DNA from: Phycisphaeraceae bacterium
GTDB taxonomy: Bacteria > Planctomycetota > Phycisphaerae > Phycisphaerales > SM1A02
Length of the DNA: 64,000 nucleotides
NCBI GenBank assembly: GCA_019636755.1
Contig: JAHBWZ010000003.1
Location: forward strand, 434,001 to 498,000
Direction of reading: 5' to 3'
Part shown: positions 1 to 64,000 of the stretch, piece after piece
Numbering within the stretch: position 1 is the stretch's first letter
Layout of the letters: each line of letters starts with the position of its first letter
Notes under the pieces: model-generated
What the model was told of the DNA's origin: nothing
Seen by the model: only the letters and a program-made list of their open reading frames with translations
Databases searched by the model: none
Program-made: the position numbers and the translations under genes

Positions 1-150
1 GATGGCGACGGCGCCGTCGGCTTCTCGGATCTCCTTCTCCTGCTGGCCGCGTGGGGACCGTGCGGCACACCCTGCCCCGCGGATCTCGATGGTGACGGCA
101 CCGTCGGCTTCTCCGACCTGCTCCTGCTCCTGTCCGCGTGGAGCCAGTGA
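1..150 (+). CDS. C-terminal end of an exported protein with two dockerin-like modules (5' truncated)
   Basis: This is the last 49 residues of a gene that begins before the window, read in frame 1 and ending in TGA at 148-150. It shows two dockerin-type-I-like calcium loops in tandem (DGDGAVGFSDLL and DGDGTVGFSDLL), each followed by a leucine run and a Ala/Ser-Ala-Trp ending. The same tail closes three other exported proteins in this window. In Planctomycetota such tails sit at the extreme C-terminus of secreted or surface proteins and are not tied to cellulosomes. The rest of the protein is unseen, so its function cannot be stated. Confidence 0.85.
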   Translation, partial: DGDGAVGFSDLLLLLAAWGPCGTPCPADLDGDGTVGFSDLLLLLSAWSQ

Positions 151-214
151 TTCCACGCACCGCCGCCTGACCGGGAGCGCCCTGCACGCCGGCGTGTCGC
201 GCACGCCGATGCGG

Positions 215-220
215 TACGCT
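215..220 (+). promoter_or_regulatory. -10-like hexamer TACGCT directly upstream of the permease start
   Basis: TACGCT ends 7 bases before the ATG at 228, so transcription would begin at or next to the start codon. The same arrangement precedes several other genes here. No convincing -35 element is seen at the expected distance. Confidence 0.45.
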
Positions 221-227
221 GTCGACG

Positions 228-2021
228 ATGCAGGATCGGCCAGGTCGATCGATCAGGTCCGGCCAGCCGGCGCGCGGCGCGCGGCGCGGCGCTCTTCGCC
301 CGCGTCAGTTCCCCGCGTTCGCGCTGCTCGGTCTGATCCTGGCCTTCTTCGCGGTATTCCTGCTCTACCCGATCTGGCTGACGCTTCGCGGCGGCTTCGA
401 AGCACGCGACGGTGGCTTCACGCTCTTCCACCTCCTGGAGGTCTTCCGGGATCCCCTGTCCCGGCGCGGCCTCGTCAACGCTGTCGGTGTCGCCGTCTGT
501 ACGACCGCGCTGTCGATCGTCCTGGCGCTGCCGCTCGCGGTACTGCAGGCCCGCTTCGAGTTCCCGTTCCGGCGGACCGTCGGCGCGCTCGTCCTGGTGC
601 CGCTGATCCTCCCGCCGTTCGTCGGCGCCATCGGGCTGCACCAGCTTCTCGGCCGTACCGGCGCCCTGAACAGCCTCCTGATGTCGCTCGGGCTCGTCGA
701 CGAGGGCATCGACTTCCTCGGCACCGGCGGCTTCTTCGCGATCGTCATCGTCGAGGCGCTGCACCTCTACCCGATCCTCTACCTCAACCTGGTCGCCGCG
801 CTCGCGAACCTCGATCCTGCGCTGGATGAAGCGGGCGAGAGCATGGGCGCCTCGGCGTGGCGCCGCTTCCGAGACATCACGCTGCCGCTCATCCGACCCG
901 GCCTCTTTGCGGGCTCCACCATCGTCTTCATCTGGTCGTTCACGGAACTCGGCACGCCGCTCATCTTCGACTTCCAGGAGATCACGCCGGTCCAGATCTT
1001 CAATGGCCTGAAGGAGATGGCGACCAGCCGTCAGCCCTATGCGCTGACCGCCGTGATGCTCGCGTCCTCGGTGCTCTTCTATGTCCTCGGACGCCTGGCG
1101 CTCGGCGGTCGCGCGTACGCCATGTACGCCAAGGCGTCCATTCATGCGCAACCGATTCCACTGGGCCGGATCCGCGGCATGCTGGCGGCCGCGGCATGCC
1201 TGACCGTGATCGGACTCGCGGTGCTGCCGCACCTGGGCGTGATCCTGGTGAGCCTGACGCCGAGCAGCGCGTGGCACGGCACGATCCTGCCGCCCGCGCT
1301 GACGCTCGGGAATTTCGACCAGGCCCTCGGCCATCCGCTCGCGGTCGGCTCGATCCGCAACAGCCTCATCTACGCCTCGCTCGCCATGGGCATCGACCTC
1401 GTTCTCGGCGTCCTGATCGGCTACCTCGTCGTCCGGACGCGCCTGCCGGGGCGTTCCCTCATCGACGCGCTGTCCATGCTGCCGCTCGCGGTCCCCGGGC
1501 TGGTGATGGCGTTCGGATACGTGGCGATGTCCCTGCGATGGCCGCTGGGTCCGGGCGGGCCGCTGGAGGGCACGATGGATGTGCTGGGGGCGGATCCGAA
1601 TCCACTGCCGCTGCTCGTCATCGCATACGCGGTCCGTCGACTGCCCTATGTCGTTCGATCGACGATCGCCGGCCTCGAGCAGACATCGGGCGAACTCGAG
1701 GAAGCGGCGCTGAACATGGGCGCCGGCCGCACCCGCGCCGTCGTCACGATCATCCTGCCCCTCATCGCCGCGAACCTCATCGCGGGCGGACTGCTCGCGT
1801 TCAGTTTCGCGATGCTCGAGGTTTCGGACTCACTCATCCTCGCGCAGCGGGAACGGGACTTTCCGATCACCAAGGCGATCTACGTGCTCTTCGACCGCCT
1901 GGGCGACGGCCCCGCCATCGCGAGCGCGATGGGCGTCTGGGGCATGCTGCTGCTCGCGGTCACGCTGATCGGTGCCTCGGCGATGATGGGGAAGAAGATG
2001 GGCGCGATCTTCCGCGTGTGA
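228..2021 (+). CDS. ABC transporter permease with two fused permease domains (iron(III)/ThiP-like type)
   Basis: The 597-residue protein is an inner-membrane permease of the binding-protein-dependent family in which two six-helix-type units are fused, as in FbpB/AfuB-type iron and ThiP-type thiamine importers. The N-terminal half carries its EAA loop around residues 195-215 (EAGESMGASAWRRFRDITLP) and the C-terminal half around residues 492-512 (EEAALNMGAGRTRAVVTIILP). These are the ATPase-docking loops and both are intact. About a dozen hydrophobic segments are visible. The ATG is chosen because a -10-like hexamer lies just upstream. No ATPase or substrate-binding protein gene is adjacent inside the window, so the substrate is unknown; iron is only the commonest match for this architecture. 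Confidence 0.88.
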   Translation: MQDRPGRSIRSGQPARGARRGALRPRQFPAFALLGLILAFFAVFLLYPIWLTLRGGFEARDGGFTLFHLLEVFRDPLSRRGLVNAVGVAVCTTALSIVLALPLAVLQARFEFPFRRTVGALVLVPLILPPFVGAIGLHQLLGRTGALNSLLMSLGLVDEGIDFLGTGGFFAIVIVEALHLYPILYLNLVAALANLDPALDEAGESMGASAWRRFRDITLPLIRPGLFAGSTIVFIWSFTELGTPLIFDFQEITPVQIFNGLKEMATSRQPYALTAVMLASSVLFYVLGRLALGGRAYAMYAKASIHAQPIPLGRIRGMLAAAACLTVIGLAVLPHLGVILVSLTPSSAWHGTILPPALTLGNFDQALGHPLAVGSIRNSLIYASLAMGIDLVLGVLIGYLVVRTRLPGRSLIDALSMLPLAVPGLVMAFGYVAMSLRWPLGPGGPLEGTMDVLGADPNPLPLLVIAYAVRRLPYVVRSTIAGLEQTSGELEEAALNMGAGRTRAVVTIILPLIAANLIAGGLLAFSFAMLEVSDSLILAQRERDFPITKAIYVLFDRLGDGPAIASAMGVWGMLLLAVTLIGASAMMGKKMGAIFRV

Positions 2022-2185
2022 GAGCACCGCGCGCCGATGCACAGCCGGATCGTGCCGCCACGTCCTCCCGGTTCGACCCGTGTCGCGCATCCCGGCCGCC
2101 CGAAGCGCCGGGTTCCGGGGGGACCGGCAACCCGGAACGCCCCCGAACACGGCATCGATCCTCCAGGCGGGGTCCCTGTGCCGCA

Positions 2186-2213
2186 TTGACCACGCCGCCG
2201 CGCGGTGTACGCT
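2186..2213 (+). promoter_or_regulatory. Sigma-70-type promoter TTGACC-16 bp-TACGCT
   Basis: A -35-like TTGACC (2186-2191) and a -10-like TACGCT (2208-2213) are separated by 16 bases, about 50 bases before the ATG at 2262. It is the best two-box promoter match noticed and supports TACGCT as a genuine -10 form in this genome. Confidence 0.55.
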
Positions 2214-2261
2214 GGGCCCCGGATCTTCTCCCGGATCCGGCCAGACGCGAGGAACACCGCC

Positions 2262-2912
2262 ATGCCCAGCACCGCCGCCCTTCCCCTTGCCTCGATCCTC
2301 CTCAGCGCACTCGGTGGCGATCCGGCCATCGCGTATGGTCCCGGCGTTGCGGGCGCGATCCCGGACAACGACATCGTGGGCTTCGTCTCACCGATCGTCG
2401 TCGCGCGTTCGTTCCCGATCACCACCGTCGCGGTCCGGATCAATGGACTGACCCACGGCTACTGCAGTGATCTCACGATCGAACTGCGCCGCCCGGGCCT
2501 CGGCGCCCCGTTCCTGCTGTGCATCAACATCGGCAACGGCAATTCCGCAGACTTCGGCGGCGACTACACGTTCTCCGACACCGGCGCCGATCTCTGGCAG
2601 ACCGCGCAGGGCCAGGGCGGACTCTGGGTAATCCCGCCCGGCGACTACCGGGCCAGCGGCGCGGGCGGCACCGTGCACTCGCTGAGTGACCGCTACTCGG
2701 GCGAGGATGCGCAGGGCACCTGGCTGCTCCGCATCGTCGACGATGACTGGCTGGTCGCCGGCACCTTCGAGTCCTGGGAACTGCACCTGGGCGGCGGACC
2801 GCCCTGTCCGCCCGGTGGGCCTGCCGGTGACCTCAACGGCGATGGCACCGTCGACTTCGCCGACCTGCTCATCCTCGTCGGCCAGTGGGGCGCCACCGAC
2901 TGCGTGCGCTGA
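2262..2912 (+). CDS. Exported P-domain (proprotein convertase-like) protein with C-terminal dockerin-like module
   Basis: The 216-residue protein starts with a short hydrophobic signal-like stretch (ALPLASILLSAL). Its central part resembles the P/Homo B beta-sandwich found after subtilisin-like protease domains: SDLTIELRRPG near the middle and GTWLLRIVDDD followed by ESWELHL near residues 160-190. No protease domain is present. It ends in a single dockerin-like loop (DLNGDGTVDFADLL). The start at 2262 is preferred over an upstream in-frame ATG because it is followed at once by the signal-like sequence and lies behind the two-box promoter. The likely role is an extracellular structural or binding protein; the partner is unknown. 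Confidence 0.8.
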   Translation: MPSTAALPLASILLSALGGDPAIAYGPGVAGAIPDNDIVGFVSPIVVARSFPITTVAVRINGLTHGYCSDLTIELRRPGLGAPFLLCINIGNGNSADFGGDYTFSDTGADLWQTAQGQGGLWVIPPGDYRASGAGGTVHSLSDRYSGEDAQGTWLLRIVDDDWLVAGTFESWELHLGGGPPCPPGGPAGDLNGDGTVDFADLLILVGQWGATDCVR

Positions 2913-3227
2913 GACTCCGGTGCAAGATGCCTCCGCCGCGGGGCCGCGCCCGGTCCCGCCCGCACCTGTGTCCGCGGCCCACGGCGGCCGGGGGATCGAC
3001 ACCGGCCCGCCCCCCCCGGGCGGACTGTCGGCCGGACGGACCCTGGCAGTGCCACCGATCGAGGATGCGCAGCGCCGTCCGGGGACAACCGCATCCGGCC
3101 TTCGAGGACCACCGCGGGGACACCGCACCCCGGGCAGGGTGCGGACGATCTCCCGCACACGCAGCGACGGGAGGCACCGGCGTGCGGATCCGCCTCGACG
3201 TCAGTCCCGGAGGATGTCTCCATGGGG

Positions 3228-3281
3228 GTGCCATGCACGCCGCCTCGGAAGGCCGCGTGCATGGCACGCCGCCGCCGCGCC
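3228..3281 (+). repeat. Palindromic repeat unit, copy 1
   Basis: The arms GTGCCATGCACGC (3228-3240) and GCGTGCATGGCAC (3255-3267) are perfect inverted complements of 13 bases. The stem can continue after one C/C mismatch through GCCT/AGGC around a CGGA loop. The similarity to copy 2 extends 14 bases past the right arm, giving a direct repeat of about 54 bases with a single difference. Confidence 0.85.
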
Positions 3282-3331
3282 GTGCGGCCATGGGGTGCCA
3301 GGCACGCCGCGGTGGCCCCCCTGGTGCAGGC

Positions 3332-3385
3332 GTGCCATGCACGCCGCCTCGGAGGGCCGCGTGCATGGCACGCCGCCGCCGCGCC
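3332..3385 (+). repeat. Palindromic repeat unit, copy 2
   Basis: The same 13-base arms occur at 3332-3344 and 3359-3371, 104 bases downstream of copy 1. The only change from copy 1 is A to G in the inner stem, which turns a U-A pair into a U-G wobble if the element is read as RNA, so the hairpin is kept. Resemblance to REP-type or small non-autonomous elements is structural only. Confidence 0.85.
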
Positions 3386-3647
3386 GCGAACCTCGCCTCG
3401 CGACGGCATGCGAGCCTCGCCGCCGGTGCGCGGCCGGTGTTCATGGCCAATCCGCTGCGCCGCACCGACTCCGTCGACGGCACGCATGCCGCGACGTTCG
3501 GCGCAGGGGACAGCGGCCGGTGCCCGACCCTGCCGCGGTCGACCCGCGCAGGGTCAACCGCACGGTCCCTGTCACGTCGCAGCGCCGGCCCGCATCCGGC
3601 ACCGGGACGGCGGAACGGCCGCGGCGGATCGATCGCACCCCGCCGCT

Positions 3648-3653
3648 TATACT
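3648..3653 (+). promoter_or_regulatory. -10-like hexamer TATACT upstream of nuoD
   Basis: TATACT lies 25 bases before the nuoD ATG, a spacing that leaves a short leader. It is the most AT-rich point of the surrounding 700 bases. Confidence 0.45.
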
Positions 3654-3678
3654 GCCGGCCCTCCTCGGACGGCCCCAC

Positions 3679-4968
3679 ATGCCCTTTACGCTTACGCCCG
3701 ATCAAGGCTTCGACGTCGATGTCGAGTCGACCGCATACCTCAAGGACCGGCCGAAGGTTCCCGACCGCTGGGTGCTGAACTTCGGACCGCAGCACCCCGC
3801 CACCCACACGACGCTCCGCATCATCCTGGAACTGGACGGCGAGCGCGTCGCCCGGGCCACTCCGCACATCGGGTACCTTCATTCCGGCTTCGAGAAGCTG
3901 GCCGAGCATCACGACTGGAACCAGTACGTCTGCACGGTCAGCCGGATGGACTATGTCTCGCCGATCGTGAACGACATTGCGTGGCACCACGCGGTGGAGC
4001 GGCTGTTCGACATCGACCTCACACCCCGCTGCAAGGTCATCCGGACGATCCTCTGCGAACTCGGCCGGATCCAGAACCACCTGCTCTGCGTCGGCGCCGC
4101 GGCGCTCGACCTGGGCGCATTCACCGGCTTCCTGTACGGGTTCAATGAGCGGGAGTTCATCTACGACATCATCGACTACGTCTCCGGCCAGCGCTTCCAT
4201 CCGGACTACACGCGCGTCGGCGGCCTGAAGAATGATCTGCCCGACCAGGAAACCTTCCGCCGGATGGTCCGGAACTTCATCGACGTCCGGATGCCGAAGG
4301 CGATCGGCGACATAGAGACCCTCCTGAATCGCAACCGGATCTTCATCGACCGCGTGCAGGGCGTCGGCGTCATCTCGCGGCAGGATGCGATCGCATGGAG
4401 CCTGGCAGGCCCGGTCGCCCGTGCGTCGGGCGTCCGCCGCGACGTCCGCAAGGATGATCCCTATCTCTGCTACGCCCCGAACTGGGATGACGACGGCGCG
4501 GAGCCGGTGAAGTTCAGCATTCCGATCGCTTCTGAAGGCGATTGCCTGGCGCGATACCTCGTCCGTCTCGAAGAGATCCGGCAGTCGATCCGCATCATCG
4601 ACCAGCTCATCGATCGCATTCCCGGCGGACCGCTCAACGCCGCCGTCAACGCGAAGAATGTCAAGCCGCCGAAGGGTGATGTCTACGGCTCCATCGAGGG
4701 CGTCATCCAGCAGTTCGAACTGATCATGACGAACCGCGGGTGGGATGCGCCGATCGGCGAGTGCTACGGCTGCATCGAGGGCCCGAACGGAGAACTCGGG
4801 TACTACCTCGTCTCCGACGGCACACGCTGCCCGTGGCGAGCCGCGACGCGCCCACCGTCATTCATTCATTTCTCCGTATTCCCGAAACTGCTCGAGGGCC
4901 ACATGCTGGCGGACCTGGTCGCCGTACTCGGTTCGCTCAACATCATCGCGGCCGAACTCGATCGCTGA
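3679..4968 (+). CDS. nuoD: NADH-quinone oxidoreductase subunit D (49 kDa)
   Basis: The 429-residue protein is the 49-kDa subunit of respiratory complex I, which sits at the cytoplasmic side of the membrane and helps form the quinone site with NuoB. Recognisable blocks are NFGPQHPATHTTLR near residue 35, HIGYLHSGFEKL near 63, the RMDYVSP block near 90, CELGRIQNHLL near 125, and the C-terminal CPWRAATRPPSFIHF and GSLNIIAAELDR. The length is normal for the family. The open frame extends far upstream but the homology starts at the ATG at 3679, just after the -10-like element. nuoE follows after 68 bases; nuoA, B, C and the membrane subunits are not nearby. Confidence 0.97.
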   Translation: MPFTLTPDQGFDVDVESTAYLKDRPKVPDRWVLNFGPQHPATHTTLRIILELDGERVARATPHIGYLHSGFEKLAEHHDWNQYVCTVSRMDYVSPIVNDIAWHHAVERLFDIDLTPRCKVIRTILCELGRIQNHLLCVGAAALDLGAFTGFLYGFNEREFIYDIIDYVSGQRFHPDYTRVGGLKNDLPDQETFRRMVRNFIDVRMPKAIGDIETLLNRNRIFIDRVQGVGVISRQDAIAWSLAGPVARASGVRRDVRKDDPYLCYAPNWDDDGAEPVKFSIPIASEGDCLARYLVRLEEIRQSIRIIDQLIDRIPGGPLNAAVNAKNVKPPKGDVYGSIEGVIQQFELIMTNRGWDAPIGECYGCIEGPNGELGYYLVSDGTRCPWRAATRPPSFIHFSVFPKLLEGHMLADLVAVLGSLNIIAAELDR

Positions 4969-5036
4969 GTTCACGGCCCGCGACATCGCATGCACGCCTC
5001 TCCTCCCCTGTCCCGTTCACGCCGGAGCCCGCGAAG

Positions 5037-5567
5037 ATGGCCTGGATCGTCAAGCCCTCGGCGACCATGAAGACACCGGGTCGCGCCGAACCGTACCTGA
5101 CCGCGGATCACCGCGCGCAGTACGAACGCGACATCCTGCCGCGATACGCGGACCGGCAGGGCGCGCTTCTGCCCATCCTCCACGACATCCAGCACCGGCA
5201 CCACTGCATCCCGTGGCAGGCCATGCGCGAGGTCGCCGAGTTCCTGGGAATCGCCCCCAGCGAGGTGCTCGATGTCGTCTCGTTCTACGAGGAGTTCACG
5301 ACCGAGGATCACCGCCGCGGGAAGTACACCATCGGCATCTGCCAGTCGATCGCCTGCGAGGTCTGCGGCCACCCGGCACTCCTGGATCACCTGCGCGCCC
5401 GACTGGGCATCGAACCGCACGAGACCACCGACGACGGACGGTTCACCCTGCTCGCCATGGAGTGTCTGGGCGCCTGCGAAGGTGCGCCGTGCGCGCTGAT
5501 CAACGAGGATCGGCACGACAACCTGACCATCGAACGTCTTGACGCACTCCTGGACCGGCTTCCATGA
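5037..5567 (+). CDS. nuoE: NADH-quinone oxidoreductase subunit E (24 kDa, 2Fe-2S)
   Basis: The 176-residue thioredoxin-fold subunit of the complex I NADH dehydrogenase module carries the N1a 2Fe-2S cluster. The four ligands are visible as C-x4-C at residues 102/107 (CQSIAC) and C-x3-C at 143/147 (CLGAC). The block LDVVSFYEEF near residue 78 is a family hallmark. The ATG at 5037 gives a family-typical N-terminus although the frame is open upstream. The stop overlaps the start of the next small gene by ATGA, suggesting translational coupling. Confidence 0.96.
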   Translation: MAWIVKPSATMKTPGRAEPYLTADHRAQYERDILPRYADRQGALLPILHDIQHRHHCIPWQAMREVAEFLGIAPSEVLDVVSFYEEFTTEDHRRGKYTIGICQSIACEVCGHPALLDHLRARLGIEPHETTDDGRFTLLAMECLGACEGAPCALINEDRHDNLTIERLDALLDRLP

Positions 5568-5767
5568 CCCGGACGCCGGACCCGAAGCCGCTCGCCCGCT
5601 GCCTCGGCGAGTTCGTCGGGCACATCGTCCGCGCCGTCCGGACATCCCCGACGCGCGGCGAACGACACGAAGTCGCCCGGCGGGTGGAGGAGTCCCGGCG
5701 CGGCCGGATCGTCCTCCGGCGCACGACGATCGACGAGATCGAACACCGACCCGACCATCCGTCGTAA
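5564..5767 (+). CDS. Small conserved-context protein between nuoE and nuoF
   Basis: This 67-residue, Arg-rich, highly charged protein starts inside the nuoE stop codon (ATGA overlap) and ends 28 bases before nuoF, so it is almost certainly co-translated with the complex I genes. It has no membrane segment or Cys pair; the middle (EVARRVEESRRGRIVLRRTTIDEI) reads as an amphipathic helix followed by a short beta-like stretch. No function can be assigned. Its placement suggests a role in assembly or regulation of the NADH-oxidising module, which is inference only. Confidence 0.7.
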   Translation: MTRTPDPKPLARCLGEFVGHIVRAVRTSPTRGERHEVARRVEESRRGRIVLRRTTIDEIEHRPDHPS

Positions 5768-5795
5768 CCAGCACTCCAGGTCTCTTCACGTTCCC

Positions 5796-7184
5796 ATGCC
5801 TGTCACCGAACCAGTCCTGACCCGCCGCATTCCGACCGCGCCCTGGGGCGATCCGCGCGACCGCCGCATCATCGGCTACGACGAGTACGTCCGGACCGGC
5901 GGATATGAGACGCTGCGCCGCGCGCTTACCATGGACCCCTCCTCGCTCGTGCAGACGGTCAAGGAGAGCGAACTCCGCGGCCGCGGCGGCGCCGGGTTCC
6001 CGTGCGGGCTCAAGTGGACATTCCTGCCTCCTCCCGACGGCAATCGCAGGTACCTGGCCATCAACTGCGACGAAGCCGAGCCCGGCACCTTCAAGGACCG
6101 CCTGCTCTGCGACTACGACCCGCATCTCGTCCTCGAAGGCATTGCCATCACCTGCTGGGCGTGCAGGCTTGACACGGCCTACTTCTTCATCCGCGGTGAA
6201 TACCACCACCAGGCGAAGATCGTGGAGCGCGCCATACGGGAGGCGTACGAGAAGGGCGTCTTCGGCGGCCGCGGACTCATGCAGGCGTGCGACTTCAAGG
6301 TGGACTGCCACATGCACCGTGGCGCCGGCGCCTACATCTGCGGCGAGGAGACGGGACTTCTGGAGGCCGTGGAGGGCCGGCGCGGCTGGCCGCGGCTCAA
6401 GCCACCGTTCCCCGCCGTCAAGGGACTCTTCGGCCGGCCGACGATCGTCAACAACGTGGAGACACTGGCCGCGGTCGTGCCGATCGTCGATCGCGGCGCC
6501 GCGTGGTGGAAGTCAATGGGCACCGCGTCATCGATCGGTGCACCGGGCTCCTACGGCCCCAAGCTCATGGGTGTCTCCGGCCACGTCAATCGACCGGGGG
6601 TCTACGAGTGCGATCTCGGCATCCCGCTGCGGAAACTGGTGGACGAGTTTGCCGGCGGCATGCGCGCCGGACGACGGTTCAAGGGCGCCATCGCCGGCGG
6701 CGTCTCGATGGGCATTCTCGGGCCCGACCAGTTCGATGCGGAGATGGACTTCGACATCGGGCGCCGATACGACGTCATGGGCCTCGGCACGGCGTGCCCG
6801 ACCATCTTCGACGATCAGACCGATATGGTCGCGGTCGCGCGCAACATCTCCCGCTTCTTCAGCAACGAGTCCTGCGGCCAGTGCACCCCCTGCCGCGAAG
6901 GTGCCCAGTGGATGTACAGGCTTCTGTGCCGCATCGAGGAAGGTGATGCAACCACGAAGGACCTCGACCTCCTCAACGAGCTCGCGGGATCCATGGGCAT
7001 CATTCCCGGCACGACGATCTGCGGCCTTGCCGACGGTCACAACTGGGCGGTCCGCACGATTCTCAACAAGTACTGGGCCGAGTTCGCCGGGCGCGTAAAG
7101 CCCTCGTATCACGGCCTGACGGTGAGCGCGGGACGTGCGGACGGAGTGTCCTCGGCGCGCATCGTCGGCGCAACCGGCGCCTGA
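5796..7184 (+). CDS. nuoF: NADH-quinone oxidoreductase subunit F (51 kDa, NADH/FMN/4Fe-4S)
   Basis: The 462-residue protein is the NADH-binding flavoprotein of complex I. The glycine-rich nucleotide loop is at residues 62-69 (GRGGAGFP), the FMN region at NCDEAEPGTFKDR (90-102), and the N3 4Fe-4S cluster ligands at C360, C363 and C366 (SCGQCTPCREG) with the fourth at C409 (TTICG). GAGAYICGEET around 176-186 is also diagnostic. A small oddity is Cys70 where many homologues have Thr after GFP. It would pair with NuoE to accept electrons from NADH. No nuoG follows; the next gene is on the other strand. Confidence 0.97.
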   Translation: MPVTEPVLTRRIPTAPWGDPRDRRIIGYDEYVRTGGYETLRRALTMDPSSLVQTVKESELRGRGGAGFPCGLKWTFLPPPDGNRRYLAINCDEAEPGTFKDRLLCDYDPHLVLEGIAITCWACRLDTAYFFIRGEYHHQAKIVERAIREAYEKGVFGGRGLMQACDFKVDCHMHRGAGAYICGEETGLLEAVEGRRGWPRLKPPFPAVKGLFGRPTIVNNVETLAAVVPIVDRGAAWWKSMGTASSIGAPGSYGPKLMGVSGHVNRPGVYECDLGIPLRKLVDEFAGGMRAGRRFKGAIAGGVSMGILGPDQFDAEMDFDIGRRYDVMGLGTACPTIFDDQTDMVAVARNISRFFSNESCGQCTPCREGAQWMYRLLCRIEEGDATTKDLDLLNELAGSMGIIPGTTICGLADGHNWAVRTILNKYWAEFAGRVKPSYHGLTVSAGRADGVSSARIVGATGA

Positions 7185-7405
7185 GGCGCCGCTGCGGTCG
7201 CCGTCGGGTTCCCGATGCATGTGCGTCGCGCGCTGCAGGCCCGGGAGGCCGCCAACCTCCTCAGGCGCGACCGATGGTGTGCTGCCATGGCCTGTCGGCG
7301 CGCAGGGAGCGGACGTGTGCCCGGGCGTGTCCGGCAGGGTCATGGTCCACCGCCTGCGCGACCTGTCCGTCCGGCGTCGCACCTCCGCGCCACGCCCGGC
7401 CCGAC

Positions 7406-8020
7406 TCACCGTCCCATCATGATCACCACGCCCAGGATGTGCCCCGCCAGGATCAGCAGGCTCAGCACGATCGCCACCCACGCATGCGCCGCGCCGCGCC
7501 GCTGGGGCATGCGGCGGCGGGCGACGAGGCCGGCGATCGCGAGGGCGATGGCAATCGGCGCCAGGATCACGCCGACGATCGGAATCAGCGCGAACACCGA
7601 GACGTAGTACGCGGCCAGCGCCAGGGGATTCCGGTACGGGATGAGCGTGGCGATCGGGCTGTCCGGCTCGGCTCCGGTCGCGGGGTCGTACTCGGTCGGC
7701 GGCGTGGACGGGACGGGTGCGCCGGGCATCCGCGCTGCGGCGGACGACGACGGGTCCCTGACCGCGAGCGCGGGGTCGATGATCTGCGCCAGCGTGTGGA
7801 TGCTCGTGACCGGGATCGGCTGGCGGGGCGGGGCGCCGGCGTCGCTGCCATCGTCGCGGACCGGGATCAGGAATGCCGTGGGCGGGACGCGTCCCTCGCG
7901 TGCCCACGCTTCCAGCGTGTCCATCGTCGCGGGTCCGAACTGTTCGCCGGTCGCGAAGCGGACGTGATAGACCGCGTGGCAAGGATCAGGCGGTCCGGGA
8001 TCGGGGGCTGCTTCTGTCAT
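7406..8020 (-). CDS. Membrane protein with N-terminal GYF-like domain and C-terminal DUF4190-like helices
   Basis: The 204-residue protein begins with a GYF_2-like segment (YHVRFATGEQFGPATMDTLEAWAREGRV, residues about 17-45), a small module in bacterial membrane proteins thought to bind peptides. A Pro-rich linker follows, then about 80 residues with two strong hydrophobic segments split by RRRMPQRR, as in DUF4190. The ATG at 8020 is chosen because residues before it are Arg/Pro-rich without homology-like character. It runs convergently towards nuoF with 221 bases between them and is separate from the ABC operon upstream. Function unknown. Confidence 0.75.
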   Translation of the reverse strand: MTEAAPDPGPPDPCHAVYHVRFATGEQFGPATMDTLEAWAREGRVPPTAFLIPVRDDGSDAGAPPRQPIPVTSIHTLAQIIDPALAVRDPSSSAAARMPGAPVPSTPPTEYDPATGAEPDSPIATLIPYRNPLALAAYYVSVFALIPIVGVILAPIAIALAIAGLVARRRMPQRRGAAHAWVAIVLSLLILAGHILGVVIMMGR

Positions 8021-8120
8021 CGTCCCACCACACCTTCTGCCGTCGGCCGATGCCCCGCGGCGCGGCGGCATCGGGTCGGCCATGCGCGCTCGCGTGCAGG
8101 TGCACAGGCCGCGGGCATTC

Positions 8121-9155
8121 TCAGAACACCGGCTGGATCTCCGCGTCATCCAGCACGAAAAGCGCGATGAGCCAGTCGCCCTGCACGAATGGATCGACGC
8201 GAAGTCTCCCCACGAACAGGCCGCTGCGCATCGCCCAGACGTTCTTCCGCTCCACGGGCGTGGTCAGGCTTGCCTCGACCACCGTGAACGGTGTCGGCGG
8301 GATCCCGATGCAGCATCCATCCCACATGAAGCGCATGACCAGGATCTCGTCGATCACCAGGCCGGTCCACGCAAAGAGCGTGAAGCCGCCGATCTCAACC
8401 CACTTGCCGTCCAGCCGCGCCAGGAACTCCGGAATCTCCGTCAGGCCGTCGCGCGGGCGGAAGACCGACGCGGCCGCTCCGAGACGTTCCCAGTCGACGC
8501 GAAACGGATCCTCGCGCGTTCCGGCACCGGGCGGATCGTCGGCGAACTCTGCTTCCAGTCGCGCCATCTGCTCCGCGGCCGCGGCGCGGCGACGGGCAAG
8601 TCGCTCCTCCGCGGTGATCGGCGCCTCGGCGGGGATGCCGAGCAGCGCGTCGATGTCTTCGTCGTCGTCTGCACCACCCTGGTCCGGGAGCGGCGCCGGT
8701 TCCCCGTGAACGTGGTCCGGCGCGGGGCCGAATCCGCTCCCGGAGCCGGGCGCGGCCGGGAACGATGCGCCGTCCGGCCGGGCCGGCGGCGCGTCTGAGC
8801 CGTCGTCGGGCCGTCCCTCGCCGGCCGACCGCGCGGAGCGATCGCTGCCGACGGCATCAACGTCGGCGCCGGTCATGGGCACGGACCCGTCACCCGCGCG
8901 CCCATCCCCGGTCACCCGGAGGACCGGCGCTTCCGCGGCGGCGACACCGTCGCGCGAGACCGGCCTGACCTCGTCCTGCGCGGCTGCGCCCGGATCCGCC
9001 CCGCGGACCGGAGACCGGCGCGCCGGCCCGGCCGGCTCGGCGCCCCCGCCGGCGCCGCGCTCAGAGCCACCATCGCCGCTGAATCCGGCGGGCCAGAGGA
9101 AGGCCAGCGCGCCGGCGGCGACCAGGATCAGGATGAGCGTCCAGAAGGCCTTCAC
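8121..9155 (-). CDS. Exported/anchored low-complexity protein with C-terminal DUF3299-like domain
   Basis: The 344-residue protein starts at a GTG with a good ribosome-binding site (GAGGAGAGG region) and an N-terminal hydrophobic anchor or signal (FWTLILILVAAGALAFLW). About 200 residues of acidic, Gly/Ala/Pro-rich linker follow, with an Ala/Arg/Glu helix near 185-205. The last 100 residues resemble DUF3299: LDGKWVEIGGFTLF, then a conserved-looking CCIGIPPTPF block comparable to the GACIHVPPPP block of that family. Proteins of this family are periplasmic and often sit beside MacB-type ABC genes. It is the last gene of a three-gene minus-strand operon. The family call is moderate. Confidence 0.65.
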   Translation of the reverse strand: MKAFWTLILILVAAGALAFLWPAGFSGDGGSERGAGGGAEPAGPARRSPVRGADPGAAAQDEVRPVSRDGVAAAEAPVLRVTGDGRAGDGSVPMTGADVDAVGSDRSARSAGEGRPDDGSDAPPARPDGASFPAAPGSGSGFGPAPDHVHGEPAPLPDQGGADDDEDIDALLGIPAEAPITAEERLARRRAAAAEQMARLEAEFADDPPGAGTREDPFRVDWERLGAAASVFRPRDGLTEIPEFLARLDGKWVEIGGFTLFAWTGLVIDEILVMRFMWDGCCIGIPPTPFTVVEASLTTPVERKNVWAMRSGLFVGRLRVDPFVQGDWLIALFVLDDAEIQPVF

Positions 9156-9195
9156 GGAATGCGCCTCTCCTCAGGATGGCGGCGACGGTTCGGTG

Positions 9196-10563
9196 TCATG
9201 CCGCCGCCGGTCGCAGGCTCTCGGCGACCTGCGTCCGGTACAGGGCGATGCCGGGAAGCAGTCCGGCGATCGTAGACAGGGTGGTCGCCAGCGCGAGCAG
9301 TGCGATCGCCCAGCGCGAGAGCATCGGTGGATCGAGTGCAAGCCCGGTGCGCGTCTCCAGCGCCGCGGCAACCAGTTGCGTCCCGCCCGCGCCGAGCGCG
9401 ACGCCCGCCAGCCCGCCGAAGAGCCCCATCAGCGCGGACTCCGTCAGCGACAGGCCGAAGATCCGGGCGCGGCTGAATCCCAGCACGCGAAGGACCGCCG
9501 ACTGCCGCCGTCGCTGATCCATGGCGCCGGTCAGCGCAACGAGGATCGATGCGACGCTGGTGAGCAGCACGGCACCGGCGAGCGCAAGCAGCACGCGATC
9601 GACATTGGTGACGATCTCGAAGAGCGTCCGGATCTGCTGGCCGGGTTCGGCGACGGTAAGCGTCGGGTCACGCCGGAGATCGGTGAAGACCTGCTGTGTC
9701 ACGCCGGAGAATCGCCCACCGGCACGACTGGCCGTCCGCACGTAGATCCCCGTAATGAGTCGATCCTCGTCCAGCAGATCCGCCTCCGTGGTGTCCGCGA
9801 AACGGTCTTCCAGCACGCGCCGTTCCTGTGCGTGGACGATCCAGGAGCCTACGAGATCGGTGACGAGTGCACGATCATGCGGACCACCTGTCGGCTCCAG
9901 GATGCCGACGACCTCGAACGTGTAGTTGTAGTGCACGTGTCCGGGCGGGCAGACGTGCCCGTCCTCCGGATCGTGGTCGTCGTGGAGATGCGGCTCGTAG
10001 CCGGGGGAGTCACCACGGATGACCTCACCGGCGCGCGGCACGTCGGGCCCGTACCCGTGGGCGAGCGCGAGTCGATCGCCTATCCGGATGCCCGTCATCC
10101 GCGCCGCCCGCGCGCCGGCGACGATCTCGAACGGCGCGTCGAACAGCCGTCCCTCCCGCACGCGCCATGTGCCGCCGCCACCGCCACCGGGCTGGTACCT
10201 GTCGAAGAACTCGCGCGTGGTCGCGATGACCGGGAGCCCCCGGAAACTGTCGCCGAGCTGGATCGGGACCGCGAATTCCAGCGGGTACTTCGTCCGGATC
10301 TCGCTGTATCGAGACCACTCGATCGGGCGCGGGGGTGCATTCGCGTGGAACAGGCCGTTGAGGACCGAGGTCAGCGGGCTGTCATCGCGGCTGACGATGA
10401 AGTTCATGTTGCCGCCGCCCTCGGAGAAGGCGCGGAGCGACGTGTCGCGGACCGTGAGAATGACGAGCAGAAGCGCGACCGCGAGCGCGATGGAGGCGGT
10501 CGTCAGCACGGTGGAAAGTGCGCGGATGCGCAGGCTGCGGAGAACGATGGCGAACTCGCTCAT
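9196..10563 (-). CDS. MacB/FtsX-type ABC transporter permease with His-rich extracellular loop
   Basis: The 455-residue protein has the MacB/LolC topology: one helix near the N-terminus (residues about 17-38), a large extracytoplasmic domain of about 270 residues, then three helices in an FtsX domain (about 325-350, 375-400, 420-440). The loop near residues 185-210 is unusually rich in His, Asp and Cys (HLHDDHDPEDGH then CPPGHVH), a probable metal-binding segment. The start codon overlaps the ATPase stop by ATGA, so the two are translated together. The role is likely mechanotransmission or substrate handling in the cell envelope; the metal link is inferred from the loop. Confidence 0.87.
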   Translation of the reverse strand: MSEFAIVLRSLRIRALSTVLTTASIALAVALLLVILTVRDTSLRAFSEGGGNMNFIVSRDDSPLTSVLNGLFHANAPPRPIEWSRYSEIRTKYPLEFAVPIQLGDSFRGLPVIATTREFFDRYQPGGGGGGTWRVREGRLFDAPFEIVAGARAARMTGIRIGDRLALAHGYGPDVPRAGEVIRGDSPGYEPHLHDDHDPEDGHVCPPGHVHYNYTFEVVGILEPTGGPHDRALVTDLVGSWIVHAQERRVLEDRFADTTEADLLDEDRLITGIYVRTASRAGGRFSGVTQQVFTDLRRDPTLTVAEPGQQIRTLFEIVTNVDRVLLALAGAVLLTSVASILVALTGAMDQRRRQSAVLRVLGFSRARIFGLSLTESALMGLFGGLAGVALGAGGTQLVAAALETRTGLALDPPMLSRWAIALLALATTLSTIAGLLPGIALYRTQVAESLRPAAA

Positions 10564-11294
10564 GCATGGGCTCCCTGCGCCACCGGCAGCGGCGCGACGG
10601 CATCGGCGGTGACCGCACCCGGCGCCTGGAACACACCTGCCTCCACGACGCGCGGAAAGCGTGCACGCATGGCGGGATCATGGCTCGTGCAGAGCAGTGC
10701 GGCCCCGGCACCCCGGCAGGTCGACTGGATGAGATCCATCGCGCGCACGGCATTCTCCGGATCCAGGCTGGCGGTGGGTTCGTCGGCAAGCACGAGCGCG
10801 GGCCGATTGACCACCGCCCGCGCGATGGCGACACGCTGCTGCTGCCCCACACTGAGGCGCTCGATCCGACGATCCACCGCCTCGACGCCGAGGTCCCGCA
10901 GCAGTTGCCCGGCGCGCGACCGCACCGCCGTGGGCGACTCCGCGGTTGCCATCGCCGCGAGCAGCAGGTTCTCCAGCGCCGTGAAACCCGGGAGCAGGTT
11001 GAAGGTCTGGAAGATCATTCCGATGGCGCGCCCGCGGAACTCGTCGCGGGCGCTGCCGCGGAGCGAGTGCACCGGGGTCCCGGCCACCTCGATCGAGCCG
11101 CGCGCCGGTTCCAGCAGGCCGGCGACGAGATGGATGAGCGTGCTCTTGCCGCAGCCGGACGGACCGGCAAGGAGCACGTGTTCCCCCGGGGAAAGATCGA
11201 GCGAGGGCACCTGGACGCAGGCGGCATGCCCGGGGAACGCGAACTCGAGTCCGCGGATCCGCAGCGCGGCGACGACTCCATCGGCGCTCACCAT
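10560..11294 (-). CDS. ABC transporter ATP-binding protein (MacB/LolD type)
   Basis: The 244-residue cytoplasmic ATPase has Walker A GPSGCGKST near residue 45, the Q-loop in MIFQTFNLLPG, the signature LSVGQQQR near 148, and Walker B LVLADEPTASLDP near 169. The Q-loop and signature fit the LolD/MacB/FtsE subgroup that pairs with FtsX-type permeases. The ATG at 11294 begins a short leader before the first beta strand; longer in-frame extensions are Arg/Pro-rich and unlikely. It is first in the operon with the His-loop permease and the DUF3299-like protein. Confidence 0.93.
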   Translation of the reverse strand: MVSADGVVAALRIRGLEFAFPGHAACVQVPSLDLSPGEHVLLAGPSGCGKSTLIHLVAGLLEPARGSIEVAGTPVHSLRGSARDEFRGRAIGMIFQTFNLLPGFTALENLLLAAMATAESPTAVRSRAGQLLRDLGVEAVDRRIERLSVGQQQRVAIARAVVNRPALVLADEPTASLDPENAVRAMDLIQSTCRGAGAALLCTSHDPAMRARFPRVVEAGVFQAPGAVTADAVAPLPVAQGAHA

Positions 11295-11467
11295 GAGCCC
11301 GGCCCCGTTCGGCGCGGACCCGGCAGCCGGGTGCGTCCCCGGACGTCGTGGCGGTCGATTCTGTGGTCGGGCGGGCCCGATCCGGTTCCCGTCCGTGGGG
11401 CGTTCGGTGTGCACTGCATCACGAGTGATGGTAACCCGGGCCGGCGCATGGGGCACCCGGCAACGGA

Positions 11468-11496
11468 CACGCCCTCGCGTTCCGGGCGAGGGCGTG
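11468..11496 (-). terminator. Strong hairpin downstream of the PDZ gene
   Basis: The arms CACGCCCTCGC (11468-11478) and GCGAGGGCGTG (11486-11496) pair perfectly over 11 bases around a 7-base loop. It lies 26 bases past the stop of the minus-strand PDZ gene. There is no T tract, so it may act as a Rho-assisted terminator or mRNA-stabilising hairpin. Confidence 0.5.
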
Positions 11497-11522
11497 CTGC
11501 TGTGCGGTCTTCGCGGGCGCGA

Positions 11523-12869
11523 TCACGCGTCGGATGGCGGCGCCTCGCGGCGTCGTTCGGCTTCCGATCGCTCCTCCTCCGCCTGCCGCTGTCGCTGCAG
11601 CATCTCGCGGAGCTGGCGACCGAGTTTCTCCAGGTCACCGGAGCGCCGCTCCAGTTCCGCCTCGAGCTGCTTCTGCATGGCGCGGAATCGCTCCTCCTGG
11701 ATCAGCGACTGCTTCTCCAGCTGCTCCGCGAGGGCACGCATCCGCGCCTGCGCTGCTTCAAGGGTCTGCTGATCCAGACCCGCGTCCGCAAGCCGCTCGC
11801 GCGTCAATGACCAGAGCAGCGGAACATCACGGGGCGCGTCCGGGGCCCACGCGTGGAAGAGATCTGGTGCGACCGGAACGCCGGACTCGATCCGCCCCGC
11901 GGCCGCGGCCATCCGCTCGCGATCGAATGCCTCGACTGTCACCACGACATCCTGCGCCTCGCAGCCCCGGATGATCCGGAGCGGCAGCGATCCGCCGGGC
12001 TCGGTCCCGGCCAGGACGCGGCGGATGTCGGCCGGCGACGCAGCATCCTTGCCGTCGACGGCGACGATCACGTCGAAGACCTCGATCCCCGCCGCGGCCG
12101 CGGGAAGGGACGGCACGACAGCGGTCACCAGCGTGGACCGGCCCTCGAGCAGTCCCAGGTGGCTGCGCAGCGGCGCCGACGGCTCGTCCATCGTGAGGCC
12201 GATCATGACCTTCGGCGGCGCGGCCAGCGTGAGCGCGTCTGCGCCGGCAAAGGCCACGGCGCGCTCGAGCGCGGCGCGTGCCGGGCCCGCGCCCGCCTCC
12301 GCCAGCATCCGCCGGGCGATCACGATGTCACGCTCCGGACCGTCGGGGGCGGTGAGCGCGTCCGCCCCACGGCTCTCCCGACCGCCCGGCTGGGCACCCG
12401 TCGCCCGCCATTCCGCGCCCAGTCTCTGCACCGACCTGGGGATCATGTCGGCCGGGAGATCCACGACAACATTGAACTGCTCGTCGCCGCTCCGGGCCAC
12501 GCCGAAGGCGAGCCTGCCTTCGCGCAGCAGTTCGATGATGCGCAGGTGGTCGGCGTCGTCCGTCGATGCACCCCCTCCGCGGATCGTGATCTCATCGGCC
12601 GAGAGTTCTCGACCATCCACGCTGATACGGACCTTGCCGTCCGCCACGGAAATCTCGACGCGCGACGGAGGTTTCGTCTCGTCGGCGACGCGGGGCGCAC
12701 GGGCCCGCGTGACCGCGGCCGGCGCGGCCGGCGACTGCGCGCCGACGGGCGCCGCGCCCGTGGCCGAGATCGCGAGCATGAGCGCCGACGCCGCGATGGA
12801 TGATCGGCTCATCGGATGCCCGCTCCGGGTCGGAGAGTACGGGGACAGAAGGCGAGTGATCCGTGTCAT
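11523..12869 (-). CDS. Exported PDZ-domain protein with C-terminal coiled coil
   Basis: The 448-residue protein has a signal-like stretch at about residues 24-46 (SALMLAISATGAAPVGA). A PDZ domain lies around 225-310 (LGLLEGRSTLVTAVVPSLPA, then AGIEVFDVIVAVDGK). The last 80 residues are a Glu/Arg/Gln-rich coiled coil. It follows the anti-sigma gene after 22 bases, making it the third gene of the sigma operon. The ATG at 12869 is chosen for its GAGGT ribosome-binding site; an internal ATG 19 codons later is an alternative. A PDZ protein co-transcribed with an ECF sigma factor could sense envelope state, which is inference. Confidence 0.78.
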   Translation of the reverse strand: MTRITRLLSPYSPTRSGHPMSRSSIAASALMLAISATGAAPVGAQSPAAPAAVTRARAPRVADETKPPSRVEISVADGKVRISVDGRELSADEITIRGGGASTDDADHLRIIELLREGRLAFGVARSGDEQFNVVVDLPADMIPRSVQRLGAEWRATGAQPGGRESRGADALTAPDGPERDIVIARRMLAEAGAGPARAALERAVAFAGADALTLAAPPKVMIGLTMDEPSAPLRSHLGLLEGRSTLVTAVVPSLPAAAAGIEVFDVIVAVDGKDAASPADIRRVLAGTEPGGSLPLRIIRGCEAQDVVVTVEAFDRERMAAAAGRIESGVPVAPDLFHAWAPDAPRDVPLLWSLTRERLADAGLDQQTLEAAQARMRALAEQLEKQSLIQEERFRAMQKQLEAELERRSGDLEKLGRQLREMLQRQRQAEEERSEAERRREAPPSDA

Positions 12870-12891
12870 GGGAAGGACCTCGAGTGCGCTG

Positions 12892-13653
12892 TTACATGCT
12901 GACGGGCCGTGACGGCGCCAGCCGCACGAGAGATGGTTGACCGAGTTCATTCTGACCACCGAACCTGTAGAGGTCCGGGACGATGGCGCGCTCGACGAAC
13001 TGCCGGACGTAGATCACCTCGAATCCGGTCCCGTCGGATACGGGCCGGGTTTCCACGAGGAGACGGTCGGGCAGTTCGTCAATCACACGCTGCTCCGCCC
13101 GTCCACGGTCCAGGTAGGCGCGCAGCGCCTCCTCGGCGGTCCCGCCAAGCCCGGCGTGCTGCGCCATCGGACGTGCATCACCCGGCCGGCGCGTTTCGTG
13201 ACGCTCCATCTGCGTCCACGCGAAGAACATGGCTGCGGCGACGAGCCAGCCCGCCCACCCGCCGAAGGCACCCATCGATCGGCGCGACGACGCGTCATGG
13301 AATGACTCGCCCGGAGGGGATCCCGGCCAGTGTCGCGTGTCCGGCCGGGTGGACACGTGGCGGCGGCCCCGACCGCCGGCCCGATCCCCCGCCCACCCGC
13401 CGGCCGCTGCACCGTCGACGGCGCGGTCGCCGGTCTCCACGCGCTCAGCGATGCGCTCCGCATCCAGCACGAGGGCGCGCACGAGCGCTTCGTCCCGCGC
13501 CCGCAGAACGAATCCCGCGGCAAAGCCGTGGTCGCGGATGGCCTCATCCGCGATCCGATCCCATTCCGCCGGCGCGGCATCGCCGCCGACACCGCGCGAG
13601 AGCAGGACGTCATGAAGGATGCTGTCCGGATGCTCAGGTCGTTCGCTGGTCAT
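12892..13653 (-). CDS. Putative anti-sigma factor, single-pass membrane protein
   Basis: The 253-residue protein has a cytoplasmic N-terminal part of about 125 residues with helical, charged character (residues 1-75), a single hydrophobic segment near residues 129-145 (GGWAGWLVAAAMFFAW), and an extracytoplasmic C-terminal part. Its start lies inside the sigma factor gene (20-base overlap), the usual arrangement for an ECF sigma and its regulator. No zinc-binding HxxxCxxC motif is seen, so if it is an anti-sigma factor it is of a non-ZAS type. The call rests on context and topology. Confidence 0.65.
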   Translation of the reverse strand: MTSERPEHPDSILHDVLLSRGVGGDAAPAEWDRIADEAIRDHGFAAGFVLRARDEALVRALVLDAERIAERVETGDRAVDGAAAGGWAGDRAGGRGRRHVSTRPDTRHWPGSPPGESFHDASSRRSMGAFGGWAGWLVAAAMFFAWTQMERHETRRPGDARPMAQHAGLGGTAEEALRAYLDRGRAEQRVIDELPDRLLVETRPVSDGTGFEVIYVRQFVERAIVPDLYRFGGQNELGQPSLVRLAPSRPVSM

Positions 13654-14458
13654 GGTGTGTGTTCCCTTCTCCCGGCGATGAAGCCGTCCGTCGTTCGCCC
13701 CTCGTGCCGCCGCGGGCGGTCGCGAAGCGGTCCGGAAGAGCCGATGAGCCGTCCGTCGCCGCGTCGAAGAGCATGCGCCGCGCCCGCGCAACGCGCGTAT
13801 CGACCGTGGCCGGATTCACGCCGAGCATCTCCGCCACCTGTCGGCTGGTCAGACCCCGCACGACCCGCAGGAGCAGCGGTTCGCGATAGATCTCCGGAAG
13901 GGCCTCGAGGCGGGCGCTCAGGCGATCGACGCCGTCGCGCTGCTCGAGGGACGCCCCCGGCCCGCTCTCACCAGGGCGGGCGACGGTGCCGTTCCGCGCC
14001 GTCGCGCCCTCGCAGAGTTCGCCGGAGACCGGAACCGGCCGGATGCGTCCCGCGCGCGCCGACGCCCGCGCGGCATTGATCGCCACCATGCGGAGCCAGC
14101 CGCGGAAGCGAAGCGGGTCGCGAACGGAGTCGACGCGATCGACCAGCGTGGTTGCGACCTCCTGGAGCAGGTCCTCCAGATCGTCCCTGCTCGACTTGTG
14201 GGCCAGCATGACGGCCGCGACCCACGGGCGATGGCGACGCCAGACCTGGTCGAGCGCCGACCCGTCGCCGGCGATCGCCCTCGCTTCCAGGGCCCGCAGG
14301 GCTGCGTCCTCACGCTCGAGAGAGGGCGCCTCGACGGTCGTCCGGGCGCGCAGGGCCGCCTCCGGTGACGACGACGTGTCCGGGCGAGCGGCGAAGACCG
14401 GGTGTTCGATGGGTCCCATCCTGTGGCGTGCGATCGTCATTCGGAAACCGGCTCGCAT
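13634..14458 (-). CDS. ECF-type RNA polymerase sigma factor
   Basis: The 274-residue protein has sigma region 2 around residues 85-155 (VWRRHRPWVAAVML, then DDLEDLLQEVATTLVD and LRFRGWLRMVAINAAR) and region 4 around 200-250 (RLEALPEIYREPLLLRVVRG followed by a helix-turn-helix MLGVNPATVDTRVARARRML). It would direct RNA polymerase to an envelope-linked regulon. The ATG at 14458 is chosen because GGAGGA lies 9 bases before it; two later ATGs in the same frame have no such site. The N-terminal 60 residues are long for an ECF factor. It heads the sigma/anti-sigma/PDZ operon. Confidence 0.92.
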   Translation of the reverse strand: MRAGFRMTIARHRMGPIEHPVFAARPDTSSSPEAALRARTTVEAPSLEREDAALRALEARAIAGDGSALDQVWRRHRPWVAAVMLAHKSSRDDLEDLLQEVATTLVDRVDSVRDPLRFRGWLRMVAINAARASARAGRIRPVPVSGELCEGATARNGTVARPGESGPGASLEQRDGVDRLSARLEALPEIYREPLLLRVVRGLTSRQVAEMLGVNPATVDTRVARARRMLFDAATDGSSALPDRFATARGGTRGERRTASSPGEGNTHHDQRTT

Positions 14459-14904
14459 GCAGCCGCGTCCTCCGCTCTTCTCCTGATACCGCCCCGACGC
14501 CCGACCGGTCGCCGCCGTTGCCCCGCGCCCACACCGGGCGGCCCCAGCGGATGCGCGGTCCGCCGCGTTCTGACGCCGCCGTTTCCCCGTCGATGGCGGT
14601 GATTCCGGCTCGATTCCGAAGGACGGGTGCGCCGGCCGCGTCTCTGCGACTCTGCGACGATGTCTCCTGCACCGGATCCGGCTGGCCGCCGGGTCCGATA
14701 TCGGCCCCGTCCCCCGGATCATGTCAGGCCCTGTCGGGCGCGGGGTGACGACCGCGGATATGACGGACCTGGGCCCGCTTGATCGGCCGTGGACCGGTGA
14801 CGCGCCTCGATGGCGCGGATACGCTGAGCATATCGACTGAAGGGCACCGCACCCGTGCCACCGTCCCTCCGGCGCCGGCACGGGCGCATGAACGAGTGAA
14901 CAGC
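14459..14904. other. Divergent intergenic region between the sigma factor and an exported protein
   Basis: No convincing gene is present. It should hold the promoter of the minus-strand sigma operon, which I could not pin down, and it contains a plus-strand promoter candidate at 14797-14825. Confidence 0.6.
14797..14825 (+). promoter_or_regulatory. Promoter candidate GTGACG-17 bp-TACGCT
   Basis: GTGACG (14797-14802) and TACGCT (14820-14825) are 17 bases apart, about 80 bases before the exported protein at 14905. The -10 form is the one repeated elsewhere in the window. Confidence 0.45.
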
Positions 14905-15948
14905 ATGCCGGCGCGACTTCTCCTGGCCCTGGGACTCCCGCTGCTCACGGCGTCGATCTCGCGCGATCCCGCCCTCGCCGGGGGCTCTGCGCCCGACGGG
15001 CCGGGCGGCCTGCCCACCGCCCGCGCCGCCGATCAGGGCATGGCCGGAGCGTCTGGACAGGCGGTGTCCGGCGCTGTCGAGGAGACGCCGGGTGCGGGAC
15101 ACCCGCTTCGCTACGACTACCTGACGGCGAGGCCGGACTTCGCGGAGCCCCTGCGACAGGACATCCGGGTCCTGCGGGCGAAATGGCTGGACGCCCGGCA
15201 TCCGGAGCCCGTCCGCCGCATCGGGCTGGCCCGGCTGGCCGAGTACACGAATCCCTGGTCGTGGCGGCTTCTGCTCGAGGAACTGGGCCGTGGAGATGCG
15301 GTGGTCCGCGATGCGCTGGCCGCCCACTTCGCGTCCCAGGGTTCCGCAGGTCAGCAGGCGCTGGCGTGGATGGCGCTGACGAGCGACCGGGAAGACTGGC
15401 GGAGTGCCGCGCTCGATCGGATCACGCGGCCCGTCGATACGGGCGTCATGGTCATTCTCGCCGGGGCGCTGCGCGGGCGCCATGACCCGCTGATCTTCCA
15501 GGCGGCGCACCTGACGAACGTGCTCGGGATCGTCGAACTGGTGCCGCTGCTGATCGCGGCCCAGTCCGCGTCGGATCCCGCGCCGCCCCGATCGCGCCGC
15601 GGCGACATCGCCTGGATCGCGTTCGAGACGCAGGTCGCGTACGTCGCAGAGATGATCCCGGTGACCGGAAGCGGTTCCGGTGCCTTCCGGCCCGTCAAGG
15701 GCATCCTGCATGTCGGGACGGTTCTGCGCGTCATGGATGCGGTGATGGTCTCCTACCGCGTACCGGTCCACGAGTCGCTCGTTGCGCTGACGTCCTATGA
15801 GACCGGCGAGTCGACCGCCGCGATGGAGTACGACGCGCGACTCTGGGCGCGCTGGTACGAAGAGCAATGGCTGCCCATGCTGGCGGCGCGCGAGGCAGAG
15901 GCTCGCGAGGCCGACGCGGATGGCGGCTCGCCTCCCGTGGCACACTGA
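14905..15948 (+). CDS. Exported hypothetical protein with HEAT-like helical repeats
   Basis: The 347-residue protein begins with a signal-like segment (LLLALGLPLLTASI) and a short Gly/Pro-rich linker. The remainder is mostly alpha-helical with paired helices resembling HEAT repeats, for example HPEPVRRIGLARLAEY, DAVVRDALAAHFAS and LIFQAAHLTNVLGIVELV between about residues 90 and 215. No catalytic motif was recognised. An in-frame GTG three codons upstream is a possible alternative start. It stands alone on the plus strand between two minus-strand operons. Confidence 0.65.
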   Translation: MPARLLLALGLPLLTASISRDPALAGGSAPDGPGGLPTARAADQGMAGASGQAVSGAVEETPGAGHPLRYDYLTARPDFAEPLRQDIRVLRAKWLDARHPEPVRRIGLARLAEYTNPWSWRLLLEELGRGDAVVRDALAAHFASQGSAGQQALAWMALTSDREDWRSAALDRITRPVDTGVMVILAGALRGRHDPLIFQAAHLTNVLGIVELVPLLIAAQSASDPAPPRSRRGDIAWIAFETQVAYVAEMIPVTGSGSGAFRPVKGILHVGTVLRVMDAVMVSYRVPVHESLVALTSYETGESTAAMEYDARLWARWYEEQWLPMLAAREAEAREADADGGSPPVAH

Positions 15949-15979
15949 TCCACCACCCGCTGCGTCGAGCGCCGGTGCG

Positions 15980-16426
15980 TCAGATCGCCCGATCACGCCC
16001 GAGGCTGACCGGGCGCGGCACGACCCAGCCGCACTCGGGACAGCGGACCGGGGCGATCCCCATGATCGGATGGTTGCACCGCATGCACCGGATGTCATGA
16101 CCGCGCGCGGCAAGCTGATCCCGCACGAAGCCGCGAAGCGCACCGCGCCGCAGGATCAGGGGCAGCCAGTACCCGAGAGGCGACGCGACGATCGCCGCGG
16201 CGGCGCCTCCGATCGGAGGTGGCGGTCCGCCGAGCCATGACCAGCCGTCGATGAACAGCCACACCAGCAGCGGAATCCCGATCATCGTGAACGGCAGCAG
16301 GGGCGCGACCTCCAGCCGCAGTTCCCGCCAGAGGCGCCGGCGCTCCGTGCGATCCGCGACCCGCGCGAGTTCGGGGATCAGTCGCCGACGCACCGACCAC
16401 CACGGAATCCGTGCCCTGCCCGGCAT
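15980..16426 (-). CDS. Small membrane protein with C-terminal zinc-ribbon motif
   Basis: The 148-residue protein has two hydrophobic segments (APLLPFTMIGIPLLVWLFI, about residues 43-61, and GGAAAAIVASPLGYWLPLIL, about 73-92). Its C-terminus has two CxxC knuckles, CMRC and CPEC, spaced as in a zinc ribbon. The start at 16426 lies just 8 bases after the stop of the TatD-like gene and behind a GAGAGG site, so it is the last gene of that operon. Function unknown. Confidence 0.65.
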   Translation of the reverse strand: MPGRARIPWWSVRRRLIPELARVADRTERRRLWRELRLEVAPLLPFTMIGIPLLVWLFIDGWSWLGGPPPPIGGAAAAIVASPLGYWLPLILRRGALRGFVRDQLAARGHDIRCMRCNHPIMGIAPVRCPECGWVVPRPVSLGRDRAI

Positions 16427-16434
16427 GGGACCTC

Positions 16435-17235
16435 TCACTCCGCGCGGAAGTTCGGGCTCTGGCTGAGGAAGGTGCACGGGTTTTCGAATGTGATCCGGCG
16501 GACGAGGTCCTCGCCGTGCCCGCGGCGGCGCATCTCCATCGCCGCTTTCGGAACCGCGAGCGGATCACTGACGCCCCAGTCGCAGGCGGAGTTCATCCAG
16601 ATGCGCTCGCGTCCGTAGCACTCGATGATGTCGCAGGCGCGCTGCGCGGTGCACTTGGTCTCCGGGTAAAGCGTCATGCCCGCCCAGAAGCCGCGATCGA
16701 GGACCTGTTGAACCGTGTGTTCCTCCACGTGGTCGATGAGGACGCGGCCGGGATCGATCCCCTGGTTGCGGATCGCATCCATGATGAGCCGTGTTCCCTT
16801 GAGCTTGTCCTCGAGATGGGGCGTGTGCACCAGGACGAGCGTCCCGAACCGACGGGCAAGCTCCAGGTGCTCATCGAAGATCAGCAGTTCGTTCTTCGAG
16901 TTCTTGTTGAGCCCGATCTCGCCGATCCCCAGGACGCCGGGCGCCGTCAGGAACTCCGGGATGATCGCGAGAACACTGCGGGCCAGCGCCACATCCTCGG
17001 ACTCCTTGGCGTTGATGCAGAGCCAGGTGTGATGCCGGATCCCGTACTGCGCGGCGCGCCTGGGCTCGGTGTGGGTGAGCAGCCGGAAGTAGTCGCGGAA
17101 TCCCTCTGCGGAGCCGCGGTCATAGCCCGCCCAGAACGCGGGCTCGGTGAGCGCGACGCACCCGGCGAGTGCCATCCGCTCATAGTCGTCCGTGGTCCGG
17201 CTGACCATGTGCGCGTGCGGATCGACGTACTTCAT
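16435..17235 (-). CDS. TatD-like / amidohydrolase-fold metal-dependent hydrolase
   Basis: The 266-residue protein has a TIM-barrel metallohydrolase pattern: the N-terminal metal motif DPHAH (residues 5-9), GIGEIGLNK with the metal-bridging Glu near residue 107, LVLVHTPH near 136, and IDHVEEHT near 166. A late Asp in [12 protein letters not shown] (near 220) fits the final metal ligand. This matches the TatD/phosphotriesterase superfamily but not canonical TatD closely. Its start overlaps the stop of the 111-residue gene by ATGA. Substrate unknown. Confidence 0.82.
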
Positions 17236-17567
17236 CGTCCGCCGCCCTTCCCCGCCGCCCCGGTGTGCGACGGCGGCGGGACGGCGCCGAACGCGCCCTG
17301 CATCGGCGCCCGTTCAATCGGCTCCACGGAGTGATCGCTGAGCATCTCGAGGACGCGCTTCGCCCGATCCCCGCGCCCGTCGGTCAGGATCTCGAGCGTC
17401 CGGCGGAACGCGACCAGCCGGAAGTCCTCGCGCCCGTTGTCCGGCGGCTGCGACCGATCGATCCGGTCGAGGAACGCCGCGATGTCGATGACCTTGGCGC
17501 GATGCTCGAGGAAGTAGCGGTCGATCGTGCGCGTGTGCGCGAGCGGGCAGGTGCCGGCAGGAGCCAT
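17232..17567 (-). CDS. Small unknown protein coupled to the TatD-like hydrolase
   Basis: This 111-residue protein is largely helical ([20 protein letters not shown], then FLDRIDRSQ and [13 protein letters not shown] up to residue 62), with a disordered Pro/Gly/Lys tail. It ends in an ATGA overlap with the hydrolase gene. The context suggests it is a partner or regulator of that hydrolase. No known family was recognised with certainty. Confidence 0.7.
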
Positions 17568-18203
17568 GGCTGTCTCTCCGATCCCGCGCTCACCGTTCCG
17601 GATGCCGTCGCAGGCGCCGGGCACGGGCGCGCCGGGGGAAACAGGGTATCCGGAGCCCCGCGCGGATCCCCCACGTCCGGGCCTGCGAGCAGGCGGATCT
17701 TCGCCGCGAGGACGGCCGCGTCCGGCGGGATGCGACGGCCTTCGTGCGGTCGGCCCGGGATGATCATGAAGCCCGGACGCCCGTCCCGCCCCGGCTGGCA
17801 GCCGGGGATGAGACGCTCTTTGCCCAGGCTCTGCCGGACCACGAAGCACGTCCAGCCGGACCACGGAGACCGGCACGCCGGTCGACCGGTCCGGGGGAGA
17901 GGGTTGAGTCGATACCGGACGAGTCCGGTCGCACGCCGGCGCCCGGATCGCGCACGCCGCCATCGGCGCCCCCGTGCTGAAGGCAACGCGGGGGCGGTCT
18001 CCCATGACCTGCCGCCACCGACGAAACATCCAGCCGCGGGCCGTTGATGCGACCCGAGGAGGCTTCCGCAGTGGTGGCCGTCCACCGTCCCCGGCGCACC
18101 CGGAACGGCGAGGCCGTCGACCCGGACCTCGCGCCGATCGCCGACCGCCACGATGCGTGCACCGGCGCAGCACGTCCCGTGCGGCTGATCGCCCGGCTCA
18201 GCG
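17568..18203. other. 636-base interval without a supported gene
   Basis: Open frames on both strands here are Arg/Pro/Ser-rich and lack domain-like character or good ribosome-binding sites. The minus-strand frame around 17600-17860 is slightly less biased but has no clear start or family. It presumably holds the promoter of the hydrolase operon and the 3' end of the atpG transcript. Confidence 0.5.
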
Positions 18204-19091
18204 TCACTCGAGCGCTGCGGCGCCGGAGACGATCTCCGTAAGTTCCGTCGTGATCGCCGCCTGCCGCGCCCGGTTGTAGGAGCGATTCAGGTTCCTGCGG
18301 AGGTCACGGGCATTCTCCGTCGCAGCCTTCATCGCGATCATCCGCATGATCTGCTCGCTGACCACCGCGTCGTTGAAGCACTGAAAGAGCTGGCTCTTCA
18401 CCGCGAGCGGGAGAAGGTCATCGAGGAGCGCCTCGGCGGACGGGCTGATCTCGTACGACGCCTGTGCCCCGGCACCCGCGGCACCGCGCTGATCACCGGC
18501 GGCGGTGGGCGCTTCGAGCGGCAGGAGCTGCACCACTTCCGGCACCTGGCGGGCATTGGAGATGAAACGCATCGACGCGACATGGACTGCGTCGTACCGC
18601 CCGGAGACGAATGCGTTGATGAACTCGGACGCGATCGCATTGACGGCCTCGTACTTCGGCCGATCACCGATCGAGTGTCGCCGCGCGATGGGCAGTTTCT
18701 GGAAGGTGAAGAAGCCGACGGCCTTCTTGCCGGCGGTCTCGAGGTCGAACGCGGTGCCGGCCGCCTGCATCCTGCGGATGTGCTGGAGCGACGTCCGCAG
18801 CACGTTGGCGTTGTACGCACCGCAGAGACCCCGGTCCGATGTGATGACGAGCAGCAACTGGCGCCCGGTCCGCTTCTCCGGCGCCGACAGGAGCGGATGG
18901 GTCACGTCGCCCAGTTTCTCGGACAGTTCGCCCACCAGTTCGCGGATCCGCTTCGTGTACGGCTTCGTCGCCCGCGCCCGCTGGAAGGCGGCGGTGAACT
19001 TCGCCGTCGCGATCATCTGCATCGTCTTCGTGATCCGCTGGATCGTTCCGACGGCCACCATCCGCTTCTTGATTTCCCTCGTGCGGGCCAT
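18204..19091 (-). CDS. atpG: ATP synthase F1 subunit gamma
   Basis: The 295-residue central rotor stalk subunit has the conserved N-terminal helix (EIKKRMVAVGTIQRITKTMQMIATAK), the ITSDRGLCGAYNANV block near residue 83, and the C-terminal helix ending ENARDLRRNLNRSYNRARQAAITTELTEIVSGA. Compared with typical gammas it has an Ala/Gly-rich insertion near residues 195-212. A -10-like element lies 9 bases before the ATG. Unusually, no other ATP synthase gene is adjacent: 402 bases without a gene lie upstream and an unrelated hydrolase operon downstream. Confidence 0.96.
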   Translation of the reverse strand: MARTREIKKRMVAVGTIQRITKTMQMIATAKFTAAFQRARATKPYTKRIRELVGELSEKLGDVTHPLLSAPEKRTGRQLLLVITSDRGLCGAYNANVLRTSLQHIRRMQAAGTAFDLETAGKKAVGFFTFQKLPIARRHSIGDRPKYEAVNAIASEFINAFVSGRYDAVHVASMRFISNARQVPEVVQLLPLEAPTAAGDQRGAAGAGAQASYEISPSAEALLDDLLPLAVKSQLFQCFNDAVVSEQIMRMIAMKAATENARDLRRNLNRSYNRARQAAITTELTEIVSGAAALE

Positions 19092-19493
19092 AGATCGGGC
19101 AGTGTACCGCGATGACGGCTCCGTGAAGCCGGATGGCGACCTCGAGGGTCCTGCGTCAGCGCGCGGAGGCCGCGGTCCCGGGCATGGCGGTCGGGCGGTG
19201 CCGGTGGGTCAGAGTGATGCTGCCCCCCCGTCCGCCGGAACGTGTCCGGGCCGATGGGCGGGCCGGCACCGGCGCGGGGCCGCTCGCGCGGACGGCAGGT
19301 CCTCCCGGGCCTCCCTGCGGTGCATGACGCGATCGGTGGCGCTGAAGGCGTTCGGAGGGGCAACGGCATGGCGCCGGGGGGCGCCCGGGCGTCCGGGGTT
19401 GACCGGAGGGCCGAGGATCCGGCACGCCACGTCGACCCGTCGAGGCCAGCGCCGCCGCGTCGGGCGGCCGCACCCGTCCGGATCGTCGCCGAC
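19092..19493. other. Upstream region of atpG without a gene
   Basis: Apart from the atpG promoter candidate, this 402-base interval shows no supported coding frame or recognised RNA. Confidence 0.5.
19101..19106 (-). promoter_or_regulatory. -10-like hexamer TACACT before atpG
   Basis: On the minus strand TACACT ends 9 bases before the atpG ATG, leaving at most a 2-3 base leader. A weak TTCACG lies 15 bases further upstream. Confidence 0.45.
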
Positions 19494-20351
19494 TCAGCGT
19501 CCGGATGTATCCGGGCCGAGCACCAGCCCGTCCCAGGCCAGGCGCATCCGCTCCGGAAGCGCCGCGTCGACCTCGCGATGGACGATGTCGTGCGTCATGT
19601 GGACGAACCATGTCTCCGCGGCATCGATCTCCCCCGCCACGTGCACCGCCTCGTCCACGGAGTAGTGCGCCGGATGGCGCCGATGACGCAGCATCCCCAG
19701 CACGAGCGTGCGGAGTCCGGTGAGCAGCGGCCACGATGCCGGCGGAATGCCGGACACATCGGTACACCACGCCAGCGGTAACGGCGCCGGCTGCGTCGCG
19801 GCGACCCCTCCCCCGCCGTCCAGGGCGTCGATCCGGAATCCGAGAATCGGCACACCGCCGTGCAGGAGCGGTATCGGAAGCAGTCGGAGTCCGTACCGGT
19901 CGACTGCCTGTCCGGCACGGAGCCGCTTCGCCGCCAGGGCTGCGACGAACGACCCGGGCGCGGGATCGCGCCGGAAGATGTGCTGGTAGACACGCTCGAG
20001 AAACGCAAGCGTGGTCGTGTCCGCGAAGAGGTCGATCTCACCGTTCATCACGAGGCTGAACCGTCGGACTTCATCGAGCCCGAAGGTATGATCGACGTGG
20101 TGATGCGTGTAGAAGATCGCGTCGCACCGACGGAGCCCGGCCCGGAGCGCCTGCGCCCGCAGGTCCGGCGACGTGTCGATCAGCAGCGTCCTGGACTGCC
20201 CCTGCGGATCCGTGAACCGGACCGCGGCGCTCGTCCGCAACCGGCGATCGCGCGGATCCTCCGATGTACACGCGGCACACGCGCATCCGATGGCGGGAAC
20301 ACCGGACGATCCTCCGGACCCCAGGACGACGCACTCGAAGTCACGTACCAC
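19494..20351 (-). CDS. MBL-fold metallohydrolase (PhnP-like)
   Basis: The 285-residue protein opens with the PhnP-type block LGSGGSSGVPAIGCACAAC, whose Cys pair recalls the structural zinc site of PhnP phosphodiesterases. The metal motif is THHHVDH near residue 83, with LLHGG later and a C-terminal FVHMTHD. It would hydrolyse a phosphodiester, perhaps a cyclic phosphate. It starts at a GTG 9 bases after GGAG and overlaps the end of the thiE gene by 11 bases, so expression is coupled to thiamine biosynthesis. Confidence 0.87.
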   Translation of the reverse strand: MVRDFECVVLGSGGSSGVPAIGCACAACTSEDPRDRRLRTSAAVRFTDPQGQSRTLLIDTSPDLRAQALRAGLRRCDAIFYTHHHVDHTFGLDEVRRFSLVMNGEIDLFADTTTLAFLERVYQHIFRRDPAPGSFVAALAAKRLRAGQAVDRYGLRLLPIPLLHGGVPILGFRIDALDGGGGVAATQPAPLPLAWCTDVSGIPPASWPLLTGLRTLVLGMLRHRRHPAHYSVDEAVHVAGEIDAAETWFVHMTHDIVHREVDAALPERMRLAWDGLVLGPDTSGR

Positions 20352-21408
20352 GTCCAGGGGCTCCGACCGGGATCCCGTCACGCAACGCGGCCCGCAGGGC
20401 AGCCACCGCCGCGGCGGGATCCTCTGCCTGGAGGACCGCCGCGCTGACGGCGACCGCGCGCACGCCGGCGGCGCGGAGCACCGGGATCCGCTCGAGCGTG
20501 ACACCGCCGATCGCGAGATGCGGCAGGCCGTCCCACTCGACGCATCGCCGCGCCGCCTCCGGCCCCGCGATCACGTCGCGCTGCTTCGTCGACGATCTGA
20601 ACATCGGACCGACGCCGACGTAGTCCGCGCCCGCTGAGCGCGCGGCGACCGCCTGCTCCAGTCCGGCCGTACTCACGCCGATCACGCGGTTCCAGCCCGC
20701 GGCCCGTCGAACCGCCTCCACGGGGAGGTCGTCCTGCCCCACGTGAATGCCGTCCGCATCCGCAAGCAGCGCGATGTCAGGCCGGTCGTTCATGATGAAG
20801 GCGGCCCGGCCGCGCGTCTCGGCGCGCACATGCAGGGCACGGTCGAGCAGTTCACGATCACCGAGCTGCTTCTCCCGGAGCTGGATGGCGTCCGCGCCGC
20901 CGTCGAGGGCGGCGCGGAGCACCAAGTGCCATGGACGCCCCCGGCAGAGCGATTCCGTCAGCAGCACACAGACCATCCACCCCCGTGGTTCGAGCCTGGT
21001 CAGCCGCCCGAGCAGCGTGCTCGACAGGTCGTAGGCGCGGTACCGGATCGACTCGATCGTCGACGCCGCGTCCGGTGACGCGACCTTCCCGTACTCCTCG
21101 AGCGAGCGCAGCGCCTCTCCGAGTCGCGCCGCCGAGGCTTCAACGACGGCGCGCACGCCCGACCGGCGCCGCTCGGACTCGACGGTGACGACGCTCCCCG
21201 GATCGCCCGCGGTATCCCGGTGACGCTCAAGGGACCCGAACCGGGCACAGGCCTGCGCGAGTTCATGGCGGAGCTGCTTCAGCCCGGAACAGAGCGTGCC
21301 GTCCACGAGGACGAATCGCGCCGCCTCCTCGTGAACGCGAAGCGCCTCACGCGCCCGATTGGCGTTCGCATCGAGGATCCGCAGCACGGAGTCATGAACA
21401 CGAGGCAT
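20341..21408 (-). CDS. thiE: ThiD2-ThiE fusion: thiamine phosphate synthase
   Basis: The 355-residue protein has an N-terminal ThiD2-type domain (residues about 5-135: RILDANANRAREALRVHEEAARF) and a C-terminal thiamine-phosphate synthase barrel from about residue 145. ThiE landmarks are AIQLREK near 173, FIMNDRPDIALLADADGIHVGQDDLP near 204, GVGPMF and AIGGV. ThiE joins the pyrimidine and thiazole phosphates to form thiamine phosphate. The N-terminal domain is associated with pyrimidine phosphate metabolism. No TPP riboswitch was recognised upstream; the next gene is divergent about 80 bases away. Confidence 0.93.
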   Translation of the reverse strand: MPRVHDSVLRILDANANRAREALRVHEEAARFVLVDGTLCSGLKQLRHELAQACARFGSLERHRDTAGDPGSVVTVESERRRSGVRAVVEASAARLGEALRSLEEYGKVASPDAASTIESIRYRAYDLSSTLLGRLTRLEPRGWMVCVLLTESLCRGRPWHLVLRAALDGGADAIQLREKQLGDRELLDRALHVRAETRGRAAFIMNDRPDIALLADADGIHVGQDDLPVEAVRRAAGWNRVIGVSTAGLEQAVAARSAGADYVGVGPMFRSSTKQRDVIAGPEAARRCVEWDGLPHLAIGGVTLERIPVLRAAGVRAVAVSAAVLQAEDPAAAVAALRAALRDGIPVGAPGRGT

Positions 21409-21488
21409 GGCCGATGGTACACTCGCGCCCCGCGCGACGGGTCGGTGGGCAGACGCCCCGGATCGACGCGGGAACAGGAGCCAGTCGC

Positions 21489-23030
21489 GTGTTTCGAACC
21501 ATCAGGACAGCGGGCGTCCGTCGTGCCGCGGCCGCCGCCCGATCGACGGCGAGGCGGCGTCCGGCGACGACCGGCGTTCTGCAGGTCACGCCGGTCTTCG
21601 CGGGCGAGCCCGGACCGCGGCTCCCGCGCGGATCCGCGCACACGTCGACACACGCGAAGTCGCTCCTCTCGCTCCCGGGGTTCCGGGGGGATGCCGGCGA
21701 AATCGCATACGCGGGCGACGACCTGCTGCTGCTCGGCATGGGACCCGCCACCGAGTGCGCCATGGCGACACTCCGGCTGGCAGGCGCCGCCCTGATCCGA
21801 CGCGCGGATCGCATGCGGGTGAAGCAGTTCGCTCTCCATGTCGCCGACCTCGCCAGGGAACTCGACATCCGGCCGGCCGAGGCTGCACAGGCGATGGCCG
21901 AGGGCGCCGGGCTCGCCAACTGGCGCGTGGACTTCTTCCGCGGGACACGGAGCCGGGTCGGCGACGCGCTTCCACCGCTGTCGATCCACATCACGCCGCC
22001 CGCGGCCCGCGCCGGGTTCGATCGCGGGCTCCTCGTCGCCGGGTGCGTCAACGAGGCACGGAGACTGGCGGCCACGCCGCCGAACATCGCGAATCCACCG
22101 TGGGTCGCGGCCGAGACACGACGGCTGGCACGCGATGCCGGGCTGCAATGCCGGGTCATCTCCTACGCCGAAGCCCGACGGCGCGGCATGGGCGGCATCG
22201 TCAACGTCGGCCGGGGCTCCGCGAAGAAGCCCTGCCTGATCGTGCTTGAACACCGTCCCGGACGGGGCGCCGGCCGGCGCCCCGCGAAGGCCCGGAGCGG
22301 CGTCCACCTGGCGCTCGTCGGCAAGACGATGACGTACGACACCGGCGGGTATTCGCTGAAGATCTCCAACGGCATGAAAGGCATGAAGTACGACGGCAAC
22401 GGCGGCTGCGCCGTCATCGGCGCGATGCTCGCCATCGCACGCCTTCGACTGCCGGTTCGAGTGACGGCGCTGCTGCCCTGCGCCGAGAACATGGTGAGCG
22501 GTGATTCGTACCGCCCCGACGACATCATCACGATGTACAGCGGCGCGACCGTGGAGGTCACGAACACGGATGCGGAGGGCCGGCTCATCCTCGCCGATGC
22601 GCTGACGTATGCGTGCCGGGACGTCAAGGCCACCCACATCATCGACATCGCAACGCTGACCGGCGGCATCGTCGTTGCGCTCGGATCGTGGTGCGCCGGG
22701 CTCTTCTGCAATGATGATGATCTGTGCGGCCGGCTCGAATCCGCCGCCGACGCGACCGACGAGCGGCTCTGGCGACTCCCGCTGTGGAAGGAACACCGCG
22801 ATTTCATGCGCGCCAGGCATGCCGACCTCTGGAACAGCGGCCCGAAGCGGGACGGCCATCCGATTCAGGGCGCAGCGTTCCTGAGTCACTTCGTCGACGA
22901 CGGGACGCCGTGGGCCCACCTGGACATTGCCGGCACGGACTCGGTCGAGAGCGACACGGCGCTCCACTGCACCGGGCCCACCGGATTCGGCGTGCGACTT
23001 CTGCTGGAGACGGTCGGCGGATTCGCGTGA
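21489..23030 (+). CDS. M17 leucyl aminopeptidase
   Basis: The 513-residue protein is a dizinc cytosolic aminopeptidase. All metal and catalytic positions are visible: K279 and D284 (VGKTMTYDTGGYSLK), D302, D361 and E363 (NTDAEGR) and R365. The N-terminal 180 residues are the divergent M17 regulatory domain. The GTG at 21489 has AGGAG 8 bases upstream; a -10-like TACACT sits near 21417. It probably works in peptide turnover. The C-terminal region (WAHLDIAGTDS near 465) is also typical of the family. Confidence 0.93.
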   Translation: MFRTIRTAGVRRAAAAARSTARRRPATTGVLQVTPVFAGEPGPRLPRGSAHTSTHAKSLLSLPGFRGDAGEIAYAGDDLLLLGMGPATECAMATLRLAGAALIRRADRMRVKQFALHVADLARELDIRPAEAAQAMAEGAGLANWRVDFFRGTRSRVGDALPPLSIHITPPAARAGFDRGLLVAGCVNEARRLAATPPNIANPPWVAAETRRLARDAGLQCRVISYAEARRRGMGGIVNVGRGSAKKPCLIVLEHRPGRGAGRRPAKARSGVHLALVGKTMTYDTGGYSLKISNGMKGMKYDGNGGCAVIGAMLAIARLRLPVRVTALLPCAENMVSGDSYRPDDIITMYSGATVEVTNTDAEGRLILADALTYACRDVKATHIIDIATLTGGIVVALGSWCAGLFCNDDDLCGRLESAADATDERLWRLPLWKEHRDFMRARHADLWNSGPKRDGHPIQGAAFLSHFVDDGTPWAHLDIAGTDSVESDTALHCTGPTGFGVRLLLETVGGFA

Positions 23031-23126
23031 CACGAGCCCGCCTTCCCGCCGTCGTGCGTGTCCGGACCCGCCATCACGTCGGCGCGCAGTCGGCGCCTCC
23101 TGACACCGGCCGCCGGATGCCGCGCG

Positions 23127-23591
23127 TCACTCCACGGGTGTCCGCGGGGGCTCGCCCTGCTCCATGCCCATGATCTGCGCCACGCGCCGCGCGTGCCGGC
23201 CACCCTCGAAGGGTGCTGCCAGGAAGACGTCGACCAGCGGGATCGCCTCCTCGGCCGAGAGCCGGGACCCGGAAAGGCACAGTACGTTCGCGTCGTTGTG
23301 CCGACGACTCATCTCGGCGGATTCCGGATCGCACGCCAGCGCGGCGCGGACACCGGGCACCTTGTTGGCCGCGATGGAGATACCGATTCCCGAGCCGCAC
23401 ACCAGCACACCGCGATCCGCTCGGCCGCACGCCACGTCCTGGCCGACGAGCCACGCGGGCTCGGGATAGTCGCATGGCTCGCCCCCGGAGCGCGCGTGCA
23501 TGATCGTCAGGTGGCCTGCCTGGCGCAGATGCGCCGCCAGGACGCGCACCGTCTCAACCCCTCGATGGTCCGATCCCAGCGCGATCCGCAT
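23127..23591 (-). CDS. rpiB: Ribose-5-phosphate isomerase B
   Basis: The 154-residue enzyme interconverts ribose-5-phosphate and ribulose-5-phosphate. Diagnostic parts are GSDHRG (residues 6-11), the catalytic Cys65 in VCGSGIGISIAANK, the RRHNDANVL block near 97, and the family-typical size. It overlaps the phosphatase gene upstream by 38 bases, a tight coupling. This phosphatase-rpiB order also occurs in Bacillus (ywlE-ywlF). Confidence 0.95.
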   Translation of the reverse strand: MRIALGSDHRGVETVRVLAAHLRQAGHLTIMHARSGGEPCDYPEPAWLVGQDVACGRADRGVLVCGSGIGISIAANKVPGVRAALACDPESAEMSRRHNDANVLCLSGSRLSAEEAIPLVDVFLAAPFEGGRHARRVAQIMGMEQGEPPRTPVE

Positions 23592-24042
23592 CCGATGTCA
23601 GCTCCTTCAGTCGAGCCGGGATGATCCCGGCAAGTCGCCGCGCGACCGCCTCGTACGCCTCGCGGCCCAGCCCGATCGGGTCTTCGATGTCGCTCTCCGG
23701 ATCCAGCGGATGGATCCGGGAAACGAGGTCCGGCCGGTCGGCCACCATGGCCTGTGCCGCGCGCACATGACCGCGGGTCATGCAGTAGACGATCCGCGCC
23801 CCCGCGATCATCTCCGGCGTGAGCGGCTTCGACCGGCCCGACCACTGGATGCCCATCGCTGCCAGGGTCTCGACCGCCTCCGGTGTGGCTCGCTCGCCTT
23901 CAGCGGCCGCGATCCCGGCTGACGCGGCCAGTGACGGTCGCGTCCCCGGCGCGGTTTCCCCGTCGAGCCATCGCTGTGCAATGGCCTCGGCCATCGGGCT
24001 CCGACAGGTGTTCCCAGTGCAGACGAAGAGGATGGTGTCCAT
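23554..24042 (-). CDS. Low-molecular-weight phosphatase, possibly protein-arginine phosphatase type
   Basis: The 162-residue protein has the LMW-PTP active loop C-x5-R at residues 8-14 (CTGNTCR) followed by SPMAEA, and the general-acid DP at 121-122. A Thr at the fifth loop position, as here, is the residue linked to phosphoarginine preference in YwlE, whereas tyrosine phosphatases usually have Ile or Leu there. Substrate preference is therefore inferred from one residue and from the rpiB neighbour. The ATG at 24042 has GGAGG just upstream. The C-terminus is translated in overlap with rpiB. Confidence 0.87.
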   Translation of the reverse strand: MDTILFVCTGNTCRSPMAEAIAQRWLDGETAPGTRPSLAASAGIAAAEGERATPEAVETLAAMGIQWSGRSKPLTPEMIAGARIVYCMTRGHVRAAQAMVADRPDLVSRIHPLDPESDIEDPIGLGREAYEAVARRLAGIIPARLKELTSDADRAGIGPSRG

Positions 24043-24162
24043 CAGGCCTCCGGTACGGCGCCCCGCATCGAGGCCGGCATCGTACGCGACCCCCGGCAGG
24101 CCGGTGCCGCCGCCGGCCACCGCCTCGGTCGCCGGCGCTCCGTTCCGTACCGCCCACCCTGA

Positions 24163-24168
24163 TATATT
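24163..24168 (+). promoter_or_regulatory. -10-like hexamer TATATT
   Basis: TATATT is the most AT-rich hexamer in this interval and lies about 78 bases before the GTG start at 24246. Confidence 0.4.
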
Positions 24169-24245
24169 CCGCGCGTCACGGCTTCGCACGGTGCGGGGCG
24201 GTCGTACGGGTCATTCGGCGTTCGGTGCGCCGGGAGCGTCGCACG

Positions 24246-24818
24246 GTGGAGTTCATCACCGACCAGGAAGTTCTCCCGGTCCTGCGCGAGGTCGGGATCA
24301 CAACGCACAAGGCCGACGGAGGCCGCATCACGCTGCGGCTCCGCGATGATCCTGACGTGGTCCGCTACTTCATTCGATCGTCCACCGGCCCGACGCCCGA
24401 TGACAGTCCGGCGGAGGTCCTGACGGTCGACGCGGCGGCGCTGGGCCCGCTGATTGTCCGTGTCCTCCATCGGTTCCACCTCGATCAGGCGATTCTCATC
24501 CCGGTCGGACGATGGGGCAACGTGCTCGACGCGGTCGCCTACAGCATGGCCGGTGACGACGGCTGGATCGAGTTCGACCAGACCGCCACCGTGGAGCGGA
24601 ATACGCGCGACCCGGTCCTCTGCCTGCCGAAGGACTTCCAGACCCTGGACGAACTCATCAAGGCGCTCATCGCGGATGCCGATCAACCCGATCAGGGCCT
24701 CGTGATCGCCACGCCGGCATCGCCGGTGATCCTCGAACTGATTCCCGGCGGCGCCGCGAGGCTCAGCATCGGGTCAGCGCCCCTGGCGGACCTGGCGGCC
24801 GTGGCATTGCGCCCCTGA
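24246..24818 (+). CDS. Unknown soluble protein, first gene of a four-gene run
   Basis: The 190-residue protein has no membrane segment and no catalytic motif I can name. It mixes helix and strand, with a conserved-looking core RVLHRFHLDQAILIPVGRW around residues 75-93 and an acidic C-terminal half. It starts at a GTG with GGAG about 9 bases upstream. The next gene begins 47 bases later, and together with the two after it forms a probable operon. Confidence 0.65.
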   Translation: MEFITDQEVLPVLREVGITTHKADGGRITLRLRDDPDVVRYFIRSSTGPTPDDSPAEVLTVDAAALGPLIVRVLHRFHLDQAILIPVGRWGNVLDAVAYSMAGDDGWIEFDQTATVERNTRDPVLCLPKDFQTLDELIKALIADADQPDQGLVIATPASPVILELIPGGAARLSIGSAPLADLAAVALRP

Positions 24819-24865
24819 GCAGCCCTCGACTCTCACGCCCTGTCCTGCGGACCCCGGTACCCCTC

Positions 24866-25468
24866 ATGCGCCTGCTGCTCGACGACACGATCCGGCTGCT
24901 CTCCGACACCTGCGTCGGCGAGACGATCGACCGGCTTCAGCGCGAACTCGGGGCCGAGGGGCGGATCATCACGGAGGTCGTGGTCGACGGCATCTCGTGG
25001 AACGACGAACTCGCCTCGCCCGAGCACCTTGCCCGACCGGCCGACGAGCTCCGCATCACGACCGGCTCGCGCCGACAGCTGGTCCTCGAAGCCCTGGCGG
25101 ACGCCTCCCTGGCGCTGACCGAGGCGGACGCGCGGCTCCGCGACAGCGCGGCCGGCTTCCAGACCGCCCGGTCCGTCGATGCTCTCCGGACGCTCGGTGA
25201 CGCGATCGAGACGATCCACGCGGTCCAGTCTGCGATTTCTCATGTCGCAGAGCTGGAGTCGATCGACCCGGCGATGTTCTCACACGACGAGTCGGGCGCT
25301 GACTGCATCGCCAGGCTCTCCCGTCAGCTCGCCGCCGTGCGCGATGCGATCGCGACCGATGACCCGGCAGGACTCGCGGACCTGCTCGACCATGAACTCC
25401 CGGAAACGATCGTCGACTGGCGGGCGATGATCGCCCGGATCGGATCGCACGTGGGTGGGAACTCCTGA
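24866..25468 (+). CDS. Unknown soluble helical protein
   Basis: The 200-residue protein has a small alpha/beta N-terminal part (residues 1-65: DDTIRLLSDTCVGETIDRLQ, then IITEVVVDGISW) and a long helical C-terminal part that looks like a coiled-coil or four-helix region. It ends 5 bases before the next gene, so the two are co-transcribed. No family was recognised. Confidence 0.65.
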   Translation: MRLLLDDTIRLLSDTCVGETIDRLQRELGAEGRIITEVVVDGISWNDELASPEHLARPADELRITTGSRRQLVLEALADASLALTEADARLRDSAAGFQTARSVDALRTLGDAIETIHAVQSAISHVAELESIDPAMFSHDESGADCIARLSRQLAAVRDAIATDDPAGLADLLDHELPETIVDWRAMIARIGSHVGGNS

Positions 25469-25473
25469 CAACG

Positions 25474-26277
25474 ATGACGACCGCCAGCAGAACGCGCCGG
25501 ATCGACGCGCTCATGGAGCAGGCGCTTCATGCGCTGTCGGAACGGCGCTGGTTCGGCGCTGAGCGGCTTGCCGCCGAGGCGCTCGCCGCCGCCCGCGCCA
25601 CCGGCGACTTCGAGCGCATGGAGCGCATCCTTCCGCCGCTGCTCGAAGCCCGGCGCCAGAGGATGCAGCTCGCCATCGACGCTGCACGATCCCGCACCGG
25701 GCATCCGGTCGCGGTCCAGCGCGATCCGATCACCGACCGCACCTCGATCGAGCCCGGATGCTGGTTCGTGGGAGCGCCGAATCTCGTCGGCGCGGACGCG
25801 CGTCGACTCCGGCTGCTGGCGCTGGAGCGGGAGATCCCGGTGCTCGTGGTCTGCTTCGAGCCGCTGACACAGCTCCGCCAGCTCCCGATCGTCGCGATCG
25901 CGCCCGGTTTCACGATCCGGACCAAGGTGGATCCGCCCCCCTCCTTCGATGCCCCGGACCTGGAATGGTTTCTCGCGACGCAGGAAGCACTCGGCGACGC
26001 GGCGCTGGAATCCATGGATCCGGGGATCACGCCTCCAAGACAGGTGGAACAGATCCTGCTCCGCCTGGATGCCGTGCCTGAGCACGAAGAACTGCACGCC
26101 GCCGCGATCGAGATCGCGGCCGAGGCGCGCCGCTTCGCGCAGGAGGAGCAGGCGGAACGGGAGCGCCGCGCGCTGCGTCGTGCAGGCTCGGGCATCCGAG
26201 GTGTCCCGGAGGGCATTGAGACGGAGGACGACGACGACAACAATGATCGGCCGGTCGATGATGCGGACGAGGCATGA
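25474..26277 (+). CDS. Unknown protein with helical N-terminus and acidic tail
   Basis: The 267-residue protein begins with a TPR-like helix pair (ALHALSERRWFGAERLAAEALAAA, residues about 17-40). A beta-rich middle follows (IPVLVVCFEPL, then LPIVAIAPGFTIRTKVDPP near 140-152), then a Glu/Arg-rich helix and a very acidic tail with EDDDDNN. No catalytic residues can be assigned. It is the third gene of the operon starting at 24246. Confidence 0.65.
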   Translation: MTTASRTRRIDALMEQALHALSERRWFGAERLAAEALAAARATGDFERMERILPPLLEARRQRMQLAIDAARSRTGHPVAVQRDPITDRTSIEPGCWFVGAPNLVGADARRLRLLALEREIPVLVVCFEPLTQLRQLPIVAIAPGFTIRTKVDPPPSFDAPDLEWFLATQEALGDAALESMDPGITPPRQVEQILLRLDAVPEHEELHAAAIEIAAEARRFAQEEQAERERRALRRAGSGIRGVPEGIETEDDDDNNDRPVDDADEA

Positions 26278-26319
26278 TCACGGCCGGTCGGAGGCCGGCG
26301 CACCGGCGCCCCATCGGGC

Positions 26320-27141
26320 ATGTCCATAGACCCGGGAACGCTGTGGGACTTCAATCGCCCGGACGAGAGTGAGGGTCGCTTCCGCGCGGCTCTTGCCACG
26401 GCCGGAGGTGACGATGCCCTGATCCTCACGACCCAGATCGCACGGACCTGGGGACTCCGCCGGGATTTCCGGAAAGCGGCAGCGCTCCTGGATGAGATCG
26501 AGACCGCCATCTCGCAGGCGGGCCCGGAAGCGCGGGCGAGATTCTCGCTGGAACGCGGCCGATCCCTGGTCTCGGCCGCGCACCCTGCCGATGCGATCAC
26601 GCCCGAGGCGCGTGCACGTGCGCGGGCCGCATTCATCCGGGCGTCCGAGATCGCGCGGGAAGGCGGCCTGGACGCGATCGCGATCGACGCCCTCCACATG
26701 CTTGCCTTCGCGGATCCGCATCCCGCGGACCAGCTGCGGTGGGGCCGGGAAGCGCTGATGATCGCGCTGCACTCCGGTCAGCCGGCGGCCCGGGCATGGG
26801 AAGCGTCGCTGCGCCACAACATCGGCTGCGCGCTGCATGCGCTCGACCGGCGCGACGAAGCACTTGAGGAGTTCCGGACGGCACTCTCGCTTCGTGAGGC
26901 GACATCCGATGCGGCAGCCTGCCGGATCGCCCGCTGGATGGTCGCGTGGACCCTGCGCACCCTCGGCCGGACGACGGAGGCGCTCGTCGAGCAGACGGCG
27001 CTCGAGCGGGACTGCGCGGCGGCGGGTGCCCCGGATCCGCACGTCTACGCGGAGCTCGAACATCTCTATCGCGTGCTCGGCCGGTCCGCCCAGGCCGACG
27101 ACTGCGCCCGGAAGCGGGATTCGCTCTCCGAGTCCCACTGA
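26320..27141 (+). CDS. TPR-repeat protein
   Basis: The 273-residue soluble protein is built of TPR-like helix pairs: residues about 17-60, 100-135, 142-175 (ASLRHNIGCALHALDRRDEALEEF, then TALSLRE) and 180-215. TPRs mediate protein contacts. It follows the previous unknown after 42 bases and probably closes the operon. The partner is unknown. Confidence 0.72.
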   Translation: MSIDPGTLWDFNRPDESEGRFRAALATAGGDDALILTTQIARTWGLRRDFRKAAALLDEIETAISQAGPEARARFSLERGRSLVSAAHPADAITPEARARARAAFIRASEIAREGGLDAIAIDALHMLAFADPHPADQLRWGREALMIALHSGQPAARAWEASLRHNIGCALHALDRRDEALEEFRTALSLREATSDAAACRIARWMVAWTLRTLGRTTEALVEQTALERDCAAAGAPDPHVYAELEHLYRVLGRSAQADDCARKRDSLSESH

Positions 27142-27315
27142 ACCCGCCGTCGACCCATGCCGTCACCGCGCGACTGCGCCGGGTGGATGCCCGGGCGGAG
27201 CCGCGTCACCGGATGTCCGCGGACGGTCCCGGACGCGCCTCCCCACGCGCCGCGGCATGCCCCCCGCATCGGCGCACCCGCATGCCGACGCAGGGCCAGC
27301 ACCAGCGTGCCGTGC

Positions 27316-27603
27316 TCAGTATTCGTAATTCCGGTATCGGCGCTGCTGTATCCGTTCCTTGTCGGACTCATTGCCGATGCCGTATCCGACGGCGGTGCCG
27401 ATCGCGGTACCGATGAGCGTCGCCTTGGTGTTTCCACCGATCGCCTGGCCCGCGAGCGCGCCGACTCCGGCGCCGAGCAGGGCACCCGACTGGGCATCGC
27501 TGCATCCGCCGCCCACGAACAGCATCGCGGCCAGGCTGACGCCCGCCGCTCCGCCTGAGACCCGCCGGAGGCACTGACTCATCGCTGCTGACCGGTGTCG
27601 CAT
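27316..27603 (-). CDS. Small glycine-zipper lipoprotein
   Basis: The 95-residue protein has a hydrophobic signal ending in a lipobox-like VGGGC (Cys at residue 34). The mature part contains a glycine zipper, GALLGAGVGALAGQAIGG, then AIGTAVGYGIG, and a charged Arg/Tyr tail. Such proteins associate with the outer membrane. An ATG 7 codons later is an alternative start. It is divergent from the gene at 27714. Confidence 0.78.
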   Translation of the reverse strand: MRHRSAAMSQCLRRVSGGAAGVSLAAMLFVGGGCSDAQSGALLGAGVGALAGQAIGGNTKATLIGTAIGTAVGYGIGNESDKERIQQRRYRNYEY

Positions 27604-27657
27604 TGCCTGGACTCCTTCGTTCACCCGATGACGGCCGCAACCGCCTCGCCGGATGGG

Positions 27658-27663
27658 TACGAT
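27658..27663 (+). promoter_or_regulatory. -10-like hexamer TACGAT
   Basis: TACGAT lies 50 bases before the ATG at 27714 in the short divergent region shared with the lipoprotein gene. Confidence 0.4.
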
Positions 27664-27713
27664 AGTCGACCCGGCGCCGGCCATCGCATTCCGTCCCCTG
27701 GACTGAAGGTCCG

Positions 27714-28727
27714 ATGGAGACGCCGGCCGAAATCGCCGAAACGAGTGGGATAGCACCTGAAGACACGGCGCGATCTGCCGAGCACGGCGCGTCCCGCCAC
27801 CCGCCCGAGGAAGCGCCCATGGCCGTCACCACCCGCCCCCGGACCCGATTCGTCGCGCAGCGGCTCTTCGCCATCGCGATCTGCCTCGTGCTTGGATTAT
27901 GGGGCGTGTACGACTACGTCTACAAGATTCCGGCCCGGCAGGCGCTGGCAGACCGGGGCGAGGTCTATCGCGCGGTCAAGCACGCCATAGACGACGCCGT
28001 GCAGTACCCGGCCGGGTCTCCCGAGGCGATGACGGCACTCGCGCAGGGGGGCGCTGCGATCCGTTCAGGGCTGGAACCGCTCATCGCGTCGGGGCGCGAG
28101 CGTGACTCGAGCACCGTCACGCTCGACCAGGCTTTCTTCGAGGAACTCCGGAGCCGCAACGAGGACCAGTGGTTCCGCGATCTGCTCCTGATGGACGCCG
28201 CGCTGGCCGAGCTTGCCCGGCAGCGCCCCGGCGGCCAGCCGCTCTCCGAGGACTTCGATCGTTTCTACCAGGAGTTCCTGAAGGACCGGATCGACCGCAC
28301 CGGTGCGATCAGTCGACCGAGCGATTTCGACCGGCTGATCCAGTGGGCGTTCATTCTCTGTCTCCCCTTCGTGCCCTTCCTGGTGATCGGGCTCATCGCC
28401 GTGCTCCGCGTGCGGTACCGACTCGAGGAGGACGGCACGCTCCACTACCCGGGCGGCACGCTCGCGGCACAGAACGTCGCCGGCGTGGACATGACACGCT
28501 GGATGAGCAAGTCGATCGCCGAGGTCATCGCGAGCGACGGGCGTCGCATTCGACTTGACGACTTCGTGCACCAGCACGCGGATGCGATCGTCGGCGCGAT
28601 CGCCCACCGTGTTCAACCGGACCTCTGGACGCCGGAGGCACGCCCGGTGAAGCCGCAGGACGCCGTCGAAACCCCATCCGCCGCCGCGCCGGCCGAGCTG
28701 GAGGAGTCGCGCAAGGCGGCCGGCTGA
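27714..28727 (+). CDS. Hypothetical membrane protein with two transmembrane helices
   Basis: The 337-residue protein has two membrane segments, near residues 49-64 (LFAIAICLVLGLWGVY) and 213-231 (AFILCLPFVPFLVIGLIAVL). About 150 mostly helical residues lie between them, on the outside if the N-terminus is cytoplasmic. The C-terminal 100 residues look cytoplasmic and PH-like (LEEDGTLHYPGGTL, then IRLDDFVHQHADAIVGAIAHR). A second ATG 35 codons in (27819) also has a good ribosome-binding site, so the first 35 residues are uncertain. Function unknown. Confidence 0.7.
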   Translation: METPAEIAETSGIAPEDTARSAEHGASRHPPEEAPMAVTTRPRTRFVAQRLFAIAICLVLGLWGVYDYVYKIPARQALADRGEVYRAVKHAIDDAVQYPAGSPEAMTALAQGGAAIRSGLEPLIASGRERDSSTVTLDQAFFEELRSRNEDQWFRDLLLMDAALAELARQRPGGQPLSEDFDRFYQEFLKDRIDRTGAISRPSDFDRLIQWAFILCLPFVPFLVIGLIAVLRVRYRLEEDGTLHYPGGTLAAQNVAGVDMTRWMSKSIAEVIASDGRRIRLDDFVHQHADAIVGAIAHRVQPDLWTPEARPVKPQDAVETPSAAAPAELEESRKAAG

Positions 28728-28754
28728 GATGCGCCGGCGGATTGCCGATGCGCC

Positions 28755-28785
28755 TTGAAATTGACGATGGCCGTTCACGTATCAT
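28755..28785 (+). promoter_or_regulatory. Promoter candidate with TATCAT -10
   Basis: TATCAT (28780-28785) lies 23 bases before the ATG at 28809. Possible -35 boxes are TTGAAA (28755-28760, 19-base gap) or TTGACG (28761-28766, 13-base gap); neither spacing is ideal. Confidence 0.4.
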
Positions 28786-28808
28786 GGGCTTCGCCACGGA
28801 GCCCCGTC

Positions 28809-29261
28809 ATGACCGGCACGCCCGGACCCGCAACGCCGCATCAGAAGGACCCCGCCGGGCATGCGGCCGCGCTCCCCGCCCCTCCGATCGGGACCGCATG
28901 GCTCCCGACCGGCCGCCTTCGCCGCACGGACCTGTCGAACTCGGACCGGAACCTCGCGGCCCTCATGCATCTCGCCCCGTTCCTGGGGTTCTGGCTCGGA
29001 CCGCTTGCATTCGCCCTGCCGCTGATCCCGTGGCTCGTCCGGCGGTCGGACTCCGTCTTCATCGATGACCACGGACGCGAACTCGCGAACCTCGCGATCA
29101 GCGTCCTGATCCTGAGCATTGCGCTGACGATCACCGGCATCGGGATCCTGCTGCTGCTGCCCTACTGGATCGTCGTCGCCATCAGCCTGGTCCGCGGTGC
29201 GATCGCCGGCTCCCGCGCGGAGTACTTCCGGTATCCGGTCACCGTCCGACTCATCGGCTGA
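28809..29261 (+). CDS. DUF4870-type membrane protein
   Basis: The 150-residue protein matches the DUF4870 pattern: NLAALMHLAPFLGFWLGPLAFALPLIPWL, a DDHGRELANLAISVLI block near residue 90, and a final helix followed by a short basic tail. Two to three transmembrane segments are expected. Family members have no known function. The ATG at 28809 is supported by the upstream TATCAT element and a GGAG site. Confidence 0.85.
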   Translation: MTGTPGPATPHQKDPAGHAAALPAPPIGTAWLPTGRLRRTDLSNSDRNLAALMHLAPFLGFWLGPLAFALPLIPWLVRRSDSVFIDDHGRELANLAISVLILSIALTITGIGILLLLPYWIVVAISLVRGAIAGSRAEYFRYPVTVRLIG

Positions 29262-29351
29262 GCCGGTCGGCCACTGACCGCACAGGACGCGCGTCGCCCC
29301 GCGCGATCCCGCGTGACATGGCCGTGCGCACGGCCGGAAGGCCGCCGATGC

Positions 29352-29357
29352 TACACT
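29352..29357 (+). promoter_or_regulatory. -10-like hexamer TACACT directly before lptB
   Basis: TACACT ends 6 bases before the lptB ATG, which would give a leaderless transcript. No clear -35 box is at standard distance. Confidence 0.45.
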
Positions 29358-29363
29358 CGCGCC

Positions 29364-30113
29364 ATGCCCATCCTGCAGTGCCGGGATCTCGTCAAGGCCT
29401 ACCGCCGCCGGCGCGTGGTGGATCGTGTCTCCTTCGAAGTGGAGCCCGGTGAGATCGTCGGCCTGCTGGGGCGCAACGGCGCCGGCAAGACGACCTCGTT
29501 CCGGATGACCATCGGCATGATCACCCCGGAGGGGGGCCGGGTGATCTTCGAGGATCGTGACGTCACCGCGGAGCCGATGTACCGGCACGCGCTCGCCGGC
29601 ATGGGCTACCTGGCCCAGGAGCCCAGCGTCTTCCAGCGGCTGACCGTCCGCCAGAACCTGCTGGCGATCCTCGAGACGCTCAGGCTTCCCCGTGCCACCC
29701 GCGAGCGTCGGGCGGATGAACTGCTGGAACAGTTCAATCTGGTGCGGAAGGCGCACGACTCCGCCAGTACATGCTCCGGCGGCGAGCGCCGGCGACTCGA
29801 GATCGCGCGGGCGCTCGTGACGAGACCGCGCCTCATGCTCCTCGACGAACCCTTTGCCGCCGTGGATCCGCATACGGTCGAGGAACTGCAGGCGGAGGTG
29901 CGGCGACTGGCCGCGGAGGGCATCGCGATGCTGATCACCGACCACAACGTCCAGCAGACGCTGCGCGTGTGTGACCGCGCCTACATCATCCACGAGGGGC
30001 GGAACCTGGCCGGAGGCACGCCGCGTTCACTGATCCGCGACCCGCTGGTGCGCGAGGCATATCTCGCATCCACGTTCCGGGGCGACGAGTTCGACGACCA
30101 TCACGCCGGCTGA
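29364..30113 (+). CDS. lptB: LPS export ABC transporter ATPase LptB
   Basis: The 249-residue ATPase powers lipopolysaccharide extraction from the inner membrane with LptFG. Walker A is GRNGAGKTT near residue 37, the signature region is CSGGERRRLEIARAL near 138, Walker B is LMLLDEPFAAVDP near 159, and ITDHNV holds the H-loop. GERRRLEIARAL is characteristic of LptB. Its presence supports an outer membrane with LPS. The gene ends in a 13-base tail-to-tail overlap with tmk. No other lpt gene is adjacent. Confidence 0.93.
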   Translation: MPILQCRDLVKAYRRRRVVDRVSFEVEPGEIVGLLGRNGAGKTTSFRMTIGMITPEGGRVIFEDRDVTAEPMYRHALAGMGYLAQEPSVFQRLTVRQNLLAILETLRLPRATRERRADELLEQFNLVRKAHDSASTCSGGERRRLEIARALVTRPRLMLLDEPFAAVDPHTVEELQAEVRRLAAEGIAMLITDHNVQQTLRVCDRAYIIHEGRNLAGGTPRSLIRDPLVREAYLASTFRGDEFDDHHAG

Positions 30114-30760
30114 GCCGGCCGCGCGAGACGTGCGGCGATGACCTCCATGAGCACCGCGGTGACCGCATCGGTATCCGCGCGCGCATCGATCACGGCGAAA
30201 CGGTCCGGTCGACTCTCGGCCTGCCGCAGGAATCCCTCGCGGACCCGGCGGTGATACTCGGCGCCGCGCTGTTCGATCCGGTCCAGGAGCGGGCTGATCC
30301 GCCGGGCGGCGCTCTCCTCATCGACATCGAAGACGATCGTGAGGTCCGGTTCCGTTCCGTTCACCGCGACGCGCGCAACATCGGCGATCGCCTCGTACGG
30401 CAGCCCGCCGGCCGCGCCCTGGTACGCGACCGTGGAGGATACGAAGCGATCCGCGAGGACCAGCCTCCCCGACCGGAGCGCCGGCGCGATCACGCGCCGG
30501 ACGAGCTGGGCCCGACTGGCCATGTAGAGGAGCATCTCACAGGTGAGATCCATGTCCTCATGCACCGGATCCAGGAGGATCTCCCGGATGCGCTCGCCGA
30601 CGGCCGTGCCGCCCGGCTCCCGGACCTCGCAGATGTCCAGGCCAGCCGCCCGGCAGGCCTCGCCGAACCGGCGGAACTGTGTCGACTTTCCCGACCCGTC
30701 CGGCCCGTCAAAGACGATGAACCGCCCCGCGAGTCCCGAGATCCATCGCTGCATCCGCAT
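30101..30760 (-). CDS. tmk: Thymidylate kinase
   Basis: The 219-residue enzyme phosphorylates dTMP to dTDP. It shows the P-loop FDGPDGSGKSTQ (residues about 18-29), REPGGT near 48 and the DRFVSSTVAYQGAAGG block near 105. A second ATG two codons in has better ribosome-binding-site spacing (GAGAG 7 bases upstream) and is an equally good start. The 3' end overlaps that of lptB by 13 bases. Confidence 0.94.
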   Translation of the reverse strand: MRMQRWISGLAGRFIVFDGPDGSGKSTQFRRFGEACRAAGLDICEVREPGGTAVGERIREILLDPVHEDMDLTCEMLLYMASRAQLVRRVIAPALRSGRLVLADRFVSSTVAYQGAAGGLPYEAIADVARVAVNGTEPDLTIVFDVDEESAARRISPLLDRIEQRGAEYHRRVREGFLRQAESRPDRFAVIDARADTDAVTAVLMEVIAARLARPAQPA

Positions 30761-30804
30761 ACTCTCACGGATCGCCGTCGGCAACGCAAGAGACGCACCG
30801 CGGC

Positions 30805-30810
30805 CATAAT
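30805..30810 (+). promoter_or_regulatory. -10-like hexamer CATAAT directly before a GTG start
   Basis: CATAAT ends 7 bases before the GTG at 30818, again predicting a leaderless message. Confidence 0.4.
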
Positions 30811-30817
30811 CCGCAGC

Positions 30818-31306
30818 GTGAGAATCGACCTCAGGGACGACGCCCGCCGACGCATCGGCCGCGTCCGGGTGAACGCGGCAGAGCGGCCGGTGCGCGTCCA
30901 CCTCGACGCCGGGGGACGCGAGGTCTTTCTGAACTGGGACAGTGCGGTGGACGACGCCGGTCGATTGCGCCGATGCATCGCCTGCAGCTGCCCGGACCTC
31001 TTCCGCGAGAAGGCGTTTCCCGCGGTCACGGCGCTCGTCGTCGTTCTCGCGTTCCTCGGCGCGGCGGCAGGTCTGCTCGGACTCGTACAGTCCGCGCGCG
31101 GACTGCTCGGCCTGCTCGCCATCCTCATGCTCGACGTGGCGATCTTCGTGTTCTCGCGGAACCGCCTGGTCTGCTATCGCTGCCTGACCGCGTATCGTGA
31201 CGTGCAGATCGCCAAGTACGTGCGTGGCTGGGACCGCGCCATCGCGGATCGGCATGCGCCGCGTCCCGCGCCGGCGTCTCCGGAAACGACCGGGAGGATC
31301 GCATGA
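30818..31306 (+). CDS. Small membrane protein with CxxCxC and CxxC motifs
   Basis: The 162-residue protein has CIACSC at residues 53-58, two hydrophobic segments (about 68-90 and 96-113), and CYRC at 119-122, so the Cys clusters lie on the same membrane face and could form one zinc or redox site. It starts at a GTG just behind a -10-like element and its stop overlaps the acyltransferase start by ATGA. Part of the frame runs antisense to tmk-proximal DNA, but length, topology and coupling support a real gene. Function unknown. Confidence 0.68.
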   Translation: MRIDLRDDARRRIGRVRVNAAERPVRVHLDAGGREVFLNWDSAVDDAGRLRRCIACSCPDLFREKAFPAVTALVVVLAFLGAAAGLLGLVQSARGLLGLLAILMLDVAIFVFSRNRLVCYRCLTAYRDVQIAKYVRGWDRAIADRHAPRPAPASPETTGRIA

Positions 31307-32004
31307 CCACCGGCCCACCTGACGCAATCCTGCTCATCGGCGGTGGTGGTCACGCATGTGTCGTCGCGGACGCCGTGCAGCGCCGCGGCGCCCGGGTGGT
31401 CGGCTTCCTGGATGACGCGCGGCATCCGGCACTCGCCGATCCCGCGCTGTCCTGTCCCCGGCTCGGGGCGATCATCGATCTCCCGGACATCGCGCCGTCC
31501 TGCCGCGGCGCCGGGGGCCACGCGGCAACCGGCGACAACCGGCGCCGCGCTGCGTGGGCGCGGGCCATCCGGCAGGCCGGCCTGGAGTCCGTCACCATCC
31601 TGCACCCGGCCGCCGTGATCAGTCCCGGCGCGCGCATCGGAGCGGGCGTCTTCGTCGGTCCCGGGTCAGTCATCGGGCCCGGCGCGATCGTCGAGGATGG
31701 CTGCATCGTCAACAGTGCCGCCGTCGTGGAGCACCACGCGCATCTCGGGCCGTTCTGCCATGTCGCGCCCCGCGCAACCCTGGGCGGCGCCGCCGTGGTC
31801 GGTGCCGGCGCCCTGATCGGCCTGGGCGCGATCGTGCTTCCAGGCCGGCGGATCGGCCGTGATGCCGTCCTCGGCGCGGGTGCGGTCGCCGTGCGCGATG
31901 TCCCGGACGGAGCGACCGCCGTCGGTGTTCCGGCCCGATGGACGGGCGCCCCGACGACGCACCACCGGGGTCAGGGTCGGCCTTCGCCGTCGCCCCAGGG
32001 CTGA
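31303..32004 (+). CDS. NeuD-like sugar O-acyltransferase (left-handed beta-helix)
   Basis: The 233-residue protein has an N-terminal Rossmann-like PglD/NeuD part (ILLIGGGGHACVVADAV) and a C-terminal hexapeptide-repeat beta-helix (GARIGAGVFVGPGSVIGPGAIV and similar rungs, residues about 105-205). The catalytic His is likely in VEHHAHLG near residue 147. Such enzymes acetylate UDP-sugars or sialic acids using acetyl-CoA. No glycan gene cluster surrounds it, so the acceptor is unknown. The 3' end overlaps the convergent gene by 34 bases. Confidence 0.88.
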   Translation: MTTGPPDAILLIGGGGHACVVADAVQRRGARVVGFLDDARHPALADPALSCPRLGAIIDLPDIAPSCRGAGGHAATGDNRRRAAWARAIRQAGLESVTILHPAAVISPGARIGAGVFVGPGSVIGPGAIVEDGCIVNSAAVVEHHAHLGPFCHVAPRATLGGAAVVGAGALIGLGAIVLPGRRIGRDAVLGAGAVAVRDVPDGATAVGVPARWTGAPTTHHRGQGRPSPSPQG

Positions 32005-32993
32005 GTGCCCGGATCGCCCGGCGGCACCGCCGGGGCGAACGCGGGATCCGCTGCGATCTCGGCCCGGACGCGCTCGAGCAGGTCTCTTGTCCGGCGCACG
32101 CCCGCCAGTTCATCCGGATCGGACCCTTCGTACTCGATCCCGATCCATCCGCGGTAGCCGTGGCGAAGCACGATGCGGAGCATGCGCCGAAAGTCGGTCG
32201 ATCGCTCGTTGCCCTCGGCATCGAACGAATGGGACTTGGCGCTCACGGCGCGGGCGAACGGCATGAGTTCGTCGACACCGCGGTAGCGGTCGTACTCCGC
32301 TCCGTCACCCAGCTGGAAGTTGCCGAAATCCGGAAGAGTTCCGCACCGCGGGTGATCGACGCGCCGGATGACCGCGGCCAGCCACGATCCATCCGATGAG
32401 AGTCCACCGTGGTTTTCCACGAGGACGTTGAGGTCCAGGGGATCGGCCAGTTCGCAGAGCCGGCGCAGGCCGTCCGCCGCGAGCCGCTCCTGTTCGGTCC
32501 GGGCGCCGGCAGACGCGGCGTTCACCCGGATGGAGTGACATCCGAACTCCTTCGCGGCGTCCAGCCACCGCCGGTGGTTCGCGACCGCTGTGCGCCGCGC
32601 AGCCTCGTCCGGATCGCCGAGGTGTCCCTCGCCGTCGCACATGATGAGCAGCAGCCGGACATTCTCGTCCGCGGCGAGGATGCGCAGGTCCAGGCGCCAG
32701 GCCGCATCCGCGATCTGATCGCGAAGGAACGTGTTGACGAACTCCACGGCACCGATCCGGCACTCGCGCCGCGCCGTCCGGACGAATCCGGCGGTATCCA
32801 TCCGGCCCGAGCGCAGGGCGCGGTGAAAGGACCATTGTGCGAGCGAGATCCGGAAGAGCCCGGACTCCGATGACGCACGGCGGAGGGCGGGCCGGACCTG
32901 CCCCGCCAGCGCGGGCATCGCGGCGGTCGCGCAGAGCGTCGCGGCGGCCGTGCCCAGGAATCGTCGTCGTGTCAGTCCGTCTGCTCCGTGCAT
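31971..32993 (-). CDS. Tat-exported TIM-barrel protein of the sugar-phosphate isomerase/epimerase family
   Basis: The 340-residue protein has a twin-arginine signal (LTRRRFLGTAAATLCATAA). The rest is an AP-endonuclease-2-like TIM barrel as in xylose-isomerase-like proteins: LLIMCDGEGHLGD near 118, SIRVNAAS near 155, NVLVENHGGLSSD near 190, DFGNF near 218, SFDAEGNE near 257 and WIGIEYEG near 286 supply acidic and His metal ligands. The start has AGGAG 8 bases upstream. Such exported sugar isomerase-like proteins are abundant in Planctomycetota. Substrate unknown. Confidence 0.88.
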   Translation of the reverse strand: MHGADGLTRRRFLGTAAATLCATAAMPALAGQVRPALRRASSESGLFRISLAQWSFHRALRSGRMDTAGFVRTARRECRIGAVEFVNTFLRDQIADAAWRLDLRILAADENVRLLLIMCDGEGHLGDPDEAARRTAVANHRRWLDAAKEFGCHSIRVNAASAGARTEQERLAADGLRRLCELADPLDLNVLVENHGGLSSDGSWLAAVIRRVDHPRCGTLPDFGNFQLGDGAEYDRYRGVDELMPFARAVSAKSHSFDAEGNERSTDFRRMLRIVLRHGYRGWIGIEYEGSDPDELAGVRRTRDLLERVRAEIAADPAFAPAVPPGDPGTQPWGDGEGRP

Positions 32994-33073
32994 GTCCGCA
33001 ACTCCTGGTCCGGTGGGCGGCGCTGTCCTGTCGCGGCCGTGGCATGCGCGGCACGGCCGCGGTCGACGCCGGT

Positions 33074-33541
33074 TCACCCCTCCGGCGATCCCGGCTCGAT
33101 CGGCTGCGTGCCTCCTCCGGCCGTGGTCTCCCGCTCCTGCAGCACGCAATGGAACCCGAGGCAGGGAACCCGGCTGCGAGGCGCATCGCGCCGCGCTCGC
33201 TCGATCATCCGCTGAATCTCTCCGAGCTGCTCCGCCGAAAGGCCGACCGAAATGATCCGCTGCAACCCGTCTTCGCCCTCCATGACCGTCGTCACGACGC
33301 CGACCACGTCCTCTCGCCGCAGCGCGGTGACGATGTTCTGGCCGATCTGGAGTTCGATCGGCGCGAGCATGGTGACGAACGTGGGCGGTCCGTTCCCGCC
33401 AGCCTCGCTCTCCTCCGGTTCCTCTGCGCCGTCGTCCTCGGACTCCAACGGCTGCCGGACCGGAATCAGCACCGGATCCGGCGGCGCATCCGGTTCGGAG
33501 AGATCGTGCTCGGTCTCCGGCCGGACTTCCTCGCCGCTCAT
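33074..33541 (-). CDS. Unknown acidic protein translationally coupled to alaS
   Basis: The 155-residue protein is acidic and disordered for its first 50 residues, then has a compact alpha/beta part (FVTMLAPIELQIGQNIVTAL, VVGVVTTVMEGEDGLQRIISVG, then LGEIQRMIERARRD). Two Cys flank a His (CLGFHC). Its start overlaps the alaS stop by ATGA. No family recognised; a role tied to translation is only contextual inference. Confidence 0.68.
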   Translation of the reverse strand: MSGEEVRPETEHDLSEPDAPPDPVLIPVRQPLESEDDGAEEPEESEAGGNGPPTFVTMLAPIELQIGQNIVTALRREDVVGVVTTVMEGEDGLQRIISVGLSAEQLGEIQRMIERARRDAPRSRVPCLGFHCVLQERETTAGGGTQPIEPGSPEG

Positions 33542-36411
33542 GCGATGTACCTCGCGACGAGCCGCTTCGCCGCCTCGATCGCCTCGGGCGCGAGCGCCGG
33601 ATCCTTGCCGCCGGCCTGTGCCCGGTCAGGGCGGCCGCCGCCGCTGCCACCGCACGCGGCCGCCGCCGCGCGGACCCAGTCGCCGGCCCGCAACCCCTTC
33701 GAGATCAGCGCCTCCGGGACCGAGGCGGCGATGGTGACGCGGCCCTCCGCCGCATCGGGGGCGACGAGCAGGATCGCGGACTCCGGGCAGCGGGCCCGCA
33801 GCGCATCCATCGCCACCATGAGGGCGTCTCGATCCGCGCCCTCGATCATCGAGACGATCGCCGCCCCGGCCGCCGCTTCGGCGACACGTCGGGCCTGCTC
33901 CACGACGTCGCTGCGCTGTTCCGACTGCCGCCGCTTCTGCAGGGCCTTCGCCCGCTCGCGCATGGCATCGATCCGCCCGCCGAGCCGCTGGCGGGCGAGG
34001 ATCCCGAGTCCGAGACCTTCGAATGCCGCTGAAAGTTCCGTGAACGCAGGGAGGAACGCATCGTCTCCGAGTCGCGAGCAGTCGACGAGCTGCTGCTCGA
34101 GATTCGCCTCCGCGAGTCGCGCGGCGGTGGCCGCCGGCCCGGTCATCGCCACGATCCGCCGGATCCCGGCCGCGAGTGCCTGCTCGGAGACGACGACGAA
34201 GTTCGCGATTTCCCGCGTCGAGGCCACGTGTGTTCCACCACAGAACTCGATCGATGCCTCGAGCCACGCGTCATCCTGCGGACGCGCGAGCAGGTCCTCG
34301 ATCCGTGCGCCGACACTGACGACCCGGACCGGATCCGGGTACTTCTCGCCGAACACGGCACGGACGCCGCGGATCGCGCGCGCCTCCGCCAGCGGCACCG
34401 CTCCGGTCGCGACCGGGACCGCGCGCTCGATGTCGGCGAGGATCCGGCGCTCGACCTCCATGATCCGATCGGCACCGAGCGCCCCGCCCGCGGTGAAATC
34501 GAACCGGAGCCGGTCGGGCGCCACCAGCGACCCCTTCTGCTCGACGTGCTCGGTGAGGACTTCCCGCAGCGCGTGATTGAGCAGGTGCGTGCCGGTGTGA
34601 TTCGCGGCGACGAGGGCCCGCCGGTCGTGGTCCACCTCGATCTCCACCGACGCCCCTGCGTGCAGCGACCCGCCCGTCATGCGCCCGACGTGGAGCACGT
34701 ATCCGCCCATCGACTGGACGTCCTCGATCCTGAAGATGCCGCCCCCCGGCGCGCCGCTCACCCTGGGATCGTCCTGCGCGGCGGGATCCGAGTCTCCGGA
34801 ACGGATCGTGCCGTGATCGGCGACCTGCCCGCCGGACTCGCTGTAGTGATTCGTGCGATCGAGGATCAGCGCCACGGCGTCGCCGAGCACCGCGCGTTGC
34901 GTGATCGTCTCCCCGGTCCAGATGGCCCGGATCCGTGCCGTGATCGGCCTCGTCGCATACTTCGCGGTGTCCACCGTGGGCCCGATGCCGCGCTTCGCCA
35001 GGTCCGCAAGTACGTCGGGCGGCAGAACGGCACGCGTGTCCCCGCCGCTCGTCGTCCGCGACCGATCCCTCGCCTCCTCCATGAGCCGTTCGTATCCCGT
35101 CTCGTCGACGAGCAGGTCCTCCTCCGCCGCCATGACGCGTGTCAGGTCGATCGGGAAGCCCCAGGTGTCGTGGAGACGGAACGCATCCTCCGCGGCGATC
35201 GTCCGGGTCGGGAGCGCCCTGGCACGCGTCGCCGCGTCCCCGAAGAGCGCGATGCCCCGGTCGATCGTTCGGAGAAATGCGTGCTCCTCGTCCGCGATGA
35301 TGCGCGCGATCCGCGCGGGATCCGACGCAATTGCGGGAAACGCCTCCCCGAGGGACTCGACGACAGCGGGCACGAGATCGCAGAGCATCGGCTCCGGCAC
35401 CTCCAGCGCCTGCCGCGCCATGCGGACCGCGCGCCGGAGGATCCGCCGCAGCACGTAGCTCCGGCCCTCGTTTCCCGGCGCGGCACCGTCCGCCAGTGCC
35501 ACGACGATGCATCGCGCGTGATCGGCGATCACGCGATAGGCGATGTCGACGGGATCATCGATGCGGCCGGCATAGGGACGGGCACCGGACCGCCGCTGGA
35601 TCGCGTCGAACAGTCCGGACCAGATGTCGGTGTCGTAGTTGCTGTCCTTGCCCTGCAGGACGCGGGTGACGCGCTCGAAGCCCATCCCCGTGTCGACGTG
35701 CTTCGCCGGCAGCGGCGTCAGCCGGCCGTTGGCGTGCCGGTTGAACTGCATGAACACCAGATTCCAGATCTCGATCACGCGCGGATCACCGCGGTTGACG
35801 AGTGCGCCGCCCGAGCCGTCGGGCGTGGCGTCGTAGTGAATCTCGCTGCACGGCCCGCAGGGACCGGTCTCGCCCATCTCCCAGAAGTTCTCGCGCCGGC
35901 CCCACCGGGTGATGCGCCCGGCGGGCACGAACGACCGCCAGATCTCCTCCGCCTCCCTGTCTGCATCGAGCCCATCGGCCGCGTCACCGCCGAAGACCGT
36001 GACGTGCAGCCGCTCCGGATCGATCCCCCACCACTCCCGGCTCGTCAGCAGTTCCCACGCCCACGTGATCGCGTCGACCTTGAAGTAGTCGCCGAACGAC
36101 CAGTTGCCCAGCATCTCGAAGAACGTGTGGTGATACGTGTCGCGCCCCACGTCCTCCAGGTCGTTGTGCTTCCCCCCGGCCCGGATGCATTTCTGCGAGT
36201 TCGCCGCACGCCGATAGGCGCGCGAACCCTGGCCCAGGAAGACATCCTTGAACTGGTTCATGCCCGCGTTCGTGAAGAGCAGGGTCGGATCATCCACCGG
36301 CACCACCGACGACGACGGAACGAAGGTGTGCCCCCGTCGCTGCACGAAGTACTCGATGAAATCACGACGGACGCGGCTCGCCGAACGGCTCCTGGTCACT
36401 GAATTCTGCAC
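33538..36411 (-). CDS. alaS: Alanyl-tRNA synthetase
   Basis: The 957-residue enzyme charges tRNA-Ala and edits mischarged tRNA. The catalytic domain shows HHTFFEMLGNWSFGDYFK near residue 85, GPCGPCSEIHYD near 170 and GMGFER near 235. NEGRSYVLRRILRRAVR lies near 310. The editing domain has NHTGTHLLNHAL and FCGGTH. The frame stays open upstream without ATG, and the chosen GTG at 36411 lies 7 bases after a -10-like TACACT. A second GTG four codons later is possible. It is longer than the E. coli enzyme (876 residues), in part from a Gly/Asp/Pro insertion near the editing domain start (around 34750-34810). Confidence 0.95.
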   Translation of the reverse strand: MQNSVTRSRSASRVRRDFIEYFVQRRGHTFVPSSSVVPVDDPTLLFTNAGMNQFKDVFLGQGSRAYRRAANSQKCIRAGGKHNDLEDVGRDTYHHTFFEMLGNWSFGDYFKVDAITWAWELLTSREWWGIDPERLHVTVFGGDAADGLDADREAEEIWRSFVPAGRITRWGRRENFWEMGETGPCGPCSEIHYDATPDGSGGALVNRGDPRVIEIWNLVFMQFNRHANGRLTPLPAKHVDTGMGFERVTRVLQGKDSNYDTDIWSGLFDAIQRRSGARPYAGRIDDPVDIAYRVIADHARCIVVALADGAAPGNEGRSYVLRRILRRAVRMARQALEVPEPMLCDLVPAVVESLGEAFPAIASDPARIARIIADEEHAFLRTIDRGIALFGDAATRARALPTRTIAAEDAFRLHDTWGFPIDLTRVMAAEEDLLVDETGYERLMEEARDRSRTTSGGDTRAVLPPDVLADLAKRGIGPTVDTAKYATRPITARIRAIWTGETITQRAVLGDAVALILDRTNHYSESGGQVADHGTIRSGDSDPAAQDDPRVSGAPGGGIFRIEDVQSMGGYVLHVGRMTGGSLHAGASVEIEVDHDRRALVAANHTGTHLLNHALREVLTEHVEQKGSLVAPDRLRFDFTAGGALGADRIMEVERRILADIERAVPVATGAVPLAEARAIRGVRAVFGEKYPDPVRVVSVGARIEDLLARPQDDAWLEASIEFCGGTHVASTREIANFVVVSEQALAAGIRRIVAMTGPAATAARLAEANLEQQLVDCSRLGDDAFLPAFTELSAAFEGLGLGILARQRLGGRIDAMRERAKALQKRRQSEQRSDVVEQARRVAEAAAGAAIVSMIEGADRDALMVAMDALRARCPESAILLVAPDAAEGRVTIAASVPEALISKGLRAGDWVRAAAAACGGSGGGRPDRAQAGGKDPALAPEAIEAAKRLVARYIA

Positions 36412-36911
36412 GGGACGGAGTGTACCGGGGGCGAGCACGCCGTTGAGGAACCCGCGCGGGCTGCGAGCGGTGCGGATCCGCCGGCCCGGCGGCGCCGCGT
36501 CTCGACGGATCCTGTTCCGATCGGCCTCTGCCGCCGCCCCCGGAACCGACGGATCGGCCCTCGCGCTCGCCTGCGCGGAAGTCCCTCGACAGCCCGCGAG
36601 CGTCGGCCACGGATCGCACCCCGGTGCACCACGCGCCGCCACCCCGCGCGGACCGGGGCGCCGCGTCCGCGCGGCCGGCCCGGAATGACGGCGGAATCGC
36701 CGGCCGCGGCGAGCCTCCCGGCGCTGGCCAGAGCGCGGCGTTCCGGGTATCCTGCCCGGCTTCGAGCGTGGTCCACGGGGCCGTCGCCCGACCGCATGGC
36801 CAGGCGGCGCGTTCCACCGGTGGCGGACGCGGCGCCCGCCTCGCGGCCCCGTTCGCGCGTGGCCTCGGCGCGTCGGCATGCGTGCCGTCCGCCGCTCGCT
36901 GGAGCCCCCGC
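36412..36911. other. Divergent region between alaS and tpiA
   Basis: This 500-base interval holds no supported gene. It contains the alaS promoter candidate and a -10-like TATCCT at 36748-36753 that could serve tpiA with a leader of about 150 bases. Confidence 0.5.
36419..36424 (-). promoter_or_regulatory. -10-like hexamer TACACT directly before the alaS GTG
   Basis: Read on the minus strand, TACACT ends 7 bases before the GTG start of alaS. No strong -35 element is visible. Confidence 0.45.
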
Positions 36912-37700
36912 ATGCATGCCCGAGTCGCCGCGGTCGGTGGCAACTGGAAGATGAACCTGGATCTCGCCGCGTGCCGGACCCTCGCCGGCAGCATCGCGAG
37001 CGCCGCGCGCGCCGAGACGTTCGGGTGCGAGATCACCCTCTTCCCCCCTTACCCGTATCTCCCGGCGGTCGAATCACAGCTCCGCGGAACATCCGTACGC
37101 CTCGGCGCTCAGGATCTGTGCGAGCGCCCGAACGGCGCCATGACGGGCGAGGTCTCCGCGGCCATGCTCGTCGATGTCGGTGTGACCACGGTGATCGTGG
37201 GGCACTCGGAGCGCCGCCACATCCGCGGCGAACATGACGCGCTCGTCGCGGCGAAGCTGGATGCGGCACTGTCGGCAGGACTCCAGGCGGTCCTGTGTGT
37301 CGGCGAGCGGCTCGAGGACCGGGAGGCGGGCCGGACGCTCGACGTGGTCCTGGCCCAGATCGACGCCGCGACCGCGTCGATCACCGCGGGCCGGTTCAGC
37401 GGCATCACGCTTGCGTATGAACCGGTCTGGGCGATCGGAACCGGGCTGACCGCGAGCCCGGAGGATGCCCAGCCCGTGCACGCGGCCCTCCGCGCATGGA
37501 CGCGGGACCGATTCGGCGCGCTCGCCGCGGAAGCGCTGCGGATCGAGTACGGCGGGTCGGTCAAGGCCTCGCTTTCGGCCGATCTCATCGCACAACCCGA
37601 TATCGACGGCTTCCTCGTCGGCGGCGCCTCCCTCTCGGCCGACGAGTTCCTCAGGATCGTCCGGTCTGTGGAGCAGTCATCGCTGTCGACCGCGCCCTGA
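36912..37700 (+). CDS. tpiA: Triosephosphate isomerase
   Basis: The 262-residue glycolytic enzyme shows GNWKMN with the catalytic Lys (near residue 13), VGHSERR with the catalytic His near 97, the catalytic Glu in AYEPVWAIGTG near 171, and YGGSV near 216. The ATG at 36912 has GGAG 7 bases upstream. It is followed by secG after 90 bases, a neighbourhood common in many bacteria. Confidence 0.97.
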   Translation: MHARVAAVGGNWKMNLDLAACRTLAGSIASAARAETFGCEITLFPPYPYLPAVESQLRGTSVRLGAQDLCERPNGAMTGEVSAAMLVDVGVTTVIVGHSERRHIRGEHDALVAAKLDAALSAGLQAVLCVGERLEDREAGRTLDVVLAQIDAATASITAGRFSGITLAYEPVWAIGTGLTASPEDAQPVHAALRAWTRDRFGALAAEALRIEYGGSVKASLSADLIAQPDIDGFLVGGASLSADEFLRIVRSVEQSSLSTAP

Positions 37701-37790
37701 GCGCAGGCCGGCCCTGCACTCCGCTCCGTCACCGGATCTCATCGGATCTCCCACTGACGTCTTCACCTTCGCCCTGAGAGTCCCACGACC

Positions 37791-38165
37791 ATGAACTGGT
37801 TTCTCGTCCTCACGCTGCTCTTCACGATCGTCTCGGCCGCACTCGTGCTCATCGTCCTCGTCCAGCGCCCCCAGGGTGGCGGGCTCGCCGGCGCGTTCGG
37901 CGGTGCCGGCGGCGGCGGCACCGACTCGGTCTTCGGTGGCCGGGTCGGCGATGCGCTGACCTGGGCAACGGTGGTCGCGTTCTGCGTGTTCTTCAGCCTC
38001 GCAGTCATCCTGAATCTCGACTTCCTCCAGCCGCGGCCGGGAATCGCCGTGCCGCCGGAAGGCGTGAACATCACGGGCGGACTCGACACCGGTGCCGCCG
38101 GCGGCATCGGCGAGCCGGCACTCCCGACACCGCCGGCCGAAGGCAGCCCGCTGGGGACGCCGTGA
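37791..38165 (+). CDS. secG: Preprotein translocase subunit SecG
   Basis: The 124-residue protein has the SecG layout: a helix at residues 3-24, the LVQRPQGGGLAGAFGG loop, a second helix near 57-78 and a Pro/Gly-rich tail. It assists SecYEG during protein export. tpiA lies upstream and yicC downstream in the same direction. Confidence 0.92.
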   Translation: MNWFLVLTLLFTIVSAALVLIVLVQRPQGGGLAGAFGGAGGGGTDSVFGGRVGDALTWATVVAFCVFFSLAVILNLDFLQPRPGIAVPPEGVNITGGLDTGAAGGIGEPALPTPPAEGSPLGTP

Positions 38166-38211
38166 CCCGACCGCCAGCAACGCGATCCACGATCGCCCCC
38201 GGAACCTCGCG

Positions 38212-39099
38212 ATGATCAGTTCGATGACCGGCTTCGGCGGGGCGAGCACCGAGGATGGCGGCCGCCACCTCTCGGTCGAAGTCCGATCGCTCAACAGCCG
38301 CTACTACAAGGGCCAGGTGCGGACGCCCGAGGGACTCCAGTCACTGGAGGCCGAGATCGAGTCCCGCCTCGCCAGGCGGCTCACGCGCGGAAGTGTCACC
38401 GTCACCGTGCGCTGCGTGGACCATTCGGCGGCCGCGGCCGCGTCGCTGAATCCCGCGGCGATCCAGCGGTACATCGAGCAGTTCCGGGCGCTTCCCGCGT
38501 TCGCCGAGGCGCACACCGGGATCGACATCGGCTCAATGCTCTCGCTGCCCGGCGTCATCATCGATGACACCGCGGAGGTGCTCACCGATGCCGTCCGGCC
38601 TGCCGTCATGCGGCTCCTGGACGAGGCGATCGGCCGGCTCGTCGCGATGCGCCGGCGCGAAGGCGAGATGCTCCGGAATGACCTGCACAGTCACTGCCGC
38701 CGGATCGCGGAGCACCTGACGGTCGTCACGGAGCATGTCCCGCAGATGATCGCGCAGTACCAGGCGAAACTGCGGCTGCGCGTCGAGGCGCTGCTCGATG
38801 GATCCAGCGCGTCGCTGCGGGACGAGGACCTTCTCCGCGAGGTGGCACTCTTCGCGGACCGGAGCGACGTCGCCGAGGAAGTCGCACGACTCCAGGGTCA
38901 CCTTGCACAGTTCCGCGAGCGCATCGACGGCACGGACGAGGAACCCGTGGGCCGTACGCTCGACTTCATCGCACAGGAGATGCTCCGCGAGGCCAACACG
39001 ATCGGGAGCAAGTGCCTCGATGTCGAGGTGTCCCGCCGCATCGTCGAGATCAAGAGCGCCATCGATCGCATCAAGGAGCAGGTCCAGAACGTGGAGTAG
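38212..39099 (+). CDS. yicC: YicC-family endoribonuclease-like protein
   Basis: The 295-residue protein begins with MISSMTGFG, a YicC hallmark, continues with EVRSLNSRYY near residue 25, and ends with DFIAQEMLREANTIGSK, then EIKSAIDRIKEQVQNVE. YicC proteins act as RNA-degrading or RNase-adaptor proteins in stationary phase. The ATG at 38212 gives the conserved N-terminus. The next gene follows after 25 bases. Confidence 0.94.
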   Translation: MISSMTGFGGASTEDGGRHLSVEVRSLNSRYYKGQVRTPEGLQSLEAEIESRLARRLTRGSVTVTVRCVDHSAAAAASLNPAAIQRYIEQFRALPAFAEAHTGIDIGSMLSLPGVIIDDTAEVLTDAVRPAVMRLLDEAIGRLVAMRRREGEMLRNDLHSHCRRIAEHLTVVTEHVPQMIAQYQAKLRLRVEALLDGSSASLRDEDLLREVALFADRSDVAEEVARLQGHLAQFRERIDGTDEEPVGRTLDFIAQEMLREANTIGSKCLDVEVSRRIVEIKSAIDRIKEQVQNVE

Positions 39100-39124
39100 C
39101 GGCCGGGCGCGTTGACTGCGGACG

Positions 39125-40156
39125 ATGACGGACATCAGTGCTGACGAATTCCGGGCGGCCATCGCCGCGTGGGGCCTCGATGCGGTCCAGGAGGCGATGC
39201 CGTACCGGCGCGGCTCCTCCCGCTCACCGAAGGTCCGGATCCGGACACGCTCCGGCGAGTACCTGCTCAAGCGGCTTGCGCCCGAGCGGAGCGATCCGGC
39301 GCGGATCGCGATGGCCCATGCGGTGCAGTACGAACTTGCCGGCGCCGGCTTCCCGGTCGCCGCGCCGCTGCCGACGCTGGCGGGGACCACGGTCCTGCAC
39401 CTCGGTCCGTCGTACTTCGAACTCTTCCCGTTCATCGTGGCGCGGCATCCCGCCCGGAGCACCCGCTTCTCCGCCGAGTCGGGAGTTCTGCTCGCGCACA
39501 TGCATGCGATACTCACGCCGCGTGCGCGGACCGGCGGCCCGGCGGAACCCGGGTACCACCGCGCGCCGCGATTCCGGCGCATTCTCCAGCGCGCCGTCGC
39601 GCGGATCGGATCGACGCCGGATCGGCGCGCCCGCGCCGAGCGCACCGCCGCGTACCTCGCCGGCGCCTACCGCGACTCCGCACGCCGCGCCGATGCCGCG
39701 GGATTCGACGCATTCCCGGTCACCATCGTGCACGGCGACTGGCACCCGGGAAACCTCCTTGCCACGCAGGACACGATCGTCGCGGTCCTTGACTTCGAGG
39801 CGGTCCGGACCGGGCCGCGCGTACTCGACCTGGCGAATGCCTGCCTCCAGTTCGCGCACGAGGCCGCGACGGACCCGGCGGATCCCGCCACCTGGCCTAC
39901 CGGTCTCAGCACCGCCCGCATCCGGACCCTGCTCGCCAGTTATGATGCAACGGCGATCGAGCCGCTGGACACCGCGGAGCGGGCGTGCATCGCGTGGCTC
40001 TCGATCGAGGCGCTGATCCACGACGCGGTCATTCCGATCGCGGCAACCGGGCGCTTCGGCGAGATCGACGGACTCGCATTCCTCGAGATGATCGAGCGGC
40101 GGGCCAGGTGGATGCGGCCACGGGCGGCACGAGCGACGGAGGGGCACACCCCATGA
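39125..40156 (+). CDS. APH/homoserine-kinase-type phosphotransferase
   Basis: The 343-residue protein has an aminoglycoside-phosphotransferase-like kinase fold: an N-lobe Lys in YLLKRLAP, the catalytic loop HGDWHPGNLL near residue 204 with the base Asp, and the metal-binding DFE near 222. This pattern fits the homoserine kinase type II/choline kinase superfamily; small-molecule substrate unknown. It follows yicC closely and overlaps the next gene by ATGA. Confidence 0.85.
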   Translation: MTDISADEFRAAIAAWGLDAVQEAMPYRRGSSRSPKVRIRTRSGEYLLKRLAPERSDPARIAMAHAVQYELAGAGFPVAAPLPTLAGTTVLHLGPSYFELFPFIVARHPARSTRFSAESGVLLAHMHAILTPRARTGGPAEPGYHRAPRFRRILQRAVARIGSTPDRRARAERTAAYLAGAYRDSARRADAAGFDAFPVTIVHGDWHPGNLLATQDTIVAVLDFEAVRTGPRVLDLANACLQFAHEAATDPADPATWPTGLSTARIRTLLASYDATAIEPLDTAERACIAWLSIEALIHDAVIPIAATGRFGEIDGLAFLEMIERRARWMRPRAARATEGHTP

Positions 40157-41304
40157 CCACGCGACACCGGCCTGACTCCATCGTGGATGCCCGCCGACCG
40201 CGCCTTCCGGTCGGATCCGGCCGGCTGACCCGTGCCGTCGCGGTCGTCCTGGCGGCGGCATGTTCGACCGGGATGGCCGCCGGCGCCTCCGCCGCGCGCC
40301 TGCAGGACACGGTGTCCGGCATCCCGGAGTCGGCGTCCGACACCGCCTTCCGCCCGCCGTCGATCATTCCCGACGACGACGCACTGCACACGCTCCCGAT
40401 CGACCCCGCGGTCCGGGCGCTGGTGGATCGACTCGGCGGCCCTTCCTATGCGGAGCGCATGGACGCCGCGCGGCGCATCGTGGAGCGCGATACCGATCCG
40501 GCCCAGCTGATCGCACTGCTCCTCCGGGATGAACTCGATGCGGAACAGCGCTACCGCGTCCTCGGTGTCCTGCGGGAACTCATCGTCCAGGCACCGCGAG
40601 GGGCGCTGGGTATCCGCATGGCACAGGTCCGGCTCGCCGCGCAGGCACCGGAGGGTGTCGAGATCGCGGAGGTGATCGAGGGACTCCCCGCCGCCGCGGT
40701 CCTGCGGGTCGGCGATGTCATCACGCACATCGAGGGCGTGCGCATCCGTGACGCCAACGAACTCATCCTGATCATTCAGTCGCGGCGCCCCGGCACGCAG
40801 GTCCGCCTCGACATTCTGCGAACTGTCGTGGACGCCGACGGTGACCGCCGGACGGGGACTCTCCGCGTGAACGTCGGACTCGGTTCCACGACGCAGCTCG
40901 ACACGCCGCGCGATCCGCGCGGCGCCCAGGTCGCGATGAGTCCGATCCTCAGCCGCCGGATCATCGAGTGGAACCGCCTGGTCGCGCGATTCCAGCCCGC
41001 CGCCCGTGTCCTGCGACCTGCTGCCGGTTCCCCGCCGATCTTCGTCTACACACCGAGGACGCTGCCGGAGCCGCTCATCGAGCAGCACTCCGTGATCGTC
41101 GACCTGAAGCGCGAGATTGAGGAAGTCGAGTTCGGGCGCCGATCGGTCACGCAGATCACGCTCGCGCAGTGGCGTGATCGTCTCGACCGCCTGCAGCGCG
41201 AGTCGCGTGATCCGGGGCTTCAACCGACGGAGCGGGAACTGCTGATGCGCCTCGCCGAGCGGTTCGAGGAACTCCTGGCGCTGGTCGACCCGACGGGCCG
41301 GTGA
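40153..41304 (+). CDS. Exported PDZ-domain protein
   Basis: The 383-residue protein has a signal-like stretch near residues 28-48 (AVAVVLAAACSTGMAAGASA). A helical region around 80-130 follows, then a PDZ domain near 150-235 (LGIRMAQVRLAAQAPEGVEI, then LPAAAVLRVGDVITHIEGVRI). The C-terminal 100 residues are helical. There is no protease domain. It is coupled by an ATGA overlap to the kinase-like gene. Confidence 0.8.
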   Translation: MTTRHRPDSIVDARRPRLPVGSGRLTRAVAVVLAAACSTGMAAGASAARLQDTVSGIPESASDTAFRPPSIIPDDDALHTLPIDPAVRALVDRLGGPSYAERMDAARRIVERDTDPAQLIALLLRDELDAEQRYRVLGVLRELIVQAPRGALGIRMAQVRLAAQAPEGVEIAEVIEGLPAAAVLRVGDVITHIEGVRIRDANELILIIQSRRPGTQVRLDILRTVVDADGDRRTGTLRVNVGLGSTTQLDTPRDPRGAQVAMSPILSRRIIEWNRLVARFQPAARVLRPAAGSPPIFVYTPRTLPEPLIEQHSVIVDLKREIEEVEFGRRSVTQITLAQWRDRLDRLQRESRDPGLQPTERELLMRLAERFEELLALVDPTGR

Positions 41305-41349
41305 TCCGTGATCTCGACGGCAGCGGGCATTCCGCGACCCTCGAAGCCG

Positions 41350-41778
41350 CTACCTGAACAGGACGACCAGGAGGATCGCGAGGGCAATCGGGATCCCGAT
41401 CGCCAGCAGCATCGGAAGCGCGGGCACGATGGCCGGCGGCGGCGGCGCCGGATCGCCGACATCGACCGAGTCCCAGTCGATCGAGTCCGACTCGGCGCGC
41501 CGGTCGCGAAGCACCGAGCGCGCCCGCGCGTGATCGACCGCGCGGACACACACCGGTACGCCAGGCCGGGTCGCGGAGAGCGCGAAGCTGAAGCCGCGCT
41601 CGACCATGTCGAATGACCTGGCCTCGACGCCGTGGTCGGCCAGGTAGACGACCAGCAGACTCGCCTCGAATCCGCTCCGCGCAACCGCGACCTGCACCAG
41701 CCGGTCCGGGTCGCCTCCGAGGCCCGCCGGCATCCCGTCACCGTCCGGCCTGTCCTCGCGCGGTTCATCGGCCATCAT
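41350..41778 (-). CDS. DUF2007-like putative signal-transducing protein with membrane tail
   Basis: The 142-residue protein has a DUF2007-like ferredoxin-fold segment at residues about 25-92 (LVQVAVARSGFEASLLVVYLADHGVEA, then VPVCVRAVDHARARSVL) and ends in a hydrophobic helix (ALPMLLAIGIPIALAILLVVLF). Family members are thought to bind small ligands or other proteins (PII-like). Its first ATG overlaps the stop of the upstream gene by ATGA. Confidence 0.72.
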   Translation of the reverse strand: MMADEPREDRPDGDGMPAGLGGDPDRLVQVAVARSGFEASLLVVYLADHGVEARSFDMVERGFSFALSATRPGVPVCVRAVDHARARSVLRDRRAESDSIDWDSVDVGDPAPPPPAIVPALPMLLAIGIPIALAILLVVLFR

Positions 41779-43100
41779 CCTGCTCCCTCCGCCCCGGTCA
41801 TCGGGGCGCCCATACCCGCCCCGTGCGACAGTGATCCGTCAGCAGCGCCGGCCCTGATGTCGGCAAGCACCTGCGCCACGGCGGCGTGGTCCGTCGGTTC
41901 CAGGCGATCTCCGCGCCGGGTCACGAGGACCCAGTCAGCGATCTGCTCACAGGCGATGCGTCGCGACGGCGCCGACGCGTCCGCACACTCCGTCTCGACG
42001 GCGTCGGCACCGGCCGCGTCAGCGCGCCGGACAACGCACCGGGCCGCAGAAACGGATCCGTCCCCGGGGCGGGCCTGCACGAGGAGACGGACGGTGGAAC
42101 CCGGTCCGCGGCATGCCGACTCCCAGGCCCGGTGCGCCGTGAACGCCTCGGCGACTCCGGCCCACGTGTGCTGCGCCGCCAGCGCCCGCTGACGGACCGT
42201 GGCGTCTCCACGCCAGACCGGGATTTCCCGGTCGCTCGTCATGCGCCGCAGGAGGGTGCGGGGCGGCACCCAGCAGGCCCGCCAGGTACCGTGCTGCCGT
42301 TCATCACAGACCACCAGCCGCGGCCCGCCATGCGCCGCGCCGGCCCGGTCGCGCTCGCCACCGGGCGTCCCCGCGGCCATGGTCGCGACGACCTCGACCA
42401 CGGGGACGAGCGCGATCGCGATCCCGGGCACCACATCCCTGGCGAACGGCGGCTCATCCTGCGGCGGCGCCTCGATGAGCTGCGCGGCCACCTCGCCGAT
42501 CAAGGCAGCCGCGGCAGGCACGAGATCCGACTCGATCTCCAGGATCTCGAGGTCCGGGATGCCTGCCCGCGCACAGCCGTGGGTGTGCACCCAGCCGATG
42601 TCGCCGTCGTCGGCGGCCTGGACGGACCAGAGCACCCAGGGCGGAACCGCGCCCGGAGGCAGCCCGACGAAGATCGCGTCCAGTCGTTCCGCGGTCCACC
42701 AGAGATCCGCATCCAGGTCCTTGATGCCGATCACGCCCGGCACGCCGATCCGGATCGCCCGCATCGCGCCCGCGAAGTCGAGGGTCGGCGCGCCGTGTCG
42801 CAGCGGAACATGGACACGGAGGACAGGAAGGCGTGCTTCGGTCCCGTCGGAGGGCAGCCACTCCGGCGCAACGACCAGCGGCGCACAGAGGTCCGGAAGC
42901 GGAATCGCGGCGGCCCATGGCGACACGGCGCCATCCGGCGCCCGAAGCGGAATCGGCGCGTCGATCGCACCAAGGCGGCGTGCCACGGACCGCGGGTCCT
43001 CGAGGGTGCCCGAGGTCGCTTCGTCGAGAACCAGGATCAGTTCCGCCGCGCCGACGATGCCGGGGTCCGACGGTGTCAGGATGCTGGCCTGCGAAGACAC
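41775..43100 (-). CDS. Large unknown soluble protein downstream of ccsA
   Basis: The 441-residue protein is alpha/beta without membrane segments. Visible blocks are GIVGAAELILVLDEATSG near residue 14, VIGIKDLDADLWW near 126, and GWVHTHGCARAGIPDLEILEIESDL near 170. I do not recognise the family with certainty. The GTG at 43100 is preferred because GGAG lies 8 bases upstream; an ATG at 43202 would add 34 low-complexity residues. It is coupled to the DUF2007-like gene downstream. Confidence 0.68.
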   Translation of the reverse strand: MSSQASILTPSDPGIVGAAELILVLDEATSGTLEDPRSVARRLGAIDAPIPLRAPDGAVSPWAAAIPLPDLCAPLVVAPEWLPSDGTEARLPVLRVHVPLRHGAPTLDFAGAMRAIRIGVPGVIGIKDLDADLWWTAERLDAIFVGLPPGAVPPWVLWSVQAADDGDIGWVHTHGCARAGIPDLEILEIESDLVPAAAALIGEVAAQLIEAPPQDEPPFARDVVPGIAIALVPVVEVVATMAAGTPGGERDRAGAAHGGPRLVVCDERQHGTWRACWVPPRTLLRRMTSDREIPVWRGDATVRQRALAAQHTWAGVAEAFTAHRAWESACRGPGSTVRLLVQARPGDGSVSAARCVVRRADAAGADAVETECADASAPSRRIACEQIADWVLVTRRGDRLEPTDHAAVAQVLADIRAGAADGSLSHGAGMGAPMTGAEGAG

Positions 43101-43226
43101 GCGGTCAACTCCGTGTTCATGCCGGCTTCCGGCGCTCCCGCCGTGCCGCCGGGGCGCCTCGACAGCGCCCGGGTACCGGAACGGATCGGATGTCGATCCC
43201 ATCGGCGCCGGCCGGTCCGGCGCCGG

Positions 43227-45092
43227 TCATGCGTAGCTGTGCAGGCCGGCGATCGTGAAGTTGATGACGACCCAGTTGAACAGCATCACGGCCGCCCCGA
43301 TCACGGCCAGGATCGCCGTCCACAGGCCCTTGTCCCGTGTCCGGATCCTGAGGTGGACCAGCACTGCCAGGACGATGAACGTATTCAGTGCGAACACTTC
43401 CTTCGGGTCCCAGCCCCAGGGCCGGCCCCAGGAGTGATCGGCCCAGATGGCGCCCATCACGATTCCCGCCCACAGCAGGATGAAGGAGAGTTCCATGAGG
43501 ATCATCGTGGTCCCGTCGAGCACCTGGGCGAACGTCGTCCGGGATCGTTCCAGCATCCCCCGACCGTCCGAACCGACCATGATGAGCGACGCGGCACCGC
43601 CCGCAGTGGCGTGTGCGATGCCGGGTTCGACGCCGCGCACCCAACCCGCCAGCCGAAGCACCAGGTAGATGAACGCGGAGACCGCGGCCATGAAGATGAG
43701 GGCGTACGAGAAGATGATCACGTTCGTGTGGATGTAGAGCCAGACGTCGTGGAGGACGGGCATCATGTTGTGGATGCTCGGATCCAGGTAGGCCGGCAGG
43801 AAGTGAGCGCACATGAGCGCGACGGCCGACGCGACGCAGGCAGCGATCGCGATCAGCGATCGGAGCGGCGATCGCCTCAGGAAGAGTTCGAAGCCGAGCG
43901 CGAAGACCGCGCTGAACCACACCGACGTGGTCACCGCTTCGTACATATTGGAGTTGGGCCACCGTCCCGAGACGTACCAGCGAAGCATCACGCTGAACGT
44001 ATGCAGCAGGACGGCCCCGATGAACATCGCCATGCCGACCCGTCGCGCCGCGGGCCAGCGGAAGACGGCGTGGAGGAGCAGCGGCACCAGCGCCAGACCG
44101 TAGATGATCCAGATCCAGACGAGATTGCTGCTCCGGAAGTACCAGCTCTCCCACGCCAGCCGAGCCGCGGCCGGGTAGATCTCGGGATCATCGTTCACCG
44201 CCGGCAGCAGGGACGTCAGGCGGACGACCGCGTCATTCACGCCCTCAGCGTTCTCGATCCGCCACGCCTCGCGGAATCGGGACCATGCTGAAGTGATCTC
44301 GTCGCGGAGTCCGGGCGGGAGCCCCTCGCGCAGCCGATCGCCCTCGCGGGCCGCGGCGAGTTCGTCAAGCGTGTGCCATGGTTCGTCGAACGCCCCGGAC
44401 GGCGGCGGAAGGAAGTTGAGGCTCCGGGAGAGCACTTCGGGGCGCCGGATCGACATGGCCGACGCCAGCCGCTCCACCGGCTTCGCCGTGCGCACGACGT
44501 CTGCGCTCATCTCCTGCAGCCGCCGCTGGACGAACGGGTCGGTGAGAAAGACCGGCGCGATCCGGCCATGCGACATGAACCCGTCCATGCGCCGGCGGAA
44601 GTCGTCGCGGAAGCCCTGTTCCTGCGCCGGCGTGAGACGGCCGGCCGCACTGCCGAACTGTCCTATCTGCGACTCGAGCGATGCTTCAAGGGCGCGACGG
44701 ATCTCACCCCGGACCAGCTTGTTCTGGACCCAGATGCAGTCAAGCGACTCGTACCGCTCCGGCCGGATCATCATGTCGAGGTAGGTGAACGAGGCCGACC
44801 GGCCCTCGAGTCGTTTCGGTCCGACGACCTGCCTGATCAGGGCGGTGGCGTGCGACTCGAACGATCGGACGCGCCCGTTCATGTGAACGGCAAGCCGGTC
44901 GAGCCCCCGCAGGTCCAGGCGATCCGCGAACGTGTCGGCCGGCGCCGGAGACTGCCGGCCGGCGGCAGGCAGTGTGACGGCCGTGACCGTGAGGAGCACC
45001 AGGAAGACATGGAGCACCGTGCCCGCGGGGCGCCGTCCGCGACGGCGAGGGCATCTCCATCCCGGGTTCATGCAGCGATCCGCGGTACGCAT
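43227..45092 (-). CDS. ccsA: Cytochrome c biogenesis protein CcsA/ResC with long N-terminal extension
   Basis: The 621-residue protein carries haem to apocytochromes in System II. The C-terminal part has several membrane helices and the WWD haem motif WADHSWGRPWGWDPKEVFA near residue 540. Conserved His residues occur in LLHTFSVML and near NMMPVLHDVWLYIHTNV. The first 300 residues are a non-membrane extension after an N-terminal signal or anchor, about twice the usual protein length and probably extracytoplasmic. The start overlaps the resB stop by ATGA. Confidence 0.92.
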   Translation of the reverse strand: MRTADRCMNPGWRCPRRRGRRPAGTVLHVFLVLLTVTAVTLPAAGRQSPAPADTFADRLDLRGLDRLAVHMNGRVRSFESHATALIRQVVGPKRLEGRSASFTYLDMMIRPERYESLDCIWVQNKLVRGEIRRALEASLESQIGQFGSAAGRLTPAQEQGFRDDFRRRMDGFMSHGRIAPVFLTDPFVQRRLQEMSADVVRTAKPVERLASAMSIRRPEVLSRSLNFLPPPSGAFDEPWHTLDELAAAREGDRLREGLPPGLRDEITSAWSRFREAWRIENAEGVNDAVVRLTSLLPAVNDDPEIYPAAARLAWESWYFRSSNLVWIWIIYGLALVPLLLHAVFRWPAARRVGMAMFIGAVLLHTFSVMLRWYVSGRWPNSNMYEAVTTSVWFSAVFALGFELFLRRSPLRSLIAIAACVASAVALMCAHFLPAYLDPSIHNMMPVLHDVWLYIHTNVIIFSYALIFMAAVSAFIYLVLRLAGWVRGVEPGIAHATAGGAASLIMVGSDGRGMLERSRTTFAQVLDGTTMILMELSFILLWAGIVMGAIWADHSWGRPWGWDPKEVFALNTFIVLAVLVHLRIRTRDKGLWTAILAVIGAAVMLFNWVVINFTIAGLHSYA

Positions 45093-47557
45093 CACTCGAG
45101 CACCTCCACGGGCGCCGGCGGCGGTGCCCCGATACGGTCCGGCCGTCGACCGGGCGACGTCGACGCGGCGAGTTCCGCATGCACCCGGACCGCGCGCCGC
45201 CGCTTGATGTACGGCTTCACATAGAACGCGTAGATCATCCCGACCACCGAGAGACAGCATCCGAAGAGCTGGACAAGAACGCCGTGCCTGTTGGCGACGC
45301 CCAGCACGGTGTAGTTGAGACCCGCGGATCCGGGATCCGTCTCGCCTCTCGACTGGTCCGGCGGGTCCCATTGCGCCTGGAAGTACCAGAGGCCTCCGTA
45401 CGGCTTCGGCTGATTGACGCTCACGAGAATCGGGTCCGACCAGCCGTCTGACTCGACGAACTTCACGCGGCTCTGCCAGTCCAGGATGCTCGCCGTCGAT
45501 CCGGTGAAGCCGCCGATATGCGACTTGACCACGAAGTCCTCCAGCACCGCCGGCCGCGGAAGCCGTTCTCGCCGCCTGGAGAAGAGCATCTCGATCTCGC
45601 GGCCGTCCTTCAGGACGACCGTCGTCGGGCGATACGGATACCGGCGGAGCGTCCGATCCGCGCTGTCGAACGGATACCGATGGAACGGCAGCCAGTGTGA
45701 GTCGTACCCGTCGCCCGTGGGCACGGAGACACGGACCATCGAGGCGAGGAGTCCGACTTCCCGGCTCCGCTGGTTCGGGGGAACGACCAGCGGACGGACC
45801 TCCGACCGGGTTTCCGCGGCGTATCGATCAATGGTCAGCGTCATGCCGGACGCGATCGGCACAGGTGCACCGACACGTACCGGGACGACCCGCAGCGGGT
45901 CTGATCCGCCCGGCACGGGCACCAGGAGTCGGAGCGTTTCCCGCTCAGGTCCCGCGACCAGGCGGATCGCGGATCGCCGCCCCGGTCGGAACCGCGTCAC
46001 GATCCGATCGTCGAGCACCGCCGGCGCCGAATGGGCGGACATCGCTCCGTCCACCGCCGCTTCCCGGGTATTCGCCGGATCCTCGAACACCCATCGCTGC
46101 CATGTGCGCTGCCCGTCCGAGAGTTCAACGACGGCCAGTGCTCCGGACCACTGTCCGAAGTCGAGTGCATCCGTGATCTGCATCACGCGGAACCGGAAAG
46201 AGCCCCCTCCGACGGGGCGCCACTGCTCGTCGGCGACGATGTCCGGCGTCACCGCGATCCCCTCGCCCGGGACCTCGATCTCCAGTCGCGCCGCGATGAC
46301 CTCGCGCAGTCGATCGAGCGCCGCTTCATCGTCGATCCAGTGGAACTCGAGTGCACCGTCCAGGACCCGGCTCTCCTCCGGCGGGGAGACGGCGAGCTGG
46401 AACGACTGTCTCAGCCCCGCGTCGTTCGCGAAGGTCACGCCGACGGCGGGCGAGAGCACGTCGCCACCGGGAACCCGGCGGCGCTGAAGCTCTCCGTATC
46501 GCACGTACTCGGCAAGCCTGATCGCCGTCCCATCGAGCGGATCCTCCGGGTCCAGCGCCGGCACATCCACGCGGAGCGACCGCGCCGGCGGAAGCAGCGT
46601 GCCCGGGTCCGCCCAGACGCTCGCCGGTGAGGCAATGCGGTCGGACCAGATCGGCATGCGCGCAATCGGGCGCTCGATCCACGGCGTCGGGATCCGGACA
46701 CCGGATGCATCACGCCGGATCTCGCGCAGGTAAAGCGCGCGGGATTCCATGACGTAGAACCACGACTGCGGCTCGTACTCAAGCGCCACGGACAGTTCAT
46801 CGTCGACGAGCGCGGTGCCCCGCACATTCCTCGCCCGTGCCCACGGCTGCGCGGGGTCGGCGGATCGCACGAGGTCCTCCGTGTACTGCGGGTATCCCGC
46901 CAGCAGTTCGCGGACGAACGTCTCGCGTCCGTTGTCGACGAGCAGCGAGACCTTGTAGACCCGCTTCCCGGCATCGTCACCGCTCAGGAGTTCCCAGTCC
47001 GGGGTGATCCCAAGGACACGCATCCGGTACGGCAGCGACGGGTCGGCGAATCCCAGTCTCGCGCCCGGCATTGCGGTGGAGACCGCCTCCATCCCCCCCG
47101 GCAGCGTGGCACGGATCTGTCTCCGGGCAATCGGCGCGTCGCCCTCGATCTTGGCACCGAAGTACCAGACGCTGCCCGCGGCGATCACCAGGATACCGCT
47201 GTGAATCATCCAGACCCCGAGATTCACCACGTTGAACGGGATCCGGCGGATCGTCGCGACGATGATGTTCAGACAGAGCAATGCGATCAGGACGTTGAAC
47301 GGCCACCAGTGAAACCACTCGAACTCGCTGAGTTCGAAGACCTCGCGGACATTGGTCCAGCTCGCAGGCTCCAGGATCCGCCAGCTCGTCGGGATGCCCG
47401 CGGATCCGATCGATGAGTAGATGAAGAGCAGCGTGAGCGTGACCAGGCCGAGGGGAATGCTGCTGAAGAGATCGAGCAGCCGCTTCGGAGCGCCGGCCAC
47501 GGACCGGACTCCGGGCGTCGGTCCAGCCACCGTTGAATCGGGGTTCTGTTCGGTCAT
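45092..47557 (-). CDS. resB: Cytochrome c biogenesis protein ResB
   Basis: The 821-residue partner of CcsA has N-terminal helices near residues 27-50 (SIPLGLVTLTLLFIY), 80-100 (WPFNVLIALLCLNIIVATI) and 108-125. A very large periplasmic domain follows. The C-terminal helix is near 775-795 (VLVQLFGCCLSVVGMIYAF) and the tail is basic. Near residue 740, FTGSTASILDWQSRVKFVE and VNQPKPYGGLWYFQAQWD are typical ResB blocks. It is coupled to ccsA and is about 300 residues longer than common ResB proteins. Confidence 0.9.
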   Translation of the reverse strand: MTEQNPDSTVAGPTPGVRSVAGAPKRLLDLFSSIPLGLVTLTLLFIYSSIGSAGIPTSWRILEPASWTNVREVFELSEFEWFHWWPFNVLIALLCLNIIVATIRRIPFNVVNLGVWMIHSGILVIAAGSVWYFGAKIEGDAPIARRQIRATLPGGMEAVSTAMPGARLGFADPSLPYRMRVLGITPDWELLSGDDAGKRVYKVSLLVDNGRETFVRELLAGYPQYTEDLVRSADPAQPWARARNVRGTALVDDELSVALEYEPQSWFYVMESRALYLREIRRDASGVRIPTPWIERPIARMPIWSDRIASPASVWADPGTLLPPARSLRVDVPALDPEDPLDGTAIRLAEYVRYGELQRRRVPGGDVLSPAVGVTFANDAGLRQSFQLAVSPPEESRVLDGALEFHWIDDEAALDRLREVIAARLEIEVPGEGIAVTPDIVADEQWRPVGGGSFRFRVMQITDALDFGQWSGALAVVELSDGQRTWQRWVFEDPANTREAAVDGAMSAHSAPAVLDDRIVTRFRPGRRSAIRLVAGPERETLRLLVPVPGGSDPLRVVPVRVGAPVPIASGMTLTIDRYAAETRSEVRPLVVPPNQRSREVGLLASMVRVSVPTGDGYDSHWLPFHRYPFDSADRTLRRYPYRPTTVVLKDGREIEMLFSRRRERLPRPAVLEDFVVKSHIGGFTGSTASILDWQSRVKFVESDGWSDPILVSVNQPKPYGGLWYFQAQWDPPDQSRGETDPGSAGLNYTVLGVANRHGVLVQLFGCCLSVVGMIYAFYVKPYIKRRRAVRVHAELAASTSPGRRPDRIGAPPPAPVEVLE

Positions 47558-47664
47558 GTCGGTCGGAGCGTGTCGCGTCGGGGATGCCGGCTCGCTGAGA
47601 ACCGCGGTGAGGGAAGGATGGGAGCCCGGGAGGGCCTGACCCGGCCGTGCCGGACCCGAGGACA

Positions 47665-47690
47665 GACCCATCGTCCGTCGACGACGGGTC
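47665..47690 (-). terminator. Hairpin between htrA and resB
   Basis: Arms GACCCATCGTC (47665-47675) and GACGACGGGTC (47680-47690) pair over 10 of 11 positions with a 4-base loop. It lies 82 bases after the htrA stop and 108 before the resB start on the same strand, so it may be a terminator or part of the resB leader. A -10-like TACAGT is at 47708-47713 on the minus strand. Confidence 0.35.
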
Positions 47691-47771
47691 CGTTCAATCA
47701 GGGGGCAACTGTAGCCGCGATCCAGTTCGGCGCGTCGCGACCAGAGGAGCGCCCGGACAGGTGAGCGCGAC

Positions 47772-49265
47772 TCAGCGCAGCGTGATCGGGCCGGTCCGCT
47801 GGACCTTCATGCCCCGTTCGATCCGGAGAACCCGGACCTGGAGTGTCGCGCCGGGACCGGCGCGATCCAGAATCTCCGCCAGTTCCGCCGCGGTGGTCAC
47901 GTGGAAGTCTCCGAGGGCGAGCAGGATGTCCCTTCGGATCAGCCCCGCGTCCTCCGCGGCGCTGCCAGGGAGTACCTCGGCGACGTAGATCCCCGCGGCC
48001 CGGCGCAGTCCGAGTTGTCGCGCGAACTCCTCGGACAGCGGGAGCACGGCGATCCCCAGTCGCTCGTGGGCCAGCTTCACGGCGTCAGGACGCACCCGCG
48101 CCGCGAGCGGGAACTCGACGTCGACCGGGGAACCATCGCGCCCGACCCGGAGGCGGAGCCGATCCCCCGGCGTCCTTCGGATCAGGGCAATGTGGAAGTC
48201 GATGCCCTCGCGGACCTCCTGGCCGTCGATCGCCAGCAGAACGTCGCCGGCGCGGATGCCCGCGCGGGCGCCGGGCCCGTCCGGCTGCACGCTGACGACG
48301 CGCGGCCGCCGGAGCACGTCGACTTCGATGCCGGTGACGATTCCGTAGCGGCGTTCCACGTCGATCAGGTGAGGCAGCACCTCGCGCAACTGGTCGACCG
48401 GGATGGCGAACCCGATGTTCTGCGCGTCCCCGCGGATCGCGGTATTGATCCCGATCAGTTCTCCGAGGATGTTGAGGAGCGGTCCCCCGGAGTTCCCCGG
48501 GTTGATGCTCGCGTCGGTCTGGATCAGGCCGGTGAACGCGACCTCCGGGGAAACCGAGATCTCCCGGTCCACCGCGCTCACCACGCCCGCCGTCACCGTG
48601 TGCGCGTAGCCGAGCGGATTGCCGATGGCGACCACCGCCTCACCGATCATGAGATCATCGCTTCGCCCCAGCGGCAGCGTCGGAAGCGGATCATCCGCCT
48701 CGATCTTCAGGATCGCCAGGTCCCGCCGGGGGTCACTCGCGATGATCTGGGCGTCGAGTTCCAGGCCGTTGCTCAGCGTGACCCGGTGCTCGGCCCCCCG
48801 CGCGACGACGTGCGCATTGGTCACGATGTATCCCGCCGGATGCACGATGAATCCGCTGCCGACGCTGCCCCGCTTGTAGCTGCGGGTTCGGGGCTGGCGG
48901 GGCATGACATCGAAGAGGTCCTCGAGAAGACCATCGAACGGCGAACGACTCCGGACGACGATCTCCTCGACGGAGGCGATGTTCACGACGGCGTCGCGCC
49001 GCTGCTCGAACACTTCGACGATCGGTGACCGGCGCGCCGCCCTCGTCGCCTGCCGGGAATCCGCCGCGGATTCACCGTCCACCGCCGGACGGTTCATGCC
49101 CCGCTGGCTCTCCTCCGCCAGCGCCGGCCCGCCGGCGGCCGCGGCCTCTGTCCAGACGGAACGAAGCGGCGGTGCGACAGACACGATGACACAGAGCGCA
49201 GCAATCCGGCGCAGTGCCGCGCCCGGTCGGACGCGGACACGCCTTGAGCAGCATGACTGTTCCAT
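47772..49265 (-). CDS. HtrA/DegP-type periplasmic serine protease
   Basis: The 497-residue protein has a signal-like segment near 18-34 and a trypsin-fold protease domain. The triad is visible as H152 (TNAHVV), D182 (DPRRDLAIL) and S259 (GNSGGPLL). PDZ domains follow near residues 310-390 (RAGDVLLAIDGQEV) and 410-495 (LIRRDILLALGDFHV). It degrades or refolds damaged envelope proteins. The ATG at 49265 has AGGAG 8 bases upstream; another ATG at 49289 overlaps the hbd stop. It follows hbd in one operon. Confidence 0.93.
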   Translation of the reverse strand: MEQSCCSRRVRVRPGAALRRIAALCVIVSVAPPLRSVWTEAAAAGGPALAEESQRGMNRPAVDGESAADSRQATRAARRSPIVEVFEQRRDAVVNIASVEEIVVRSRSPFDGLLEDLFDVMPRQPRTRSYKRGSVGSGFIVHPAGYIVTNAHVVARGAEHRVTLSNGLELDAQIIASDPRRDLAILKIEADDPLPTLPLGRSDDLMIGEAVVAIGNPLGYAHTVTAGVVSAVDREISVSPEVAFTGLIQTDASINPGNSGGPLLNILGELIGINTAIRGDAQNIGFAIPVDQLREVLPHLIDVERRYGIVTGIEVDVLRRPRVVSVQPDGPGARAGIRAGDVLLAIDGQEVREGIDFHIALIRRTPGDRLRLRVGRDGSPVDVEFPLAARVRPDAVKLAHERLGIAVLPLSEEFARQLGLRRAAGIYVAEVLPGSAAEDAGLIRRDILLALGDFHVTTAAELAEILDRAGPGATLQVRVLRIERGMKVQRTGPITLR

Positions 49266-49285
49266 GGCGCAGACTCCTGACGCGC

Positions 49286-50146
49286 TCATTGCGGATGGTC
49301 GTAGACGCCTCCCCCGGATTTGTCGCCCAGCCTGCCCGCCGTCACCAGCTGACGCAGCAGCGGACAGGGGAAGTACCTGTCCTGCCCCAGTTCCCGGAAG
49401 AGCACCATGAGGATGTCGTGACACACGTCGAGCCCGATGAAGTCCGCGAGCCGGAGCGGTCCCATCGGGAAGTTGCAGCCCAGCTTCATGATCTCGTCGA
49501 TGTGCTTCGGCTCGGCGACGCCCTCCATCCAGGCATAGAAGGCCTCGTTGATCATCGGCATGAGCACGCGGTTGGAGACGAAGCCCGCCCGGTCGTGGGC
49601 CGGGATCGGCACCTTCCCGAGTCGCTCCGCGACCGCGACGGTCCGCGCGACCGTTTCGTCGCTCGTCATCAGGCCGCGGATGACCTCGACCAGCTTCATC
49701 ACGGGCACCGGGTTGAAGAAGTGCATGCCGACAACGCGATCGGCGCCCGGGCCGACCGCGGCACCGATGGAGGTGATGGAGATCGATGACGTGTTCGTCG
49801 CGAGCACGGTCGACTCCGGGAACGTCCGCGCCATCTCCTCGAAGATCCGCCGCTTGATCTCCGGATTCTCCGTCGCGGCCTCGACCGCCAGGCCGGCCGC
49901 CGCGCCCTGGGCCATCGAGCCGTGGTAGGTGATCCGCGAGAGGAGAGCATCGGACTCCGTCGACGACATCCGTCCCTTCTCCACGCTGCGCGATGCAGTC
50001 TTCGCGTGGTACTCCCTGGCTCGTTCCAGCTGCGCCGGTGCGACGTCGATCTGCCAGGCGCGCATCCCGGCCTGCGCGGCGACGTACGCGATCCCGCTTC
50101 CCATGGTCCCGGCGCCGATGACTGCGACTCCCTCGATCCTGTTCAT
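49286..50146 (-). CDS. hbd: 3-hydroxybutyryl-CoA dehydrogenase
   Basis: The 286-residue protein is a short 3-hydroxyacyl-CoA dehydrogenase. The NAD-binding loop is VIGAGTMGSGIA (residues 9-20), the catalytic His is in GMHFFNPVP near residue 138, and FVSNRVLMPMINEA near 186 and PMGPLRLADFIGLD near 225 are family blocks. It acts in butyrate/PHB-type or beta-oxidation metabolism. A TATGCT hexamer near 50309-50314 on the minus strand could be its -10. Confidence 0.94.
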   Translation of the reverse strand: MNRIEGVAVIGAGTMGSGIAYVAAQAGMRAWQIDVAPAQLERAREYHAKTASRSVEKGRMSSTESDALLSRITYHGSMAQGAAAGLAVEAATENPEIKRRIFEEMARTFPESTVLATNTSSISITSIGAAVGPGADRVVGMHFFNPVPVMKLVEVIRGLMTSDETVARTVAVAERLGKVPIPAHDRAGFVSNRVLMPMINEAFYAWMEGVAEPKHIDEIMKLGCNFPMGPLRLADFIGLDVCHDILMVLFRELGQDRYFPCPLLRQLVTAGRLGDKSGGGVYDHPQ

Positions 50147-50383
50147 GCGTTGTGGTCCTTCCCTGCTCCGGTCCGCGTTCGTGAGGCCGCTCCGGGGACC
50201 GACGGCGCGAGCGCGGCCCCGCCCGCACGACCGCGGCCCGCGGCATCCCGGCCGACCGGCATCGCGTCGCCGGGATGCCACCACCACCGGCGGTCGAGCG
50301 AGCGGCGCAGCATACCGCACGCCGGAACGGCCGACGCCATCCCGCGGGACGACGGCGCCGGAATCCGGCACGGGCTCAATGCA

Positions 50384-50413
50384 GCGACCCGCGGGATCGC
50401 TCCCGCGGGTCGC
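50384..50413 (-). terminator. Strong hairpin downstream of the redoxin gene
   Basis: GCGACCCGCGGGA (50384-50396) and TCCCGCGGGTCGC (50401-50413) pair perfectly over 13 bases around a TCGC loop, 30 bases past the redoxin stop. It has no T tract. Confidence 0.6.
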
Positions 50414-50443
50414 GCATGCATGGCGGTCAGAGACCGGGCCGGT

Positions 50444-51091
50444 TCAGTTCGCCGAGGCGTACTTCACCGAGCAGCCCCACGGGCGGACGTAGTCGGGCGA
50501 GACGGACTCGCCGGCCTTCATCTGCCGGAGCGCATTGAGGACGTAGAGGGTGGCGTCGGCCTTCTTCCCGGTGTTGTCGTCAGAGAAGGCGCCGTGGTAC
50601 CGGAGGACGCCCGTCTCATCGATGACGAACATGTGCGGCGTCGTGCGCGCGTCGAACGACCGGCCGACCTTGCCGTCGTAGTCGACCAGGATCGGCATGT
50701 CGAGCTCCGCCTTCCTGAGGTACTCGGTGCTCTGCTTCACCATGTCGTCACGACTGATGTTCGCGGTCGAGTTGACGAGGAGGTAGACGTAGTTGTCCCC
50801 CATCTTCTTCATCTCCGAGATCATCGCGTGCACACGCCTGTTCTCGTAGATGTTGCGGACGTAGGGGCAGCCGGGGTTGTACCACTCCATCACCACGACC
50901 TTGCCCTTGAAGTCCGCGAGCGAGTGCGACTTGCCGTTCGTGTCGACCATCGTCCAGGCCGGCGCCGCCTGTCCGATCTTCGCCGTGGCCTTCGTCGCGC
51001 CGGTGTTCTGCGCATTGGCGCCGATCGCCGCCGCGGCAAGAGCGACCAGGCCGAGCGTGATGGCGGGGAAGAGACGTCGTCGTGTGTTCAT
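50444..51091 (-). CDS. Exported redoxin (AhpC/TSA-like) protein
   Basis: The 215-residue protein has a signal peptide (residues 1-27, ending near ANA-Q) and a thioredoxin-fold domain. Its reactive Cys75 is in WYNPGCPYV, where the second Cys of a CxxC is replaced by Val. Other blocks are VDYDGKVGRSFDARTTPHMFVID near 137 and a C-terminal RPWGCSVKY with Cys207. This pattern is common in exported planctomycete redoxins. It starts 3 bases after the dsbD-N-like gene, so the two form a periplasmic thiol operon. Confidence 0.9.
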   Translation of the reverse strand: MNTRRRLFPAITLGLVALAAAAIGANAQNTGATKATAKIGQAAPAWTMVDTNGKSHSLADFKGKVVVMEWYNPGCPYVRNIYENRRVHAMISEMKKMGDNYVYLLVNSTANISRDDMVKQSTEYLRKAELDMPILVDYDGKVGRSFDARTTPHMFVIDETGVLRYHGAFSDDNTGKKADATLYVLNALRQMKAGESVSPDYVRPWGCSVKYASAN

Positions 51092-51094
51092 TGG

Positions 51095-52078
51095 TTACTC
51101 CTTGGTCTGGTTCGGATGAGGGAGCGGGACATGGACCTGATACGCCGGATCGTCCGGCCTGTCGCCGAGAAGCAGAAGTCCGCGGATCGCCGGCACCGTG
51201 CCGGGCATCAGGTTCTGGGCGCGGACCTCGTACTGGATGCGGAGCGTGAATCTCCCCTCCGACCCGGGTGTCGTGTGCACATCGCCGATCACGACGCCGG
51301 AAACCTCCGATGGAAGGAAACGCATCCGGGTGAATCCGCCGGTCGAGCCCGACGCGATCAGTGCGCCCGGCTCGCGCTGGAGGGTGATACCGCTGAGCCG
51401 CTCGATCGGTTGAGGCAGTCGGCGGAAGTGCCGATCCAGCAGGTCACCGTCCGGTCCGGCAGTCCGTGCCGCCGTGGTGCCCGCGGCTGCCGGCGGGAGC
51501 AGGACCTCTCCAGAGGCCTCTCCGATCAGGCACTGACCGAGACAGACAAGATAGGTGCATCGGATCCGGAATCGAAGCGGCGACGAGGGAAGCACCACCG
51601 GCGCGCTGACCGGGATGAAGAACACCGCTTCGCGGGCGTACCCGAAGGTCGTCTCCTCGGGCGTCGAGAACGTCTCGGGCCTCGGGAACCGGACGGCGCC
51701 GACGGTGAAGCCGTCCGGCGCCTCCACGTCGATGACCGGCGGTGCACCGCTGTCACCGGGGTGCTCCCAGTAGGTGTGCCAGCCGTCCCGCAGGCGCACC
51801 ACCACCGCCAGGTGGAAGAGCGTCTCCGGGACCACAGCCTGGACATCTGCGACGAATCCGACGCGTGAGACATCTGACGCAATCTGCGCACCCGCTTCCC
51901 GGGACCACCACCCGAAGCCGGAAATTCCTACGATGACCGCCGCGGTCCACCGCAGACATCGCGGCCCGCCCCATCGACCGGACGTGCGTCCCCCCCGTCC
52001 CGCGTCCGAGGCGCTGTCCGCGGCCGGTCGATCCTGGCCGGCCAGGCCGGGAGCCACCGTGTTCCGGTCGAGTGACAT
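51095..52078 (-). CDS. Exported DsbD N-terminal-domain-like protein
   Basis: The 327-residue protein has a hydrophobic signal or anchor near residues 43-60 and a domain like the periplasmic alpha domain of DsbD: HTYWEHPGDSGAPPVIDVEAP near 100 and IRCTYLVCLGQCLIGEA near 175 with three Cys. The electron-carrying membrane part and the thioredoxin-like gamma domain of full DsbD are absent. Three ATGs (52078, 52090, 52108) are possible starts; ribosome-binding sites do not decide. It is coupled to the redoxin gene and divergent from a rhodanese lipoprotein. Confidence 0.78.
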   Translation of the reverse strand: MSLDRNTVAPGLAGQDRPAADSASDAGRGGRTSGRWGGPRCLRWTAAVIVGISGFGWWSREAGAQIASDVSRVGFVADVQAVVPETLFHLAVVVRLRDGWHTYWEHPGDSGAPPVIDVEAPDGFTVGAVRFPRPETFSTPEETTFGYAREAVFFIPVSAPVVLPSSPLRFRIRCTYLVCLGQCLIGEASGEVLLPPAAAGTTAARTAGPDGDLLDRHFRRLPQPIERLSGITLQREPGALIASGSTGGFTRMRFLPSEVSGVVIGDVHTTPGSEGRFTLRIQYEVRAQNLMPGTVPAIRGLLLLGDRPDDPAYQVHVPLPHPNQTKE

Positions 52079-52253
52079 TCCGCAATCCATCGCGAGCAGG
52101 ACTCCCATGCCCCACACAGAATCGATCCGAACCCGCCGTCCGATTCGCCGCCGGATCACGGACCCGGTGGCGGGTGGACCCGACGTCCCGGCGCCGATGA
52201 TCATCCCCGCGTACCCGTCGGTACCGGGGAAGAAGCGACCCGGCGGAGGCGGG

Positions 52254-52751
52254 ATGGTATTCCCCCGAGGCGGCCGCGGCGGCCGGCAGGGCCGATCGCG
52301 GCCGATCCGGACCCTCGCCGTGTCCCTGCTCGCCTGCTGCACCACGCTCCCGGGATGTTCCGGGACGAGGACGAGCGATCGCGACCTCGTATGGGTCTCG
52401 AATGAGGATGCGCTGAGAGGCGTCGAGCGCCGTGCCCGCGGCCTCCGGTTGGCCGAGTCCCGCGGCGGCGCGTTCGTTGACCCCCGATCCCGCGACGAGT
52501 TCATCGCGCGGAGAATCCCGGGAGCGATCCACCTTCCGCTGGAGCGGGCCCGGGCCGACCACGAAACGCTCCGGCGATTCGACACGATCGTGGTCTACGG
52601 GCCCGATGCGTCCAGCCCGCTGGCTGCGGCGATGAGCAAGGTTCTCATCGAACTCGGGTACAGCGATGTCAGAACGCTCCGGGCCGGGCTCGCTGGCTGG
52701 GTGGCGGAGGGTCGGGAGACGGAGTCGGGCCATCCGCCGCGCGGGTCCTGA
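52254..52751 (+). CDS. Rhodanese-like lipoprotein
   Basis: The 165-residue protein has a lipoprotein signal ending in LPGC (Cys near residue 35) and a rhodanese-like domain: FVDPRSRDEFIARRIPGAIHLP near 72-93. At the active loop it reads VVYGPD, so the usual catalytic Cys is replaced by Gly and it may bind rather than transfer sulfur. It ends with LRAGLAGWVAEG. The ATG at 52254 has GGAGG nearby and gives a proper lipoprotein signal. Confidence 0.82.
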   Translation: MVFPRGGRGGRQGRSRPIRTLAVSLLACCTTLPGCSGTRTSDRDLVWVSNEDALRGVERRARGLRLAESRGGAFVDPRSRDEFIARRIPGAIHLPLERARADHETLRRFDTIVVYGPDASSPLAAAMSKVLIELGYSDVRTLRAGLAGWVAEGRETESGHPPRGS

Positions 52752-52811
52752 TGCCCGAGGGTTTGTCCGGGCGGGTCACCGTGTCACGCGACCGGGCGTC
52801 GATGAACGGGC

Positions 52812-53786
52812 TCACGGCGGCGCCGGGTCCGGCAGCAGTTGCAGATCCGGTTCGAGAATGCGAACACCGTCGGCATCGGCGCAGACCCAGCGGAACCCTG
52901 TTCGCAGTGCTCCGGCGGCGGCGACCCCGTCGCGAGTCATCGCGATCATCGCGACCTGATCCCGATCCGTCACTCGAAACGAGTCGGCAATCCGCTCCAG
53001 GACCACTCTGATCGCGTCCGCGGGCGACCGGCCGCGCCGCATCTCCTCGACGCACAGGAAGGAACCGCAGACACCCATGACAAGCTCGCCACGGCCGGTC
53101 GCGGTGGCGGCACCCGCGCGCGGGTCGACATACAGGCCGTGACCGATGATCGGCGAATCGCCGACGCGCCCCGCCTGCTTGAATGGCATTCCGCTCGTCG
53201 AACACGCCCCGGCCAGCATCCCGGACGTATCGATGGCGAGCGTCCCGATCGTGTCATGGCCGGCTTCAGCCACCGGACCCCCGAAGAGCGCTCCGCCTCC
53301 GCGATCGACCGGCCTCGCGGGGTCGCGGATCCCGCGGTCGCGGGTCTGGTCCGGGTGCGTGCCGCCACGCTCGCATGCGCTCCGCCACGCCGCCCAGCGT
53401 CGCGCCGCATCCGGCTCCAGGAGCGCAGACTCGGCCGGTCCGCGCCACCCGGCGAAGCGATCGGCGCCCTCGCCTGCCAGGAGGACGTGGTCCGTCTCCT
53501 CCATCACCCGCCGGGCAAGCGACACCACATGCAGGTGCGATGTCACCGCGCAGACGCCCCCGCAGCGATCCGGCGCGAGCATGACCGAGGCGTCGAGCGA
53601 GACTCGGCCCTCGGCATCGGGCAGGCCGCCGTACCCGACCGAGTCGATCGTCGGGTCGGCCTCGGCGATCCGGCAGACACCCTCCACAGCGTCGATCGCG
53701 ACGCCGCCGCGCTGAAGGGCGCTCCAGGCCTCCGAGAGTCCCGGGGCAGAGAATGACCAGGTCGCGATGATCCGGGGGGACGTCAT
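52812..53786 (-). CDS. Asparaginase-2-type Ntn hydrolase (glycosylasparaginase/isoaspartyl peptidase family)
   Basis: The 324-residue protein has the family's processing site HDTIGT, with Thr179 as the autocatalytic nucleophile, followed by LAIDTSG. It also has ACSTSGMPFKQAGRVGDSPIIGHG near 195-218, EADPTIDSVGYGGLPD near 42-57 with GRVSLDAS, and a C-terminal ATGRGE. This is closest in pattern to N4-(beta-N-acetylglucosaminyl)-L-asparaginase. No signal peptide is seen. A -10-like TATTCT lies 12 bases before the ATG. Confidence 0.9.
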   Translation of the reverse strand: MTSPRIIATWSFSAPGLSEAWSALQRGGVAIDAVEGVCRIAEADPTIDSVGYGGLPDAEGRVSLDASVMLAPDRCGGVCAVTSHLHVVSLARRVMEETDHVLLAGEGADRFAGWRGPAESALLEPDAARRWAAWRSACERGGTHPDQTRDRGIRDPARPVDRGGGALFGGPVAEAGHDTIGTLAIDTSGMLAGACSTSGMPFKQAGRVGDSPIIGHGLYVDPRAGAATATGRGELVMGVCGSFLCVEEMRRGRSPADAIRVVLERIADSFRVTDRDQVAMIAMTRDGVAAAGALRTGFRWVCADADGVRILEPDLQLLPDPAPP

Positions 53787-53798
53787 ATGAGGCCGGTG

Positions 53799-53804
53799 AG
53801 AATA
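53799..53804 (-). promoter_or_regulatory. -10-like hexamer TATTCT before the asparaginase-type gene
   Basis: On the minus strand TATTCT ends 12 bases before the ATG at 53786, predicting a very short leader. Confidence 0.4.
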
Positions 53805-54007
53805 GCGAGCCTCCCTGGGCCATCGCACGGCACTCCACGGCACGGACACGCCTGTGGGCGGGTCGGCGGCCGGCGCGCGGGAGATTTCGGACCATCAGGT
53901 GGCGAATGCCGGAATTCCTGCCTCCCTCGGCGCCCTTGCGCCGTACATTCATCCCTCGGGACCCCGTGATCCCGAATCGCCACCCACAACCAGGAGACGC
54001 AGGAATC

Positions 54008-55471
54008 ATGAAGACATCGATCGTGCTCGGGGTACTCGGAGCTGCAGGCAGCATCATTCTCTTCGGACAGCTCCAGCCGAGCGCCGATGCCGGAGGCACC
54101 GGAAGCGTCCGAGTCCCGCCCTCGGGATCCGCCATGACTTCGGCGTCCCTCTCGGACGACGAGGCACCGCGCCCCAACGGGCCAGGGATCGGCCCGGATG
54201 TCATCGTCTGGACCATCTCGGGTTTCGAGAACTGGTCGGACGCAACGCACCGCGCGTACTCCGTCGGGACAACCTCCTGCAACCAGGGGGACCAGCCGCT
54301 TTCCTGGAACGGCTCGACCAACCAGCATCCGGTGATCGGCCAGAACATGTTCCGGATCATGCCCCGGAACGGGCACCCCCGGTTCGAACAGATCGGGCAG
54401 TCCTGGCTGAAGCACGGATTCTGTGCGCTCGACCTCAACGACTGCGGTGCGTGCCAGGGAACGGGTTGCGGCTCGCTCGGCGTCGGCTGCTCCGATCCCT
54501 ATACGGCGGCGCGCAACGGAAGCCAGGGCCCTGCGGGCCCCAAGTACCAGGTGAATGCCACCACCGGGTTCTTCCCCTATCCGCCAGCGAACCCGTCCTA
54601 CAGCGGATCGACGGCGCGCCGGCTGCGCGTGCTCCGCAGCGACGTCGAAGAGGCGAGCAATCCCGGCGCCACCTATCTCATCGAGGCGATGTACATCCAT
54701 CCGCAGGACAGCCCGCACATCAATGTCGGCCTCTCCGCGAACAACGTGTCGTTTCGAAGGGTCAACCTGAACTCGACGGGTGCGATCAGCTCGTTCAATG
54801 GATCCACCGAGCGGATGCAGGTTGCCCTCATCGCGTGGGTCGCGGAGGACAGCGCGAACATCTCGGCGACACGCATCAACATCGCCGGCGAAGGCACGGT
54901 GTGGCTGGGGCACGCCGCATGGGACAATGGCGACGGTACCTGGGACTACGAGTACGTCGTCAACAATCTCAACTTCGACCGCTCGGTCGGCGCCTTCGAG
55001 GTGCCGGTCCCGGATGGCGTGGTCATCTCGAACGTCGGCTTCCACCAGGTGGAGTACCACTCGGGCGAGGTCTGGAGCAACGCGCCGTGGACGTCGTCCG
55101 TCGGCGGCGGCGCGGTCCGCTGGGAGACCGAGTCCTACGGTTCGAATCCGAACGCCAGCGCGATCCGCTGGGCCACGGCATATACGTTCCGCTTCACCGC
55201 GAACACCCCGCCGCAGAATGCGAGTCTCAAGGTCGAGTACTTCAAGCCGGGTGCGATCATGAGCAACACGCGCATGGGCCGGAGTCCCTCCGCGCCGCCC
55301 GTGCCCTGTCCGGCGGACGTCGATGGAAGCGGCACCGTGGACTTCAACGATGCACTCCTGATCCTGGCCTCGTGGGGCAACTGCCCCGGCTGCCCGGAAG
55401 ACATCGACGGGAGCGGCACCGTGGACTTCACCGATGTCCTCGAGGTGCTGGCCGCGTGGGGCGACTGCTGA
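54008..55471 (+). CDS. Exported dockerin-tailed protein, paralogue A
   Basis: The 487-residue protein has a signal peptide (SIVLGVLGAAGSIILFG) and a large domain of unknown fold. Notable are a Cys-rich block CALDLNDCGACQGTGCGSLG, then GCSDPYTAARNGSQGP near 145-180, and the block GFFPYPPANPSYSG. A second part resembles a beta-sandwich near 300-430 with GTWDYEYVV. It ends in two dockerin-like modules (DVDGSGTVDFNDALL and DIDGSGTVDFTDVLE). It is clearly homologous over its length to the protein at 57953. A GC-rich terminator follows. Function unknown. Confidence 0.85.
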   Translation: MKTSIVLGVLGAAGSIILFGQLQPSADAGGTGSVRVPPSGSAMTSASLSDDEAPRPNGPGIGPDVIVWTISGFENWSDATHRAYSVGTTSCNQGDQPLSWNGSTNQHPVIGQNMFRIMPRNGHPRFEQIGQSWLKHGFCALDLNDCGACQGTGCGSLGVGCSDPYTAARNGSQGPAGPKYQVNATTGFFPYPPANPSYSGSTARRLRVLRSDVEEASNPGATYLIEAMYIHPQDSPHINVGLSANNVSFRRVNLNSTGAISSFNGSTERMQVALIAWVAEDSANISATRINIAGEGTVWLGHAAWDNGDGTWDYEYVVNNLNFDRSVGAFEVPVPDGVVISNVGFHQVEYHSGEVWSNAPWTSSVGGGAVRWETESYGSNPNASAIRWATAYTFRFTANTPPQNASLKVEYFKPGAIMSNTRMGRSPSAPPVPCPADVDGSGTVDFNDALLILASWGNCPGCPEDIDGSGTVDFTDVLEVLAAWGDC

Positions 55472-55511
55472 GCCCGACCGATTCGATGCACTCCATACTC
55501 TGTCGATGACA

Positions 55512-55548
55512 CGAGGCTCCCGGCTCCGCCGGGAGCCTCGTTCGTTTC
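55512..55548 (+). terminator. Intrinsic terminator after paralogue A
   Basis: CGAGGCTCCCGGC (55512-55524) pairs with GCCGGGAGCCTCG (55528-55540) around TCC, and is followed by TTCGTTTC, a classical intrinsic terminator 40 bases past the stop. Confidence 0.85.
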
Positions 55549-55596
55549 CTGGCCACTCGGGTCGCTTTCGTGCCGGCAGCGGCTGAAGCGGCGCGT

Positions 55597-55602
55597 TACG
55601 CT
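55597..55602 (+). promoter_or_regulatory. -10-like hexamer TACGCT before the pentein gene
   Basis: TACGCT ends 7 bases before the ATG at 55610 and directly follows the terminator of the previous gene, so the pentein gene should have its own leaderless-type promoter. Confidence 0.5.
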
Positions 55603-55609
55603 CGCTGCC

Positions 55610-57751
55610 ATGCGCTTCCCGCTGATACCAGTCCTCGTGCTGACGCTCGTGCCGGCAGGTCGCGCGCCCGGCACGGCGTCGCTCGACGAAAGGCCGCCGG
55701 ATCCGGTCGTTCGCGAAATCATCGACGACCTGCTTCGACAGCCCCATGGCGCGGCGACGGTGGCGGATCTCGGCATCCCGCAGGATGTCCTCGCGCGAAC
55801 CGCGCGACGGATCCTCCGCGAATCGTTTCACCGGCAGGTGCACGTCGTCGTCCGGACGGAGCAGGATCCGCCCGCCCCCGTCGGCGAACCCCCGATCAAC
55901 GCGCTCGCATCCGAACGTGATCTCGCGCAGCTTCGAATCGTCCCGGTTTCTCCGGTACCGGCGGCCGCGGCGCTCTGGCCGGACGCCGCGGAGTGGCGCG
56001 CGCCTTCTGCCGGATTCCGCGTGTCCGGAGACGACGCCGCCCTGTCTCTCCCCGATCCGACGCACCCGCTGCGACAGTTCGTCGCCCGCCGCCTTGCGCC
56101 GGACGGACTCGCCCGGACGCTCGCGCTCGTGATCGCGGACCTGGCGGCGCAGGGTGAATTGCCTGCCGATGCGGCGGCGCTGGACCGCGTCCTCAGCGCC
56201 TGCGGCCTGCCGATCGATCTCCTGCCGCTTCTCCGGGCAGCGGACGGCTCGCCCCTGATCTCCGCGCTGCGCTCGGTGCTCGACCGCGCCGATCCCCGCG
56301 CCGAGATGATCCGGTGCGCAGCGGGCGCGACCGTCGACTGGGGGCCGCCGCAGCCCGGGCTCCGTCCGGTGTTCGACGACGGATCCGACCCGATCCGGCT
56401 GGTTCACCTGACGCTGACGCGCGGAACGGACTGGTCGGGACCGGGCGACGGCGGGAGCGTCGACCTGCTCCGGGACATGCTGGAGGCTCTTCCGGAGTGT
56501 GCCTTTGCCATCTCGACGCACGAACGGTTTCTACCCAGCATCGGACTCCTGGCAGCGCAGGAGCCAGCGTTCCGGCGCCCGATCTACCTGCCCGCCGTCG
56601 AGCCGGTCTCGCAGTGGACGCGCGACGCCGGCATCCCGGCGCTTCTCGACGAAGCGGAGCGGCCGGTGCCCGCCCTCCTGCTCCCGCGATTCGCCTCGCG
56701 GCAGGACGATGGATCCGTTGTCGTCCCCGGTGACGCACTCGCGGCCCTCGGTCTGGACCGCATCGGGATCCGGATGGTCCCGACGAGGCTGCTGTTCCAG
56801 GGGGGGAATCTCCTGGTCGCGCGGCACCCCGCGGACGGTCAGCGCCTGCTGCTGCTCGGCGAAGCCGAGATCGCACGGAACATCGCGCTCGGCCTGCGCC
56901 GGGACGAGATCATCCGCGGATTCGCGCGGGAGTTCGGTGTCGACCGCGTCGTCCCGGTTGCCGGCCCCTCGTTCCATCTTGACTTCGATCTGTCCGTCCG
57001 TCGGGCACCGGGCGGCTCGCAGGCATGGGTGCTCGATCCCGCAGGCGGCGCCGCGATCGTCATCGCGGCGGCACTCGGCGCCCTCGAGCGCGCCGGGCTG
57101 CTGATGGATGGCGAACGGCGCCTGGCGGTCCAGGCCCTTCTGGACAGGGACGACGCCGCGCTCGGGTCCGTCCTGGGGCCCGCACTCTACGGCCAGGCGC
57201 TTCCCGGCGGGGGATTCCCGCTGACGCTCGCGCTTCACCTCGCCGCCGGGCCCGGGGACAGCGGGGTCGGCAACCTGCAGCGCCTCCTCGCCGCCGTCGA
57301 CGTCTTCCACGCCCTCCACGGCGCCGAACCGGTACCCGGGTCGCTCGCGCCGGTCCGGGCCGCAACGCTGAACGCCATCCGGATCGCCGCGCAGGAACTT
57401 GATCAGCTTGCGCACACGCTCGCGCGCGAGGGGTTTCAGGTCTTCCGGCTTCCCGGGATCTCCGAGGGCACGCGCAGCCTGGTCCCCGTCAACGCGCTTC
57501 ATGCGCCCGATGCGGTCTATTTCCCGTCCGCCGATGGCCTTCTGTCGCCGCTGGATGCCGCGGCCGCCGAGTCGTTCCGGCGCGCCCTGGGCGACGCGGT
57601 CACCCGGCGCGGAATCCGCGCCTCGGAGAGCCTTCGACGGTCCGGAGGCCTGCACTGCTCTGCGATCTCCTGGCCGGTCACGCCCGAATGGCGACTGGCG
57701 GGGGCGATCGGGCCAGCGTCCGCAAACCTCGCGGCCCCGGACGATTTTTGA
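55610..57751 (+). CDS. Large exported pentein-fold (agmatine/peptidylarginine deiminase-like) enzyme
   Basis: The 713-residue protein has a short N-terminal signal-like segment (FPLIPVLVLTLVPAG). Its C-terminal 450 residues show the guanidine-modifying pentein signature: WTRDAG at 336-341, QGGN at 397-400, HLDFD at 456-460 (catalytic His456 and Asp458) and a C-terminal GGLHCS with the nucleophile Cys683. These match agmatine and peptidylarginine deiminases. The first 250 residues and part of 470-670 are extra compared with the roughly 350-370-residue agmatine deiminases. It would act on arginine-like groups, probably outside the cytoplasm. It lies between two paralogous exported proteins. Confidence 0.78.
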   Translation: MRFPLIPVLVLTLVPAGRAPGTASLDERPPDPVVREIIDDLLRQPHGAATVADLGIPQDVLARTARRILRESFHRQVHVVVRTEQDPPAPVGEPPINALASERDLAQLRIVPVSPVPAAAALWPDAAEWRAPSAGFRVSGDDAALSLPDPTHPLRQFVARRLAPDGLARTLALVIADLAAQGELPADAAALDRVLSACGLPIDLLPLLRAADGSPLISALRSVLDRADPRAEMIRCAAGATVDWGPPQPGLRPVFDDGSDPIRLVHLTLTRGTDWSGPGDGGSVDLLRDMLEALPECAFAISTHERFLPSIGLLAAQEPAFRRPIYLPAVEPVSQWTRDAGIPALLDEAERPVPALLLPRFASRQDDGSVVVPGDALAALGLDRIGIRMVPTRLLFQGGNLLVARHPADGQRLLLLGEAEIARNIALGLRRDEIIRGFAREFGVDRVVPVAGPSFHLDFDLSVRRAPGGSQAWVLDPAGGAAIVIAAALGALERAGLLMDGERRLAVQALLDRDDAALGSVLGPALYGQALPGGGFPLTLALHLAAGPGDSGVGNLQRLLAAVDVFHALHGAEPVPGSLAPVRAATLNAIRIAAQELDQLAHTLAREGFQVFRLPGISEGTRSLVPVNALHAPDAVYFPSADGLLSPLDAAAAESFRRALGDAVTRRGIRASESLRRSGGLHCSAISWPVTPEWRLAGAIGPASANLAAPDDF

Positions 57752-57952
57752 CTGTTTTTGGTTCGCCCCCCCCGGGTTCTCCGCGTACCTTAGCCCCAAT
57801 GTCACCCAGCCCGCCGGGACCCTGGCGCGGGTGAGTTTCCGCGCTTCAGGACCCTCCAGGGTCTCCGGCGCCGGCGGCTCCCCCGTGTCACCTCGGCCCC
57901 CACCCCCCGACGGGCACTCGCCAGCACGCGGAAGATTCGTAGAGGAAGCGAT

Positions 57953-59401
57953 ATGCACGGAAAAGTCATTCTCGGAGCGCTCGGCGTCTCGGGCGCCATC
58001 ATCGCCATCGGCCAGCTGAGCCTTTCGAACGCGTCGTCGCGCGACCTCGGCACGGGGCCCGCCCCGTCGCCGTTCGGCGCCGCCGCCGGCCGGGCCGATG
58101 TCCAGCCCGTCGGCAACCAGCCCGATGTCATCATCTGGACGATCTCCGGGACCGTCACCTACACCGACGGCACCTATCGCGCCTACGGCTTCGGCACGAC
58201 CTCGTGCAACGAGGGCAACGCGCCGCTCGCGTGGAACGGCAGCACCAACCAGCATCCGGTCATCGGCCTCAATCTCTTCCGGCTCGCGCCAGGCCAGAAC
58301 GGACACGCTCGATTCGAGCAGCTCGGACAGGGCTGGCTGAAGCACGGCTTCTGCGCCCTCGACCAGAACACCTGCGGTACCTGCCAGGGAACCGGGTGCA
58401 GTTCCCTGGGAATCGGGTGCTCCGACCCGTACACCGCGTCGCGGAACGCCAGCCAGGGTCCTGCCGGCCCGAAGTATCAGGTGAACGCCACCACCGGTTT
58501 CTTTCCCTACCCGCCTGCCAACCCGAGCTACAGCGGGAATACCGCGCGTCGACTCCGGGCACTGATCAGCGAGGTCCGCAACGACCTGAATCCCGGCGCG
58601 ACCTGGTGGGCGGAGGCGCAGTACATCCACTTCCAGGACAGCCCGCACATCAATCTCGCCCTGGCGAACAACAACGTCTCCTATCGCCAGACGCTCATGG
58701 ACAACTCCGGCGTACCGACACTGTTCGGCTCGACGATCCGGCGCGAGCCGGCCATCAACCGCTGGAAGGTCGTTGATCCCCAGGTGACGCTCACCAACGT
58801 GGACGTTCCCGACGAAGGGCGCATCGTGGTCGCCTCCCGCGCCTACGACAACGGCGACGGCACGTGGGACTACGAATACGCGGTCTACAACATGAACCTC
58901 GACCGTGCCATCGGCTCGGTGACCGTGCCGACGGTCGATGGATCGACCTCCTCCGCGCTCGGCTTCCGGCTTGTCGAGTTCCACTCCGGCGAGCTCTGGA
59001 CGAACGGGTCCTGGACCAGCAATGTCGCACCGACGTCGGTTTCGTGGGCGACGCCGCAGACCTACGCCCAGAACCAGAACACCAGCGCCATCCGCTGGGG
59101 AAGCATGTTCAACTACCGGTTCACGTCGGACGCCGCGCCGATCAACAGCACCGTGTCGCTCGGTGTGTTCAAGCCGGGCTCACCGACCAGCCTGGCGGCG
59201 GCCGCCGTCGTGCCGGGCACGCTTCCGAAGCCGACCTGCCCGGAGGACCTCGACGGCAACGGGACTGTCGACTTCAACGACGTGCTTCAGCTCCTGGCCG
59301 CGTGGGGCCCGTGCCCCGGCTGCGTGGAGGACATCGACGGCAGCGGCACCGTGGACTTCAACGATCTGCTCGCCCTCCTGGCCGCGTGGGGCGACTGCTG
59401 A
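57953..59401 (+). CDS. Exported dockerin-tailed protein, paralogue B
   Basis: The 482-residue protein has a signal peptide (VILGALGVSGAIIAIGQL) and is homologous along its length to the protein at 54008. It shares NGSTNQHPVIG, the Cys block CALDQNTCGTCQGTGCSSLG, then GCSDPYTASRNASQGP, YQVNATTGFFPYPPANPSYS, and DNGDGTWDYEY. It ends in two dockerin-like modules with LLAAWGDC at the terminus. An intrinsic terminator follows. The pair flanks the pentein gene. Function unknown; an extracellular structural or polymer-binding role is inference. Confidence 0.85.
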   Translation: MHGKVILGALGVSGAIIAIGQLSLSNASSRDLGTGPAPSPFGAAAGRADVQPVGNQPDVIIWTISGTVTYTDGTYRAYGFGTTSCNEGNAPLAWNGSTNQHPVIGLNLFRLAPGQNGHARFEQLGQGWLKHGFCALDQNTCGTCQGTGCSSLGIGCSDPYTASRNASQGPAGPKYQVNATTGFFPYPPANPSYSGNTARRLRALISEVRNDLNPGATWWAEAQYIHFQDSPHINLALANNNVSYRQTLMDNSGVPTLFGSTIRREPAINRWKVVDPQVTLTNVDVPDEGRIVVASRAYDNGDGTWDYEYAVYNMNLDRAIGSVTVPTVDGSTSSALGFRLVEFHSGELWTNGSWTSNVAPTSVSWATPQTYAQNQNTSAIRWGSMFNYRFTSDAAPINSTVSLGVFKPGSPTSLAAAAVVPGTLPKPTCPEDLDGNGTVDFNDVLQLLAAWGPCPGCVEDIDGSGTVDFNDLLALLAAWGDC

Positions 59402-59481
59402 GTCGCGCCCCGGCCCGGTCGCGCGTCGCCGACCCGGTGTGCACCCAGGGAAGGCGATGCTGAAGAATCTGCACGGACGAG

Positions 59482-59514
59482 AGCCCCCGCCCGACATCGG
59501 GCGGGGGCTGTTTT
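59482..59514 (+). terminator. Intrinsic terminator after paralogue B
   Basis: AGCCCCCGCCCG (59482-59493) pairs with CGGGCGGGGGCT (59498-59509) around ACAT, followed by GTTTT. It lies 80 bases past the stop and just before the citrate synthase promoter. Confidence 0.88.
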
Positions 59515-59523
59515 CATCCGGCG

Positions 59524-59529
59524 TATCAT
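59524..59529 (+). promoter_or_regulatory. -10-like hexamer TATCAT before the citrate synthase gene
   Basis: TATCAT ends 6 bases before the ATG at 59536, and the previous gene's terminator ends only 10 bases upstream of it, leaving no room for a leader or for a free standard -35. Confidence 0.5.
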
Positions 59530-59535
59530 GGCCGC

Positions 59536-60690
59536 ATGACCACCACAGCACCCTCCCGAATCGACTCGCGTGGACTGGCCGGGCAGACCGTGGGCGACAC
59601 GTCGATCTGCGCAGTCACGCAGACCGAGTTGATCTACCGCGGATACGAGATCGCCGACCTTGCGGCCCACGCGACCTTCGAGGAAGTCGCCTTCCTGCTG
59701 CTCGAGGGCCACAAGCCCTCGTCCGCCGAACTCGCCCGGTTCAAGGCGGAACTGACCGCAGAGCGGGAGATCCCCGATGGCCTGACGCGCCTGCTGCGGG
59801 AAATCGCCGGTGATCCGCCGGCCGCTCATCCGATGTCGATCCTGCGAACCGGGGTGTCCTGGCTCTCGCACTTCGATCCAGAGGTCGAGGACAACTCACC
59901 GGCTGCGGAACTCCGCAAGGCCAAGCGCCTGGTCGCGCGGATCCCGACGATCATCGGCTGCGGCCAGATGATCCGCGACGGCCGCGAGCCCGTCCGCCCC
60001 GACCCGGCTCTGGATCATGCCGCCAACCTGCTCTGGTGCATGACCGGCGAGCGCCCCCACCCGCTGGCCGCGCGCGTCCTGGACGTCTCGCTGGTGCTGT
60101 ACGCGGAACATGACTTCAACGCGTCGACATTCGCCTGCCGCGTCATCGCGTCGACCGAGGCAGACCTGCACTCGGCCATCTGCGGCGGCATCGGCGCCCT
60201 CAAGGGTCCGCTCCACGGCGGCGCCAACGAGATGGCGATGGAGATGCTGAAGGAGATCGACGCATTCGTCCGCGCGGGGCGCGGCTCCGTGGAGGACTTC
60301 ATGCGCCGCGCTTACGCGGAGAAGCGCAAACTCATGGGCTTCGGACACCGCGTCTACAGGAACGGCGATCATCGTGCCGGCATCCTGCGGGACTGGGGCC
60401 TCCGCTTCGTGCGCGAAGTCCGCCCTGAGGCCCGTTCGTGGTTCGATCTCGGCGACGAGGTCCAGGCCATCATGCTGCGCGAGAAGAACATCCACCCGAA
60501 CGTGGATTTCCCCTGCGGAATGACCTATTTCGCCCTCGGGATCCCGGTTCCCCAGTACACGCCGATCTTCGTGGCAAGCCGTGTCACCGGCTGGGCCGCC
60601 CACGTGATGGAGCAGCATCAGAACAACCGGATCATTCGACCACTGGCCGAGTACGTGGGCCCGGCGCTGAAGAAGTGGATGGAACCCTGA
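59536..60690 (+). CDS. gltA: Citrate synthase (type II, citrate/2-methylcitrate synthase family)
   Basis: The 384-residue enzyme condenses oxaloacetate with acetyl-CoA. Landmarks are YRGYEIADLA near 35, LYAEHDFNASTFACR near 190, the catalytic His in GPLHGGANE near 234, GFGHRVYRNGDHRA near 270 with the second His, and NVDF with the catalytic Asp near 323. The short length is typical of the bacterial small form, which can include 2-methylcitrate synthases; no prp genes are adjacent, so citrate synthase is preferred. Confidence 0.93.
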   Translation: MTTTAPSRIDSRGLAGQTVGDTSICAVTQTELIYRGYEIADLAAHATFEEVAFLLLEGHKPSSAELARFKAELTAEREIPDGLTRLLREIAGDPPAAHPMSILRTGVSWLSHFDPEVEDNSPAAELRKAKRLVARIPTIIGCGQMIRDGREPVRPDPALDHAANLLWCMTGERPHPLAARVLDVSLVLYAEHDFNASTFACRVIASTEADLHSAICGGIGALKGPLHGGANEMAMEMLKEIDAFVRAGRGSVEDFMRRAYAEKRKLMGFGHRVYRNGDHRAGILRDWGLRFVREVRPEARSWFDLGDEVQAIMLREKNIHPNVDFPCGMTYFALGIPVPQYTPIFVASRVTGWAAHVMEQHQNNRIIRPLAEYVGPALKKWMEP

Positions 60691-61309
60691 GCGCAGGGGA
60701 CTCCCTGATCGAGTCGGCACGCGTCGATCTGAAGGCGGCAGGACGTCCGCCCCGGCCTGGAGAGTCCCCGACGGGCGACGGGGGATCCGGCCCCGCCGCA
60801 CCGGGCATGCAGATTTCCGGGTACAGGAGCCACGGGCCCTCGTCGCGGTCCGTCCCTCTCGGTTCGATCCCGGTCCGCCCCACGAACTTCGATCCCTCCC
60901 GCGGGATCTCGGCAACACCCTCTTTACACACCGGGATCCGGTGGTATCCTCAATGGTTGCAGGGTGAGATCTGCGGTGGCCTGAGGACAGCCCCCAAGGC
61001 GCGGCGGCGAGGACGATCAGGTTCCTCCCGTCCACCGAGCCCGTGCAGGGCGGGGTTCCACGGCGACCGACACTGAGAGAGAGAGCGCCGCGGCTTCGAG
61101 ACGGGCCGCGACGGTTCGAACGTGCGCCACCCGGATTCGGGCGCCGCATGGGTTCAGGTTGCGCTTTTGCAGGCCGCGGCGGGGTGTTCCCGATTCCGGC
61201 ACTGCTCTCGCAGATTCGTCCACCGGTGGGTCCGGGGTTTCAGGACCCTCCACGGACGATCAGGACAGACTCTCTCTCGTGTTTCGCAGGAAAGGAAGGT
61301 CAGAACACC
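60691..61309 (+). other. Long untranslated interval before the PEP-CTERM gene
   Basis: No supported gene is seen in 619 bases. It contains a good two-box promoter at 60923-60950, which would leave a 5' leader of roughly 350 bases, a GAGAGAGAG run near 61075-61084, and a 14-base segment (61239-61252) also found before paralogue B. Confidence 0.55.
60923..60950 (+). promoter_or_regulatory. Sigma-70-type promoter TTTACA-16 bp-TATCCT
   Basis: TTTACA (60923-60928) and TATCCT (60945-60950) are spaced by 16 bases in an unusually AT-rich patch. It points towards the PEP-CTERM gene at 61310. Confidence 0.5.
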
Positions 61310-61906
61310 ATGGTCAAGACTCTGATGGTTTCGGCTGCCGCGGTCACCTGCCTGGGCGCGGCGGCGCTCGCGGCGAATGAGTGGAATCCGGCTCTCGACA
61401 AGCCGTTCCAGCTCGGGACGTTCCAGCTCACCGGCGGCACGGCCGGGCCCGCCAACTTCTTCAGCTTCTTCTACACGGCCCAGGGCAACGAAGTCGGTTT
61501 CTCGTTCTCCGGCATCTACTCGGAGTCGAGCGCCGGGTCGTGGGCGTCCGACACGCGGCTGGAGATCTTCCGCAACGGCAACCTCCACCACATGATCGGC
61601 GGATTCAGCAACCCCGGCGCTCCGTGGGACTTCCAGGGCGGCGGCTCCGATCTCCCCGGCGCCTACGCACACGGCGTCGGTGGGTCCGCGCCCAATGGCA
61701 ACAACCAGCCCGACTGGTCCCTCAAGGGCGCCGGCACGACCGGTGACGTCTGGGAGTTCCGGTTCTCCAACGGCTGGAACAGCGCCAGCGCCGGGACGCT
61801 CACCTGGACCGAGGCCATGCTCACGATCCACAAGGTCCCGGCCCCCGGCGCTCTCGCGCTGATCGGCCTCGCCGGCCTTGCCGGTGGTCGCCGTCGCCGC
61901 GCGTGA
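61310..61906 (+). CDS. Secreted PEP-CTERM-type sorted protein
   Basis: The 198-residue protein has a signal peptide (TLMVSAAAVTCLGAAALAAN). The mature domain, rich in Gly, Phe, Ser and Asn, resembles a beta-sandwich adhesin or P-domain-like fold (FFSFFYTAQGNEVGFSFSG, then VWEFRFSNGWNSASAGTLTW). The C-terminus has VPAPGA, a hydrophobic helix and an Arg cluster, the tripartite PEP-CTERM exosortase signal. The ATG is preceded by a GGAAGG site. No exosortase is in the window. It is probably anchored or secreted on the cell surface. Confidence 0.87.
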   Translation: MVKTLMVSAAAVTCLGAAALAANEWNPALDKPFQLGTFQLTGGTAGPANFFSFFYTAQGNEVGFSFSGIYSESSAGSWASDTRLEIFRNGNLHHMIGGFSNPGAPWDFQGGGSDLPGAYAHGVGGSAPNGNNQPDWSLKGAGTTGDVWEFRFSNGWNSASAGTLTWTEAMLTIHKVPAPGALALIGLAGLAGGRRRRA

Positions 61907-61936
61907 TGCCCGGATGATTCAGTGACTCACACCGAC

Positions 61937-61970
61937 CCGACGCCACGGCCCCGCCGTGGCGTCGGTCTTT
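61937..61970 (+). terminator. Intrinsic terminator after the PEP-CTERM gene
   Basis: CCGACGCCACGGC (61937-61949) pairs with GCCGTGGCGTCGG (61953-61965) around CCC and is followed by TCTTT, 31 bases past the stop. Confidence 0.88.
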
Positions 61971-61989
61971 CCCAGCCGCGGTGCACCGG

Positions 61990-61995
61990 TATCAT
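61990..61995 (+). promoter_or_regulatory. -10-like hexamer TATCAT before the TPR gene
   Basis: TATCAT ends 6 bases before the GTG at 62002, directly after the terminator of the previous gene. It helps decide the start codon. Confidence 0.5.
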
Positions 61996-62001
61996 CGCAT
62001 C

Positions 62002-63417
62002 GTGCCGGCGGCACTTCGCATTCTCCTGGTCAGCATCGCCGCGATCGGCCTGGCCATCTGGGGCGTCAGCACGCTTTCCGGCCCGGACATCCCGAGGCCG
62101 CCGGAGATCGACCGGCTCGATCCGATGGTCCGTCAGGCGGTCGACCGGGCCGTCCTTCGCGTCCGGAACGAGCCCCGCTCATCGGCGGCCTGGACCTCGC
62201 TCGGGTCGGTCTTCTACGCGAATGAAATGCAGAGCACCGGGGCGGCGTGCTTCGAGCGTGCCCTCGTGCATGACCCGGATGACTGCGTCGCGCTCTATCT
62301 CCTCGGACGACACGAGGTCATGAACGGTGACGGAGCCCGCGCGATCCCGCGTTTCCGCCGGATCCTGGACCTGCGCCCGAACCACACGATCACTCTCTGG
62401 CATCTCACCGAGGCGCTTCTGGACCACGGCAACGCCGCGGAGGCGCACGCGCGACTGCAGAAGGCGTTCGACGCCGATCCCGCGAACACGGCGATCGCCA
62501 TCGCCCTCGCCCGCGCCGAGACGGCGCTCGGGCGCACGGATGAGGCCATCGCTCTGCTGCGACCGATCGCCGCCTCGCCGGGGATCGCACGCGGCGTGGC
62601 ATCCCGCTTCCTCGGACAGGCCTATCGATACGCCGGTGAGGCGGAAGCAGCTCGGTCGGCGGAAGCCTCCGCACTTCCGGAGACTCCGTGGCCGGACCCG
62701 TGGTACCGCGACATGCAGGCGCACCGGACCGGATTCGCGGCACTGCGGCTCGCCGCGGAACACGCGGTCCGCACGCGTGACTGGGCCTCGGCGGAACGGG
62801 CGCTGGACGTGCTCCTCAGCCGGACGCCCGATGACGCATCGCTCCTGAACATGCGCGGCGTCGCGCACTTCGAACTGGGACAGGGCGAACAGGCCATCGC
62901 GGTCCTTCGCCGCGCCGTCGAACTCGCCCCGGCTCAGAGCGAGACCAGGCTGAATCTCTCCCGCGTCCTGGAACAGCACGACGGCCGTGATCCGACGCAT
63001 CTGGCTGAAGCGGAGCGTGTTCTCGCGCCGCTCCTCGTGGACGGCGCGACCCTGCCGGAAGCGCTGTTCCGGCTTGCCTCGGTCCAGCAGGCGGCCGGGC
63101 GCCTCGACGATGCGATCGCGACCACCCGGCGCCTGCACGCACTCGGCGTCAGACCGGTCGACGCGTCTCTCCTGAAGGCCGCCCTCGAGCACGACGCGGG
63201 GCGACCCGGGGACGCCCTTGCCACACTGGTCTCGTTGACGGAAGCCGTTCCGACGGATCCGCGCGGATTCGCCGCGCTCGCGCTCGCCGCCGCCCGCGCC
63301 GGCGATCGCCCGCGGGCACTTGCCTCGGTCGATCGCGCCCAGGCGCTGCACCTTCCGGATGTTGCCGGACTGCGCGCAGAAGTGCTGTCGCTCCTCGAGA
63401 GGTCGCCGCCGCGATGA
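62002..63417 (+). CDS. Membrane-anchored TPR-repeat protein
   Basis: The 471-residue protein has an N-terminal signal anchor (LRILLVSIAAIGLAIWGVS) and then TPR repeats from about residue 50 to 455, such as AAWTSLGSVFYANEMQSTGA, then ALYLLGRHEVMNGDGARAI and LLNMRGVAHFELGQGEQAI. The GTG at 62002 is chosen because the -10-like hexamer lies just upstream; an earlier in-frame GTG at 61981 would overlap that hexamer. Its stop overlaps the start of the FG-GAP lipoprotein by ATGA, so the two probably work together on the cell surface. Confidence 0.82.
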   Translation: MPAALRILLVSIAAIGLAIWGVSTLSGPDIPRPPEIDRLDPMVRQAVDRAVLRVRNEPRSSAAWTSLGSVFYANEMQSTGAACFERALVHDPDDCVALYLLGRHEVMNGDGARAIPRFRRILDLRPNHTITLWHLTEALLDHGNAAEAHARLQKAFDADPANTAIAIALARAETALGRTDEAIALLRPIAASPGIARGVASRFLGQAYRYAGEAEAARSAEASALPETPWPDPWYRDMQAHRTGFAALRLAAEHAVRTRDWASAERALDVLLSRTPDDASLLNMRGVAHFELGQGEQAIAVLRRAVELAPAQSETRLNLSRVLEQHDGRDPTHLAEAERVLAPLLVDGATLPEALFRLASVQQAAGRLDDAIATTRRLHALGVRPVDASLLKAALEHDAGRPGDALATLVSLTEAVPTDPRGFAALALAAARAGDRPRALASVDRAQALHLPDVAGLRAEVLSLLERSPPR

Positions 63418-64000
63418 GTCGATCGACCCACCGGCCCCGGCGCGCTGCGTGGTCGATGTCGCCACTCGTGGCATTGCTGCTGGCTGCATGCGGGTCATCC
63501 GGCAACCCTGATATCCCGGCGACGCCCGGGGCGCCGGCATGGTTCCGGGAGGAGGCCCGGTCGCGCGGCATCGACTGGTCCCATGACGCCGGTCGCACCA
63601 CCGGCTCGCTGCTCTACCCGGAGATCGTCGGGGGCGGCGGAGCGCTCTTCGATCTTGACGGCGACGGTCGGCTTGACCTCTATCTCGTGCAGACCGGTCG
63701 CGTGACTGCACCGGAGGCCGGTCGACCACCCAACCAGCTCTTCCGGAACGTCGGCGAAGGCCGGTTCGAGAACGTGACGGAAGGCAGTGGACTCGACCAC
63801 CGCGGCGTGGGCATGGGTGTCGCCGTCGGCGACGCCGACAACGACGGACGTCCGGACATCTACGTCACGAATCTCGGTCCGGATGCGCTGTTCATGAACG
63901 AGGGCAGACTTCGCTTCCTGGAAGTCGACTTCACGTCGGACACGCGGAACCGGGACTGGTCGACATCCGCCGCGTTCGCCGACCTCGATCAGGACGGCCT
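63414..64000 (+). CDS. FG-GAP/VCBS-repeat lipoprotein of the CRTAC1/UnbV type (3' truncated)
   Basis: The first 195 residues are visible. A lipoprotein signal ends in LLAAC (Cys near residue 26). Then come FG-GAP/VCBS-like calcium repeats: GGGGALFDLDGDGRLDLYLV near 75-95, GVAVGDADNDGRPDIYVTN near 135-155 and AAFADLDQDG at the window edge, with PNQLFRNVGEGRFENVT between. This architecture fits the ASPIC/UnbV (CRTAC1-like) family common in Planctomycetota, usually paired with TPR proteins as here. The gene continues beyond the window. Confidence 0.88.
   Translation, partial: MSRSTHRPRRAAWSMSPLVALLLAACGSSGNPDIPATPGAPAWFREEARSRGIDWSHDAGRTTGSLLYPEIVGGGGALFDLDGDGRLDLYLVQTGRVTAPEAGRPPNQLFRNVGEGRFENVTEGSGLDHRGVGMGVAVGDADNDGRPDIYVTNLGPDALFMNEGRLRFLEVDFTSDTRNRDWSTSAAFADLDQDG

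Follow-up and report, generated by a model that had tools for sequence, protein, structure and literature searches.

The window, a stretch of 64,000 nucleotides from a Phycisphaeraceae bacterium, holds a gene for a long protein that is flanked on each side by one member of a second family, the two flanking genes being paralogues. We refer to the central gene as PENT and to the flanking genes as DOCK1 and DOCK2, labels coined in this analysis. The features discussed below are as follows.

53906..55471, + strand: DOCK1, a predicted secreted beta-sandwich protein with a dockerin/EF-hand-like tail, upstream of PENT; 521 amino acids from the first ATG at 53906, with a true start that may lie later
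54512..54514, + strand: candidate target arginine of DOCK1 (CGC), core residue 106, residue 203 counted from 53906
55610..57751, + strand: PENT, predicted exported long pentein of 713 amino acids (ATG start, relatives, model)
55610..55681, + strand: N-terminal hydrophobic segment, residues 1 to 24, likely a signal peptide or anchor (hydrophobicity scan; pLDDT below 50 for residues 1 to 23)
55679..55858, + strand: separable helical N-module, about residues 24 to 83; a membrane-anchored gene of its own in 16 of 47 copies
56072..56329, + strand: helical subdomain, about residues 155 to 240, within the enzyme gene whether the N-module is split off or fused (alignment A4, model)
56339..57685, + strand: pentein catalytic domain, about residues 244 to 692 (model, VIA-align, profile-profile alignment)
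56624..56626, + strand: codon of D339, equivalent of PPAD D130, guanidine binding (role from PMC4487231)
56975..56983, + strand: codons of H456 to D458, equivalents of PPAD H236 and D238 (alignments)
57038..57427, + strand: helical insertion in the pentein, about residues 477 to 606 (model, profile-profile alignment)
57491..57493, + strand: codon of N628, positional equivalent of PPAD N297, 55 residues ahead of the Cys
57656..57658, + strand: codon of C683, predicted nucleophile, equivalent of PPAD C351 (alignments)
57953..59401, + strand: DOCK2, downstream paralogue of DOCK1, 482 amino acids
58442..58444, + strand: candidate target arginine of DOCK2 (CGG), residue 164

A first-pass annotation had read the central gene as a pentein-fold enzyme of unusual length. 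The reading frame and its motifs are real, with W336-T-R-D339, Q397-G-G-N400, H456-L-D458 and C683 where that annotation had placed them, and the 344 residues between D339 and C683 agree with its description of catalytic signatures spread over about 350 residues. At 713 residues, the protein is indeed about twice the length of AgDI. An AlphaFold2 model built from 31 sequences (mean pLDDT 89.2, pTM 0.90) resembles PPAD and AgDI at Z scores of 26 to 27. In VIA-align, PPAD was the top structural match (Z 27.4 over 299 residues, 3.1 A), alongside 1zbr (Z 27.0), the AgDI of E. faecalis (Z 26.4, with AgDIs generally at about 26 to 27) and human PAD4 (Z 23.9); the AstB dihydrolase was a weaker match to the fold (Foldseek E 0.004). 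Judged by this model, PENT is a pentein.

The catalytic set is complete and survives proper alignment. W336, D339, R360, Q397, G398, G399, R423, N424, H456, D458, N628, G679 and C683 are identical in all 37 rows of alignment A3 (the window copy and 36 relatives) and all 31 rows of alignment A4 (the window copy and 30 sequences, many of which share genomes with A3). The window copy reads WTRDAG where most members read WAQDNG. Asp, His-x-Asp, Asn and Cys follow one another in the order of Pfam family PF04371 and align to the PPAD-like set. According to PMC4487231, D130, H236, D238, N297 and C351 do the chemistry in PPAD, the Asn at 297 is invariant among citrullinating enzymes, and internal arginines are blocked by Tyr233, in whose place PAD4 has Ser. 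The corresponding PENT residue, 453 if one counts back from H456, is Tyr in 0/37 and 0/31 rows; it is mostly Val, the full range being V, A, S, I, P, N, T or L. R360 (37/37) and R364 (36/37) fall near the PPAD segment that contains the carboxylate-binding arginines R152 and R154 (YNRPR) but out of register in the profile-profile alignment; the two arginine pairs do not map exactly onto each other.

A helical insertion had also been proposed; it exists, at about residues 477 to 606 in the model and the profile-profile alignment instead of 490 to 650. It widens the pentein domain and is shortened in one branch of the family (L005/L006). The window protein ends 30 residues past C683, and its relatives in A4 likewise end within a few dozen residues. 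PPAD has C-terminal Ig-like and T9SS sorting domains, for which PENT leaves no room.

Taken as a whole, the layout is unlike that of agmatine deiminase, arginine deiminase, PPAD or animal PAD, as had been claimed, but its catalytic part can be recognised as distantly related to PF04371. Alone, the window protein matched nothing in Pfam, including PF04371 itself (PAD_porph), or in NCBIfam, and only two PDB sequences at E 1.8 and 2.7; these three collections were also searched for a long family whose substrate had been assigned, and none was found. Its relatives reach further: 17 of 31 PENT members matched PF04371 at E of 0.001 or less (best 1.1e-12), and relaxing the threshold to E 10 raised the count to 26. 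When eight members were scanned singly, one exceeded the gathering score of 25 and the other seven scored 16.6 to 24.6, with most matches confined to the C-terminal portion of the profile. A profile-profile comparison against 12 planctomycete PPAD-type proteins, one of which matches PPAD itself at E 2.9e-24, gave 98.3 percent probability and E 1.9e-14 with all motifs aligned. By these sequence comparisons, PENT is a long branch distantly related to PF04371 that has no family name in Pfam or NCBIfam. An ordinary planctomycete PPAD homologue (L007:1009-2742, - strand; E 2.9e-24 to PPAD) has, by eye, a dockerin-like tail.

With PPAD, PENT thus shares its fold, its D/H/D/N/C set, probable export and the highest structural score; it differs in falling mostly under the Pfam gathering score, in the missing Tyr233 equivalent, and in having a helical insert, N-terminal parts and an adjoining secreted candidate substrate. 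Human PAD4 is also a deiminase pentein, and internal-arginine substrates are a PAD4 feature, but the N-terminal parts of PAD4 are Ig-like whereas those of PENT are helical in the model, and none of 31 PENT members has animal-type PAD Pfam domains. AgDIs have the fold and the catalytic positions in common with PENT; their solved chains are about 330 to 370 residues and their substrate is free agmatine (PMC4487231), whereas PENT is about twice as long and probably exported.

The homologue search uncovered a long PENT branch in Planctomycetota in which the catalytic residues are conserved, and the window protein is itself a long branch within it (highest identity, 36 percent). Among 101 genomes (100 relatives and its own), seven had a match, one of which (G095) is an ordinary PPAD-like protein. 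A six-row profile gave matches at E 0.001 in 75 of 397 class genomes and 31 of 392 phylum genomes, many of them ordinary PPAD-like penteins matched over a short C-terminal stretch; full-length members occur in both samples, counts to which the caveat of MAG incompleteness applies. Scanning genome contigs with the 37-row alignment A3 returned 29 loci, all titled Planctomycetota, planctomycete or Phycisphaera-type bacteria, of which 20 were dropped as duplicates of loci already in the set; these 29 came through one pattern, so members that do not have it would have been missed. A scan of genome contigs with the window protein alone found no relative. PENT was met only in Planctomycetota, in searches that covered its own phylum and one wider scan of genome contigs.

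The 250-residue N-terminal extension, described at first as one large unmatched domain, has no Pfam match, and the pentein starts at about residues 244 to 250; the extension itself resolves into two separate pieces, a helical module of about 60 residues and a helical subdomain. In 47 distinct PENT copies, the N-module was split off in 16, fused in 27, absent as far as we could find in one and truncated in three, and the split or fused label changed six times on the tree by parsimony, two changes being forced by supported branches. At the ten junctions that we read, the first 100 or so profile positions are encoded by a gene of their own, and its stop codon overlaps a start codon for the enzyme gene (ATGA at eight junctions, GTGA at two). 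For loci with N-module and enzyme in different frames, a programmed frameshift was considered and set aside: the stop and start overlap, and the second gene begins with its own hydrophobic stretch in most cases, which favors two coupled genes. Every separate N-module gene scanned encodes a hydrophobic C-terminal helix and, after it, basic residues, and 34 of the 47 distinct copies of PENT have a hydrophobic N-segment (13-residue mean of at least 1.5). Export with tethering to the membrane is the best reading of these sequence features. When 47 genomes were searched, the N-module was present in 31, all among the 33 that have PENT, and in none of the 14 with DOCK but no PENT; the match in G332 is short and lies at a contig edge (E 0.003). 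Its confinement to PENT genomes marks the module as a dedicated partner of the enzyme; in the window protein the two are fused.

DOCK is a multi-copy family of secreted planctomycete proteins. Its tail matches Dockerin_1 and NCBIfam dockerin_GC below their cut-offs and, in DOCK2, EF-hand_1 just above cut-off. Pfam searches with 18 DOCK cores gave single scattered matches only (best E 0.011) and no family for the core. The core (window:54197-55213) is predicted to fold as beta-sandwiches (pLDDT 84); Foldseek returned nothing at E of 0.001 or less, and PDB sequences gave no match. The best solved match was the catalytic domain of LOXL2 (VIA Z 9.9 over 152 residues), a weak beta-sandwich resemblance in the model that we treat as a lead only. 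HxHxH, the copper motif of lysyl oxidase type, is absent from the DOCK alignment.

The two families are linked. A DOCK gene lies within 1 kb of 29 of the 47 PENT copies, against 0.23 expected under random placement that ignores shared ancestry. The 31 DOCK neighbors so counted are on the same strand as PENT in 30 cases (23 downstream, 7 upstream) and on the opposite strand, upstream, in one. A script found no DOCK within 1 kb of the other 18 copies, three of which are near contig ends; one of these three (L131) has a partial DOCK frame that the script missed because the frame overlaps, and it is not among the 29. All 33 PENT genomes have DOCK. In the class sample DOCK was found in 127 of 397 genomes, a few cases being marginal, and all 26 genomes of that sample with full-length PENT have it (hypergeometric 2e-14, ignoring kinship). 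The linkage extends over distant families.

DOCK cores were then compared for basic residues specific to association with PENT, and the comparison singled out core position 106, in the motif C-S-D-P-Y-x-x-x-R-N-G. All 32 DOCKs at PENT loci have arginine there (29 of them at most 600 bases away and three farther off in the same cluster, L087 counting as far only because its N-module gene intervenes), and 13 of 14 from PENT-negative genomes have leucine. After 120 more cores had been added, PENT loci stood at 32/32 and PENT-negative genomes at 0/74 (72 Leu, 2 Gln), while nonadjacent copies in PENT genomes were divided, with Arg in 29 of 60 and another residue in 31. Column 106 was the best separator (distance 1.0; next column, 0.71). 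C98, D100, Y102, N107 and G108 are near-invariant in both kinds of DOCK. On a tree inferred from 166 cores with the motif stretch removed, the Arg/non-Arg state changed 18 times by parsimony, eight changes being forced by supported branches. A weaker difference is seen at core position 116, which is Lys in 48 of 61 Arg106 cores and Arg in 80 of 105 others.

Once the idea had been fixed, 66 further PENT-negative cores from the phylum and class samples (leaving out L319, which is PENT-positive, and L327, a duplicate of L170) included no Arg at 106 (60 Leu, 3 Thr, 3 Ile). Nine further PENT genomes each had at least one Arg106 DOCK; five of these (G800-G804) had already contributed an adjacent DOCK to the 32, and therefore only G796-G799 are fresh. 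Arg106 was found in all four. No DOCK adjoins PENT in three of them (G796, G797 and G798), nor in G348 and G618, which also have Arg106 copies. The only PENT genome in which the copies read included no Arg106 DOCK is G253 (L097, L289-L308), for whose PENT we did not find an N-module. In total, an Arg106 DOCK is present in 41 of the 42 PENT genomes, and Arg106 occurs in 0 of 140 PENT-negative copies (132 Leu), the 140 being a subset of the DOCK copies in their 97 genomes. PENT-negative status was assigned in all 97 with the six-row profile, scoring the two best candidates per genome, and in 80 also with the broader A3 model, scoring up to 14 candidates; the latter gave no full-length match and partial matches in eight genomes, seven of them in the last 100 or so model positions. 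The same pattern holds in all seven families that include both kinds of genome (hypergeometric product 1e-18, ignoring kinship within families). Independent pairs have low power here: in about 5.5 of 15 pairs Arg106 goes with adjacency and in none against it (median p 0.06); for PENT in the genome, only one or two of seven pairs are informative, and these follow, again with none in opposition (p 0.5).

Arg106 thus occurs in DOCK only where PENT is present among the genomes read, a pattern that points to a dedicated bacterial enzyme-substrate pair. We propose, with a probability of roughly 0.6, that PENT is a membrane-tethered enzyme of the peptidylarginine deiminase type that targets Arg106 of DOCK. 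In this mechanism D339 and D458 would hold the guanidine of Arg106 while C683, assisted by H456 and N628, attacks its carbon, and hydrolysis would leave neutral citrulline at DOCK 106 outside the cytoplasmic membrane. Lineages that have no PENT would encode a neutral residue, mostly leucine, at that position directly. The N-module, with a transmembrane helix of its own in about one-third of copies and fused in the window, may tether the enzyme or present the substrate. It seems somewhat more probable than its opposite that Planctomycetota have such a dedicated system of self-directed citrullination, made up of a tethered pentein and a genomically paired secreted substrate whose single switchable arginine is mostly Leu where the enzyme is absent.

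The correlation and the linkage are silent on reaction type, and other pentein chemistries would produce the same pattern at position 106. PENT might convert Arg106 to ornithine as a dihydrolase, transfer its amidino group, or only bind it as a chaperone or assembly factor. AstB does share the fold, at a weaker score, but the closest folds are deiminases and a mere binder would not need the invariant deiminase catalytic set, so we regard these variants as unlikely. Less likely again is a scavenging deiminase that works outside the cell membrane on free agmatine, on arginine or on peptides, with DOCK as an unrelated, coexpressed neighbor. The AgDI fold match nearly equals that of PPAD, and the conserved R360 and R364 could bind a free carboxylate; this explanation, however, accounts neither for linkage across distant families nor for the way in which position 106 tracks PENT, with no exception in the 140 copies read from PENT-negative genomes.

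A third explanation separates Arg106 from catalysis altogether: the residue could mark old DOCK lineages inherited together with PENT. PENT-linked DOCKs do cluster on the tree, and the independent pairs lend little support. Against this stand the 18 changes of state, eight of them forced, the lack of a second column that separates the two sets, and the near-invariant neighbors of position 106, and we consider this explanation improbable.

To our knowledge, protein citrullination in bacteria is known mainly from PPAD and bacterial PAD homologues. PMC4487231 and PMC8826395 cover PPAD, studied for its action on host proteins, and PAD homologues in, for example, cyanobacteria. Literature searches found nothing on peptidylarginine deiminase in planctomycetes or on a GC-type dockerin, and for PF04371 only a Porphyromonas paper; among the matches listed, none concerned protein citrullination in planctomycetes (judged by title and start of abstract) or a pair of the PENT-DOCK type. 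The deiminase reading offers a function hypothesis for a secreted planctomycete family whose core has no Pfam family, and because the sequence record names the target residue, the enzyme-substrate pair is directly testable by coexpression and mass spectrometry.

Other arrangements of PENT were also seen. In two genomes (L105:2632-6444 and L106:5898-9977), a 4Fe-4S (Fer4_5/Fer4_7) membrane protein with TPR repeats precedes PENT in a single fused protein. A paralogue clade (L079, L090, L093 and L094) has no adjacent DOCK and has in common a different, exported-looking neighbor, possibly another substrate or partner; its L093 copy (L093:6639-8339) shows weak TPR matches. In the window itself, the protein encoded at 61043-61906, near a TPR protein at 61981-63417, ends in what we take to be a PEP-CTERM-like motif.
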